DNA from: Cohaesibacter sp.
Lineage (GTDB): Bacteria > Pseudomonadota > Alphaproteobacteria > Rhizobiales > Cohaesibacteraceae
DNA: 45,947 bases
Direction: 5' to 3'
Assembly (NCBI GenBank): GCA_025800105.1
Contig: JAOXSG010000484.1
Coordinates: 1 to 45,947, forward strand
How positions within the stretch are numbered: the first letter of the stretch is position 1; each line of letters begins with the position of its first letter. Shown here piece by piece: positions 1-45,947 of this stretch. The translations under genes and the position numbers were made by a program. The notes beneath the pieces are model-generated. The model had not been told where the DNA came from, searched no databases, and saw only the letters and a list, made by a program, of their open reading frames with translations.

Positions 1-788
1 TTATTTTCCAGATGATAGAGGAAAGACCCACCGCCGGTTTGCATATCTAGCGGCCAACCGAAGGAATGGGTGACCAGACCCTGATCATGCTTTTCAGGAT
101 CAATTTCCCACAATTCTTTGATACCAATGCCAAATTTGGCAATATCGCTGTCTTTGTCCAAATCATAATTGGCAATGATTTGCTTGGCCAGAGACCCGCG
201 AACACCTTCTGAAATCAGCGTATATTTGCCGCGCAATTCCATGCCGCGCATGAAAGTGTCTTTCGCAGCGCCATCGCGGCCAATACCCATATCGCCGGTT
301 GCAACACCGCGCACAGCGCCATTGTCATCATAAAGAACTTCGGCAGCCGCAAAACCGGGATAGATTTCAACCCCAAGAGCTTCAGCTTTTTCAGCCAACC
401 AACGGCACACATTGCCCAGAGAGACAATATAATTGCCATGATTGTTCATCAAAGGCGGCATGGCAAAATTAGGCAGGGTCAAACCACCAGCAGGGCCCAA
501 AACCCGGAAAACGTCCTTTTTGACCTCGGTCTGGAACGGATGCGAGCTGTCCTCACGCCAATCTGGCAGCAATTTGTCAAGACCACTGGGGTCAACAACA
601 GCGCCAGAGAGAATATGAGCCCCAACCTCGGACCCTTTTTCCAGCTCCACAACAGAAATTTCTTCGCCTTTTTCCTGCGCAAGCTGCATGATCCTGATCG
701 CAGCTGACAAACCGGCAGGGCCAGCGCCGACGATGACAACGTCAAATTCCATATATTCGCGTTCGGGAAGATCGATCTCGTCAGTCAT
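1..788 (-). CDS. Electron-transfer-flavoprotein:ubiquinone oxidoreductase (ETF-QO), 5' part
   Basis: ETF-QO passes electrons from reduced electron-transfer flavoprotein (fatty-acid and amino-acid oxidation) to ubiquinone at the inner membrane, using FAD and a 4Fe-4S cluster. About 262 N-terminal codons are present; the C-terminal part, with the iron-sulfur region, lies outside the window. The translation from the ATG at 788 begins MTDEIDLPEREYMEFD and runs into the FAD-binding motif VVIVGAGPAGLSAAIRI. It continues with family-like stretches such as GAHILSGAVVDPSGL, YIVSLGNVCRWLAEKAE, GVEIYPGFAAAEVLY and FGIGIKELWEI. AAAGGACCC lies just upstream and gives a weak ribosome site. The gene is divergent from the uracil-DNA glycosylase. 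Family assignment is firm; the start is likely. Confidence 0.93.
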   Translation of the reverse strand, partial: MTDEIDLPEREYMEFDVVIVGAGPAGLSAAIRIMQLAQEKGEEISVVELEKGSEVGAHILSGAVVDPSGLDKLLPDWREDSSHPFQTEVKKDVFRVLGPAGGLTLPNFAMPPLMNNHGNYIVSLGNVCRWLAEKAEALGVEIYPGFAAAEVLYDDNGAVRGVATGDMGIGRDGAAKDTFMRGMELRGKYTLISEGVRGSLAKQIIANYDLDKDSDIAKFGIGIKELWEIDPEKHDQGLVTHSFGWPLDMQTGGGSFLYHLEN

Positions 789-924
789 AAAAGGGTCCTT
801 TCTGTCGGGGTCGAATGGTCCGGGGTCTTTTCAACCACATTATGCGATAGACAACAAGTCCCTTTGAGGATTGTCCAGCGCCTGCTATAAGAATGCTTTA
901 GCGTACAAATATAGCGGAAACCAA

Positions 925-1950
925 GTGCCAAATTCTCCTCACATTGCGACATCTGCTTATGATCTTTCGGCACTCATAGACTGGTATGAGGCTGTCGGAG
1001 CAGATTGCGCGCTGGAAGAGGGGCCGCAAGATCGGTTTGAAGAAACAAACCGACAAATTGCTGAACGTCAGCAGGCCAGAGCAAAAAAACTCGGCCAAAC
1101 ACCGAACGAGACAGACTTTGCGTCTTCTTCATACTTGGCTTCTGCCATGCCTGCCGGGGCACAACAGACGGATTTTTCCTCCCGGACGGGACAAAATATA
1201 TCCAACACATATGATAAGACGTTTACGTCAAGGTCATCAAAAGGTCAATCCCCTACTTTCGACAAGCCAGCAGCTGCGCAAGCTCCGCAAGCATCAACAA
1301 CACTGCCCAATGCCCCGGCTTTGGCAGGCATGGGCCAACAAATTGAAGAGGCACGCCAGCGCGCACAAAAAGCCCGCTCTTTGGAGGAATTGCGTCAGAC
1401 ATTGGCAAATTTCGAAGGATGCAGCTTGAAATTCTCAGCCAAGAGCCTTGTCTTTGCAGACGGGAACCCACAAGCAAGATTGATGTGCATTGGCGAGGCT
1501 CCGGGTCGGGAAGAGGATATACAAGGCCTTCCCTTTGTCGGCAGGGCAGGGCAATTGCTTGATAAAATGCTCGCCGCCATTGGCCATGATCGCTCCAACA
1601 GCTATATCACCAACATTTTGCCATGGCGTCCACCGGGCAACCGCAAACCCAGCCTTGGGGAAAGCGAAATGATGCAGCCCTTCATTCACCGCCATATTGA
1701 GCTGGTCAATCCCGATGTCCTACTCTTCCTTGGTGGAACAGCCGCCCAGCATTTGCTGGCCAGCAAAGACGGCATCATGCGCTTGCGCGGGCGCTGGAAA
1801 AGCTATGCAATAACAGATGCTGAGGGACAAGCGCGCCATATTCCGGCCATGGCGACGTTGCACCCGGCGTTCCTCTTGCGCACCCCGGCACAAAAACGCG
1901 CAGCTTGGCAGGATTTGCTGGAAGTCTCAGCCAGACTGTCAAACACATAA
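925..1950 (+). CDS. Uracil-DNA glycosylase, family 4-like
   Basis: Removes uracil from DNA as the first step of base-excision repair. The family-4 motifs are visible: GEAPGREED around residue 190, GLPFVGRAGQLLDKML after it, PPGNRKP near 236, and the late HPAFLL motif near 313. A low-complexity linker of about 110 residues (residues 45-150) precedes the catalytic domain. The 4Fe-4S cluster of family 4 needs four cysteines; here only one (C166, in GCSLKF) is at a recognisable ligand position. The usual KCRPPGNR stretch reads PWRPPGNR, and the later cysteine is absent. The GTG at 925 has GCGGA upstream at good spacing. An in-frame TTG at 871 is an alternative, but its GAGGA directly abuts the codon. 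It is convergent with nirV. Confidence 0.88.
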   Translation: MPNSPHIATSAYDLSALIDWYEAVGADCALEEGPQDRFEETNRQIAERQQARAKKLGQTPNETDFASSSYLASAMPAGAQQTDFSSRTGQNISNTYDKTFTSRSSKGQSPTFDKPAAAQAPQASTTLPNAPALAGMGQQIEEARQRAQKARSLEELRQTLANFEGCSLKFSAKSLVFADGNPQARLMCIGEAPGREEDIQGLPFVGRAGQLLDKMLAAIGHDRSNSYITNILPWRPPGNRKPSLGESEMMQPFIHRHIELVNPDVLLFLGGTAAQHLLASKDGIMRLRGRWKSYAITDAEGQARHIPAMATLHPAFLLRTPAQKRAAWQDLLEVSARLSNT

Positions 1951-2005
1951 ACTGGCATATGGCTCGTAGCTGAGAAACAGAGATAGCATCAATAGAGCAA
2001 TCACC

Positions 2006-2905
2006 TTAAAAACTGGACGATAATTTGTCTTTTAGGCCATTGATCCAGCGCTTGAAAGAAGAGCGCATCGTCGTTTCCCTGACCAGACGAAAGCCCAGAT
2101 TATCGGGTGGTACGCCAACGGCACAACCACCGGCCTTTGCATCTTGAATAAAGCTCGAAATATAAGCCCGATGCTTGCCTTGCGCGACCAGAACCCCACA
2201 ATTTTCAAAAGATCCCTTGGCGGAATTATCATCCTGAATATGAAAGCGTTGGAAACAGGTGTCTGTCCATTCCCAGACATTGCCGGAGACATCATAAAGG
2301 CCAAAACGGTTTTTGCCAAAAGCACCGGATAAGCGTGGCATTGCACTGCTCTGACCCCGCAATGAGGATTGGCGTTTATATTCCGCAATCCAGCGTTTTG
2401 CGGGATTGCTCTCATCATCCTCTATGTCTATCGCGTCATCATAATAGCGATCTGCGGCGTAATAGGACCATTCCTTGTCGCTGGGCAAACGCCAGTCAAG
2501 GCCAGTTTCCTGATTAAGCCAATGGGCATAGCGCACAGCGTCATCATAACTCACTCCAGTGATTGGCAAGCCGCGCCTGCCGCGCAGATGTCGATTATCA
2601 GCAGGGGCGCAAGCACCAGCATCAACGCAGCTTTGATAATCTTTTGCACTGACAAGATGCTCCATCACGTCAAGAGAATAGGATTGATCAATGTCTTTAA
2701 GGGGAGCGTCTGAGACGCGATTGCCTTTCAAAAATTCACCAGCCAATCTATAGGAAAAACGGCCCGGCTGTATTGTGACCGTTGGTGGAACGGAAACTTT
2801 GGGTATTTTCGCATTGGCTTTTGGACTTGTGACAAACTCAGAAAACAGAAATATCCCGGCCACGGAAACAATTGAAACGAAGAATGCTTTTGAAAAATTG
2901 GCCAT
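2006..2905 (-). CDS. nirV: NirV-like protein, SUMF1/formylglycine-generating-enzyme fold
   Basis: SUMF1-fold (FGE-sulfatase) protein of about 299 residues lying directly downstream of nirK, the known position of nirV in several denitrifying alphaproteobacteria. Its role in denitrification is not firmly established. The N-terminus MANFSKAFFVSIVSVAGIFLF looks like a membrane anchor or uncleaved signal, so the domain is probably periplasmic. The fold is shown by GVSYDDAVRYAHWLNQETGLDWRLP, EWSYYAADR, FGLYDVSGNVWEWTDTC and the end DNLGFRLVRE. AAGGAGA lies 6 bases before the ATG at 2905, which favours this start over a longer in-frame extension to 2974. It is likely co-transcribed with nirK across a 124-bp spacer containing a perfect hairpin. 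Confidence 0.85.
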   Translation of the reverse strand: MANFSKAFFVSIVSVAGIFLFSEFVTSPKANAKIPKVSVPPTVTIQPGRFSYRLAGEFLKGNRVSDAPLKDIDQSYSLDVMEHLVSAKDYQSCVDAGACAPADNRHLRGRRGLPITGVSYDDAVRYAHWLNQETGLDWRLPSDKEWSYYAADRYYDDAIDIEDDESNPAKRWIAEYKRQSSLRGQSSAMPRLSGAFGKNRFGLYDVSGNVWEWTDTCFQRFHIQDDNSAKGSFENCGVLVAQGKHRAYISSFIQDAKAGGCAVGVPPDNLGFRLVRETTMRSSFKRWINGLKDKLSSSF

Positions 2906-2944
2906 CACATGTCTCCTTGTCAGACGTGCAACCGAAAAGAATGT

Positions 2945-2974
2945 GTGATGCGCAGACAAAAGCCTGCGCATCAC
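2945..2974 (-). other. Hairpin between nirK and nirV
   Basis: Perfect 11-bp inverted repeat, GTGATGCGCAG (2945-2955) and CTGCGCATCAC (2964-2974), with an 8-base loop. No T run follows on the minus strand, so it does not look like a simple intrinsic terminator. It could be a processing or stability hairpin that sets the ratio of nirK to nirV transcript. That role is inference. Confidence 0.6.
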
Positions 2975-3029
2975 GGGGGACCACGAACCCTAAGTCAGTT
3001 TGATTGGTTTTGCCTGGCCCATCAAACCG

Positions 3030-4163
3030 CTAGCTTTTAATGGGCCCCGGAGCTGAAACCTGTTTCATCAAGTCGTCATTCCAATCCCCTTCGACAACAA
3101 TGTGCCCTGTTGCCCCCAGATCAATGGCTTCAATAAGATTGTGGTTCACATAGGCATAGACACCGGGCTGGCGGAATGTGTAATAAGCCACCCCAGCAGA
3201 GCCACCGCGAATAAACCATGTCTCCAGATCACGGGCCGGGGCATCATGAATATTGCCCGCTTCCCAGACGAAATCCCCATGGCCGCCAATGATATGCGGT
3301 CTTGTATCGCGGTTGGCCTGACTATGCACAAACAGGCAGCGATCACCAACCTTGGCTTTCATGGCATTGTCACCGGTCAGCGCACCAACTGCACCATTAA
3401 AGACAATGTGAGATGGGATCAGACCACGCATCAATTCAGCCGTGTCAGCGTAAGAGTCGCTAGGCGATGTATAGGTTTTGTAATTGCCATCCTTGTCTTT
3501 TGGTACATAGAAATCTTGCTCACCGACATAGAAAATCTTGTCATAGGGAAGCAGATTGCCATCCCCATCTTTCAAGCCATCGCGAGGCAAGACCAACAGA
3601 GCACCGCTCATGCCAGAGACAACATGCCATGAGATCATAGGGCCGCCCGGAGCACAGTGATAGATGAAGGCTCCAACCTTGGTGGCTTTAAAGCGCAAAA
3701 CAACCTGCTCGCCCGGCCCAACATGTGTCAGTCCACCGCCACCAAGGGCACCGGTTGAACCATGGAAATCAATATTGTGCTCTTGCTCATTTTCTGCTGG
3801 ATTAACAAGTGTAAGCTCGACATAATCTCCTTCATGAACAACCATCAAAGGTCCGGGGACTGTGCCATTGAAGCTCATGACCCAGGCCTTGGTGCCTTCG
3901 TCATCAATTTCTTTCTCTTCTTCCTTAAGCTCCATACGGAATTCATAAACAGTCGGCCCGCCTTGTGCGATTTGATCATGTTCATGGACATAAGGAGGGT
4001 CAACAAGGTCAATTTTTTTGCGGGGAAGCTTGGCAATTTCTTCTTCCGTGCGCTTCTCCAAGCCTTTCGCCATGGCTTTTTCTTTTGCCTGAACGGAGGA
4101 TGCAATTGTGCTGGCAGACGCTGCAACGGCAAGCCCGGTAAGAACATTTCGCCGATTCATCAT
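3030..4163 (-). CDS. nirK: Copper-containing nitrite reductase NirK
   Basis: Reduces nitrite to nitric oxide in the periplasm, the defining step of denitrification, taking electrons from a cupredoxin or cytochrome c. The 377-residue protein has two cupredoxin domains. Type 1 copper ligands are H129, C170, H180 and M185; type 2 ligands are H134, H169 and H341; the catalytic pair is D132 and H295. They lie in the stretches [46 protein letters not shown] and YVNHNLIEA. The N-terminus has a twin-arginine-like signal ([16 protein letters not shown]). Two adjacent ATGs occur (4163 and 4160); CAGG is just upstream. nirV follows. No NO reductase or nitrous oxide reductase gene is in this window. Confidence 0.98.
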
Positions 4164-4261
4164 GGACCTGATTCCTGAAAAGTTGGTGTTACCTTACCCG
4201 CATGATGACTTTTTTATGGTGAGGAATTGCTGTTTTCATAGCCATCATGCGGTTGATTTAA

Positions 4262-4303
4262 ATTATGAATAATATACTCATATTTTAAATTGATTTTGGT
4301 CAA
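4262..4303 (-). promoter_or_regulatory. FNR/NnrR-type box and promoter of nirK
   Basis: TTGAT-TTTG-GTCAA at 4290-4303 matches the CRP/FNR-family palindrome TTGAT-N4-ATCAA at 9 of 10 bases. If its centre (4296.5) is at -41.5, transcription starts near 4255, and CATAAT (4267-4262, minus strand) falls at the -10 position. This predicts a leader of about 90 bases before nirK and activation by an FNR, NnrR or DNR-like regulator under low oxygen or NO. No start site has been measured; spacing and match are what I can see. Confidence 0.65.
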
Positions 4304-4687
4304 GGCACTCAATAATGATAGGTAAAGATCCGTAGCAAATAGCCTTGTTGATGCTCTTTTTCAGCAGAGAAAAATAGTATCTATATATTAGAAATGGTCA
4401 TAAAATATTTTAGATACAATGGCTTGGGGGATTTCGAAGGTGAATTTAGGATTTTGAAATTCGTAATTTGACGAATGGGGAAATTACGAAGATTAAATAA
4501 AATTAATGTGCAAGGCAGCAAGATGACCATCAGGAACCGACGATAGAAACCCGATATCTATCTGGATACCAGATATGCATTATCAATGAGAAAAATCCTC
4601 AGCCCCAAATACCCATTGGGCAAACAGACGCAGCCCAGCGGATCATATGATCAAGCGAAAAGGAAGAAGCTGTAAGAGGCTGGAAGA
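4304..4687. other. AT-rich intergenic region between nirK promoter and the SleB-like gene
   Basis: No convincing coding frame. It is clearly more AT-rich than the neighbouring genes, with many short stops in all frames. The one clear structure is the 10-bp inverted repeat at 4460-4490, listed separately. The 3' end of the minus-strand cell-wall hydrolase borders it at 4688. Confidence 0.5.
4460..4490. repeat. Perfect 10-bp inverted repeat
   Basis: TTCGTAATTT (4460-4469) and AAATTACGAA (4481-4490) are perfect inverted copies separated by 11 bases. No T run follows, so an operator for a dimeric regulator is as plausible as a transcript hairpin. It is about 300 bases upstream of nirK and just past the end of the SleB-like gene. 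The regulator is unknown. Confidence 0.6.
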
Positions 4688-6313
4688 TCAACTCCAGCCA
4701 CCGCCATAGGTTTTATAGAAAATATGCAATCCGATCTTGCCGCGACGTTTCATGGTGCGGGCCCATTTCGGGTTCACATATGTGGCGTGATAATGGGTGG
4801 AAGAGCCAATATTTTTCAGCCAAACCTCTTCATTGATCACCTGCCCGGACAATTTCCAAGCAAGATCCCATGCCTTTTTCGACAAGATCCGGTCGCGGAT
4901 TCCATCACAGGCAAAGGAGAATTGGCAAGCATTGCGCTTATGCTTGTTCTGATACACCACCCCGCAAATGCTGTTGGGATAGGTTGGATTCTTCACCCGG
5001 TTCATGACCACTTGTGCAACAGCAATCTGCCCTTTAACCGGCTCGGAACGGCTTTCAAAATAGATCGCATTGGCCAGACAGGTCTTTTGCTGTTTGCTAT
5101 AGCTGGATTTGGGCAATTTATTGCTCACCCAGGCATGTTCGCCCTTGGTTGGAATTTTGACTTTCTTTTTCTTGGAACTGCCAAAATTAAACCAGCTCGC
5201 CCAACGGGATTTCTTTTTTGGCTTTTCAGCCTTGACCTTGGCAGGAGCCAGAGACGCCATTTGAATGCGTGGCTTTTGTGCCGTCACAGAGCCAGCCTCA
5301 GAGCCTTTGGGTTTCTTCGCAGCTTTGGCCAGAACGGAACTGGTATCCAGCGGCTTGGCTTTTTGGCGCGGCTCTAGTTTGGGTGATGCTGCAAGGCGTG
5401 AACGATTGGGCTTTGTGCGCGGCAAGGCGGCGATTAAATTAAGCGGACCCTTGCGCTCTTCAACACTTTCTTTTGCTTCGCCAGTCTCTTGAACAGGCGC
5501 AGCGTCACTCTGGTCAGGGTTCAAATAGGGATTGTCTTCAAAAACCTGCCCGTTTTTTTGCTCCGTCAAGATTGCGCGAAACGGCTCTTCCAATTGCTGT
5601 AAAGATGTCGGCGCATAGGCAAGCGATGTGGAACCATCGCCAAGATTTTTTGCGACAAGATCACGCGTCTGAGGGGCGTTGCCTGTGTCAGCCTGCGCCA
5701 CCATCATCCCGGTGATCGGCTGTTGCACAGGATCGGGCAAAAGAAAGGCCTTGGCATCTGCCATCATGATCCGGCGATCTTTTTTCCGGGCAAAGGCTTG
5801 CTTGGGGAGGGCCTCTTGTTCGGGCTGATCAAAAAGGCTGTGCATGGTCCACACAGCGCCAGACCAGTTCAAAGCAATGGCTTTGCGCCCACTGGCTACC
5901 TGATAGGGCTCCCAGCCCCACGCTTTGCGCCGGTCGCCTTTGCCTGAACGTTTGACATGGATGCTCTGTTTGCGATCAACAAAAAGCAAAGGCTGATCTG
6001 AAACAGGCGCATGGCGGGCCGCTTGCGGATCATCCTTGATAATTTCAGCAATTTGAATCAGGGCGCGCTGTGAGCCATCACCAAGGCCGCCATTGGCTTT
6101 GATGGAAAAATCGAGCTGCGTGCCTCTCATGCCCAAATCCTGACCGGAAAACAAACGATGGGTCCAGGCCTGTTGGCGAAGCTGCGCAAGGGAAAGACCA
6201 GAGCGGCTTTCTTCCTGAATTGGTTGGGTGAAAGACAAAAGAAGACCGGTGCTGACAAGCAAGCCCGGCATCAGGCGTGAGCTGACAGAGCTCAGAGCAG
6301 TTTTCGACATCAT
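4688..6313 (-). CDS. SleB-like cell-wall hydrolase (Hydrolase_2 domain)
   Basis: Probable peptidoglycan hydrolase in the periplasm. The C-terminal 150 residues carry the Hydrolase_2/SleB domain: CLANAIYFESRSEP with the presumed catalytic glutamate, GQIAVAQVVMNRVKNP, CQFSFACDG, and STHYHATYVNPKW near the end. The N-terminal part, about 380 residues, is low-complexity and basic, rich in K, P, A and Q, with a lysine-rich segment (SSKKKKVKIP) just before the domain. The tandem ATGs at 6313/6310 are chosen because the sequence after them (MMSKTALSSVSSRLMPGLLVSTGLLLSF) is a signal-like segment. The ribosome site is weak (GTGGTGAC), and an in-frame extension to 6382 cannot be excluded. Such proteins in Rhizobiales are often annotated only as cell wall hydrolase. 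Confidence 0.87.
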   Translation of the reverse strand: MMSKTALSSVSSRLMPGLLVSTGLLLSFTQPIQEESRSGLSLAQLRQQAWTHRLFSGQDLGMRGTQLDFSIKANGGLGDGSQRALIQIAEIIKDDPQAARHAPVSDQPLLFVDRKQSIHVKRSGKGDRRKAWGWEPYQVASGRKAIALNWSGAVWTMHSLFDQPEQEALPKQAFARKKDRRIMMADAKAFLLPDPVQQPITGMMVAQADTGNAPQTRDLVAKNLGDGSTSLAYAPTSLQQLEEPFRAILTEQKNGQVFEDNPYLNPDQSDAAPVQETGEAKESVEERKGPLNLIAALPRTKPNRSRLAASPKLEPRQKAKPLDTSSVLAKAAKKPKGSEAGSVTAQKPRIQMASLAPAKVKAEKPKKKSRWASWFNFGSSKKKKVKIPTKGEHAWVSNKLPKSSYSKQQKTCLANAIYFESRSEPVKGQIAVAQVVMNRVKNPTYPNSICGVVYQNKHKRNACQFSFACDGIRDRILSKKAWDLAWKLSGQVINEEVWLKNIGSSTHYHATYVNPKWARTMKRRGKIGLHIFYKTYGGGWS

Positions 6314-7333
6314 GTCACCACTTACACAAACGCAACTAATCCACACAATCACAGATCCCAAAACGCCGGACCGCGAACGCAAAGACCGGAAATGATGTTA
6401 ACGCACTTCCAGACTGCCTGTGATAATGGGCTATTAACCTTGAAAGACGGTTAACAGACACAAGAAAATCCAGCCTGTATCCTGGGCGTCATAAGAGTGC
6501 TCAGCGCGAACAATGTCACGGATTGTCAGGCAATCGCTGCGCTTGTGTGGAATAGAAATTTGGCAGAGCTATGGCAGACTGCCATCAGACAGGAGCGGGA
6601 AGGGAAGAGGGCTTTCGCAAATTGCAGTCCTTGCAAGGAAGAAAAGTGAAGCCGTTTTAACCATAATCACGACAACAGACTGCAGCATAAGGTTGCGGGC
6701 AAAATGCATTCTGTAAGTTTGCCATAACAGGCAAAGAGGCCGACAATATAACAATCAAGAAGGAAAAAGTAAGACAATGAAAAATGCCCGGACCGAAGTC
6801 CGGGCAAGTCGTCAATACCAAACAAATAAGGACTAACCTACTCGCGTTCAAACCAGCAAAGAACGTCTTCGGTCGGACACGAAAATCGGAACAGTCCCCG
6901 CAGAATGTTCGCGTTTCGCACCTAGAGCCAAGAAAGGTGGAGCGTCCAGCCTTATCGGTCAAGCAATCCAAGACTAGCGCTTTTTTCTGTCTAAATCATC
7001 CCCAAAAATTCGATGAATTGTAAGATTTTCCCCCAAAAATTGGGGGGAAGAGAGGCAAAAATGCAGGTTTCATCTCCTTAAGGTGTATAATGCTGTACTG
7101 ATATTGGTATTTATATGTACATCTTTGAGTAGGGTTGCAGTGGTGTTTGATTCGTATTTAAAGCTGTGATCGGTTGCGATGCTCTTTTGGTCTCATATGG
7201 ACAATAACTGCTATAGAGCATTGCGCTTTTTCATATCTTTGGCTAAAGGAAAGCAAGTCTTGTCATCCAGCCGATTGGATGAAGGCTGCATCAAAAGGCC
7301 AGCCATCAACAGCCCAAAAAACAGGAAATCCAG
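6314..7333. other. Long region without a convincing gene
   Basis: About 1 kb between the cell-wall hydrolase and a small membrane protein. Short open frames exist but lack ribosome sites, and the longest minus-strand one reads straight through a terminator hairpin. Visible structure: the strong UUCG hairpin at 6786-6805, the decamer-sized direct repeat CCCCAAAAATT near 7000 and again near 7034, and a short palindrome in the second copy (CCCCCAAAAATTGGGGG). The upstream stretch is AT-rich and may hold promoters for both sides. A small RNA on the minus strand ending at the hairpin is possible. Confidence 0.5.
6774..6805 (-). terminator. Strong intrinsic terminator with UUCG loop
   Basis: On the minus strand GCCCGGAC-TTCG-GTCCGGGC (6805-6786) is a perfect 8-bp GC-rich stem closed by a UUCG tetraloop and followed by ATTTTTCATT. 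This is a textbook rho-independent terminator for minus-strand transcription. No protein gene is recognised upstream of it on that strand, so its transcript is unidentified. Confidence 0.8.
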
Positions 7334-7594
7334 ATGGACCGCACCAATCAACCAATATGGCTGCGTTTGCTCAATGCCCTAACTCTGTTGGCTCTGTTTC
7401 TGTTCGTCTTTGTTTATCAAATCCAGCTTGGCGAATGGTCGGCTTTTCTTCTGGTGCTTATCATCTGTATTGGGGCCGGGGTTAATTTTGTCATCCATCT
7501 ACGCGATGCCATTGCCAGCCACGGCCAAGCAGCCAAAAAGGCGCAAACCGACCCCGAGGCACCAAACAAAGACGAGAGCCTCAGCAAAGACTGA
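7334..7594 (+). CDS. Small two-helix membrane protein, unknown function
   Basis: 86-residue protein with two hydrophobic segments, about residues 10-28 (RLLNALTLLALFLFVFVYQ) and 34-55 (EWSAFLLVLIICIGAGVNFVIH), followed by a polar, acidic and lysine-rich tail. The ATG at 7334 has AGGAAA 6 bases upstream. I do not recognise a family. It stands alone between a long non-coding region and the convergent meaB gene. The membrane topology and ribosome site support a real gene. Confidence 0.65.
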   Translation: MDRTNQPIWLRLLNALTLLALFLFVFVYQIQLGEWSAFLLVLIICIGAGVNFVIHLRDAIASHGQAAKKAQTDPEAPNKDESLSKD

Positions 7595-7627
7595 CCCTGC
7601 ATTGAGAAGGGTTGCCTCTCTTTTGAA

Positions 7628-8572
7628 CTAACTTTGCAGGCGCTGCGTCAACTCTTGTGTGATGCGATAATCCGCTTCAAATGGGCCAGAGGCTGTGCGC
7701 AATGCCTCATCGAGCTTGGCATGAGCCAAACCAATTTTACCAAATTTCAGCCCAATCCGATCAGCAAGCCAAAGGCGCATCTGATCTGATCGTTGGGTAG
7801 AGAAATCATCATGCTCCAATAAATGCCGGTGATGATCATCTACCGCTGCACTCAGGCTCCCCAATCCATCACCAGTGGGGGCACAGACCATCAAGACAGG
7901 CACCGACCAATCGTCTTTCGTGCGCAAGGCAAGAGACAAGGCCCCTTGAACATCGACTTTGGCCCGCCGGGCAGGCGCACCCATATCAGCTTTGGTCACA
8001 ACAACAATATCGGGCAATTCCATGATCCCGGCTTTCATGAATTGCAAACTGTCGCCAGAGCCGGGTTGAATGCACAAAATAATGCTGTCCGCAGCAAAGG
8101 CAATATCGGCCTCTGACTGGCCAATGCCAACACTTTCCACCAGAACATGATCAAAGACAGCACGCATCAGAATAATCGCAGCAAGGCTTTCATGGGATAA
8201 GCCGCCAAGGCGATCCCGCGCCGCCATAGAGCGCACAAAAACCCCCATATCGCCGGGGTCGGTATCAAGGCGTGTGCGATCTCCCAACAAAGCCCCAAGC
8301 GAAAAGCGTGAAGAAGGATCAACTGCCACAACCCCAACCGTCTCGCCACGCGCCCGCCATTGCTTGATCAAGGCATTGGTTAGCGTCGATTTGCCAACAC
8401 CGGGCGGACCAGTCAAGCCTAGAACATGGGCTTTGGCATTGCGGGCGGCCTCATCCAGCAAGTGCGCGGTACGAAGCTGGCCATCATTGGCTTCAATATT
8501 GCTAAGGGCTCTTGCAAGAGCCCGTTTGCCACCAGCCCGGATATCTTCCAAAGACCATAAATCCTGCGACAC
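7628..8572 (-). CDS. meaB: MeaB/ArgK-type GTPase (methylmalonyl-CoA mutase chaperone)
   Basis: G3E-class P-loop GTPase that protects and reactivates adenosylcobalamin-dependent methylmalonyl-CoA mutase. 314 residues, close to the family norm. Walker A is GPPGVGKST (residues 55-63), followed by VGVVAVDPSSRFSLGALLGDR, FVRSMAARDRLGGLS, the switch region VESVGIGQSEADIA and the base-recognition motif TKAD. The start is a GTG at 8572 with AGGAGAG 6 bases upstream, a strong site. The mutase genes are not in this window, so the partner must lie elsewhere. It follows ppdK on the same strand after a 118-bp spacer holding a repeat end, so co-transcription is uncertain. Confidence 0.93.
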   Translation of the reverse strand: MSQDLWSLEDIRAGGKRALARALSNIEANDGQLRTAHLLDEAARNAKAHVLGLTGPPGVGKSTLTNALIKQWRARGETVGVVAVDPSSRFSLGALLGDRTRLDTDPGDMGVFVRSMAARDRLGGLSHESLAAIILMRAVFDHVLVESVGIGQSEADIAFAADSIILCIQPGSGDSLQFMKAGIMELPDIVVVTKADMGAPARRAKVDVQGALSLALRTKDDWSVPVLMVCAPTGDGLGSLSAAVDDHHRHLLEHDDFSTQRSDQMRLWLADRIGLKFGKIGLAHAKLDEALRTASGPFEADYRITQELTQRLQS

Positions 8573-8660
8573 GCGTCTCTCCTGCTTTTCTCTGCTTCAA
8601 AATATGGACTATCACACTTGCATAAAAGATTTGAACCAGAGAAAAAGGATAAGACAGTCG

Positions 8661-8693
8661 CAGAATAGGCTAAATGAATGGGTCCTGAGCCTA
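8661..8693 (+). repeat. Solo 33-bp end of the MITE-like repeat, overlapping the ppdK stop
   Basis: These 33 bases match the inverted left end of the element at 31369-31401 at 31 of 33 positions (mismatches at two internal bases). The shared outer end is GTCCTGAGCCTA. No second end is found within the expected 270 bp, so this is a solo or truncated copy. Its last three bases (CTA, 8691-8693) are the TAG stop codon of ppdK on the opposite strand. Confidence 0.75.
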
Positions 8694-11363
8694 GCGATGC
8701 TCGGCAGAGCGTAAATAAGCTTGCGCTGCCGCCAGACGGGCAATAGGCACCCGGAACGGCGAACAGGACACATAATCCAGTTCGATTTTTTCGCAAAATT
8801 CGATAGAGGCCGGATCGCCACCATGTTCGCCACAAATTCCCATCTTGATATCTTCGCGCGCAAAGCGGCCCCGCTCGGCGGCAATTTCGATCAATTCCCC
8901 CACGCCATTGGTGTCAAGGCTGATAAAAGGATCCTGATCAATGATGCCAAGGCGCTGATAATCGGCCAGAAAACGCGAGGCATCATCACGGCTGATACCA
9001 TAAGTCGTCTGGGTTAGATCGTTTGTCCCAAAAGAGAAAAATTCCGCACTTTCCGCAATGGTGCGGGCTTGCAAACAGGCACGGGGCAGCTCAATCATCG
9101 TGCCGATGCTGTAAGAGACATTGCGCCCGGCTTCCGACATGACATCGGCCCCAACCGCATCAATGCGGGCTTTGACATAATCCAGTTCTTCACGCAGGCC
9201 AACCAAAGGCACCATGATTTCCGGCTGTACGGCGCGACCGGTTTTGATGGCCGCCGCAATGGCCGCTTCAAAAATGGCACGTACCTGCATTTCTGCAATT
9301 TCAGGATAGGTAATCGCCAAACGGCAGCCACGATGGCCCAGCATCGGGTTAAATTCGTGCAATCGAGTGATTTTCGCCTGCAAGGCCTCCGGCGACAGAC
9401 GCAAAGATGGAGCCACATGGGCAATATCCTCTGCCTCATGGGGAACAAATTCATGCAAAGGCGGATCCAGCAAGCGAATAGTGACCGGTAGGCCCGCCAT
9501 AATTTCGAACAATTCGGTAAAATCCTTGCGCTGCATAGGCAAAAGCGTTGCCAATGCATCGCGCCGGGCTTCCACCTCTTCGGCAAAAATCATCTCGCGC
9601 ATGGCGGCAATGCGATCTTCGTCAAAGAACATATGCTCGGTTCGGCAAAGCCCAATGCCCTCGGCCCCAAAATCCCGCGCAGATTTGGCATCTTGCGGGG
9701 TTTCGGCATTGCAACGCACTCTCATGCGACGCGCCTGATCAACCCATTCCATCAGCGTGGAAAATTCCCCGGTCAATTCCGGCTTTTGCATCGGCACATC
9801 CCCAAGCAAAATCTCGCCAGAGCTGCCGCAAATCGTCACCACATCGCCTTTTGACAAATGAATATGCCCAACGCGCAGGCTTTCTTTCTCATAATCAATG
9901 CGCAAGGATCCAGCGCCGGAAACGCAAGGTGTGCCCATGCCCCGCGCCACCACTGCGGCATGGGACGTCATGCCACCACGGGCGGTCAGAATACCTTGAG
10001 CGGCATGCATACCATGGATATCTTCCGGGCTTGTCTCAATACGCGCCAGAATAATGGGCCGCCCTTGAGCGGCAAGACTTTCTGCCTCATCGGGATGAAA
10101 AACCAATTGCCCAGAGGCCGCACCGGGAGAGGCTGGCAAGCCTTTGGCAATCAGATTGCGTTCGGCATCTTCGGCAATGGTTGGATGCAGCAATTGATCC
10201 AGTGAGCGCGGATCAATGCGCAAAATGGCGTCATCACGGCTAATCACCCCTTCATTGGCCATTTCCACGGCAATGCGCAAAGCCGCCTTGCCTGTGCGTT
10301 TGCCAATGCGGGTTTGCAACATCCATAATTTACCGCGCTCAATGGTAAATTCCAGATCCTGCATATCCTTGTAATGATGTTCTAGAATACGGCAAATATC
10401 GCAAAATTGCCCAAAAGCCTCCGGCATGGCTTCTTCCATGGAAGGGGCCTGATTGTGATTGCCAAGACGTGCCTTGATGGTCAGATCTTGTGGTGTGCGA
10501 ATGCCTGCCACCACATCTTCGCCCTGCGCATTGATCAGAAATTCGCCATAAAGAGCCTTCTCACCGGTTGAGGGATTGCGGGTGAAGGCAACACCTGTGG
10601 CAGACTCATGGCCCATATTGCCAAAAACCATAGCCTGAATATTGACCGCTGTGCCCCAATTTTCAGGAATATCATGAAGACGTCGATAGGTGATAGCGCG
10701 CGCATTCATCCAGCTGGAAAACACGGCCCCAATGGCTCCCCAAAGCTGTTCTTCCCCATCTTGGGGGAATGCCTCGCCCAATTCATCCTCAATCAGTAAT
10801 TTATAGCGCTCAACAACGCTTTTCCAGTCATCGGCAGACAGGTCGGTGTCGAGCACATAACCGCATTCATCTTTGACTTGCTCGATAATATCTTCAAAAT
10901 CATGATGATCCATGCCCATAACGACATCGCCATACATCTGGATAAACCGGCGATAACTGTCATAGGCAAAACGGGCATCCCCTGAATCTTTGGCCAGAGC
11001 TTCAACCGTGACATCATTCAGGCCCAGATTCAGGACGGTATCCATCATGCCAGGCATGGAAACCCGCGCACCAGAACGCACCGACAACAGCAAGGGATTA
11101 TGCGCACTGCCAAAAATACGTCCCGTCTGCGCCCCAATGGTCGCAAGAGCGGCTTTGACTTGCTCTTTTAAATCCTGCGGATAGCTATGGCCATGATCAT
11201 AATAATAGCGGCAAAGCTCGGTCGTGAGGGTAAATCCGGGGGGGACAGGTAGACCCAGATTGCTCATTTCTGCCAGATTGGCCCCTTTTCCTCCAAGCAG
11301 GCTGCGCATGGTTGCATCCCCCTTGGCAGATCCGTCACCAAATCCATAGATCCACTGAGCCAT
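8691..11363 (-). CDS. ppdK: Pyruvate, phosphate dikinase
   Basis: Interconverts pyruvate, ATP and phosphate with phosphoenolpyruvate, AMP and pyrophosphate; in alphaproteobacteria it serves gluconeogenesis or PEP metabolism in the cytosol. 890 residues, the usual length. The N-terminal ATP-grasp domain opens GFGDGSAKGDATMRSLLGGK and contains LLLSVRSGARVSMPGMMDT. The swivelling phosphohistidine domain has GGMTSHAAVVARGMG with H468. The C-terminal PEP/pyruvate barrel has C844 in CGEHGGDPAS. The last residues, after the conserved PIARLAAAQA, are YLRSAEHR. The stop codon lies in a repeat end. Clean ATG at 11363; the ribosome site GGGACGAAAAGAAG is moderate. Confidence 0.98.
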   Translation of the reverse strand: MAQWIYGFGDGSAKGDATMRSLLGGKGANLAEMSNLGLPVPPGFTLTTELCRYYYDHGHSYPQDLKEQVKAALATIGAQTGRIFGSAHNPLLLSVRSGARVSMPGMMDTVLNLGLNDVTVEALAKDSGDARFAYDSYRRFIQMYGDVVMGMDHHDFEDIIEQVKDECGYVLDTDLSADDWKSVVERYKLLIEDELGEAFPQDGEEQLWGAIGAVFSSWMNARAITYRRLHDIPENWGTAVNIQAMVFGNMGHESATGVAFTRNPSTGEKALYGEFLINAQGEDVVAGIRTPQDLTIKARLGNHNQAPSMEEAMPEAFGQFCDICRILEHHYKDMQDLEFTIERGKLWMLQTRIGKRTGKAALRIAVEMANEGVISRDDAILRIDPRSLDQLLHPTIAEDAERNLIAKGLPASPGAASGQLVFHPDEAESLAAQGRPIILARIETSPEDIHGMHAAQGILTARGGMTSHAAVVARGMGTPCVSGAGSLRIDYEKESLRVGHIHLSKGDVVTICGSSGEILLGDVPMQKPELTGEFSTLMEWVDQARRMRVRCNAETPQDAKSARDFGAEGIGLCRTEHMFFDEDRIAAMREMIFAEEVEARRDALATLLPMQRKDFTELFEIMAGLPVTIRLLDPPLHEFVPHEAEDIAHVAPSLRLSPEALQAKITRLHEFNPMLGHRGCRLAITYPEIAEMQVRAIFEAAIAAAIKTGRAVQPEIMVPLVGLREELDYVKARIDAVGADVMSEAGRNVSYSIGTMIELPRACLQARTIAESAEFFSFGTNDLTQTTYGISRDDASRFLADYQRLGIIDQDPFISLDTNGVGELIEIAAERGRFAREDIKMGICGEHGGDPASIEFCEKIELDYVSCSPFRVPIARLAAAQAYLRSAEHR

Positions 11364-11743
11364 CTTCTTTTCGTCCCTTACACGTCACTCACACGCTTTA
11401 TAACAGCACAAAACCACAGATCTTCGCTATTCTGTTACCGTCACTTACGCGCTTTTCACCGCTCTGAATGCCCATTATCTTTGCCAGCATACCAGATGAG
11501 TCGTAAAACGGGGACACTCTAGCCAATCAAATGTTGCGATGCAACAAAAGTTGGGAATTTTGCTATTTGGCTTAGGCCGTAAGGTAAAGAGCCCTTGAGC
11601 ATCCGGGCGACAGAAAAGAAAGGGACAAGAGAAGAAAAGATCAAAAACGCACGCTTCTCAACAGCCTGTCATCTGTTTGTCATTAAGGCTTGGCATTCAG
11701 GTCGGCATTTCTCGACGAATGAAGCACCCTTGTGAGAGGCCAT
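11364..11743. other. Divergent intergenic region between ppdK and arsR
   Basis: No gene. It must carry the ppdK promoter (minus) and the ars operon promoter (plus). The palindrome at 11532-11546 is listed separately. Close to arsR, CATTTCTCGACGAATG (around 11705-11720) is an imperfect dyad with matching CATT/AATG outer and TCGA central bases, and is a candidate ArsR operator. Confidence 0.45.
11532..11546. promoter_or_regulatory. Palindrome TGTTGC-GAT-GCAACA, candidate PhaR-like site
   Basis: Perfect 6-bp arms with a 3-base spacer, 169 bases upstream of the ppdK ATG. The core TGCGATGCA fits the TGC-R-N-Y-GCA pattern reported for PhaR, the regulator of polyhydroxybutyrate metabolism, in Bradyrhizobium. 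The assignment rests on that short match only. Control of ppdK by a carbon-storage regulator would make sense but is inference. Confidence 0.35.
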
Positions 11744-12106
11744 ATGACACAATGCGAGACAGCCGATAAGCTTCAGCTTTCTGATGAGCAAAAGGTCAAC
11801 ATTTTGGCGGCAATGGCACAGATCACCCGTTTAAAAGTCTTGCGTCTGCTGCAACGCGCAGGCGAAGGGGGAATGATTGCTGGCGTGATTGCCAAGGAAT
11901 TGTCTGTGCCACACAATACCTTGTCGACACATCTGGCCATTCTGGACCGCGCCGGTCTTGTCAGACACCAAAAGCAGGGGCGCACCATGCGCTATTTTGC
12001 CCGTCAGGACAATATCCTGCATTTGGCGACCAGTCTGATGCAGGACTGCTGCCATTTACCACAGACAGAACAGAAACTGGCGAACGAAGAAAAAGCAACA
12101 AGCTGA
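11744..12106 (+). CDS. arsR: ArsR-family arsenic-responsive repressor
   Basis: Winged-helix repressor of 120 residues heading the ars operon. The HTH is IAKELSVPHNTLSTHLAIL, followed by the wing GLVRHQKQGRTMRYFA. The classical ELCVCDL metal site is missing. Instead a vicinal cysteine pair occurs near the C-terminus (MQDCCHLP), resembling the C-terminal As(III) site known from Acidithiobacillus-type ArsR. The ATG at 11744 has GAGAGG 4 bases upstream; an in-frame GTG at 11732 is less likely. arsC follows after 48 bases. It probably represses its own operon and releases DNA on arsenite binding. Confidence 0.9.
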   Translation: MTQCETADKLQLSDEQKVNILAAMAQITRLKVLRLLQRAGEGGMIAGVIAKELSVPHNTLSTHLAILDRAGLVRHQKQGRTMRYFARQDNILHLATSLMQDCCHLPQTEQKLANEEKATS

Positions 12107-12154
12107 GTGTCATAGCCAAAAGCCGATTTTCCAGCCCTATCAGGATCCAACATC

Positions 12155-12664
12155 ATGCAAAAAGTTCTCTTCCTTTGTACAGGAAATTCCGCACGCTCCA
12201 TTTTGGCCGAAGCCATTTTGAACCGGGTCGGCAAAGGCCGGTTTAAGGCCTATTCCGCAGGCAGTCAGCCCAAAAATGAGCCAAACCCTTACGCACTGGA
12301 ATTGCTCCGCTCGCTTGGCTATGGATTATCCTCTTTTCGCTCCAAAAGTTGGGATGAATTTTCAAGCGATCTGGATGGCAAAAAGATGCATCATATCATC
12401 ACAGTTTGCGACAATGCGGCGGGCGAGAGCTGCCCTTTCTGGCCCGGAAAACCGGCCTCTGGCCATTGGGGCATCCCCGACCCAGCCGCCGCCATCGGCT
12501 CTGAACAAGAAATCCAGCTTGCTTTCTTAACCGCTTATGCGCAATTGTCCGATCGCATTGGCCGCTTTGTGTCCATGCCAATCGAGGATATGAAGAAAAA
12601 GGAAATCCGCGAATTGATGGAGGAAATCGGCTCTTTCAGCGGCGCAACAGGAGGGATCCGCTAA
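12155..12664 (+). CDS. arsC: Arsenate reductase, low-molecular-weight phosphatase type
   Basis: Reduces arsenate to arsenite in the cytosol. 169 residues with the phosphatase P-loop CTGNSARS at C8-S15. Two further cysteines, C85 in TVCDNAAGE and C93 in SCPFWPG, are suited to the relay that hands the disulfide to thioredoxin, as in the thioredoxin-coupled class. The later GIPDPAA is the general-acid loop (DP motif) of the fold. Its stop codon overlaps the ATG of the aquaporin gene by one base, showing translational coupling. It belongs with arsR and the aquaporin in one operon. Confidence 0.95.
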   Translation: MQKVLFLCTGNSARSILAEAILNRVGKGRFKAYSAGSQPKNEPNPYALELLRSLGYGLSSFRSKSWDEFSSDLDGKKMHHIITVCDNAAGESCPFWPGKPASGHWGIPDPAAAIGSEQEIQLAFLTAYAQLSDRIGRFVSMPIEDMKKKEIRELMEEIGSFSGATGGIR

Positions 12665-13329
12665 TGGCATCTTCGGAGCGCGCACAAATATTGGCAGAAT
12701 TTCTAGGCACAGGCACATTGGTGGCAACCGTTGTCGGCTCCGGCATCATGGCGCAAAATCTGGCAGGTGGAAATGTGGCCGTTGCCCTTTTGGGCAACAC
12801 CATTCCAACCGGGGCTATCCTGTTTGTTCTGATCACCATGCTTGGCCCCATTTCCGGCGCGCATTTCAATCCGGTTGTCTCGCTGGCTTTTTTCATCAAA
12901 AAAGCCCTGCCAGCCAGAAAACTATTTCCCTTCATTCTTGCCCAGATCATCGGGGGCATTTTGGGGTGCCTGCTGGCCAATTTTATGTTTGAACTGGATA
13001 TGGTGCAAATTTCGCAGAAAATCCGTACCGGCCCTGCGCAATGGATCTCGGAAATAACCGCAACCATAGGCCTTTTGCTGACTATTTTTGTCTGTCTGCG
13101 CTCCAAACCCTCCGCCATTCCGGCGGCGGTTGGTCTTTATATCACGGCGGCTTACTGGTTTACTTCATCCACCAGCTTCGCCAATCCTGCGGTCGCAATC
13201 TCGCGCATTTTCTCCAACACCTTTGCCGGCATTCGCCCCGAAGATGCTGGCTTTTTCATCATCGCTCAGGTGATTGGTATGGGCCTGGCGCTGATCATTG
13301 CCAAATATTTGCTGGAAGAAGAGAGATAA
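12664..13329 (+). CDS. aqpS: Aquaporin/aquaglyceroporin of the ars operon (AqpS-like)
   Basis: Six-helix MIP channel of 221 residues. The first NPA box is NPV (N69-P70-V71, in GAHFNPVVSL) and the second is canonical NPA (N174-A176, in FANPAVAISR) with the filter arginine R181. An NPV box and location beside arsC fit AqpS of Sinorhizobium meliloti, which replaces the ArsB pump and lets arsenite made by ArsC leave the cell down its gradient. Neither ArsB/Acr3 nor ArsH is in this window. The ATG overlaps the arsC stop. Substrate specificity is inferred from context. Confidence 0.92.
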   Translation: MASSERAQILAEFLGTGTLVATVVGSGIMAQNLAGGNVAVALLGNTIPTGAILFVLITMLGPISGAHFNPVVSLAFFIKKALPARKLFPFILAQIIGGILGCLLANFMFELDMVQISQKIRTGPAQWISEITATIGLLLTIFVCLRSKPSAIPAAVGLYITAAYWFTSSTSFANPAVAISRIFSNTFAGIRPEDAGFFIIAQVIGMGLALIIAKYLLEEER

Positions 13330-13368
13330 CAAGAAACTGGGGAATATCGGGAGAGCGGCAATCATGCC

Positions 13369-13397
13369 TTGACCTTATAGCCGCTTCCCCCTTTAGT
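13369..13397 (+). promoter_or_regulatory. Candidate sigma70 promoter for the DUF3422 gene
   Basis: TTGACC (13369-13374) and TTTAGT (13392-13397) are separated by 17 bases, matching 5/6 and 4/6 of the consensus, about 60 bases before the DUF3422 start. This implies transcription separate from the ars operon. A CTAG-type repeat motif follows at 13399-13430. Confidence 0.4.
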
Positions 13398-13455
13398 ATG
13401 GGTCTGGGCTATGAGCCTAGGTTCAGCATAAAGGCAGATCAATGGGCGGGCGACC

Positions 13456-14859
13456 ATGAGCAAAAGCAATCCGCTAACACGCAAGACCGCCTCGCATGAT
13501 CATCATATGCGTGTGGCCATGACTGATGAACTCCATGCGCGCCCTTTTGCCAAACTCCAAGCCCCATGCCGGATTGCCTTCATCGCTCTAAAGCCAGATG
13601 AAGATGGCCTTCACGATCAGGCATTGGCCCACCGCCAACTGCATGATTTCTTAAAAATTTTTGGAGCGGACCAGACGGTAAAGCCCGAAGCTGTCTATCA
13701 TTTCGCCACCCTGTTTGAAAAAGAAGATCAGAGTCTGACCTTAAAATGGGAGAATCACAGCGAATTTGCCACCTATACGCTTTATTCTTCCGATATGAGA
13801 GCAGAGCCTTTTGCACCGGATCTGCATGACTATTTCGATGACAACTGGATCAGGGCTTATCCGGGCAGGCGCATCACATCTGCCGTTTTGCAGGTGGAAA
13901 TCGAGCCCGATGTGATGGCTATTGAACATCGGGTCAATACCGATCTGCGAAGCTGGTTTTTGCATGAAGGCTTTGCCGCAGGTTGGGTTTCGGATCATAT
14001 GGCCGTGCTTGCGGGCAATTTCCATCTCGATCAGGAAGGCCATATCCGCTTTGCCCTGCTGGGTCGAAAAGGCATTGGGCCGCGCCGTCTTGGCCGCATC
14101 ATTCAGCGTATTTTGGAAATCGAAGTCTATAAAAGCATGGCCATGCTCACCTTGCCCATGGCGCGCGATGTTATGGACGAGCTGAACACGATCAACCGTG
14201 ATTTGGCCGATACGGTTGAAACCATGGCCAAGGGCGACAACAACCACAAGCAAACCTTGCAGCATTTGCAAAGTCTGTCGGCGCGCATTGCTCTGCTCGA
14301 TACCCAGACCGCCACCCGCTTTGCAGCCGCACGCGCCTATGAGCGTCTGGTCAATGACAGAACCCGAATTTTGCGCGAGGGCAGGGTCTTGGGGCGGCAA
14401 TTATTTGCCGAATTTATGGTCCGGCGCTTTGATCCGGCCATGCGCACTTGCCATGCGGCATCAAATGCCCTGCAAAATGCCTCAGATCGTGCGGATAAGG
14501 CAACAGACCTTCTGGGCACGCGGGTGAGTGTCACCACCGCAGAACAAAATCGCGCTTTGCTGCACAAAATGGATAGGCGCGCAGAACAGCAAGCGCGTTT
14601 ACAGGAAACGGTCGAAGGCATTTCTGTGGTCGCCATTTCCTATTATGCCGTCAGTTTGCTGACCTACCTGCTGGCACCAATCACCAAAGTCATGCCGATC
14701 AGCAAAACGATTTTGGCCGCTTTGCTGGTGATACCAGTGGTCACAATGGTCTGGATTTCCATGCACCGCCTGAAAGAAAAACTGATCCGCAAAAATGACA
14801 AGAGCCTGCCTCCAAGCGAGACACTGGAGCAGGATTTGACAGACAGAAAAGATCAATAA
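13456..14859 (+). CDS. DUF3422 family membrane protein
   Basis: 467-residue protein of the DUF3422 family, whose function is not known. The N-terminus contains the family-like MTDELHARPFAKLQAPCRIAF. The middle is soluble and helical, with long amphipathic stretches around residues 240-390. Two transmembrane helices near the C-terminus, about residues 397-415 and 422-440, form a hairpin anchor followed by a basic, charged tail. The arrangement resembles a cytosolic domain with coiled coils anchored in the inner membrane. The ribosome site before the ATG at 13456 is weak (GGGCG). The FolC-like gene follows after only 9 bases, so the two are probably one operon. Confidence 0.85.
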   Translation: MSKSNPLTRKTASHDHHMRVAMTDELHARPFAKLQAPCRIAFIALKPDEDGLHDQALAHRQLHDFLKIFGADQTVKPEAVYHFATLFEKEDQSLTLKWENHSEFATYTLYSSDMRAEPFAPDLHDYFDDNWIRAYPGRRITSAVLQVEIEPDVMAIEHRVNTDLRSWFLHEGFAAGWVSDHMAVLAGNFHLDQEGHIRFALLGRKGIGPRRLGRIIQRILEIEVYKSMAMLTLPMARDVMDELNTINRDLADTVETMAKGDNNHKQTLQHLQSLSARIALLDTQTATRFAAARAYERLVNDRTRILREGRVLGRQLFAEFMVRRFDPAMRTCHAASNALQNASDRADKATDLLGTRVSVTTAEQNRALLHKMDRRAEQQARLQETVEGISVVAISYYAVSLLTYLLAPITKVMPISKTILAALLVIPVVTMVWISMHRLKEKLIRKNDKSLPPSETLEQDLTDRKDQ

Positions 14860-14868
14860 GACAAGAAA

Positions 14869-16119
14869 ATGACCCAAGCACTTGCCGCAAAAACCCCGTT
14901 CGATCTGGCTTTGGATGAAATCTATGCCTCTTTCATGGCCCGCAAACATCAGGTTGCAGGAAAGCTGGATAAGGAGATCCGCGACCCGTCCTTGCTGATA
15001 GATTTGGCAAACAAGCTTGATCTTTTGCCGCCCAAAGAGCGCATCATTCGCATCACCGGTTCCAAGGGCAAAGGCACCACATCCCGCATGATTGCCCAGA
15101 TCTTGCAAAAGGAAACCAACGGCAAAATCGCCCTTTTGGTCTCGCCCGAAGAACTGGACCATAATGATCGGATGCGGGTCAATGACAAACCCGCCACAAA
15201 AGAAACTTTTCTGAGGCATTATGCAAAGCTCCGTCCCCATTTGCAGGCCTTGGAAGAGACTTTGCCAACAGGCCGTTATCTCTCGCCCATGGGCACCTTT
15301 TTGCTGATTGCCCTGTCATGGTTCAAAGAGCAAAAAGTCGACCATTGGGTGCTGGAGACCGGGCGCGGGGCACGCTATGATGAAGTGGGCATCTTGCCAT
15401 CCAGCCTGTCTGTGCTCACATCCATCATGCTGGAGCATCCCGGCTATCTGGGGCCGGATATTGAGGATATTGCTGATAACAAACTGGCCATCGGCCTGAC
15501 ATCCGATAAGGTGATTGCAGGCAAAGACTGTCTGAATTGGAATGACAAGCTCAATCTGCTGCCCTCGGAAAAGCTTATTCTCTGCGATCCTGAAAAGAAT
15601 GATGAGAGCATGCCGGGTTGGTTTGGCAAGAACAGGACTTTGGCTTTAAAAGCGGCGGAATTGTTCCTAACACGCCCCTTGCAGCATCACCATGACCTTT
15701 ATAATGCCTCTGCGGCCTTTGGAGCGAAAAAGCAAACAGACAAAAGCAGCTTGTATTTTGATGCCTGCATTGCAGCGGAATCGCTGGATTTGGACTTTCT
15801 TAAAAATCTGACCGCGCAGGGAAAATTGGTCATCATTGCCTCTTTGCCAGATGACAAAGATGGAGCAGGATTGCGCTCTGTGATCAAGGATGATTTGCAC
15901 TGCCCCTATCATGATATCTCATTATCGGGGACGCGCGGCTATTTGCATTATGAGCAAGCAAAGGCAGCCGGACACCATTTGGCCGATATCGACTTCAATG
16001 ATGTCCAAAGCCTTCAGGCCATTCATGCTGACTTGATGGCAAAAAATCCTGAGGCCAATCTATATTATCTGGGCACGCAAACCTTTATCCGATTGGTGCG
16101 TAAAGCCTTCGAAATCTGA
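14869..16119 (+). CDS. FolC/Mur-ligase-like ATP-dependent ligase, substrate unknown
   Basis: 416-residue protein resembling folylpolyglutamate synthase. The P-loop is RITGSKGKGTTSRMIAQIL (residues 62-80), followed by a FolC-like LLVSPEELDHNDRMRVND, VLETGRGARYDEV and LTSIMLEHPGYLG, the last in place of the usual LDHxxxLG. The C-terminal third is divergent and I cannot map the ligase domain confidently. It is unlikely to be the housekeeping FolC, which usually sits beside accD in alphaproteobacteria. Paired with a DUF3422 gene with a 9-base spacer. It probably forms an amide bond using ATP on an unidentified acid; that is family-level inference. Convergent with ispE. Confidence 0.75.
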   Translation: MTQALAAKTPFDLALDEIYASFMARKHQVAGKLDKEIRDPSLLIDLANKLDLLPPKERIIRITGSKGKGTTSRMIAQILQKETNGKIALLVSPEELDHNDRMRVNDKPATKETFLRHYAKLRPHLQALEETLPTGRYLSPMGTFLLIALSWFKEQKVDHWVLETGRGARYDEVGILPSSLSVLTSIMLEHPGYLGPDIEDIADNKLAIGLTSDKVIAGKDCLNWNDKLNLLPSEKLILCDPEKNDESMPGWFGKNRTLALKAAELFLTRPLQHHHDLYNASAAFGAKKQTDKSSLYFDACIAAESLDLDFLKNLTAQGKLVIIASLPDDKDGAGLRSVIKDDLHCPYHDISLSGTRGYLHYEQAKAAGHHLADIDFNDVQSLQAIHADLMAKNPEANLYYLGTQTFIRLVRKAFEI

Positions 16120-16156
16120 TTATTGTCCCGAAAAGTGTTGAGGCTGGCATGTAGCT

Positions 16157-17044
16157 CTATTGCACGCCACCATGGCTCACCCACCAATTGGGATGAGAAA
16201 AAGCCATACGCCGGGCTGCATATTCTGCATGTTTTGCTGTCGCAAACATGCCAAAGCAGGTGGCTCCAGAGCCGGACATGCGCGCAAGCAGACAATCGCC
16301 ATCATCATTCAAGGCTTGCAGGACATTTTCAATGATGGGGGCTTGCGCAATTGCAGCAAGCTCCAGATCATTGCGTTGTTCTGAGAGCCATCCAGCAAGA
16401 GCGGAAGCGGACAGAAAAGCCGAGGGAATTGGACCCAATGGCGCATTGTCTTTGGATTTCAGCTTTTTGAAAATATCCGGGGTTGAGATGGGAATGTGAG
16501 GATTGATCAAAACCAGCCCCAGATCCTTGGGCAGGCGAGGGCCAGGTGCCAGCTCATCCCCAATCCCTTGGGCGCGCAAACAACTCCCCTCAAGACACAT
16601 GGGCACATCGGCACCCAAAGACAGGGCAATAGCGCGCAATGTGTCATCCCTGACTGTGCGGTCCCATAATTTAAACAGGCCAAGCAAGGTCGCTGCCGCA
16701 TCCGCCGAGCCACCGCCAATGCCCGCCGCAATTGGCAGATTTTTTTCAAGCATCAAATCGGCTTTGGCTTCCAGCCCAAATTCATCGGCCAAAAGCCGCG
16801 CCGCTCGCACCATCAGATTGTCCGGTTCATGGCGCAAGCCTTCGCTAAATGGCCCGCTCACCGATAAATGCAAGCGATCAGACGAGCGAAACTCAATGAC
16901 ATCCGACGCCCCGCCAAACACAACAAGACTATCAAGCATATGATAGCCATCATCGCGCTGCCCGGTAATATGCAGTGCCAGATTCACCTTGGCCGGAGCC
17001 GGTATGCGCAAAACCGCTTCATCCTGCATAGTGTGGATCGTCAT
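16157..17044 (-). CDS. ispE: 4-diphosphocytidyl-2-C-methyl-D-erythritol kinase
   Basis: GHMP kinase of the MEP pathway: phosphorylates the 2-hydroxyl of CDP-methylerythritol on the way to isoprenoid precursors. 295 residues. It has the N-terminal PAPAKVNLALHITGQRDDGYH with catalytic lysine K19, the glycine-rich ATP loop PIAAGIGGGSADAAATL (residues 104-120), the catalytic aspartate in LGADVPMCL, and the C-terminal MSGSGATCFGMF. The ATG at 17044 has GGA 6 bases upstream. It follows the TPR protein gene on the same strand after about 50 bases, an arrangement common in Rhizobiales, so the two may be co-transcribed. Confidence 0.97.
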   Translation of the reverse strand: MTIHTMQDEAVLRIPAPAKVNLALHITGQRDDGYHMLDSLVVFGGASDVIEFRSSDRLHLSVSGPFSEGLRHEPDNLMVRAARLLADEFGLEAKADLMLEKNLPIAAGIGGGSADAAATLLGLFKLWDRTVRDDTLRAIALSLGADVPMCLEGSCLRAQGIGDELAPGPRLPKDLGLVLINPHIPISTPDIFKKLKSKDNAPLGPIPSAFLSASALAGWLSEQRNDLELAAIAQAPIIENVLQALNDDGDCLLARMSGSGATCFGMFATAKHAEYAARRMAFSHPNWWVSHGGVQ

Positions 17045-17095
17045 ACTTGTTCCATTCCCCCCGTAACAAGATTTGACCCTAGCTGTCAGAAAAGA

Positions 17096-19228
17096 TCAGT
17101 TCGTCTTTCCATCCTCAGAGCCAGTATCAGTGCCATGCCCTTGTAATTTTTCTTCAATAAAGCCTTCTGCCAATTTGCGTTCTATCTTTTCCAACAGATC
17201 CGGCTTTGGATTGAGGGTTTTCACCCGCTCCCATTGATAGCGTGCTTCATTTTCCCGCCCGACTTGCCAATAGGCATCCCCCAGATGGTCCGTAATGGTG
17301 GGATCTTCAGGGCGCAATTCAACAGCCCGTTCCAAAAAGACCACAGCATCCTCAAATTGCTTGAGGCGATAATGCGCCCAGCCCAGACTGTCGACAAAAA
17401 AGCCATCATAAGGGCGCAAAGCAACTGCTTGGCGGATCATTTCCAACGCCTTGTCCAGATGCAGGCCCCGGTCCACCCAGCTATAGCCAAGATAATTGAG
17501 AACCGTAGGCTGATTGGGGAACAATTCCAGCGCCCGTTGCATATCCGCCTCGGTATTGGGCCATTGCTTGATTTGATCATAGGCCGAGCCACGCAGGAAA
17601 TAAAGCGACCAGTGAATGGTCTGCTCTTTTTCAATTGAGGCAAGACCTTTGGTCAAAACGGCAATGGAGCCTTCAAAATCATCTTCTGCCTGCAAAACCC
17701 GCGCAAGAATAGAGACGCATTCCAGATCACCCGGTTCACTATCCAGCAGATTTTCGAGGCGCTCCACTGCCTCACTGCCACGCTTCAAACGCGACAGGGT
17801 CAGGCCGGATTGACGCTGCGCATCCCGATAAAGCGGGCTGGTTGGTTCAATGGCGTTATAATGAACAAGGGCCTTGTCATCTTGCTCCATACGCTCATTG
17901 AGGCGCGCAAGGGCAAATTGCGTTCTGGCATGATTGGGACGCAAATAATCGGCAAATTGTAAATAAAGCGCGCCCCCTTCCAAAGCCTGTTCTTGCGTCA
18001 AGGCATCGCCAAGGGTGCTGAACAATTCCGCCGCCCCATCCTGTGGCGTGCGAATGAAGCTGGGCGCCTGATCCACCCCGCCATAGGTCAGTTTCAGCCA
18101 TGTTTTCTCATCAAGGCTGGCAGCCCCGGCTAAAAATTTCTCCAAAGCCTCTTTGGCCTGCTTTTTGCGATCGGCTTTCAAAAGCGTACTGATCAAGGCC
18201 TGAGCCGTTGGCAAACTGTTGCTGTCAGCATTGAAACTGGCCTGCAAAAAGGAAATGGCCTTGTCATAATCCTTGGCATAAGCCGCAATCAGCCCCGAAT
18301 GCAGATTGAAGAAAAACTGATCCACTTCCGAACGATCAATATCTGAGAGCAATTGCAAGGCTTGGGGCAGATTATCCTTGCCTTGCGCAATCAGTGACCA
18401 GGATTGCAAAATGGTATGGGTGATCTGGGCAAAAGGGCCATATTGAGCGGAGGCAGACAATAGGCGCGGATTATTCATCCCCCCCCGATGAGACCCCGAC
18501 AGGCCCAAAAGATCGACAGGGCGGGTGACAAGCCCGTCAATGCCTTCTTCAAAACTCTTGCTAGCACTGCTATATGCCTTGGTTTTCAGAGCTTTGACAC
18601 CAAGGGCCAAATGCACCATCGGCTCGATTTTTCTGTCCAGCGCAGAAGACGAAGAAGCTGCGGCTTTTTCAACATCAGAGGCCGCCTTTTGTGCCAACGG
18701 AGCAGGCTCTGTTGGCGTCGGCTTGTTGCGCGGCAAAACGCTTTGCTGAGTGGCTTCTTTCTTTGCCTTGGCTTTTTCCGCTGGCGTCAGGGCTTCATCC
18801 CCTGCCTTGGCTTTTGCCTTTTGCTGCTCTTGTTTGAGCGCATCCTGCCTTGCCCGCTCTTCGGCTTCAGCTTTTGCTTTAGCCATCATCTCAGCCATGC
18901 GATCAGCCAACTCAAAGGCCCGGTCATGATTGCCAACTGCCAAGGTCAGCGCAAAATTACGCTCCAACAAAAGCGGGTTATCCGGCTCCAGAACAAGGGC
19001 TTGCGCATAAAAATGCGCCGCCAGATTAAGGTCTTCCTCTTGCTGGGCAAGCCGTGCAGACAAATAACTGGCAGTTAGATTTTTGGGAAAGTCTTCCAGT
19101 TTTTCAATAATCTGGCTATCACTTTCAATCAGCGCATTGTCTTCATCCGCAGCAAAGGCAGAGGTGACAAGCAGCAGGGATGCAGCGCCAGACAAAAGAA
19201 AACGACGAAAGATATCAACATGCGTCAT
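17096..19228 (-). CDS. Periplasmic TPR-repeat protein
   Basis: 710-residue protein with a signal peptide (MTHVDIFRRFLLSGAASLLLVTSAFAAD) and many tetratricopeptide repeats, so probably a periplasmic or membrane-attached scaffold. TPR units are clear at the start (SYLSARLAQQEEDLNLAAHF, then YAQALVLEPDNPLLLE) and densest near the C-terminus (PNTEADMQRALELFPNQ, ALEMIRQAVALRPYDGF, DAVVFLERAVELRPEDP). A lysine/alanine/glutamate-rich linker (about residues 115-200) splits the repeats. The ATG at 19228 is chosen for the signal peptide. The in-frame TTG at 19258 is an alternative, and no good ribosome site is visible for either. Specific partner unknown. Confidence 0.88.
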   Translation of the reverse strand: MTHVDIFRRFLLSGAASLLLVTSAFAADEDNALIESDSQIIEKLEDFPKNLTASYLSARLAQQEEDLNLAAHFYAQALVLEPDNPLLLERNFALTLAVGNHDRAFELADRMAEMMAKAKAEAEERARQDALKQEQQKAKAKAGDEALTPAEKAKAKKEATQQSVLPRNKPTPTEPAPLAQKAASDVEKAAASSSSALDRKIEPMVHLALGVKALKTKAYSSASKSFEEGIDGLVTRPVDLLGLSGSHRGGMNNPRLLSASAQYGPFAQITHTILQSWSLIAQGKDNLPQALQLLSDIDRSEVDQFFFNLHSGLIAAYAKDYDKAISFLQASFNADSNSLPTAQALISTLLKADRKKQAKEALEKFLAGAASLDEKTWLKLTYGGVDQAPSFIRTPQDGAAELFSTLGDALTQEQALEGGALYLQFADYLRPNHARTQFALARLNERMEQDDKALVHYNAIEPTSPLYRDAQRQSGLTLSRLKRGSEAVERLENLLDSEPGDLECVSILARVLQAEDDFEGSIAVLTKGLASIEKEQTIHWSLYFLRGSAYDQIKQWPNTEADMQRALELFPNQPTVLNYLGYSWVDRGLHLDKALEMIRQAVALRPYDGFFVDSLGWAHYRLKQFEDAVVFLERAVELRPEDPTITDHLGDAYWQVGRENEARYQWERVKTLNPKPDLLEKIERKLAEGFIEEKLQGHGTDTGSEDGKTN

Positions 19229-19604
19229 GGACGAATAGAACCCCAAATCTAGACTCAAACACGATCAGGCCAACAGCGAAAGCTCTCAACAGGAAAAGAG
19301 CCATGCTCCAAAATGAAGCACTGATAAACAGATCTTCAACAAGCATCATCACTGCATGTCTTGTCTCAAAGGATAGGCAAGCAAGCGCCTTGGAATATAC
19401 CTGCTAAGAATCCAGCATGGCTTTTTTAGGGCAAAGGAGCAAGCGCCAACCGCCCCGGACCCACAGGCAGACTGTTTTTTTAAAAGATCCCGATCACAAT
19501 CGGGTTATCGTGAGTCTATGTCCTAACAATAGGGGGATGGTGCAGGAAAGCATAAAATGATATGACAGGCACCCACCTGTCTTTCATAAGACGTAAAGGC
19601 CTGT
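19229..19604. other. Intergenic region upstream of the 2OG oxygenase
   Basis: No gene. Contains a 6-bp hairpin CCCGAT-CACA-ATCGGG at 19489-19504. On the minus strand this is followed by ATCTTTTAAAAAAA, so it could be a weak minus-strand terminator or an operator. A repeat motif at 19511-19526 is listed separately. Promoters for the flanking divergent genes must lie here. Confidence 0.45.
19511..19526. repeat. Short repeat TGAGTCTATGTCCTAA
   Basis: Matches, in inverted orientation, the motif at 20420-20435 at 14 of 16 positions; the related motif at 33331-33346 also shares the TGAGTCTA core. Together the first two copies flank the oxygenase gene. It belongs to the dispersed CTAG-ended repeat family of this window. 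Confidence 0.55.
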
Positions 19605-20423
19605 ATGCCAAAGAAACATTCATTAATTTCCAGAGACAGTCCAATGCAGTTATCTTCTATCATCAATCTGAACAAACACCCGATCAATGAGGCATCCTAT
19701 CGGGCCAAATGCAAGCAACAGATTGATGAAACCGGTGCTTTGATGCTGGACGGCTTTCTCACAGCGCCCGCTATTGAAGCAATCCGTAAGGAAGGCATGG
19801 AAAAAGAAGATCAGGCCTATTTTTGCAAACAACAGCATAATGTCTATTTAACCCCCTCAGATGATGCCTATCCTATGGATCATCCGCGCAATCGTCAGGT
19901 CATTTCGACAAAGGGCTGCATCCCCGATGATGTGATCGAGCCAGCCTCACCGCTGCGCGCATTGTATGAGTCAGATGTCTTTAAAAGCTTCCTGTGCGAA
20001 ATTTTTGAAGAAAGTGCCCTCTATGCCTATGCCGATAGCGTCTCCTCCATCAATCTGCATTATGCCAGAACGGGGCAGGAATTGGGCTGGCATTTCGACA
20101 ATTCATCCTTTGCCATCACCTTGATGATTCAGGAAACAGAAGCCGGTGGTGCTTTCGAATATGTGGCCGATGTGCGCGATGCAGATAAAGGCGAGATGAA
20201 TTTTGCCAAAGTCGGGCGTGTCTTGGATGGCCTAGAGCCGGTCGAAACCCTCAGCGCCGCACCGGGCACGTTAAGCTTGTTTCGTGGGCGTAATTCCATC
20301 CACCGGGTCGCACCCAATGAAGGCGAGCAAACCCGTATGCTGGTCGTGCTGGCCTATAATTCCGAACCCGGCATCGCCTTGTCAGAAAATGCTCGAAAAA
20401 CCTTTTATGGTCGCTTGGATTAG
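19605..20423 (+). CDS. 2-oxoglutarate/Fe(II)-dependent oxygenase, HalD/ArpA-like
   Basis: 272-residue double-stranded beta-helix oxygenase. The iron triad is visible: HFD (H-x-D) in GWHFDNSSFAITLMIQ and the distal histidine in SIHRVAP, followed by the arginine in TRMLVVLAY that would bind 2-oxoglutarate. An aspartate in the HxD position argues for hydroxylation, not halogenation, since related halogenases have glycine there. It resembles small-molecule or amino-acid oxygenases, but the substrate is unknown. AAAGG lies 6 bases before the ATG at 19605; an ATG at 19644 is a second choice. The gene stands alone, flanked by short inverted repeats; its TAG stop is part of the right copy. Confidence 0.85.
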   Translation: MPKKHSLISRDSPMQLSSIINLNKHPINEASYRAKCKQQIDETGALMLDGFLTAPAIEAIRKEGMEKEDQAYFCKQQHNVYLTPSDDAYPMDHPRNRQVISTKGCIPDDVIEPASPLRALYESDVFKSFLCEIFEESALYAYADSVSSINLHYARTGQELGWHFDNSSFAITLMIQETEAGGAFEYVADVRDADKGEMNFAKVGRVLDGLEPVETLSAAPGTLSLFRGRNSIHRVAPNEGEQTRMLVVLAYNSEPGIALSENARKTFYGRLD

Positions 20424-20435
20424 GGCGTAGACTCA
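20420..20435. repeat. Short repeat TTAGGGCGTAGACTCA overlapping the oxygenase stop
   Basis: Inverted partner of 19511-19526 (14 of 16 identical). The extended form TAGGGCGTAGACTCATAAA also matches the minus strand of the 33331 region at 18 of 19 positions. The TAG at 20421-20423 is the stop codon of the oxygenase. Confidence 0.6.
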
Positions 20436-20437
20436 TA

Positions 20438-20464
20438 AAAAAAGCGCGCTTGTCAAAAACGCGC
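20438..20464 (-). terminator. Terminator of the polyprenyl synthase gene
   Basis: On the minus strand GCGCG and CGCGC arms (20464-20460 and 20448-20444) are followed by a run of seven T. It lies 27 bases past the stop of the polyprenyl diphosphate synthase gene. The stem is short (5 bp) with an 11-base loop. Confidence 0.5.
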
Positions 20465-20491
20465 CTTCTGTCATTGCATGATCGTGATGTT

Positions 20492-21523
20492 TTAATGCGC
20501 GCGACTGATGCAAAAATCTACAGCATCAATCAAGGCCGATTTATGGGTGCTATCGGGGAAGACATCCAGAGCCGCAATCGCATTGGCACCTGACTGGCGT
20601 GCCTGTTGCAGCGTATCTGCCAAGGCATTGCTGTCATTGAGCAATGTGATCGCATGGGCAAGATCATTGTCGTCAAATTTGCGTGCTTCCATCACACGCT
20701 TCCAAAAGGCCTTGTCCTCATCCGAGCCGCGCTCATTGGCCAGAATGACGGGAAGCGTGATTTTGCCTTCGCGGAAATCATCCCCCACATTCTTGCCCAG
20801 ATCAGCCGCCGTTCCACCATAATCCAGCGCATCATCAATCAGCTGAAAAGCATTGCCCAATTCCATGCCATAGCTGCGCAAGGCAGAAATCTCTGTCTCT
20901 GGCCGATTGGCCAGAATGGGACCAACTTCAGAGGCCGCAGCAAAAAGGGCAGCGGTCTTGGAGCGAATAACCTCCATATAATCGGCGCGTGTTGTCTTCA
21001 TATTTTGCGCAACAGACAGCTGCAAAACTTCACCTTCCGCAATCACACAAGCAGCAGTGGAGAGCACATCCAGCGCTTGCAGCGACCCAACATCAACCAT
21101 CACGCGGAAGGCTTGGCCCAGCAAAAAATCACCAACCAGAACACTGGCCTGATTGCCCCAGACCATGCGCGCCGCCTGTTTACCGCGCCGCATGTCACTT
21201 TCATCCACCACATCGTCATGCAGCAAGGTGGCTGTATGCATAAACTCAACAGACATGGCCAGTTTGACATGCCCATCCAGCCCCTGCTGGTCCGCATCAT
21301 AGCCGCACATTTGTGCCGCGGCCAATGTCAGCATCGGACGCAAACGCTTGCCACCGGAATCAATCAGATGGTTTGCCACTTCCGGGATCATCTGAACATC
21401 TGACCCGGCTTTTTCCAGAATCAACGCATTGACGCGTTCCATATCCGGGCGAACCAGATCAATCAGCGGCTGAATGCTGGCTTGAGATTTTTTCTTTTGG
21501 TCCATAGAGATCGCAACGCCCAC
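20492..21523 (-). CDS. ispB: Polyprenyl (octa/decaprenyl) diphosphate synthase
   Basis: Trans-prenyltransferase that elongates farnesyl diphosphate with isopentenyl units to make the ubiquinone side chain; alphaproteobacterial members usually give a decaprenyl product. 343 residues. The first aspartate-rich motif is LLHDDVVDESDMRRG and the second is LIDDALDYGG, with GGKRLRPML upstream and FREGKITLPVILA downstream. The start is uncertain: GTG at 21523 or the ATG at 21505 (MDQKKKSQ); neither has a good ribosome site. Ubiquinone is also the acceptor for ETF-QO at the left of the window. The gene is divergent from the DUF2007 gene. Confidence 0.95.
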   Translation of the reverse strand: MGVAISMDQKKKSQASIQPLIDLVRPDMERVNALILEKAGSDVQMIPEVANHLIDSGGKRLRPMLTLAAAQMCGYDADQQGLDGHVKLAMSVEFMHTATLLHDDVVDESDMRRGKQAARMVWGNQASVLVGDFLLGQAFRVMVDVGSLQALDVLSTAACVIAEGEVLQLSVAQNMKTTRADYMEVIRSKTAALFAAASEVGPILANRPETEISALRSYGMELGNAFQLIDDALDYGGTAADLGKNVGDDFREGKITLPVILANERGSDEDKAFWKRVMEARKFDDNDLAHAITLLNDSNALADTLQQARQSGANAIAALDVFPDSTHKSALIDAVDFCISRAH

Positions 21524-21805
21524 AAGCTAGGCTCCAATTATTGGTTCCATCCATCAACTCGGCGCGAGAATAGGGGCGCAATGCCACAACAGCAAGAGCC
21601 GCTAGCCTCTTTTGTGGTTAAATTAAGGTAAATTGTGCGTTTGGTTAAGCGCAGATCGTCTTTATGGCAAAATCACAACCCTCTTTCAGAGAAAATAGAT
21701 CGCGTCAGAGCGTGCCAGAGCGCGCCGAATAGTAAATGATCGCTCTCTTGCTCTTGCCGTGCTGTCAAAAGCTGCTTAGGTTTGCAAGGCATGCAATGCC
21801 TATTC

Positions 21806-22060
21806 ATGGAAGGGAAGAGCCGCTTGAAAGAGCTGATCAAAACAAACAATGCTGTGACACTCTCCTATGTCGAGGCGCTGTTGCGCGATTCCAACATTCC
21901 CTTTCAGGCGCTGGATCTGAATATGAGCACATTGGAAGGATCCTTGGGAATTTTGCCTCGCCGTATTCTGGTGGATGAAGACCATGAAATGCGGGCGCGC
22001 CAATTGATGAAAGATGCCGGACTGGATCATGAGACCAGCCCGGCTTCAAAATCCAGATAG
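21806..22060 (+). CDS. DUF2007-domain small protein
   Basis: Short protein of the DUF2007 family (putative signal-transducing, PII-like fold), function unknown. The sequence RLKELIKTNNAVTLSYVEALLRDSNIPFQAL is typical of the N-terminus, and LPRRILVDEDHEMRARQLM of the C-terminus. The true start may be the TTG at 21824 (giving MKELIKTNN), which fits the family better and has GGAAGGGA about 9 bases upstream. The ATG at 21806 is listed as the longer choice. The next gene, a methyltransferase, begins 30 bases later, an order often conserved in Rhizobiales. Confidence 0.82.
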   Translation: MEGKSRLKELIKTNNAVTLSYVEALLRDSNIPFQALDLNMSTLEGSLGILPRRILVDEDHEMRARQLMKDAGLDHETSPASKSR

Positions 22061-22090
22061 GCCTGAGCCAATAAAACCCAAACTAATAAA

Positions 22091-22936
22091 ATGAGCGAAA
22101 TCAGCTTGCAGCCCTTGATCGAAACCAGCAAATATCTGGCATCCTACAAAGATGTGCCAAGCAATCTTGCCCTGTCGCAAGATCAGTTTCTGGGCGGAAA
22201 ATTCAGCCTCTATCAACCCCAAAAAGGCCATCACCGCTCCGGCACAGATGCCGTGCTGCTGGCCGCTTGTGTGCCGGCCAAACAAGGCGATCTGATTGTG
22301 GACCTTGGGTCAGGCGTTGGCGCTGCCGGTTTGTGTGTGGCGGCCCGTATTGGGAAGATTGATCTGTTGGCGGTGGAATTGGAACCAGAGGTCGCAGCGC
22401 TTGCACACAAAAATATGCATCGCCCCGATTGTCGCCACTTTCTCAACCGCGCCTCCGTCATCAATTGCGATATTGCCTTGCGCGGCGAGGCAAGACAGCA
22501 AGCGGGCCTAAAAGAAAATATGGCCCATCATGTGATTGCCAATCCCCCCTATTATCGCCCGGAAAAATTTCAGACCTCTCCCAATCAGGCCCGTGCCGTT
22601 GCCCATATGTTGACAGAAGAGGGCATGGAGCCATGGTTTCGCACAGCTGTCTCAATTCTGAAAAAAGGTGGCACATTCACTATTGTTCAACGGGCCGATG
22701 AATTGCCGGAATTGCTGCGATTGATGCAAGGGCGCTTTGGTGGCATCACGGTGCAACCCTTCTCTGCTCGAGAAGGAGAAGAGGCGCATCGGGTGGTCAT
22801 TCAGGGCAAAAAACAATCCCGCGCCCCTTTTCGCCTGCTACCCACCATCGCTCTGCATGATGCAGGCAACGACAAACCGGGCCAAAAAGTCGAAGCCATC
22901 CACCGCCATGGCGCAGCCATTGATTTGCAAAATTAG
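22091..22936 (+). CDS. TrmN6-like N6-adenine methyltransferase
   Basis: Class I SAM-dependent methyltransferase resembling tRNA1(Val) A37 N6-methyltransferase (YfiC/TrmN6). The SAM motif is VDLGSGVGAAGLCVAAR (residues 73-89), and the base-flipping/catalytic motif is NPPYY near residue 153. The upstream stretch YQPQKGHHRSGTDAVLLAA is characteristic of the family. 281 residues. It probably methylates tRNA, but the exact substrate position cannot be read from sequence. It is in tandem with the DUF2007 gene and convergent with the M20 hydrolase. Confidence 0.88.
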   Translation: MSEISLQPLIETSKYLASYKDVPSNLALSQDQFLGGKFSLYQPQKGHHRSGTDAVLLAACVPAKQGDLIVDLGSGVGAAGLCVAARIGKIDLLAVELEPEVAALAHKNMHRPDCRHFLNRASVINCDIALRGEARQQAGLKENMAHHVIANPPYYRPEKFQTSPNQARAVAHMLTEEGMEPWFRTAVSILKKGGTFTIVQRADELPELLRLMQGRFGGITVQPFSAREGEEAHRVVIQGKKQSRAPFRLLPTIALHDAGNDKPGQKVEAIHRHGAAIDLQN

Positions 22937-22955
22937 GTTTTCAACCGAATGCCTT

Positions 22956-24146
22956 CTACCCCAATGTTTGCCGAATAATTCTCTCAAAAATCTCAACGCC
23001 GCGTCCGATCAGGGAATCTGGAAAATCAAAATCCGGGTTATGCAATTGAGGCTGTTGTTCGCCAGATCCCAAGAGAAACAGCGTTGAGGGGCAATGATGG
23101 CCAAAAAGACCAAAATCTTCTGAAAAGCGCATCGGCTCGCCCTGATCATGACAGGGAAGGTCCAAAGAGGATAAGGCTTGGGCAACCATCTCTGTGGTCT
23201 CATAAGCATTGGTACAAGCGGCAAATATATCATCATATTCAATACTTAGCGATAGGCCATATTGGACGGCTTGCGCTTTTACCAACTGCTCCGCCTGTTC
23301 AACCAGATCCCCCATTGCCTCATCGCTGACAGTACGCAAGGTCGCCCAGATTTCACCAACCGCAGGCGACACACCAAAAGCAGGCTCACCCATCTGGCAA
23401 TGGGTCAGGGTCACCAGTTTGAAATCCGCATCCAGAGCCTGATCTGGGTCCAGCCCATTGGCAAGCGTTTTCAGCCCGCTCATGCTGGCACATAGGGCCT
23501 CATCAGGTGAGAGGCCATCTTGTGGCATGGAAGCATGAGAGGTTTTGCCCTCAAAGCGAATGCGCATACCGCGCGATGCACAACACATAGAACCGGATTT
23601 CAGCAAAACTTCTCCCAGCCGCAGACCGGGAAGATTATGCAAGGCAAAGGCATAATCTGGCATGAAAGTAGCAAAGCGCTCATCTGCCAAAATAGCCTTG
23701 GCCCCTTTGCCTGTTTCTTCGGCTGGTTGATAGAGCAAAATCACCCGGCCCCGTTTGGGGCGCTGAGCGGCCAACCGCATGGCAAGACCGGTAAGAATGG
23801 CCATATGGCCATCATGGCCACAAAGATGGGCTTTTGTCTCAATTGCCGAGCGATAATCAAGATCGCCAATCTCATCAATGGGAAGGGCATCCAGCTCACA
23901 GCGAAACAAAAGGCTTGGCCCGTCAATGCCGCTGTCAAAACTGGCGACAAGACCGGTTCCTCCCATCATTTTGCCATCAGCCTCCTGCCAAACACCAAGG
24001 CCGGAGACCATTTCATCAGGCTGTAAGGGGCTTAACATGGCCTCTACTGTCTCAGCGGTTTGAACTTCCTCACCAGATAAATCGGGATAGCGATGCAAGC
24101 GTTGTCTAAAGGCAATCAGATCACAAAGTTGAGCATTGGTGAGCAT
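22956..24146 (-). CDS. M20-family amidohydrolase/aminoacylase
   Basis: Zinc-dependent peptidase-like hydrolase of the M20 family (hippurate hydrolase/N-acyl amino acid amidohydrolase type), 396 residues. Metal and catalytic motifs: LFRCELDALPIDE, LCGHDGHMAILTGLA, YQPAEETGKGAKAI with the catalytic Glu pair, and FALHNLPG; a lid domain sits between residues 180 and 290. The ATG at 24146 opens MLTNAQLCDLIAFRQRLHRYPDLSGEE, the usual beginning of the family; an in-frame extension to 24266 is unlikely. Natural substrate unknown. It stands alone between convergent and divergent neighbours. Confidence 0.9.
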   Translation of the reverse strand: MLTNAQLCDLIAFRQRLHRYPDLSGEEVQTAETVEAMLSPLQPDEMVSGLGVWQEADGKMMGGTGLVASFDSGIDGPSLLFRCELDALPIDEIGDLDYRSAIETKAHLCGHDGHMAILTGLAMRLAAQRPKRGRVILLYQPAEETGKGAKAILADERFATFMPDYAFALHNLPGLRLGEVLLKSGSMCCASRGMRIRFEGKTSHASMPQDGLSPDEALCASMSGLKTLANGLDPDQALDADFKLVTLTHCQMGEPAFGVSPAVGEIWATLRTVSDEAMGDLVEQAEQLVKAQAVQYGLSLSIEYDDIFAACTNAYETTEMVAQALSSLDLPCHDQGEPMRFSEDFGLFGHHCPSTLFLLGSGEQQPQLHNPDFDFPDSLIGRGVEIFERIIRQTLG

Positions 24147-24348
24147 AAGGGCAGGTCTTTCCACAGACTGAGAGGAAAATGGGCAAAATAAAGGGCAAGA
24201 GTTCTTTTTTGTGCTGTGTTTGCGCTGATTGCAAGCCAAAAGCGTCCGCCCTCTGGAATTTACCAAACGGCTATCCTAGATAGAGAAAAGACAAGCTGCC
24301 GCCAAAACAGGGGGCAGCTCTTATCGTGCCATTGCATAGGACAAGATC

Positions 24349-25236
24349 GTGAGCCTGAAAAAAAAGCTGAAACAGTTTTTGCCAGAAAAATATCGCAAAG
24401 AGCCAACCATCATTCCCGTGGTGCGCATGACCGGGCCAATCATGGTCGGCAGTCAAATGCGTCCGGGTCTGTCTATGGCATCCGTCGCGGGCCAATTGCA
24501 TAAGGCTTTTTCGATCAAGGACGCCCCGGCAGTTGCTATCGCCATCAACAGTCCCGGCGGCTCCCCCGTACAAAGCCGCCTGATTTATCAGCGCATTCGC
24601 CAATTGGCGGAAGAAAAAGACAAGAAAGTCATCACATTTTGCGAAGATGCTGCCGCATCCGGTGGTTATATGATTGCCATTGCAGGCGATGAAATTGTTG
24701 CCGACCCGAGCTCGATTGTCGGCTCCATTGGCGTGGTGTCCGGTGGGTTTGGCTTTGTGGATGCCATAGAAAAACTGGGCGTGGAGCGCCGCGTCTATAC
24801 CGCAGGCACCCAAAAAGCTATGCTGGATCCGTTCAAGCCGGAAAATCCCGAGCATTTGGCTCATCTCAATGCCTTATTGGAAGATTTGTTCGAAACTTTC
24901 AAGGATTTGGTGCGCAGCCGCCGGGGCGATAAATTGACCAAGGATGAGGATGAGCTGTTCACCGGTGCCTTTTGGACCGGCAAAAAGGGCAAGGACTTTG
25001 GCCTTGTCGACGATCTGGGCGATATGAACGGCTATCTGAAACAAAAATATGGCGAAGAGACAAAGCTCAAGCTCATTTCCAGCAGCGGCGGTTTCTTTTC
25101 GCGTTTGCGGATGCCGGGCATGGGTTTGATGACCCAAACCACAGATCCGGTCGAGCGCATCGCAGCAGGGTTATCTGCTGATGCCATTCTTGCCAGTCTT
25201 GAGGAGCGGGCTTTATGGTCTCGTCTGGGTCTCTAG
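24349..25236 (+). CDS. S49 family serine protease (SppA/SohB-like)
   Basis: Clp-fold serine protease of the signal-peptide-peptidase family. 295 residues with a Ser-Lys dyad: S104 in AAASGGYMIA and K156 in AGTQKAMLDPF. INSPGGSPVQS and SSIVGSIGVVSGG are also family hallmarks. No transmembrane anchor is obvious at the N-terminus (MSLKKKLKQFLPEKYRK is a basic amphipathic stretch), so membrane attachment, if any, would be peripheral. GTG start with AGGA 7 bases upstream. The following DUF418 gene starts inside its 3' end (22-bp overlap), so the two are translationally linked. Confidence 0.92.
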   Translation: MSLKKKLKQFLPEKYRKEPTIIPVVRMTGPIMVGSQMRPGLSMASVAGQLHKAFSIKDAPAVAIAINSPGGSPVQSRLIYQRIRQLAEEKDKKVITFCEDAAASGGYMIAIAGDEIVADPSSIVGSIGVVSGGFGFVDAIEKLGVERRVYTAGTQKAMLDPFKPENPEHLAHLNALLEDLFETFKDLVRSRRGDKLTKDEDELFTGAFWTGKKGKDFGLVDDLGDMNGYLKQKYGEETKLKLISSSGGFFSRLRMPGMGLMTQTTDPVERIAAGLSADAILASLEERALWSRLGL

Positions 25237-26381
25237 AAACTGTAACACAGCCGATATCGACCCAATCCCCGCAAAAAACGCGGTTGGCAGGGTTGGATAT
25301 CGCGCGTTTTCTTGCTTTTGTTGGTATGGTCTTGGTCAATTTCAAATTGGCCGCCAATGCCAGCATCAGCGAGACAAGCCCTCAAATCTTGGTCAGTTTC
25401 TCCAATATGTTAGAAGGGCGCGCCGCCGCGCTCTTTGTCATTTTGGCAGGCCTTGGCATCGGCATAGGCCTCAAAAATGCGCTAGCAAAAGGCAAAGCAA
25501 AATCCGACTTGCGCCTTCGTCAAGCCAAACGCGGGCTTGTGCTGTTTGTCTTTGGACTGCTCAATCTGATCATCTTTGAAGCCGATATCCTGCATTATTA
25601 TGGCCTTTATTTCCTCTGTGCCTGCCTGATCATCGGCATGGGGCGGCGCGCATTGCTCTCACTGTCCTTTGCCATCATCCTGTTCTCACCTGTTCTGATG
25701 CTGATCTGGAATTATGAAACCGGCTGGGATTGGGACAATTTGCATTATCAGGATATGTGGTCCGTGACCGGTTTTATCCGCCATACATTTTATAACGGCT
25801 TTCACCCCATTCTGCCCTGGATTGCATTTTTGCTGCTTGGCATGGCTCTGGCCCAGATGGAGCTGACCAGCACAGCAAAGCGTATACGCATTGCAGCGGC
25901 TGGGGGCATTCTGATGGTGGCTGGCTATGTCTTTGGCCAAATGGGCCAGCAAATTGCAGCCTTGCCGGAACTGGCCAAAGAGGCGGACTTGCTGGAATTG
26001 ATTATGGTGCTGACCAGCACCAGCCCCATGCCACCATCTCCCATTTATATGCTCTCGGCCTCTGGCTCTGCCCTGATCATGGTGGTTATATGTTTGTGGC
26101 TGGGGGAGTGGTTTGGCAAACAAGTCTGGATGCAGCCCATATCCGCAACCGGGCAGCAGGCCCTGACCCTTTATATTGCCCATATCCTGATTGGCATGGG
26201 CGTGATGGAAGAAATGGGCTGGATCAGCGCGACAGGCGCACCCGTGATTGGCCCCGATCTTGGTCTTGTCTTTGCCTATGCCGCTCTTTTCATTCTTTGC
26301 TGCATCCTCTATTCCTTTCTTTGGAAGCGGTATTTTGGCTCAGGACCACTGGAAAGGCTTTTGCGCAAACTGGCATCATAG
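25215..26381 (+). CDS. DUF418-family polytopic membrane protein
   Basis: 388-residue integral membrane protein with about ten hydrophobic helices and the DUF418 pattern: an N-terminal LAGLDIARFLAFVGMVLVNF, and a C-terminal ISATGQQALTLYIAHILIGMGV. The family is related to acyltransferase-like heparan N-acetyltransferase proteins and its role is not established. Overlaps the protease gene by 22 bp, suggesting co-translation. A proteolysis or cell-envelope partner is plausible but not shown. Confidence 0.88.
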   Translation: MVSSGSLETVTQPISTQSPQKTRLAGLDIARFLAFVGMVLVNFKLAANASISETSPQILVSFSNMLEGRAAALFVILAGLGIGIGLKNALAKGKAKSDLRLRQAKRGLVLFVFGLLNLIIFEADILHYYGLYFLCACLIIGMGRRALLSLSFAIILFSPVLMLIWNYETGWDWDNLHYQDMWSVTGFIRHTFYNGFHPILPWIAFLLLGMALAQMELTSTAKRIRIAAAGGILMVAGYVFGQMGQQIAALPELAKEADLLELIMVLTSTSPMPPSPIYMLSASGSALIMVVICLWLGEWFGKQVWMQPISATGQQALTLYIAHILIGMGVMEEMGWISATGAPVIGPDLGLVFAYAALFILCCILYSFLWKRYFGSGPLERLLRKLAS

Positions 26382-26446
26382 CTCTTTTCTGTTGATCCGT
26401 TTCATGGCATAAAATGCGCAAAATCCCACCGAGAAAGGCTCGAAAT

Positions 26447-26659
26447 ATGATAACGAAATTGCTGGTGCTGGCTGCAAGTCTGGCAATCATCTGGGCCTTT
26501 TTCAAATTGGGCAAAAAGCTCAAGGTCCAGTCAACAAAATTGCAGGCCGCACAAGTGCGCGAAGACCGCAGGAGAGCCGCCGAACAACAAGAAAAAGAAG
26601 CCAATATCATTGATCTGGAAATGGACCCGGATACGGGATCATTTGAAGAAAAGAAATAA
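26447..26659 (+). CDS. Small membrane-anchored protein, unknown
   Basis: 70-residue protein: one N-terminal transmembrane helix (MITKLLVLAASLAIIWAFFKL), then a basic and strongly charged helical region (VREDRRRAAEQQEKEAN), and an acidic tail. The ATG at 26447 has AAAGG 8 bases upstream; an ATG at 26414 would add 11 residues. The family is not recognised. The layout is typical of small inner-membrane proteins with a cytosolic coiled tail. Confidence 0.6.
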   Translation: MITKLLVLAASLAIIWAFFKLGKKLKVQSTKLQAAQVREDRRRAAEQQEKEANIIDLEMDPDTGSFEEKK

Positions 26660-26731
26660 AATCATAGACTTTCCTTACCCAGGCGATGACTTGTCCACGC
26701 CTCATCCCCAGTTTGCCATTTTCGTCTTTTT

Positions 26732-26746
26732 GTTCTTGAAATGTTC
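26732..26746 (+). promoter_or_regulatory. Alphaproteobacterial SOS (LexA) box upstream of the radical SAM gene
   Basis: GTTC-TTGAAAT-GTTC at 26732-26746 matches the alphaproteobacterial LexA target GTTC-N7-GTTC exactly. A -35-like TTGAAA lies inside the box, so LexA would block RNA polymerase. The box is 80 bases before the chosen start of the radical SAM gene. DNA-damage control is therefore predicted. Confidence 0.6.
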
Positions 26747-26826
26747 TTTTTATGTGTCATCTTAAAAAAGAACAAAGCAAAAACAAATCATATTTGTATG
26801 AGGCGGTCAACAAGATCGGAGAGGGG

Positions 26827-27990
26827 ATGATGGCAGCAAACCAGCAGCAAAATGCAAAGAGACAGCCAGTATCAAGACCGGCCATGCAAAAATCTGCAAC
26901 AAAGCAGGATCCGCTTTTGGCACGCAGTCTCAATGGTCGCGCCAGAGGGCGCGGCACCCTGACCAATAAGGCAGGGCGGTTCGAAACCCATGCAACGCAG
27001 GCAATTGACGATGGCTGGCAAGAGGACGAGCCACTGCCACCCCTCAAAACACAGGTGCAGGAAGAAAAATGCCGCACCATCATCACACGCAATGAAAGCC
27101 CGGATCTGCCCTTTGATCGCTCAATCAATCCCTATCGGGGGTGCGAGCATGGCTGCACCTATTGCTTTGCCCGCCCCAGCCACGCCTATATGGGTTTGTC
27201 AGCCGGGCTGGATTTTGAAACAAAATTATTTGCCAAACCCGATGCAGTGGAGCAATTAAAGCGGGAGCTGGCATCCCCCGGCTATCGACCTCGCGCCATT
27301 GCGATTGGCACCAACACAGATCCCTATCAGCCCATTGAGCGTACCTATCGCATCATGCGCGGCATTCTGGAAGTCTTGCTCGAAACCCGCCATCCGGTCT
27401 CCATCGTCACCAAATCAGCCCTGATTTTGCGCGATCTGGATGTGTTATCGCAATTGGCAAAGTATGACTTGATCAAGGTCTCGATCTCTGTGACATCCCT
27501 TGATCGTCATTTATGTGCCACAATGGAGCCAAGAGCCGCCGCCCCTCAAAAGCGCTTGCAAGTCATTAAGGATTTGGCAGAGGCTGGCATTCCAACCGGA
27601 GCGCTGATTGCCCCCATCATTCCAGCTCTCAATGACATTGAGCTGGAAGCCATTTTACAAGCCGCCTTTGAGGCGGGCGCCTGCGAGGCCCATTCCATTT
27701 TGTTGCGCCTGCCAAGGGAAGTCGCAGATCTGTTTCAGGAATGGCTGTTGCATCATTTCCCGGATCGCTATCGTCATGTCACCAATGTCTTGCGCTCCAT
27801 GCATGGCGGCAAACTCTATGATTCCATCCCCGGCAAACGCATGAGAGGGCAGGGGCCTTATGCTGACATGATGCGAAAACGTCTGGATGTGGCCGTGCGC
27901 CGGTTGGGCTTTGCGGGCAGAAAAACAAAATTGAACAGTGACCATTTCATCGCTCCGCAACCACAAGAGCGGCAACTGAGCCTGTTTTAG
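26827..27990 (+). CDS. Radical SAM protein, PA0069/SPL-like family
   Basis: Radical SAM enzyme of about 387 residues in the PA0069 family, distantly related to spore photoproduct lyase. The cluster motif CxxxCxxC is C106, C110, C113 in the stretch NPYRGCEHGCTYCFARPSH. The conserved GTNTDPYQPIE and VTKSALILRDLDVL follow. Function unknown; a role in DNA repair would suit the SOS-type box upstream. The tandem ATGs at 26827/26830 are preceded by GGAGAGGGG, a strong site; an ATG at 26752 opens a longer frame without a good site. The first 90 residues are basic and low-complexity. Confidence 0.9.
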   Translation: MMAANQQQNAKRQPVSRPAMQKSATKQDPLLARSLNGRARGRGTLTNKAGRFETHATQAIDDGWQEDEPLPPLKTQVQEEKCRTIITRNESPDLPFDRSINPYRGCEHGCTYCFARPSHAYMGLSAGLDFETKLFAKPDAVEQLKRELASPGYRPRAIAIGTNTDPYQPIERTYRIMRGILEVLLETRHPVSIVTKSALILRDLDVLSQLAKYDLIKVSISVTSLDRHLCATMEPRAAAPQKRLQVIKDLAEAGIPTGALIAPIIPALNDIELEAILQAAFEAGACEAHSILLRLPREVADLFQEWLLHHFPDRYRHVTNVLRSMHGGKLYDSIPGKRMRGQGPYADMMRKRLDVAVRRLGFAGRKTKLNSDHFIAPQPQERQLSLF

Positions 27991-28075
27991 GGGCCGTACC
28001 GCCGACAGTAAAATCCCCCTTTTTGTGCGCCTGAGAGTTCGATTGAGACAGCTCGTTATCCAAGACGCCTCAACT

Positions 28076-28115
28076 CTGCCCTGATCTGGTTGCCGCCGGA
28101 TCAGGGCAGCTTTTT
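28076..28115 (+). terminator. Strong intrinsic terminator after the radical SAM gene
   Basis: Perfect 11-bp stem CTGCCCTGATC (28076-28086) and GATCAGGGCAG (28099-28109), then C and five T. Followed by non-coding DNA. Confidence 0.85.
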
Positions 28116-28197
28116 ATTGCACAAAAGGCTATATAACCGCCATTTCCTGAAATACGGATCAAAAATTAAAGAAAGAACAGCCTGAAAAACCAGAGCG

Positions 28198-28237
28198 AGA
28201 GCATTTTGAATGCTTACCTATTTGTTCAAAATGCTCT
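28198..28237. repeat. Palindromic intergenic repeat
   Basis: AGAGCATTTTGAA (28198-28210) and TTCAAAATGCTCT (28225-28237) are perfect 13-bp inverted arms around a 14-base loop. It resembles the AGAGCATTTT-type palindromic repeats of Rhizobiales genomes. Only one copy is in this window. Confidence 0.5.
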
Positions 28238-28456
28238 AGGGTTAATGAATGATTAAAGGCTTTGATTCGTCCCGATATTTGCTCATGGCCACGAGAAGAT
28301 AAGACGGATCAGGCCAATGCGGCAAAGATGAAAGCACAGCCCGATCCAGCGCAATGCGTATAGGTCCCAAGAGATAGCTCCCAAGACATGGGTGTTCAGG
28401 ACATGGCGGCAAAGGAAATGGCTCTATCTTTCATCCCATAAAGGGCGGAGACTAAT

Positions 28457-29035
28457 ATGCAGCGTCTGGGTGCACTCTTTATTGCCATTTGTATGGTGGT
28501 AATATCTGCCTCAGTGGGAGCAATCCTGACGATCAAATTCGGATTGACCATTTTGGAAGCTGCGCCCTTTGCTGTTGGCCTGTTGCTCACCCTTATGCTT
28601 ATCCATTATCAAATCAGCCGTGTGCGTGATCGCCTGATCATTGACGAACAAATGGATGATTTGACGCGCCTGAAACTGTCCCTGACCAAAGATGTGCAGG
28701 ATGTGCGCGAACTGGCCGAGCAGCTGGAACAAACAGTTGCCTCGCGCATGCGTTCGGAAATGGATCCTATTCTGGCCGAGCTGGATGTGATGGGCACATT
28801 GGTCAAGCAATTGGCCGAGAGCTGCGCTGAGTTGGATGAGCGGGTGGATCTCAATGATGAGCGAGCGCAGGCTTTGAAAAACAAGATGGATCTGGCAACC
28901 CAAACCATGGCCAAAATCCAGCAAAGCCTGACCTCCGGGGCTTTGGCCGGGCGCGAAAAAGCCAACATCTCCGGCAAAAAAAACAGCACCAGGATACTGA
29001 CGAAAGAGAACAAGAGCCTGTCAGTGATATGCTAG
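28457..29035 (+). CDS. Membrane/coiled-coil part of an EAL-type protein (0 frame)
   Basis: 192-residue frame with two hydrophobic helices at the start (MQRLGALFIAICMVVISAS, then a second near residues 30-50), a coiled-coil-like middle (DDLTRLKLSLTKDVQDVREL and later TLVKQLAESCAEL), and a tail that stops shortly after an A8 run. Related Rhizobiales proteins usually continue from such an anchor into an EAL domain in one chain. Here the EAL domain is in the next frame, so this is either a truncated short product, an upstream half of a frameshifted gene, or a product of slippage. The ATG at 28457 has GGCGGAG 8 bases upstream. Confidence 0.75.
   Translation: MQRLGALFIAICMVVISASVGAILTIKFGLTILEAAPFAVGLLLTLMLIHYQISRVRDRLIIDEQMDDLTRLKLSLTKDVQDVRELAEQLEQTVASRMRSEMDPILAELDVMGTLVKQLAESCAELDERVDLNDERAQALKNKMDLATQTMAKIQQSLTSGALAGREKANISGKKNSTRILTKENKSLSVIC
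28976..28984 (+). other. Putative -1 slippage site, A AAA AAC in an A8 run
   Basis: In the 0 frame the codons are GGC AAA AAA AAC. Eight A (28976-28983) are followed by C, so the last seven bases read A AAA AAC, a known -1 slippery heptamer. Slipping by -1 moves the ribosome into the frame of the EAL ORF, which is open from 28984 (CAG CAC CAG GAT ...) to 30345 and would give a 629-residue fusion. A sequencing error or ordinary indel in the run is the main alternative. Confidence 0.55.
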
Positions 29036-30345
29036 CCTCGTCCCTCTCAGATGGTGATCAGCAGCAAGAGGTGCAAGCATCGGGCAACGAAAGCGACACG
29101 CGTTTGGCAGATGCCCGCTCAAAAGCCCAAAAAGCGGCCAAAAACTTGCAGGCCATTGCCGAGCTGCATCACGGGCAGGAAAAACAGAGCATTTCAGACG
29201 ATGAAAAACAGGCGGTCCGCCGCGCTTTGGCCATGGGCAAAATGGAATTGCATCTCCAGCCCGTTGTGACCTTGCCAATGCGCAAACCCGCTTTTTATGA
29301 AATGCTGGCTCGCCTTCTCGATGAACAGGGCAAAGTCATCACGCCTGATATTTTTCTGCCGGTCTGCAAGGAGCTGAATTTCCTGCCATTGCTGGATCGC
29401 CTTGCCATCAACAAGGCCTTTAAGATGCAGCGCAGTCTGGCCGATCGCAGCCATGGCATGCCTTGTTTTTGCAACATTTCGCTAGAGAGCATGTCCGACC
29501 CGGATTTCTTTGCCCATATCCGCGATCTCTATGAGCAAAATGCCGATCTGGTCGAAAATATCATTCTCGAATTCAGCCTCTCCAGCTTCAACAAATTTGG
29601 GGTTATGGAGCAGGAAACCCTGCAATTGCTACAAAGCATGGGCTTTCGCTTCTCGGTCGATCAGCTCACCACATTGAAAGCGGATTTCGACCAAATGGTG
29701 CGATCTGGCATTCGCTTTGCCAAGGTCGCAGCCCCGATTCTGACCCACCGCGATGCGGGACGTGGTCTCGATATTCATCCGGCAGATTTTTCCCGCGTTC
29801 TCTCCCGCAAAGGGCTGGATTTAATTGTCACCCATGTCGAGACCGAAAGTGTCTTGGTCAATCTGTTGGATTACAATATCAAATTGGCGCAAGGCAACCA
29901 TTTCGCCCCGGCAAAACCCTTGCGGCCAGACGAGACAAATGCCCGCCCTGATGGCACCACGCAACAGATGGGCCAAGGCCAACAGGGCAGAAACGCAAGG
30001 GGCAATCCGGGAGCTGGTGGCCAAAATGCTGGCTATCAAGCCAATACGCCAACCATCCCGGCCCCAATGGTTCATGGCACCGCTGGCCGCACCAATGCAC
30101 CATTACCCAACGGACAGGCAGGCAACAATCGCACATTGGGCCAAAATCCGCGCGTTGCCCAAGCGCTGAAAGCCATGTCAGCCCAAGATGGCGGCGAAAA
30201 TTCAACCAGAGATCATTTCCGCAATGTCTTGGCAGAGGCGGCAGGCCTGATGCAGCCTCAATCATCCGCATCCAATACAGGGCAACAAGCATCACAAACC
30301 CGCACACCGGACGCACGCCCAACGATCCAGCGTTTGATCCGCTGA
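29029..30345 (+). CDS. EAL-domain (c-di-GMP phosphodiesterase-like) part in the -1 frame
   Basis: 438 residues from the ATG at 29029, but the frame is open upstream to the A8 run. The EAL-type domain (about residues 62-305) is degenerate. The EAL motif reads YEML (E kept), a Glu is present in ILEFSLS, the DDFG-type motif is SVDQL, the Lys in FAKVAAP is kept, and VETES resembles the late catalytic Glu region. Loss of the second Asp suggests weak or absent hydrolysis, possibly a c-di-GMP binding or effector role. The last 120 residues are low-complexity, rich in G, Q, N, P. No good ribosome site lies before this ATG, which argues that the domain is normally made as part of the longer chain. Confidence 0.75.
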   Translation: MLASSLSDGDQQQEVQASGNESDTRLADARSKAQKAAKNLQAIAELHHGQEKQSISDDEKQAVRRALAMGKMELHLQPVVTLPMRKPAFYEMLARLLDEQGKVITPDIFLPVCKELNFLPLLDRLAINKAFKMQRSLADRSHGMPCFCNISLESMSDPDFFAHIRDLYEQNADLVENIILEFSLSSFNKFGVMEQETLQLLQSMGFRFSVDQLTTLKADFDQMVRSGIRFAKVAAPILTHRDAGRGLDIHPADFSRVLSRKGLDLIVTHVETESVLVNLLDYNIKLAQGNHFAPAKPLRPDETNARPDGTTQQMGQGQQGRNARGNPGAGGQNAGYQANTPTIPAPMVHGTAGRTNAPLPNGQAGNNRTLGQNPRVAQALKAMSAQDGGENSTRDHFRNVLAEAAGLMQPQSSASNTGQQASQTRTPDARPTIQRLIR

Positions 30346-30502
30346 TTGCGCGTAGCGCTCTGGCGATCAAGACAAAATATCGGGCGATAAACCAAGCTTG
30401 TTCTTGACCTGACTGCGATCAGACGTGACAAAGAAAGAGCAGGGTTTATGCCATAATGTTCTTCCTGCTATATGCCGCTTTGAAAATCATAAGGGAAAGT
30501 CC

Positions 30503-31360
30503 ATGTCTTCGCGTCTGCCCGGCCTGTCCGCCATTGCTTCCAACTATCAAGGGCTGCTGTCTGATATTTGGGGAGTGATCCATAATGGTGTTGCCCATAA
30601 CAAGGAAACGGTGGAAGCCCTTGCCAAATTCCGAAAACAACATGGCCCAGTTATTCTGATCACCAATGCCCCGCGCCCCAATGGCCCCATTTTGAAGCAG
30701 CTGGATTTGCTGGGTGTGCCAAAAGACTGTTATGACGCGGTCGTCACCTCTGGCGATGTCAGCCGGGATGCCATTTTGCAAACTGGCAAAACCAAACTCT
30801 ATCATCTGGGGCCAGACCGCGATTTGCCGCTCTATGAAGGCCTGAATGTCGAGTTGGTTGATGAAAAAGCCGCCGAGCTTGTCTGTTGCACGGGCCTGTT
30901 GGATGATGCAGTAGAAACCCCCGATGATTATGATGCCATGCTCAAGGATTTTGCCAAGCGCGGCCTTCAATTCATTTGCGCCAATCCTGATCGCGTTGTC
31001 GAAAAAGGCGGCACCCTGATTTATTGTGCCGGAGCCTTGGCCGAGCGGTTCGAAGCCTATGGCGGCGAGCCAATCATGGTCGGCAAACCATGTGGCCCCA
31101 TCTATGACGCCTCTTTGGCCGAACTGACCAAAGCCAATGGTGGAGAGGTTGAGCGCGATAAAATCTTGCTCATTGGCGACAGTCTGCCAACCGATATGCG
31201 CGGCGCACATCATCAAAAGCTGGATGCGCTCTTCATCACAGCAGGCATTCATGCCGCTGATTTTGGCCCCTCAGATGACCCGGATGCAGAGCGGGTGCAA
31301 CATCGTCTGGATCATGAGGATGTGCAGGCCGTTGGCTTCATGCCGCGCCTTTCCTGGTAG
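30503..31360 (+). CDS. HAD-superfamily hydrolase, subfamily IIA (TIGR01459-like)
   Basis: 285-residue HAD phosphatase-like protein of the TIGR01459 type. The nucleophile motif is LLSDIWGVIHNG with D21, where the usual DxD has tryptophan at the third position, as is typical for this subfamily. ITNAPRPNG, EPIMVGKPCGPIY and ILLIGDSLPTDMRGA provide motifs II-IV. Function unknown; related IIA members dephosphorylate sugar or nucleotide phosphates. The ATG at 30503 has AAGGGAAAG upstream. It precedes a MITE-like element. Confidence 0.85.
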   Translation: MSSRLPGLSAIASNYQGLLSDIWGVIHNGVAHNKETVEALAKFRKQHGPVILITNAPRPNGPILKQLDLLGVPKDCYDAVVTSGDVSRDAILQTGKTKLYHLGPDRDLPLYEGLNVELVDEKAAELVCCTGLLDDAVETPDDYDAMLKDFAKRGLQFICANPDRVVEKGGTLIYCAGALAERFEAYGGEPIMVGKPCGPIYDASLAELTKANGGEVERDKILLIGDSLPTDMRGAHHQKLDALFITAGIHAADFGPSDDPDAERVQHRLDHEDVQAVGFMPRLSW

Positions 31361-31817
31361 GCTGGCGTTAGGCTCAGGACTCATTAATTTAGCCTATTCT
31401 GTTTGTCTTGAAGCATTCAGATAGAAGAACCAAGAGTAAAATAAGGGTGGTTCCCTTTTTGCAGGTCTTGGTTCGATAGATGAGTGCTTCAAGACAAACC
31501 CGAAGGGCGAGGCATTTTTGCGCAATGACTGTGTCGTAAAATCTTGAAAATGAACCACATTGTCGCGATTTTCCTCCTTGCCATTGCGCAAAACTGCTCT
31601 CGCAGAATGAGCAAAATTAATAGGTCCTGAGCCTAGAAGCTCCATGCAAACCTTTCCAGATTGTAAGGGGTAATTCCTGTGCAAGGGCCTGCCATGCCCT
31701 TGCAGAAATTGGGGGAAGTACCTAGCTTTAAGCTGAGAGAGCTAGTCTCTCTATCTCCATTTTCTCATATGGCTGACAATTCATTCAGCAATGCAGAAGC
31801 CTGTCAGGAAAAGCCCC
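31361..31817. other. Intergenic region occupied by a MITE-like element
   Basis: Between the HAD hydrolase and the YgfZ-like gene. 31369-31635 is the 267-bp element listed separately; the remaining 180 bases upstream of 31818 have only short frames and presumably the YgfZ promoter. A long minus-strand frame across the element is dismissed as a shadow. Confidence 0.6.
31369..31635. mobile_element. MITE-like inverted-repeat element, about 267 bp
   Basis: The outer 12 bases TAGGCTCAGGAC (31369-31380) and GTCCTGAGCCTA (31624-31635) are perfect inverted ends. Including the inner part, the ends match at about 28 of 33 positions. Inside are two hairpins: GTTTGTCTTGAAGC (31401-31414) with GCTTCAAGACAAAC (31486-31499), nested around AACCAAG and CTTGGTT; and TTTTGCGCAATG with CATTGCGCAAAA further right. 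No transposase fits in it, so it would be mobilised by a related insertion sequence elsewhere. Confidence 0.7.
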
Positions 31818-32684
31818 ATGTCCTTAATTGCCTGTCCAACCCGTGCACTGGTTTCAATGAGCGGAGCTGACTGTGAAAGTCTGCTGCAACGCCTGATCAC
31901 AACCAATCTGGACAAACTGGAGCAAGGACAGGCCGGATTCGGCGCTTTACTGGCACCTCAGGGCAAAATTTTGATGGATTTTCTCGTCACCCGGCAAGAA
32001 ACAGGTTTCCTGTTTGATATGCATAGCCAACTGGTCGATGCCTTTATCAAGAAAATGACTCTGTATAAAATGCGCTCTGATGTCAGCCTTGAAAAAGACA
32101 GCCGCATCGTCGCTGTATCGCTGAACCAGCCACAGGGCGAAGAAGCAGGGCAAACCGCTCTTATGGTGAAAGATCCTCGCCATGGGCTTTTGGGTTGGCG
32201 CTGTTATCTTCCCAAAGACCATGAGGTTGATCTGCAAGAAGACAGCCAAAGTCTTGTGCGCGCCCATATTGAAGCTGGGGTGCCTCAGGGAAGCGTTGAA
32301 GAGGGAGAAGGGGATTTTGTCTATGGCACTTTGTTTCCCCATGATGCCCATCTCGATCAATTGGGCGGCATCGATTATGAGAAAGGGTGCTATGTGGGAC
32401 AGGAAGTCGTCTCGCGTATGCATCATCGGGGCACAGCCCGCAAACGCATGGTCAAAGTCAGCGCTGATAGTCCTTTGCTGTCTCAGTCAGCCATTATGGC
32501 CGAGAACAAAACTATAGGCCAAATTGGCCTTGCGCAGGGCAATCAGGCACTGGCCCAAATCCGACTTGACCGCCTTAGCACCGCCTTGGCCAACAATCAG
32601 CCCGTGCAAAGTGAGCAAGGACAGAGCCTGTCAATCAGCTTGCCTGATTATGTCGATTTTGCGGATCAGTTTGATGGGGCATAA
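31818..32684 (+). CDS. ygfZ: YgfZ/GcvT-domain folate-binding Fe-S protein
   Basis: Tetrahydrofolate-dependent protein used in assembly or repair of certain iron-sulfur enzymes. 288 residues; the family signature KGCYVGQE occurs late (inside DYEKGCYVGQEVVSRMHHRG), with LDQLGGIDYEKG just before. N-terminal GcvT-like fold with RLITTNLDKLEQGQAGFGALL and APQGKILMDFLV. The ATG at 31818 has AGGAAA 6 bases upstream and is preferred over the in-frame ATG at 31791. The MITE lies upstream. Confidence 0.92.
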   Translation: MSLIACPTRALVSMSGADCESLLQRLITTNLDKLEQGQAGFGALLAPQGKILMDFLVTRQETGFLFDMHSQLVDAFIKKMTLYKMRSDVSLEKDSRIVAVSLNQPQGEEAGQTALMVKDPRHGLLGWRCYLPKDHEVDLQEDSQSLVRAHIEAGVPQGSVEEGEGDFVYGTLFPHDAHLDQLGGIDYEKGCYVGQEVVSRMHHRGTARKRMVKVSADSPLLSQSAIMAENKTIGQIGLAQGNQALAQIRLDRLSTALANNQPVQSEQGQSLSISLPDYVDFADQFDGA

Positions 32685-32819
32685 AAGAGCAGGATAGCCT
32701 ATGCCCTATGCGACAAAAGGCTTGGGCGCGATCAGAAAAAGTCTGTGTTTCCAGCCACCATATTTAGAATTTGGTAAGCATAAAGTCCTTATATAACTGG
32801 CATATGGGGGACGTAAAAT

Positions 32820-33251
32820 ATGCTGGTTGAGATTCATATTTTAAAAGATTTATTCAATGACATAGCCGCCTATGCGCAGGATAGAATTGACAATGGGGAT
32901 GTCAGTGGTCCGCGGTATGGTGCGCTTTTAAAAATGCTTTGGTGTGGAACATCGGGCGAGCCTTGCTATACAAGCTGCCAATCCATGGCCGATGCCATTC
33001 AGCTGTTAAGGGATCTGGATAAGTGCGAGAAGCTGGATGAGTTTTTCATCACTCTCACGGCCCAAATGCTCGAAACCTTCCCAAATGGCGGCGCCGAGCT
33101 GGATGATTTTGATGCCTTGCGCAAAATGTCCAGTGAAATCGGAAAAGTGATCCCGTTGGAAGCAATCAAATTGCCCAAAGAAACAGATCAGCAAGAAGAG
33201 GCCGCTGAGACGACATCCTTGCCAGCCGCACAAGACGAGAAAATCGCTTAA
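32820..33251 (+). CDS. Hypothetical protein
   Basis: 143-residue protein, mostly helical, with an acidic C-terminal tail (ETDQQEEAAETTSLPAAQDE). Four cysteines occur in the middle (LWCGTSGEPCYTSCQSM and DKCEK), which could bind a metal, but no known motif is recognised. GGGGGA lies 8 bases before the ATG at 32820. Codon use is similar to the neighbours. The terminator at 33306 closes the transcript. I cannot assign a family. Confidence 0.65.
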   Translation: MLVEIHILKDLFNDIAAYAQDRIDNGDVSGPRYGALLKMLWCGTSGEPCYTSCQSMADAIQLLRDLDKCEKLDEFFITLTAQMLETFPNGGAELDDFDALRKMSSEIGKVIPLEAIKLPKETDQQEEAAETTSLPAAQDEKIA

Positions 33252-33305
33252 AGCAACATCTGTGAATGCCAAGAGAGTGCCGGCGATTTCTCCACCTTGA
33301 TGAAA

Positions 33306-33328
33306 AATGCCCGCTTCATGCGGGCATT
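33306..33328. terminator. Bidirectional terminator between the hypothetical gene and moaB
   Basis: Perfect 9-bp stem AATGCCCGC (33306-33314) and GCGGGCATT (33320-33328). On the minus strand it is followed by TTTCATC, with ATTTTTC across the stem base, so it ends moaB; on the plus strand it would end the hypothetical gene. Confidence 0.75.
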
Positions 33329-33330
33329 TA

Positions 33331-33361
33331 TGAGTCTAAGCCCTAGGCTCAGGGCTTATTT
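33331..33361. repeat. Two abutting repeat ends around CTAG
   Basis: TGAGTCTAAGCCCTAG (33331-33346), whose minus strand matches the 20420 motif, directly adjoins TAGGCTCAGGGCTTA (33344-33358), whose minus strand matches the MITE outer end (AATAAGCCCTGAGCCTAG against AATAGGTCCTGAGCCTAG, 16 of 18). The moaB stop (33356-33358) lies in the second end. It looks like two element ends joined at a shared TAG, such as an excision footprint. Confidence 0.6.
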
Positions 33362-33913
33362 TCCCTGCAACTTGCCGCGTTTTAGATGTTCATCCAAGCG
33401 GGGCATCATCTCGACAAAATTGCATGGCATATAGCGATAATCCAATTGATTGATCAAAATGCCATCCCAGGCATCTTTGCAGGCTCCGGTGGAACCGGGA
33501 ATCACAAAAATATAAGTGGCATTGGCCACGCCACCAGTGGCGCGCGACTGAATGGTGGACGTACCAATTTTCTCATAAGACTGCATATGAAAAACGCTGG
33601 AAAAGCCATCCATGGTCTTTTCAAACAAGGGCATCATGGCCTCTGGCGTAACATCCCGGCCCGTAAAACCAGTCCCACCCGTTGAAATGATCACATCAAT
33701 ATCAGGATTGGCAATCCATGCTTTGGCCTGCGCCTGAATGGCCTCCACTTCGTCTTTGACAATGGCACGATCTGCCAAAAGATGCCCAGCTTTTTCCAGC
33801 CGATCCACCAATGTTTGACCAGAGCGATCCTCGGCCAAGGTGCGGGTATCGGAAACCGTCAGAATAGCAATTTTCATGGGCACAAAAGGGCGGCTTTCAT
33901 CAATCCCGGCCAT
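33356..33913 (-). CDS. moaB: Molybdenum cofactor biosynthesis protein MoaB
   Basis: MoCF-fold protein of the molybdopterin pathway; the family adenylylates molybdopterin (MogA-like) or assists with it. 185 residues with [17 protein letters not shown], the MoCF signature, and [20 protein letters not shown] is 7 bases upstream of the ATG at 33913. The stop is followed by repeat ends and then the terminator. The ETF-QO, nirK and other respiratory genes in the window do not need Mo cofactor, so it serves enzymes elsewhere. Confidence 0.93.
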
Positions 33914-34054
33914 ATCTCTGTCCTTCTCTTATATTCGTGCTGTCATTTGCATAGCACCATGCCAGAGAATGAGAAAAAGAAAATTGCCCCAAGTCAATAG
34001 TCAAAAATTGGCTTGGTAATTTTGTAAAAGCTGCATAAGCCATGTGACATGGGA

Positions 34055-34948
34055 TCATCTGATCTTTTCTTCGCATGAGATCGGTTTCATTGCGCGCAAC
34101 CAGGTAAGAAAAGCCTTTTGCGGGGGCAGCAATCGGCGTTCTGCATTCCAGACGATGTGATAGGAATTGGTTTGGGCCATCTGCGTGTTATCAAGACGAC
34201 AAAGCCGCCCATCGGACAGGGTCTCAAGACAAAGAGGCGTGCGCGCCATGCCAATGCCAACTCCGCCCAAAATGGCTGCTTGCACCTGATCATAAGAGCC
34301 AAAATGGCGAAAATTTGCGTCTTTGGGGAGCTTTGATCCGGTGATGTCGCTCCATTGCTCCCATTCTTCAGGATGCAAATCATTCATGATGAGAGGCACA
34401 TGCTCAATGACATGCGCCCATGGCATCGCACGGATTTGATGATGCAAGGAAGCACAGGCAACCGGAAAAATATCTTCCGTGCAAAAAAGCTCATGCTGAT
34501 ATCCCTCCCACGGGCCAGTGCCTCGGCGCAGCGCAAAATCGATCATTTCCGTTTTGAGATTGCAAACCCGATTGGTGGCAATCATTTGCAGATCAATCAA
34601 AGGATGAGCGTCATAAAAAGAGGCAAGATTGGGGGCCAGCCAAAGCGAGGACAGAGTGGGAGGCGTGGAAAGGGTGATGCGATTGGGCTGTGGTTTTATG
34701 GCCAGCAATCCGGCCTCAATCTCACGCAAGGCATTGGCAATATGAGAATAGAAAAGATGGCCTGCCTCGGTTAAGTGAGCACCATTGCGTCCCCGCGCCA
34801 AAAGCTGCACGCCCAGATGGGCTTCGAGACGTGCAATTTGATGGCTGACAGCCGATTCACTGACCCCCACTTTTTCAGCCGCACTGCGAAATTGGCCGCT
34901 ATCAGCCACAGCAACAAAGGCACGCAGATTTTGGATGGGCGGATACAT
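34055..34948 (-). CDS. LysR-family regulator, GcvA-like
   Basis: 297-residue LysR-type regulator with an N-terminal HTH (FRSAAEKVGVSESAVSHQIARLE) and a C-terminal effector domain. The HTH and the LLARGRNGAHLTEAG wing resemble the GcvA/ampR branch. It is divergent from an alpha/beta hydrolase gene with only 91 bases between the chosen starts, the classic setting in which a LysR protein controls its neighbour and itself. Effector unknown. Confidence 0.9.
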   Translation of the reverse strand: MYPPIQNLRAFVAVADSGQFRSAAEKVGVSESAVSHQIARLEAHLGVQLLARGRNGAHLTEAGHLFYSHIANALREIEAGLLAIKPQPNRITLSTPPTLSSLWLAPNLASFYDAHPLIDLQMIATNRVCNLKTEMIDFALRRGTGPWEGYQHELFCTEDIFPVACASLHHQIRAMPWAHVIEHVPLIMNDLHPEEWEQWSDITGSKLPKDANFRHFGSYDQVQAAILGGVGIGMARTPLCLETLSDGRLCRLDNTQMAQTNSYHIVWNAERRLLPPQKAFLTWLRAMKPISCEEKIR

Positions 34949-35039
34949 GACAGATTTTCATCTTTCTCTGACAAGACTTCGTTCGACTGATTGTATTTTC
35001 AAAGGATAAAAGAAGAAAAGCAATCATTTGGAGAAAAAT

Positions 35040-35873
35040 ATGACAATTTTTCATTTAAAACAGCGCTTTGAATCAAGCTGTGGAACCCTTGCTCATGATA
35101 CATTCGGGCAAGGCCCGGATGTGGTGCTGGTCCATGGAACCCCCGCCAATTCGGTTGTTTGGTCTGGTGTCATAGAGCGTCTTCAAAACCATTATCGCTT
35201 TCATGTGCTCGATTTGCCCGGTTATGGGGCATCGGAAAAATTTGACGGGCAGGACGTGCGCCTGCGCTCCTTTGCCCGCGTGCTGGCGCAATGGATCAGA
35301 GCCAAAGAGCTGGTTCGTCCTATTTTGGTAGGGCATGATTTTGGCGCGGCCACAGTAATGGGCGCCCATTTGGTTGAAAAGCTTGATGTAACAGCAATTT
35401 GTGTCAGCGATGGCGTGCTTCTCTCGCCATGGGGCACCACTTTTTCCCGGCATGTCAAAGAGCATGAAGCCATTTTTGCCAATGTGCCTGATTACATCCA
35501 TCAGGCGGTCTTAAAAGCGCATCTGAAAACAGCAACATCGCACAAGATTGACCCAGCCCTGATGCAACAATTAATTGCGCCATGGACAGGAGAAGAAGGG
35601 CAAAAAGCCTATTACCGTCAGGTCGGACAATATGATTATGACTATACGCAAACCCTCGAAAAGCTCTATCCATCCATAACAATTCCCACGGCTATTTTCT
35701 GGGGAGAAGAGGATCAATGGGTGGATCCTTCAGAGGGGAAAAGACTGTCTGGCATGATCAATGGATCGGTGTTGAGACCATTGCCCGATGCAGGCCATTT
35801 CGCCATGCTTGATGTGCCCGGCCTCTTTTCAAACTATTTGCATGAATGGCTGACGAGCATTTGCCGCTCTTAA
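35040..35873 (+). CDS. Alpha/beta-fold hydrolase with Asp nucleophile (epoxide hydrolase/haloalkane dehalogenase-like)
   Basis: 277-residue alpha/beta hydrolase. The nucleophile elbow is VGHDFGAA with Asp (D100), not Ser, which is the pattern of epoxide hydrolases and haloalkane dehalogenases. The oxyanion loop is HGTPAN (near residue 32), a charged acid candidate lies in WGEEDQWVDP, and the catalytic His is in DAGHFAML. The ATG at 35040 has GGAG 6 bases upstream. Divergent from the LysR gene, which probably regulates it. The substrate is unknown. Confidence 0.85.
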   Translation: MTIFHLKQRFESSCGTLAHDTFGQGPDVVLVHGTPANSVVWSGVIERLQNHYRFHVLDLPGYGASEKFDGQDVRLRSFARVLAQWIRAKELVRPILVGHDFGAATVMGAHLVEKLDVTAICVSDGVLLSPWGTTFSRHVKEHEAIFANVPDYIHQAVLKAHLKTATSHKIDPALMQQLIAPWTGEEGQKAYYRQVGQYDYDYTQTLEKLYPSITIPTAIFWGEEDQWVDPSEGKRLSGMINGSVLRPLPDAGHFAMLDVPGLFSNYLHEWLTSICRS

Positions 35874-36483
35874 AAGCAAGCAAACACTCTTGATGGGAGC
35901 CAAAAAAATCCGTCTTTGGAACAATGGGAAAGCAACAAATCGACAGACTACTCTATCTTGCCAGCCAATAGAGCAATCTGCTCTGGCCATGCAACAAGGC
36001 AAGCCAGACAGTTTCATTGCTTTGTGATCCCATTTTCACAAAGACGGATCAAAGTTAGCCTTATTCCACATCATCCCTTGCAATGTGGGTGGATTTCAAA
36101 ATCAATCAAAAATAATCAATAGCCTCAAATGAAATACCAATTGCGCAGGCAAAGATGCACCGCATCTCCTGTTTTGCCTGAATGCCTTGATAGAACAAAC
36201 AAACTGAACGCACCCTGAGGTTGGCGTTCATGCTGGATTCATCTATCTGAACAAGTCGCGGCCCTGCTACAAGCACATAAGGCGGACAAGCCCGACGTTA
36301 AACGAGCGCAAGCACTGAAAGTTTCAAAAAATAAGTTTCATTCCCGCCCGGTTTGCACTAGGGTCCGCGCTAGGTTGAGACCTCATAATCTTGTTGTTTT
36401 CGGCGTCAAAACGGCAAAGAGCAGGTTGTTTTATGAGACCTCAATCTGGAATATTGAGACATTCAAGACGAGAAGCATCGCGC
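35874..36483. other. Intergenic region before glyQ
   Basis: About 600 bases with no convincing gene. Features: a hairpin near 36147-36179 (GGCAAA/TTTGCC arms around AGATGC/GCATCT); a short, start-less plus frame around 36240-36330 with a helix-like, basic composition (possible gene relic); and the dyad TTGAGACCTCATAA (36375-36388) with TTATGAGACCTCAA (36431-36444), 12 of 14 paired, inside the likely glyQ leader. Confidence 0.5.
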
Positions 36484-37431
36484 ATGACTGATACGCTTGC
36501 CCCCCACATGCAACCCGAACGCTCCTTTCAGGGTATGATTTTGGCCCTGCAACGCTATTGGGCGGATTATGGCTGTGCCGTGCTCCAGCCCTATGACATG
36601 GAAGTGGGCGCAGGAACATTTCACCCGGCGACAACCTTGCGCGCCCTCGGTCCCCGTCCATGGCGTGCCGCTTACGTGCAGCCATCCCGCCGTCCAACAG
36701 ATGGACGCTATGGCGAAAATCCCAATCGCTTGCAGCATTATTATCAATTTCAGGTTTTGCTGAAACCAAGCCCCAAAGATTTGCAGGATCTTTATCTCGG
36801 CTCCCTCAAAGCCATTGGCATTGACAGCTCAATCCACGATATCCGCTTTGTTGAGGATGATTGGGAAAGCCCGACCCTTGGTGCCTGGGGCCTTGGCTGG
36901 GAATGCTGGTGCGATGGCATGGAAGTCTCCCAATTCACCTATTTCCAGCAGGTGGCCGGCATTGAATGCGCCCCGGTGGCAGGCGAGTTGACCTATGGAC
37001 TGGAACGACTGGCCATGTATGTGCAGGGCGTCGATAATGTCTATGATCTGAACTATAATGGCCGCGATGGCGCGGATCGGATTTCTTATGGCGATGTCTT
37101 TTTGCAGGCAGAGCAGGAATATTCGCGCCACAATTTTGAATATGCCAACACGGAAATGCTGTTCAGCCATTTCAAGGATGCGGAAGCGGAATGCAAATCC
37201 ATTCTGCAACAGGGCAGGGAAGCAGGCAGTGAAGCAGGGCTGCACCATTGTGTGCTGCCTGCTTATGACCAATGCATCAAGGCCTCTCACGTCTTCAATT
37301 TGCTCGATGCCCGCGGCGTCATTTCTGTGACCGAGCGTCAAAGCTATATCCTGCGCGTGCGCGAATTGGCCAAAGCCTGTGGCGAAGCCTTTTTGCTGAC
37401 CGAGGCCGGGGGCGTTGGCTTTAACGGCTGA
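36484..37431 (+). CDS. glyQ: Glycyl-tRNA synthetase alpha subunit
   Basis: Catalytic alpha subunit of the heterotetrameric glycyl-tRNA synthetase, charging tRNA-Gly in the cytosol. 315 residues, near the usual 290-315. Highly conserved stretches: [55 protein letters not shown] and [27 protein letters not shown]. The ATG at 36484 opens [24 protein letters not shown] lies upstream at about 9 bases. The beta subunit gene glyS is not in the window: the next gene is a convergent ChaN-like gene. Confidence 0.97.
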
Positions 37432-37452
37432 TCATATTTCAAATGACAACAT

Positions 37453-37490
37453 AAAAGCCCGCGTCATTGTCATCTATGACGCGGGCTTTT
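37453..37490. terminator. Bidirectional terminator after glyQ
   Basis: Perfect 14-bp stem AAAAGCCCGCGTCA (37453-37466) and TGACGCGGGCTTTT (37477-37490), with T runs in both directions. It ends glyQ on the plus strand and the ChaN-like gene on the minus strand. Confidence 0.9.
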
Positions 37491-37519
37491 GTTATTCTGG
37501 AAAGAACGAACAGGCACTT

Positions 37520-38530
37520 TTATCCGTTATCTTTATGATCCGATTTTTTCATCTTTTCTTTCATCCGCTCCAGTTGCTCGCGAAATTTCTCGCAAGGATC
37601 AATCTCATCCACCCTTGGCGTGAACCAGACATAATCGTAAAGCTTGGCATCAAAGGCCGGATACTCTTCGACATGGATTTTGTCGCGCACCACTTCAAGC
37701 ACGGCGACAGAGAGGATTTCCTTATCCTGATCCAGAAAGAAGGGAACCCCCCGGTCTTTTCGCACATGCCCATTGCCAGCAATGAGGATTGCAGGGCGAT
37801 CTTTGCCATGAACGCGCATGGCACGCCCCATAAAGGCATCCTTAAGGCGTTGCAAAGTGACAAGCGGCGCCATTTGCGCGCGTCCCATCATACCACAATG
37901 GGAGTCAACCAGCTCATCCAACAGGCTATCACGCTGCTCTTCATTATAATCTTGCTCCCAGCGAAGGCCTTTCAAGTCGTCTTTTGATAAAGCGCCCCCA
38001 CGCCCTATATCCATTAGCATTTTGCGGTTTGGATTGCCGGCAAAGAAAGCCGCACCCGCCTCGCGGCCCTTGGCAAAAATGGGCTGATAATCCAGCCAGC
38101 TTGGCCAGCCGCGCGCTTCCCACTCAACAATGGTTCCAAGTTCTTCAAGGCTATAACTGTCAGCCTTATCCAAACTGTCCTGATGAGCAGGCTCCAGCAT
38201 TTCAAAAATAAGCGCAGCAGGTTTGGAAGATTCTTGCAAAATAGCCGCGCTCAATTCGGCTTGCACCTGATGATGACGGGCATTGTCATGCTTCTCGCCC
38301 AACAGCACAAAGTCAGCTTTTCTTAAGGCCGCTTTCAGCCTATCGGCATCAAGTTCGCTGGATGTACTGGTCTTCCAAATGGTGTCAACCAAAGCATGAT
38401 CAGATAAAAGCAAAGACGTCTCCTTGGCAGAAACAGGCTCAGCCGCATGAGCGGAAAAGGACGCAAGAAAAAAGATCCCAATCAGGCGCATAAACAGACA
38501 AGCAAGGGGGAAAAAGCGAAAAGAGGGCAT
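37520..38530 (-). CDS. ChaN-family heme-binding (iron-regulated) protein
   Basis: 336-residue protein of the ChaN/Haem_bdg_uptake family, thought to bind heme or iron at the envelope. N-terminal signal-like segment MPSFRFFPLACLFMRLIGIFFLASFSAHA without an obvious lipobox cysteine. LLGEKHDNARHHQ and IAGNGHVRKDRGVPFFL carry the family histidines. The ATG at 38530 has GGAGGATCC just upstream; an in-frame extension to 38596 is unlikely. No heme uptake operon accompanies it here. Confidence 0.85.
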   Translation of the reverse strand: MPSFRFFPLACLFMRLIGIFFLASFSAHAAEPVSAKETSLLLSDHALVDTIWKTSTSSELDADRLKAALRKADFVLLGEKHDNARHHQVQAELSAAILQESSKPAALIFEMLEPAHQDSLDKADSYSLEELGTIVEWEARGWPSWLDYQPIFAKGREAGAAFFAGNPNRKMLMDIGRGGALSKDDLKGLRWEQDYNEEQRDSLLDELVDSHCGMMGRAQMAPLVTLQRLKDAFMGRAMRVHGKDRPAILIAGNGHVRKDRGVPFFLDQDKEILSVAVLEVVRDKIHVEEYPAFDAKLYDYVWFTPRVDEIDPCEKFREQLERMKEKMKKSDHKDNG

Positions 38531-38680
38531 GGATCCTCCAGAAATGGCAGAAGCTTTGGGCGCAAGAATTAGCCTAGGGCATTTAGGTGCTTTCAAACAG
38601 CTCTCTGATAGGACTATCCATTGAAACTTGCATCAAAGCCGGCAAAACGGCAAGCTGACATTTTTCGGGGGAGAGACAAG

Positions 38681-39241
38681 ATGGATATATCCTGGATAGT
38701 GCTGGCCATTCTCATTGCCTTGGCCGTCTATGCCATCACCATTTACAACAAGCTAGTCAAAGGCCGCCAAATGGCTGACGAAGGCTGGTCGGGCATTGAT
38801 GTGCAATTAAAGCGTCGCTCCAATCTCATTCCCAATCTGGTTGAAACGGTCAAAGGCTATACAAGCCATGAGCAGGATGTGCTGCACAAAGTGACCGAAA
38901 TGCGCGCCCGGGCAGCCGGGGCCTCCAATGGTGGAACGGCCGAGCGGGCGCAGGCCGAAAGTGATTTGTCAAAGGCGCTGGTATCCCTCATGGCCGTGGC
39001 CGAAAATTATCCCGATCTCAAAGCCAGCGATACATTCGCCACTTTGCAAAAGGAACTTTCCTCGGTCGAAGACGAGATCCAGATGGCTCGCCGCTATTAT
39101 AACGGCACTGTTCGCGACCAGAATATTCTGGTCGAGAGTTTCCCCTCCAACATTGTGGCCAACAGCTTTCAGTTCGTCAAACGCAGCTATTTCGAACTGG
39201 AAAATGAGGCCGAACGGCAGGTGCCAAAAATCGATTTTTAA
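38681..39241 (+). CDS. lemA: LemA family protein
   Basis: 187-residue LemA protein: an N-terminal transmembrane helix (MDISWIVLAILIALAVYAI) and a helical-bundle domain with VDVQLKRRSNLIPNLVETVKGYT-type sequence (here IDVQLKRRSNLIPNLVETVK) and ARRYYNGTVRDQNILVESFP. Function unknown. The ATG at 38681 has GGGGAGAG 5 bases upstream. The DUF2207 gene follows after 54 bases, the usual pair. Confidence 0.94.
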   Translation: MDISWIVLAILIALAVYAITIYNKLVKGRQMADEGWSGIDVQLKRRSNLIPNLVETVKGYTSHEQDVLHKVTEMRARAAGASNGGTAERAQAESDLSKALVSLMAVAENYPDLKASDTFATLQKELSSVEDEIQMARRYYNGTVRDQNILVESFPSNIVANSFQFVKRSYFELENEAERQVPKIDF

Positions 39242-39295
39242 TCAATGCCCTCAGACGATAAAGAGAGTGAACCCACACGATTTTAAGGGAATGAT

Positions 39296-41284
39296 ATGCC
39301 TGTTTTGTCTTGTTTATTGCGCTTCATCACGATTATTGGGCTGGCATTTTTATGGATGATGCCGGCATCCCTTGCCAAGGCACAGGAAGATATTCTCGAT
39401 TATCAGGTTGATATTTTTGTCAATCTGGACCGCTCCATTGATGTGGTCGAAACCATCACGGTGGATGTCAAAGGCCAGCAAATCAAGCGCGGTATTTTCC
39501 GCGATCTGGTGGTACAATATACCTATGACGATGGCACCATTGCCAATCTGGATGTCAGCAACATCGAGATCCATCGCAATGATCAGCCAGAGCCATTTGA
39601 TACCAGCTATGTGAATCATTATTTGCGTATGAAAATAGGCCAGAAAGATCATTTCCTCCCCCATGGCCCCCATACTTATCGCATTGCCTATCGCGTTGAT
39701 GACTTTGTGGATTTCTTTGAGGACGTGGATGAAGTCTTCTGGAATGCCATTGGCACCAATTGGCAATTCCCGATCAGCAAGGCCAATGTCTCGCTCACTT
39801 TGCCAGAAGGTGGCAATATTCTGCAATCGGTCATTTATACTGGACGCGATGGCAGCACCGATCAGGAAGGCACCATCACCAAACAAACCAAAACCTATAT
39901 CAATTACAAAGCCAATCGTCCCCTTGCGGTGGGCGAGGGCATGACCATTGCTGTTGGCTGGGAAAAAGGCTTCATTGCCCCGCCAACCGAGCGGGAGCTG
40001 CAAGTAAAGGCCCTGATCAAACAAAGCCCGCTTTATGGGCTGATTCTGTTGGCGTTTGGCAGTTTTGCTTACTTTTATCGGGCTTGGCGCAAAGTCGGCC
40101 AAGACCCAAAAGCCGGGGCCGTTATTCCCCGTTTCCATCCACCAAAAGACATTTCACCGGCTTTGGCCTCCTATATTCAAGGGGTCGGCAGTTTCATCGG
40201 TTCCAACCAAAAAGCCTTCATGGCCAGCCTGATCAGCCTGTCAATCAAGGGCTTTTTGCTGTTGGACAAAAGCCAGAGCAAATTGAGCGTAAAGCGCCTT
40301 GAAAAGACCCATTCCGGCGAGCTGGAAACACTCCCGGTTGGCGAAAAGCGACTGATGGGCAGCCTTTTCTATGACAATCTCTATAGCGATGAAGAAAGCC
40401 CGAAAAAGAAAAAGGGACGCAACAAACTGGTTTTTTCCGATCTGAAATATTCGCAAATGTCAGCTGTTATGTCCGCTTTCACCAGCGAGATTGAAAAGAA
40501 AACCAAAGAGACCTATTTCAATCGCAATTATGACGCGGCCATTCCCGCCATTGTGGTTTTGATTCTGGCCTCAATTGGCTTCATTGCAGCCACCATTTTT
40601 GTCAATCCCCATAATGTCGGCGCGATCATGGCCTGCATTCTGGGCGTGATTTCTGGTGCTATCATCTATGGATGCCGGGTCTTGTGGCGCTCCAATAGGA
40701 CAGCTGGCATTGTTGTCTCACTGGCAGTGCTGGCCTTTGCGGCTTTCCTGATCTTTCTTGGCGCGACAGAACCTTATGGATTTTTGGGAATCGATGGTCA
40801 GGATCTCATTGTCTTGATCCTGTTCACGCTCATGACATTGCTCATTCCCTTGGGCTTTGAATTGATGAAAGCCCCAACCAAGGAAGGGCAAAGGATCATT
40901 GATGAGCTGAATGGCCTGAAGTTATTCATGACGGTGGCCATTGCAGATAAAGCAGCGTCTATCGATATGCCAGATCTGACGCCAGCGTTGTATGAAGACC
41001 TGTTGCCCTATGCCATGGCTCTTGGGGTTGAGAAGCAATGGACGCAGAATTTCGAAAGTCTGGTCTTTAGCCAGCTACCCCCAGCCGAGTATTATGACCC
41101 CGACTGGTATGAAGGCGATTATCGACAAGGGCACTTTAGCAGCGCTGATATGGACAGTATGAATGCCGCTCTCTCCAGCGATCTGGGCGATAGCCTGACC
41201 GCACCCGCTTCCTCTGGATCAGCCTCCAGTGGCGGTGGCTCAAGCGGCGGTGGGGGAGGCGGCGGCGGTGGCGGTGGCTGGTAA
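39296..41284 (+). CDS. DUF2207 membrane protein
   Basis: 662-residue protein: signal-like start (PVLSCLLRFITIIGLAFLWM then SLAKAQEDI), an extracytoplasmic beta-rich domain opening YQVDIFVNLDRSIDVVETI, several transmembrane helices (around residues 243, 413 and 480-520), and a long C-terminal glycine-rich tail (SGGGSSGGGGGGG...GGW). This is the standard DUF2207 architecture. Function unknown. Paired with lemA; convergent with rnhB. Confidence 0.92.
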   Translation: MPVLSCLLRFITIIGLAFLWMMPASLAKAQEDILDYQVDIFVNLDRSIDVVETITVDVKGQQIKRGIFRDLVVQYTYDDGTIANLDVSNIEIHRNDQPEPFDTSYVNHYLRMKIGQKDHFLPHGPHTYRIAYRVDDFVDFFEDVDEVFWNAIGTNWQFPISKANVSLTLPEGGNILQSVIYTGRDGSTDQEGTITKQTKTYINYKANRPLAVGEGMTIAVGWEKGFIAPPTERELQVKALIKQSPLYGLILLAFGSFAYFYRAWRKVGQDPKAGAVIPRFHPPKDISPALASYIQGVGSFIGSNQKAFMASLISLSIKGFLLLDKSQSKLSVKRLEKTHSGELETLPVGEKRLMGSLFYDNLYSDEESPKKKKGRNKLVFSDLKYSQMSAVMSAFTSEIEKKTKETYFNRNYDAAIPAIVVLILASIGFIAATIFVNPHNVGAIMACILGVISGAIIYGCRVLWRSNRTAGIVVSLAVLAFAAFLIFLGATEPYGFLGIDGQDLIVLILFTLMTLLIPLGFELMKAPTKEGQRIIDELNGLKLFMTVAIADKAASIDMPDLTPALYEDLLPYAMALGVEKQWTQNFESLVFSQLPPAEYYDPDWYEGDYRQGHFSSADMDSMNAALSSDLGDSLTAPASSGSASSGGGSSGGGGGGGGGGGW

Positions 41285-41327
41285 GTTTACCACTTTCTCT
41301 GCAATGGAATCCGCAAAGAGAAGCTGA

Positions 41328-42017
41328 TCATAGACGCTCTGCAATCGGGCGAAAACTTGTCCGGTGATAGGGGCAGGGACCAAGGCGATCCAGAGCCTCG
41401 ATATGGGCCTTGGTGCCATAGCCCATATGCGTCTCAAAGCCATAACCGGGATAGAGCAGACCGAGCCGCTTCATCATACGGTCACGGCTGACCTTTGCCA
41501 CAATAGAGGCCGCAGCAATGGAGACAGAGCGTCTGTCTCCCTTAATCACCGCTTCCCCGCGCACAGGGCTATCTGAAGGCACATCCCGGCCATCAAACAG
41601 GCAATAACTGGGGGAAAGGGGAAGCGCACGAATGGCCGCACACATGGCCCAAAGGGTCGCGGCGCGAATATTCATCGCATCAATGCGCGCAGCACTAGCA
41701 GATGCCACGCTCACATGTGCGCTACGGCAAATGGCATCAAAAAGGGCCTCACGCTTTTTCTCGCTGAGTTTTTTGGAATCATTCAATCCATCGGGAATGG
41801 CTTGGGGGTCCAAAATCACAGCCGCCGTAACCACAGGGCCTGCCAGCGGCCCCCGGCCAACTTCGTCAATCCCGGCAACCAGACCACCGCTCAAACGAAA
41901 CCCATGCTCTTCCAAGGCATAATCCGGCCCATCCTGATCAGGAAAGAAAAGATCGCTTTGCTTGGCTTTGGACTGTCCTTTTTTTGCGCGTGCTGAGGCT
42001 TTAGCGACCCGAGCCAT
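41328..42017 (-). CDS. rnhB: Ribonuclease HII
   Basis: Cleaves RNA in RNA-DNA hybrids and single embedded ribonucleotides. 229 residues. Catalytic D51 and E52 lie in GIDEVGRGPLAGPVVTAAV, and KGDRRSVSIAAASIVAKVSRD carries the other conserved part, then the tail GYGTKAHIEAL. GGAGGA 7 bases upstream supports the ATG at 42017. Basic N-terminus (SARAKKGQSKAKQ) is an extension beyond the catalytic core. Overlaps the NadQ-like gene by 17 bases, so the two are probably one operon. Confidence 0.97.
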   Translation of the reverse strand: MARVAKASARAKKGQSKAKQSDLFFPDQDGPDYALEEHGFRLSGGLVAGIDEVGRGPLAGPVVTAAVILDPQAIPDGLNDSKKLSEKKREALFDAICRSAHVSVASASAARIDAMNIRAATLWAMCAAIRALPLSPSYCLFDGRDVPSDSPVRGEAVIKGDRRSVSIAAASIVAKVSRDRMMKRLGLLYPGYGFETHMGYGTKAHIEALDRLGPCPYHRTSFRPIAERL

Positions 42018-43044
42018 TGCCGCGTCCTCCAAGCTTCAAACCCGGTGCCGGGCGCTCGGCCAAAACATCGCGGCGAAAACGAAATAAGGCTGCCGGACGG
42101 CCACCTGTTGTGGTGGAATGAGCACCGGTTGGTTCCACCAATTGTCCCTGCTCAACAAGGCGGCGGAAATTTTGCTTGTGCAAATGACGGCCAGAAATGG
42201 CCTCGACGCTGGCTTGCAATTGTGTGAGGGTAAAGGTTTCAGGCATCAATTCAAAAACAATCGGACGATATTTGATTTTGCCCCGAAGACGCGAAATAGC
42301 AGTGGCCAGAATGCGCCGATGATCCATTTGCATGGCACGGCCCAACAAGACAGAGGCCTCTAGCTGTTGGCTGCTTCCCCGATCCGCATAAAATTCGGCA
42401 ACAAGGCCAGCTTCATAGAGCAATTCATAGCGCTCCAAAACCCGCTCTTCATCCCAAGGCATACCATCCATGCCAAAGAACAGGCGCAGCCTTTCTTCCC
42501 GGCTCAAAGATCGGTGGGCATCTTCCGGCTCGGCTGTGTCCAGCCATGTCTGTAAGGCTGGCAAAATTTGGCTATCCAACAGGGCAGGGCGGCCCTCTCG
42601 CCAATCTTCCCACGGGAAGTAATCATACCAATTGCACCATTGAGCCCCAAGCGCTGCCAAGGCTTCGTTGGTCTCACAAGTGTTCAGATCAGCGGAGACC
42701 CCATCTTCGCGATGGGTGAGGGCCAAATAGCCAATTGAGACTTCATGCGGACCGGCCTGAGCGGCATCAAAGGCCCGTCCTCGATCCCCAAAGGAATAAA
42801 GCTGTTCGACATAGCCAAGTTTCAGAGCGGTTTGTTGCTCCACCCAGGCCCGAAGCCCTGCCTCCAGCGTGCGATGCTGGCCTGGATCAAAAGGACCATA
42901 GGGCAACAGCCCCAACAGGGGCGGCTCTTGCTCACAAGACAAATGAATTTCCAGACTGACGGGCATCAGATCATGGATGGCTATGATAGCGGCATTCAGC
43001 CCTATTTCAATGGAACGGGAAGAGCGAGGCATCGAATCAGACAC
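42001..43044 (-). CDS. NadQ-like Nudix-related transcriptional regulator
   Basis: About 347 residues: an N-terminal Nudix-like domain (NAAIIAIHD then LLPYGPFDPGQHRTLEAGLRAW) without a clear Nudix box, and a C-terminal winged-helix domain (FTLTQLQASVEAISGRHLHK and GRPAALFRFRRDV). This matches the COG4111-type family annotated as regulator of NAD synthesis (NadQ) in alphaproteobacteria. The nad genes are not in the window. The GTG at 43044 is preferred for its AAGG 8 bases upstream; a GTG at 43053 is the alternative. Confidence 0.8.
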   Translation of the reverse strand: MSDSMPRSSRSIEIGLNAAIIAIHDLMPVSLEIHLSCEQEPPLLGLLPYGPFDPGQHRTLEAGLRAWVEQQTALKLGYVEQLYSFGDRGRAFDAAQAGPHEVSIGYLALTHREDGVSADLNTCETNEALAALGAQWCNWYDYFPWEDWREGRPALLDSQILPALQTWLDTAEPEDAHRSLSREERLRLFFGMDGMPWDEERVLERYELLYEAGLVAEFYADRGSSQQLEASVLLGRAMQMDHRRILATAISRLRGKIKYRPIVFELMPETFTLTQLQASVEAISGRHLHKQNFRRLVEQGQLVEPTGAHSTTTGGRPAALFRFRRDVLAERPAPGLKLGGRGNGSGR

Positions 43045-43117
43045 GCATATCACCTTGATCTGAAAACTGGAATGTGATCAAAGCACAAGGCTGCACAGGC
43101 TGCAATTGCTCTCTCGT

Positions 43118-43141
43118 CCCATCCATTGCTGCGTGGATGGG
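43118..43141. other. Hairpin after fabI
   Basis: CCCATCCA (43118-43125) and TGGATGGG (43134-43141), 8-bp perfect stem just downstream of the fabI stop. On the plus strand TTTTAATCC follows, but on the minus strand the bases after it are ACGAGAG, without a T run, so its role for fabI is unclear. Confidence 0.5.
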
Positions 43142-43143
43142 TT

Positions 43144-43962
43144 TTAATCCTTATGGACAGAAATATCCGGGGCATCAACGGCCTTCATGCCGACACAATG
43201 ATAGCCGGAATCCACATGATGAACTTCACCAGTCACGCCACGGGAATAGTCGGAGAGGAAATAAACAGCCGAATCGCCCACTTCATCAATCGTCACGGTA
43301 CGGCGCAGAGGCGAATTATATTCATTCCATTTCAGGATATAGCGGAAATCACCAATACCGGACGCTGCCAGCGTCTTGATAGGCCCGGCAGAAATGGCAT
43401 TGACGCGAATATTCTGCTTGCCCAAATCCTCAGCCATATAACGCACAGACGTCTCAAGCGCAGATTTTGCAACACCCATCACATTATAATGTGGCATGAC
43501 TTTTTCAGCGCCATAATAGCTCAAAGTCAGCAGCGATCCGCCATCCGTCATCAGCTTTTCAGCCCGCTGGGCAATCGCGGTAAAGGAATAGCAGGAGATG
43601 AACATGGATTGTGCAAAATTCTCGGCGCTTGTATCCACATAGCGGCCAGTCAGCTCTTCCTTATCGGAATAGGCAATGCAGTGAACCACAAAATCAAGCT
43701 TGCCCCATTCTTTTTCGATATTGGCAAAAACCGCATCAATCGAATCGGAATCGGTGACATCACAATGCCCGGCAACAAAGGCCCCCAATTTGTCGGCAAG
43801 AGGTTCCACCCGCTTTTTCAGGGCATCCCCCTGATAGGTAAAGGCCAGCTCGGCACCTGCATCCGCACAGGCCTGAGCAATGCCCCAAGCAATTGAGCGC
43901 GTATTTGCAACACCCATGACCAGACCACGTTTGCCCTTCATCAATTGAGGCTTGTCAGACAT
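43144..43962 (-). CDS. fabI: Enoyl-[acyl-carrier-protein] reductase FabI
   Basis: NADH-dependent reduction of enoyl-ACP, the last step of each fatty-acid elongation cycle and a triclosan target. 272 residues. It has the nucleotide motif GVANTRSIAWGIA, the catalytic SYYGAEKVMPHYNVMGVAKSALE region (Y149, Y159, K166) and the ISAGPIKTLAASGI loop. No AAGGAG-type site is clear: GAGGGAATCG lies upstream of the ATG at 43962. The gene stands alone with a long upstream region. Confidence 0.97.
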   Translation of the reverse strand: MSDKPQLMKGKRGLVMGVANTRSIAWGIAQACADAGAELAFTYQGDALKKRVEPLADKLGAFVAGHCDVTDSDSIDAVFANIEKEWGKLDFVVHCIAYSDKEELTGRYVDTSAENFAQSMFISCYSFTAIAQRAEKLMTDGGSLLTLSYYGAEKVMPHYNVMGVAKSALETSVRYMAEDLGKQNIRVNAISAGPIKTLAASGIGDFRYILKWNEYNSPLRRTVTIDEVGDSAVYFLSDYSRGVTGEVHHVDSGYHCVGMKAVDAPDISVHKD

Positions 43963-44465
43963 CGATTCCCTCTTTTTGCGTCGCGCTCAAATGCAGACCT
44001 GCAATCAGGTTGCCTTGATCACATAAGGCCAAAACAGACAGGCCTTGCCATGGCTGCTTTGACGAACAGATAAATAAAACAGGCAAGACAAGGCCCGTTT
44101 GATAAACAATGTGGCGCCTTTATCCAACACAAAGTGCCGCAAATGCAATGGCTAATTGGCAAGGCGTGCATGAGCTATGCTCAAACTTTGTTACAATTTC
44201 TTAACCGCACCGACCAAAAGACACAGGAAAACACGCTCAAAGCACCAATCGTTGGGAAGAATAGGCAAATAGATCGCGCGTAAAAAGCCAGTGCCAAAAA
44301 ACGGCAGTCATCAACGATCTCAACAATTGCCAAGAGATATGCACGCGATCAAAAAGAAGTATCACGGCGAAACAAACCCGCCATGATAATGTTTGTATAA
44401 TAAGGCAAAGCAATGCCAATCAGAGCATATAACAGGCAGTGGAGATGCCTAAAGACCGCGAAAGG
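43963..44465. other. Intergenic region between TetR-type gene and fabI
   Basis: About 500 bases. I see no gene, hairpin terminator or repeat. It must contain the fabI promoter; several short frames lack ribosome sites. Confidence 0.4.
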
Positions 44466-45143
44466 TCAGGCCCGAATGGCTGCCACAGGTTCATCCTCAA
44501 TAAAAAAAGGTGCTCTGTGACCATTGATAATGCAATCCATTGCATAGCCTAAATGGGTAGGCAAATCACTTTGGCGGCCTTTATTGAGCCATTCCTGTCC
44601 CAACCCGAACAAAAGTGAGACGAGAATTTCGCTCAACATGTCAGGCTTCGTGCTGCTTTCCAGCTCCCCACTCTCAACTGCTTTTTGACAAAGCCGTTCC
44701 AACGTGAAGCGCAATTGACTTGCGGCACATTTTTTTTGCTCAAGCTGGCTGTCTTCATCCCGTAAATTACGAGAAAAAACAAGCGCCAGCCAAACACCCG
44801 GATTGCTACGGAAATCTGCCGCCATCTCGACCATGACATTTTTGCCAAGGGCGATCGGGTCATTCCATTGATCCGTTTGTCCAATCAGCATTTTCAAGCG
44901 CTCAATCACACGATTATTGGCTTCCTCAAGGATAGCATCATGCAATTGTTGTTTTGAGCGGAAATGTCGAAAGATTGCTGGCTGCGATATCCCCACAATA
45001 TTGGCAAGCTCAGTCGTTGAAAGAGAAAGATGTCCTGCTTCTTCGATACAGGAAAAAGCAGCATTAATTATTTCTTGTCGCCGATACGCACTGTTCATTC
45101 TACGAACAGGTCGTTTCGACTGTTTCATACCTTGTTCAGGCAT
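44466..45143 (-). CDS. TetR-family regulator
   Basis: 225-residue TetR-type repressor. N-terminal HTH with RRQEIINAAFSCIEEAG, then TTELANIVGISQPAIFRHF, and SKQQLHDAIL. The C-terminal ligand domain includes LVSLLFGLGQEWLNKGR. The GGGGA 7 bases upstream supports the ATG at 45143. The target and ligand are unknown; the nearest genes are fabI on one side and an FAD oxidase on the other. Confidence 0.9.
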   Translation of the reverse strand: MPEQGMKQSKRPVRRMNSAYRRQEIINAAFSCIEEAGHLSLSTTELANIVGISQPAIFRHFRSKQQLHDAILEEANNRVIERLKMLIGQTDQWNDPIALGKNVMVEMAADFRSNPGVWLALVFSRNLRDEDSQLEQKKCAASQLRFTLERLCQKAVESGELESSTKPDMLSEILVSLLFGLGQEWLNKGRQSDLPTHLGYAMDCIINGHRAPFFIEDEPVAAIRA

Positions 45144-45606
45144 CCAGCTGTCCCCTTGCTGTGATGCAATTTCATGTTACACACTATAAATTACAAAAAA
45201 TTGAAAGTTATCGCTATCTTTTTTAGCGCATAGTGCACCTTTTGATGCATATTTTAGTTCAAATGGCCTAAAAACGGCATTTGACTTGTTAGTAAATGCT
45301 CGTTTTTGAGAGATCTGGTACAAAATACGGTTTTCTTGCAAATTTTCGATATATTTGATTCGCCTTATTTTCGCACAAATACGGATGTCCATGCTCTGAC
45401 ATTATATATCAATTGCGTGACGTTTCATTAGGACAGCAAGGGCATTTGGCCATAAACAGAGCACCAAGGCCTCAGGGTTTGATATGTCAGGGTATGTCTT
45501 TTACACTGGCTTTAGGCGTCTTGTGAGGCGCTGTATCTTTGGCTTCTTTGCCTTGGTACTGTTTGACCTTGGTACTTTTCCCAACTCATGATCTGGTATC
45601 ATTTTC
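45144..45606. other. AT-rich divergent region between TetR-type gene and FAD oxidase
   Basis: About 460 bases with no gene. It is notably AT-rich near the TetR end. GCATTT-G-ACT-TGTT-AGT-AAATGC (45277-45299) is an imperfect palindrome and may be an operator. No other structure was seen. Confidence 0.4.
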
Positions 45607-45947
45607 ATGTCACTATCTTCCTTACCTTCCTCTTTTGACACGCATCTTGGCTGGTTTGAAACCTTGCTGGGACCGGATCATTGCCTAACGGCTGACAGCG
45701 ACACAAAGCGCTATTGTCGTGAGCCGCGTGAGAAATTTCCGGGTCGCTGCTGGCTGGTTGTGCGACCGGGCAATCGTGATGAGGTGGCACAAATCATGGC
45801 TTATGCCGTCCAGCATGATCTGGCCATCGTCCCGCAAGGGGGCAATACGGGATTGGTCGGGGGGCAAATCCCGGATGAAAGCGGTTTGCAGATTGTCATA
45901 AGCTGTGAACGGCTGAACAAAATCCGCTCTCTGGATCCTGTTGGCAA
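45607..45947 (+). CDS. FAD-linked oxidase (GlcD/D-2-hydroxyglutarate dehydrogenase-like), 5' part
   Basis: N-terminal 113 residues of an FAD-binding PCMH-type oxidase, truncated by the right window edge. The start is MSLSSLPSSFDTHLGWFE, the family-like YCREPREKFPGRCWLVVRPG follows, and the FAD-binding PQGGNTGLVGGQIP is clear near residues 86-99. The family includes D-lactate, glycolate and D-2-hydroxyglutarate dehydrogenases; the substrate cannot be told from the fragment. The ribosome site before the ATG at 45607 is weak. Confidence 0.85.
   Translation, partial: MSLSSLPSSFDTHLGWFETLLGPDHCLTADSDTKRYCREPREKFPGRCWLVVRPGNRDEVAQIMAYAVQHDLAIVPQGGNTGLVGGQIPDESGLQIVISCERLNKIRSLDPVG

Follow-up and report, generated by a model that had tools for sequence, protein, structure and literature searches.

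A tipF-like gene split by one base in a poly-A run of a draft Cohaesibacter genome

The split gene and its surroundings

The window, a stretch of 45,947 nucleotides from Cohaesibacter sp., represents contig 354 in an assembly of 1,224 contigs (bin G000) that is 65% complete. It carries a tipF-like gene whose reading frame is broken at a run of adenines (Table 1). The two overlapping frames from which the preliminary description of this DNA had set out were both recovered, as were the A8 run and the heptamer A_AAA_AAC, which lies in heptamer phase with the upstream frame (GGC AAA AAA AAC, codon 174). The EAL frame, by contrast, had been described as starting at 28984 and was found to be open already from 28861. 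Visual inspection agreed with the earlier statement that this frame has no good ribosome site. The upstream frame terminates at a TAG codon (29033-29035), which is overlapped by the first ATG of the EAL frame. The arithmetic of the proposed -1 shift at the run also held, uniting the two frames in a chain of 629 residues (1,890 nt, with one base counted twice, minus the stop). The product as drawn would be a 192-aa stub devoid of the EAL domain.

Table 1. Parts of the split tipF-like gene and their positions in the window.
Feature	Position	Strand	Description
N-terminal part of tipF-like gene	28457..29035	+	192-aa frame; TAG just past the A run; membrane helices and coiled coil (by eye)
Poly-A run, site of frame break	28976..28983	+	exactly A8, followed by C
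EAL frame	28861..30345	+	open frame; first ATG at 29029; overlaps the upstream frame, one frame back
EAL domain	about 29209-29910	+	Pfam EAL; poorly conserved tail beyond

The presence of flagellar genes in the host was assessed with the FlhA family, for which matches without stops were obtained in G000 as well as in its nearest (G008) and next nearest (G010) relatives. The sole flagellin match in G000 is fragmentary and lies at the edge of a contig. Among the eight neighbouring proteins scanned, none matched a flagellar family; seven were assigned to other groups (S49 peptidase, DUF418/acyltransferase-like, radical SAM, HAD hydrolase, GcvT/CAF17-like, M20 peptidase and molybdopterin-binding) and one was matchless. 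A strong terminator-like hairpin of 15 pairs (28076-28109) immediately follows the radical SAM gene and precedes the tipF-like gene; the stretch 28064-28115 around it shows 94% identity in G010.

Identity of the gene and selection acting on it

Both halves of the gene matched the NCBIfam model NF051880 (TipF) in model order, the N-terminal half over model positions 1-160 (E 7e-5, 21.8 bits) and the EAL half over model positions 125-397 (E 6e-55, 186.7 bits), with the latter also giving a Pfam EAL match (E 3e-36). The curated equivalog cut-off of NF051880 is set at 600 bits, which was passed by none of the four genomes tested and by one of 14 named controls. Because the scores fall far under this cut-off, including those of three intact congeners (196.5-200.6 bits), the gene was named only "TipF-like". 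The best matches to solved structures by sequence were 3pfm, 3pjt, 3pjw and FimX entries (E 4e-15 to 3e-10); the entry labelled 'cyclic dimeric GMP binding protein' is presumably LapD. With the EAL c-di-GMP receptors LapD and FimX, the window protein has the EAL domain alone in common. It resembles TipF, as modelled in NF051880, in combining an N-terminal membrane/coiled-coil part (by eye) with a C-terminal EAL domain, but differs from the model in its greater length, its extra C-terminal tail and its broken frame. The gene is best explained as tipF-like: its product, a coiled-coil protein anchored in the membrane and bearing an EAL domain of the type that binds c-di-GMP, probably acts in flagellum placement or assembly. 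TipF of Caulobacter is described as being stabilised by c-di-GMP binding and as then recruiting the first flagellar parts to the pole (PMC10212136).

Compared with G008, Ka/Ks amounted to 0.039 in the N-terminal part, 0.60 in the linker, 0.008 in 29155-29943 (EAL region) and 0.30 in the tail. Substitutions between the window and G008 were assigned to branches using G010 as the outgroup. In the EAL region, the window branch carried 0 nonsynonymous and 14 synonymous substitutions and the G008 branch 0 and 8, respectively; the corresponding counts were 2 and 8 (window) and 1 and 8 (G008) in the N-terminal part, and 2 and 2 (window) and 1 and 1 (G008) in the linker. For the tail (29944-30342), 5 nonsynonymous and 2 synonymous substitutions fell to the window and 4 and 5 to G008, numbers that are too small to interpret but do not speak for strong constraint 3' of the break. 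The EAL domain appears to have been functional until very recently, or to be so still. Given the ratio of 0 to 14 in the EAL region, the break would therefore be very recent, not real or partly rescued, and the conservation of this region is equally in line with a fresh mutation, an assembly error and full-length expression through slippage. An old pseudogene was also considered and is countered by the same window-branch counts.

Comparison with congeners and possible recoding

A tipF-like gene was detected in all 18 Cohaesibacter genomes examined, including that of the window, and in the other 17 (17/17) it forms a single open frame extending from a conserved MQRLG start through the EAL domain. 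In G008, whose DNA is 93% identical to the window here, an A9 run occupies the aligned spot and the gene reads through (632-637 codons). Its 632-codon ORF aligns to both halves of the window gene, bearing out the earlier suggestion that the two frames are parts of one gene, a relationship that, given this alignment and the single frame in 17/17 congeners, is not due to chance. The G010 gene has a 634-codon frame and lacks any stretch of six consecutive A; such stretches, six or seven A long, do occur in the genes of L004, L005 and L011, at codons 238-279 and thus well 3' of codon 174 of the window. A poly-A run at the aligned position was found only in the window (A8) and G008 (A9) and was absent from the other 16 congeners; with one genome per species, the comparison of A8 with A9 is between two species represented by one sequence each. 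Because 17 of 17 congeners are single-frame, the frame split is, as judged from this set of genomes, private to the window assembly. Most simply, the fused gene would be ancestral, with the A run having arisen in the small clade formed by the window and G008.

These comparisons bear directly on programmed -1 ribosomal frameshifting at A_AAA_AAC, which would generate the 192-aa and 629-aa products in a set ratio and to which we assign next to no probability. In favour of this reading, the heptamer is correctly phased, the frames are united by a -1 shift, and A_AAA_AAC is reported to be used by some insertion sequences, at least one of which it serves without an established stimulator; however, the same source classes it as a low-efficiency heptamer in E. 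coli (PMC4066793). Neither an in-phase heptamer at the aligned place nor a split frame was present in any of the 17 congeners. In-phase copies of A_AAA_AAC do lie elsewhere inside unbroken frames, at codon 140 in G008 and codon 279 in L005, and since the heptamer is thus accommodated by two intact genes, the motif alone means little. AAAAAAC is not in excess in the window (11 observed versus 11.9 expected), and the RNA 3' of the run was not unusually stable relative to shuffled sequence (z of +1.28 and -0.24, and +0.20 for the spanning stretch), in a model that does not cover pseudoknots. The preliminary description had offered several options, stressing programmed frameshifting in its title, and had named relatives with fused frames and no A run as evidence for an error or a private mutation. 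Fused relatives are what the genus contains (G008 fused with A9, G010 fused without a run, 17/17 fused). Mutation and error, which were among its options, thus stand, whereas the emphasis on frameshifting is not supported, given the fused frames in 17/17 congeners, the chance-level heptamer count and the lack of unusually stable RNA.

Independent translation of the EAL part from its own ATG at 29029, coupled to the stop of the upstream frame, would make the locus a source of two separate proteins. An overlap of ATG and stop codon such as the one seen here can permit re-initiation; however, this ATG has no good ribosome site by eye, is an internal codon of the fused G008 gene and is unmatched in G010, so that we regard two separate proteins as extremely unlikely.

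If the A8 mutation is real, RNA polymerase slippage might add an A in some transcripts and thereby restore some full-length TipF-like protein, a reading that we consider unlikely. Highly efficient slippage of bacterial RNA polymerase is reported for tracts of nine A or T (PMC5009743), and for human apoB, in which the run comprises eight A, about a tenth of the product is stated to be full-length, owing to an extra A in the mRNA (PMC1088944). Poly-A genes of Blochmannia and Buchnera are described as frameshifted, rescued by slippage and free of decay (PMC3017870), and the window gene is like them in that a one-base break in an A run is accompanied by no further decay, here of the EAL region. 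Such absence of decay would, however, be just as expected from a very recent break or from an error. Blochmannia and Buchnera are, moreover, described as endosymbionts in which long A runs abound and slippage has been demonstrated for some genes, whereas the window run is A8 and its slippage putative. In Thermus dnaX (nine A; PMC1088944) and Citrobacter rodentium tssM1 (eleven A; PMC4256274), a poly-A run likewise decides between a short and a long product. These bacterial cases with stated lengths have longer runs than A8, and slippage in them is reported as experimentally proven, whereas the run of eight in the window is not conserved.

Replication slippage might also flip the run between A8 and A9, switching flagellum assembly off and on by phase variation. 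In keeping with this idea, neighbouring lineages differ by one A at the run, the gene is motility related and G000 keeps its unbroken FlhA-family match. However, A8 and A9 are two alleles only, each from a single species, the run is short, and the aligned place lacks it in the other 16 congeners. Among the matches listed on homopolymer-based phase variation in connection with flagella and c-di-GMP, the accessible text mentioned no phase variation of TipF, and no frameshift in tipF was found in the corresponding excerpts on TipF with frameshift. We therefore rate phase variation as very improbable. The broader notion that the A8/A9 run acts as a slippage switch, in replication or transcription, and so determines what share of cells or transcripts has full-length TipF-like protein, and hence what share is flagellated, was judged improbable. 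Were the run such a switch, a c-di-GMP receptor presumed necessary for flagellum placement would be tied to stochastic motility in an alphaproteobacterium.

Origin of the one-base difference

Homopolymer lengths were compared between roughly 0.5 Mb of G000 and 1.5 Mb of G008, which gave 163,550 aligned columns; all runs of six or more bases in either genome were counted, excluding those interrupted by a substitution. Length was equal in 144 of 154 comparable runs. The remaining ten comprised seven that were shorter and three that were longer in G000, numbers too low to reveal a bias or to rule one out. Six runs reached at least eight bases in one genome or the other, and of these the tipF run alone differed.

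To gauge whether the assembly is indel-rich in general, G008 ORFs at least 150 aa long were mapped onto the fetched part of G000. The 127 ORF-locus pairs obtained included 110 that were whole in one frame, six others and 11 that were dropped because of their proximity to the edge of a fetched stretch, leaving 116 that were judged. The tipF-like gene was the sole clean one-base break seen in an apparent real gene among these 116 pairs; the other five non-whole pairs were accounted for by one apparently non-coding conserved stretch (window 6437-6971), one differing 3' part and three with partial end alignment. Reverse mapping gave 123 pairs, with 114 whole, six dropped and three others, the latter being L113/L190, in which the difference lies upstream of a likely start (as judged by eye), L203, with a one-base difference in G008, and L104/L200, a short hit. 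At about position 12790 of L203, the G008 counterpart of L115:18559-19164 shows a one-A difference that apparently breaks its frame, reflecting a mutation, an error or a misplaced start. In a smaller comparison (104,130 bases), 16 indels fell within frames open over at least 120 codons in one or the other genome; many of these frames are probably due to chance. Indels are not abundant in the fetched part of G000. The position of the tipF-like gene as the only single-base split among the 116 pairs therefore leans mildly towards a real mutation over an error.

Taken together, the split very probably reflects either a recent mutation of an ordinary kind or a slip of the assembly, and not an evolved recoding signal. 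In this assembly the tipF-like frame is broken by a one-base length difference in the poly-A run (A8 here, A9 in G008). With modest confidence, this break is put down to a mutation that arose very recently by replication slippage in the sampled cells; alternatively, it could plausibly represent a consensus error of the assembly. The splitting of a gene by one base in an A run is an already-known kind of event. A related case is the Caulobacter flagellar gene CCNA_00944/motD (fliK), which is described as annotated as two genes but as one frame once the sequence of the strain was checked (PMC8545394). There, as here, one base decides between one frame and two in a flagellar gene, although motD, unlike the window gene, was settled as one gene by sequencing the strain in use. 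When an A8-A9 run splits a gene in a draft bin, relatives and reads are needed before any claim of recoding, and the present case shows how much relatives alone can settle.

Elsewhere in the window, a second region drew attention by its conservation. The stretch 6600-7150 (minus strand; core about 6846-6939) is apparently non-coding and has matches in 16 of the 18 Cohaesibacter genomes, counting that of the window. It lies between a cell-wall hydrolase gene (4688-6382, minus strand) and a meaB-like gene (7628-8572, minus strand), and no Rfam family matched it at the gathering score. Its identity in G010 reaches 89%, compared with 70-86% for most of the longer stretches matched in that genome, and it is followed near 6780 by a G+C-rich hairpin and a T run, as seen by eye. 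The stretch is possibly an unnamed small RNA or leader.
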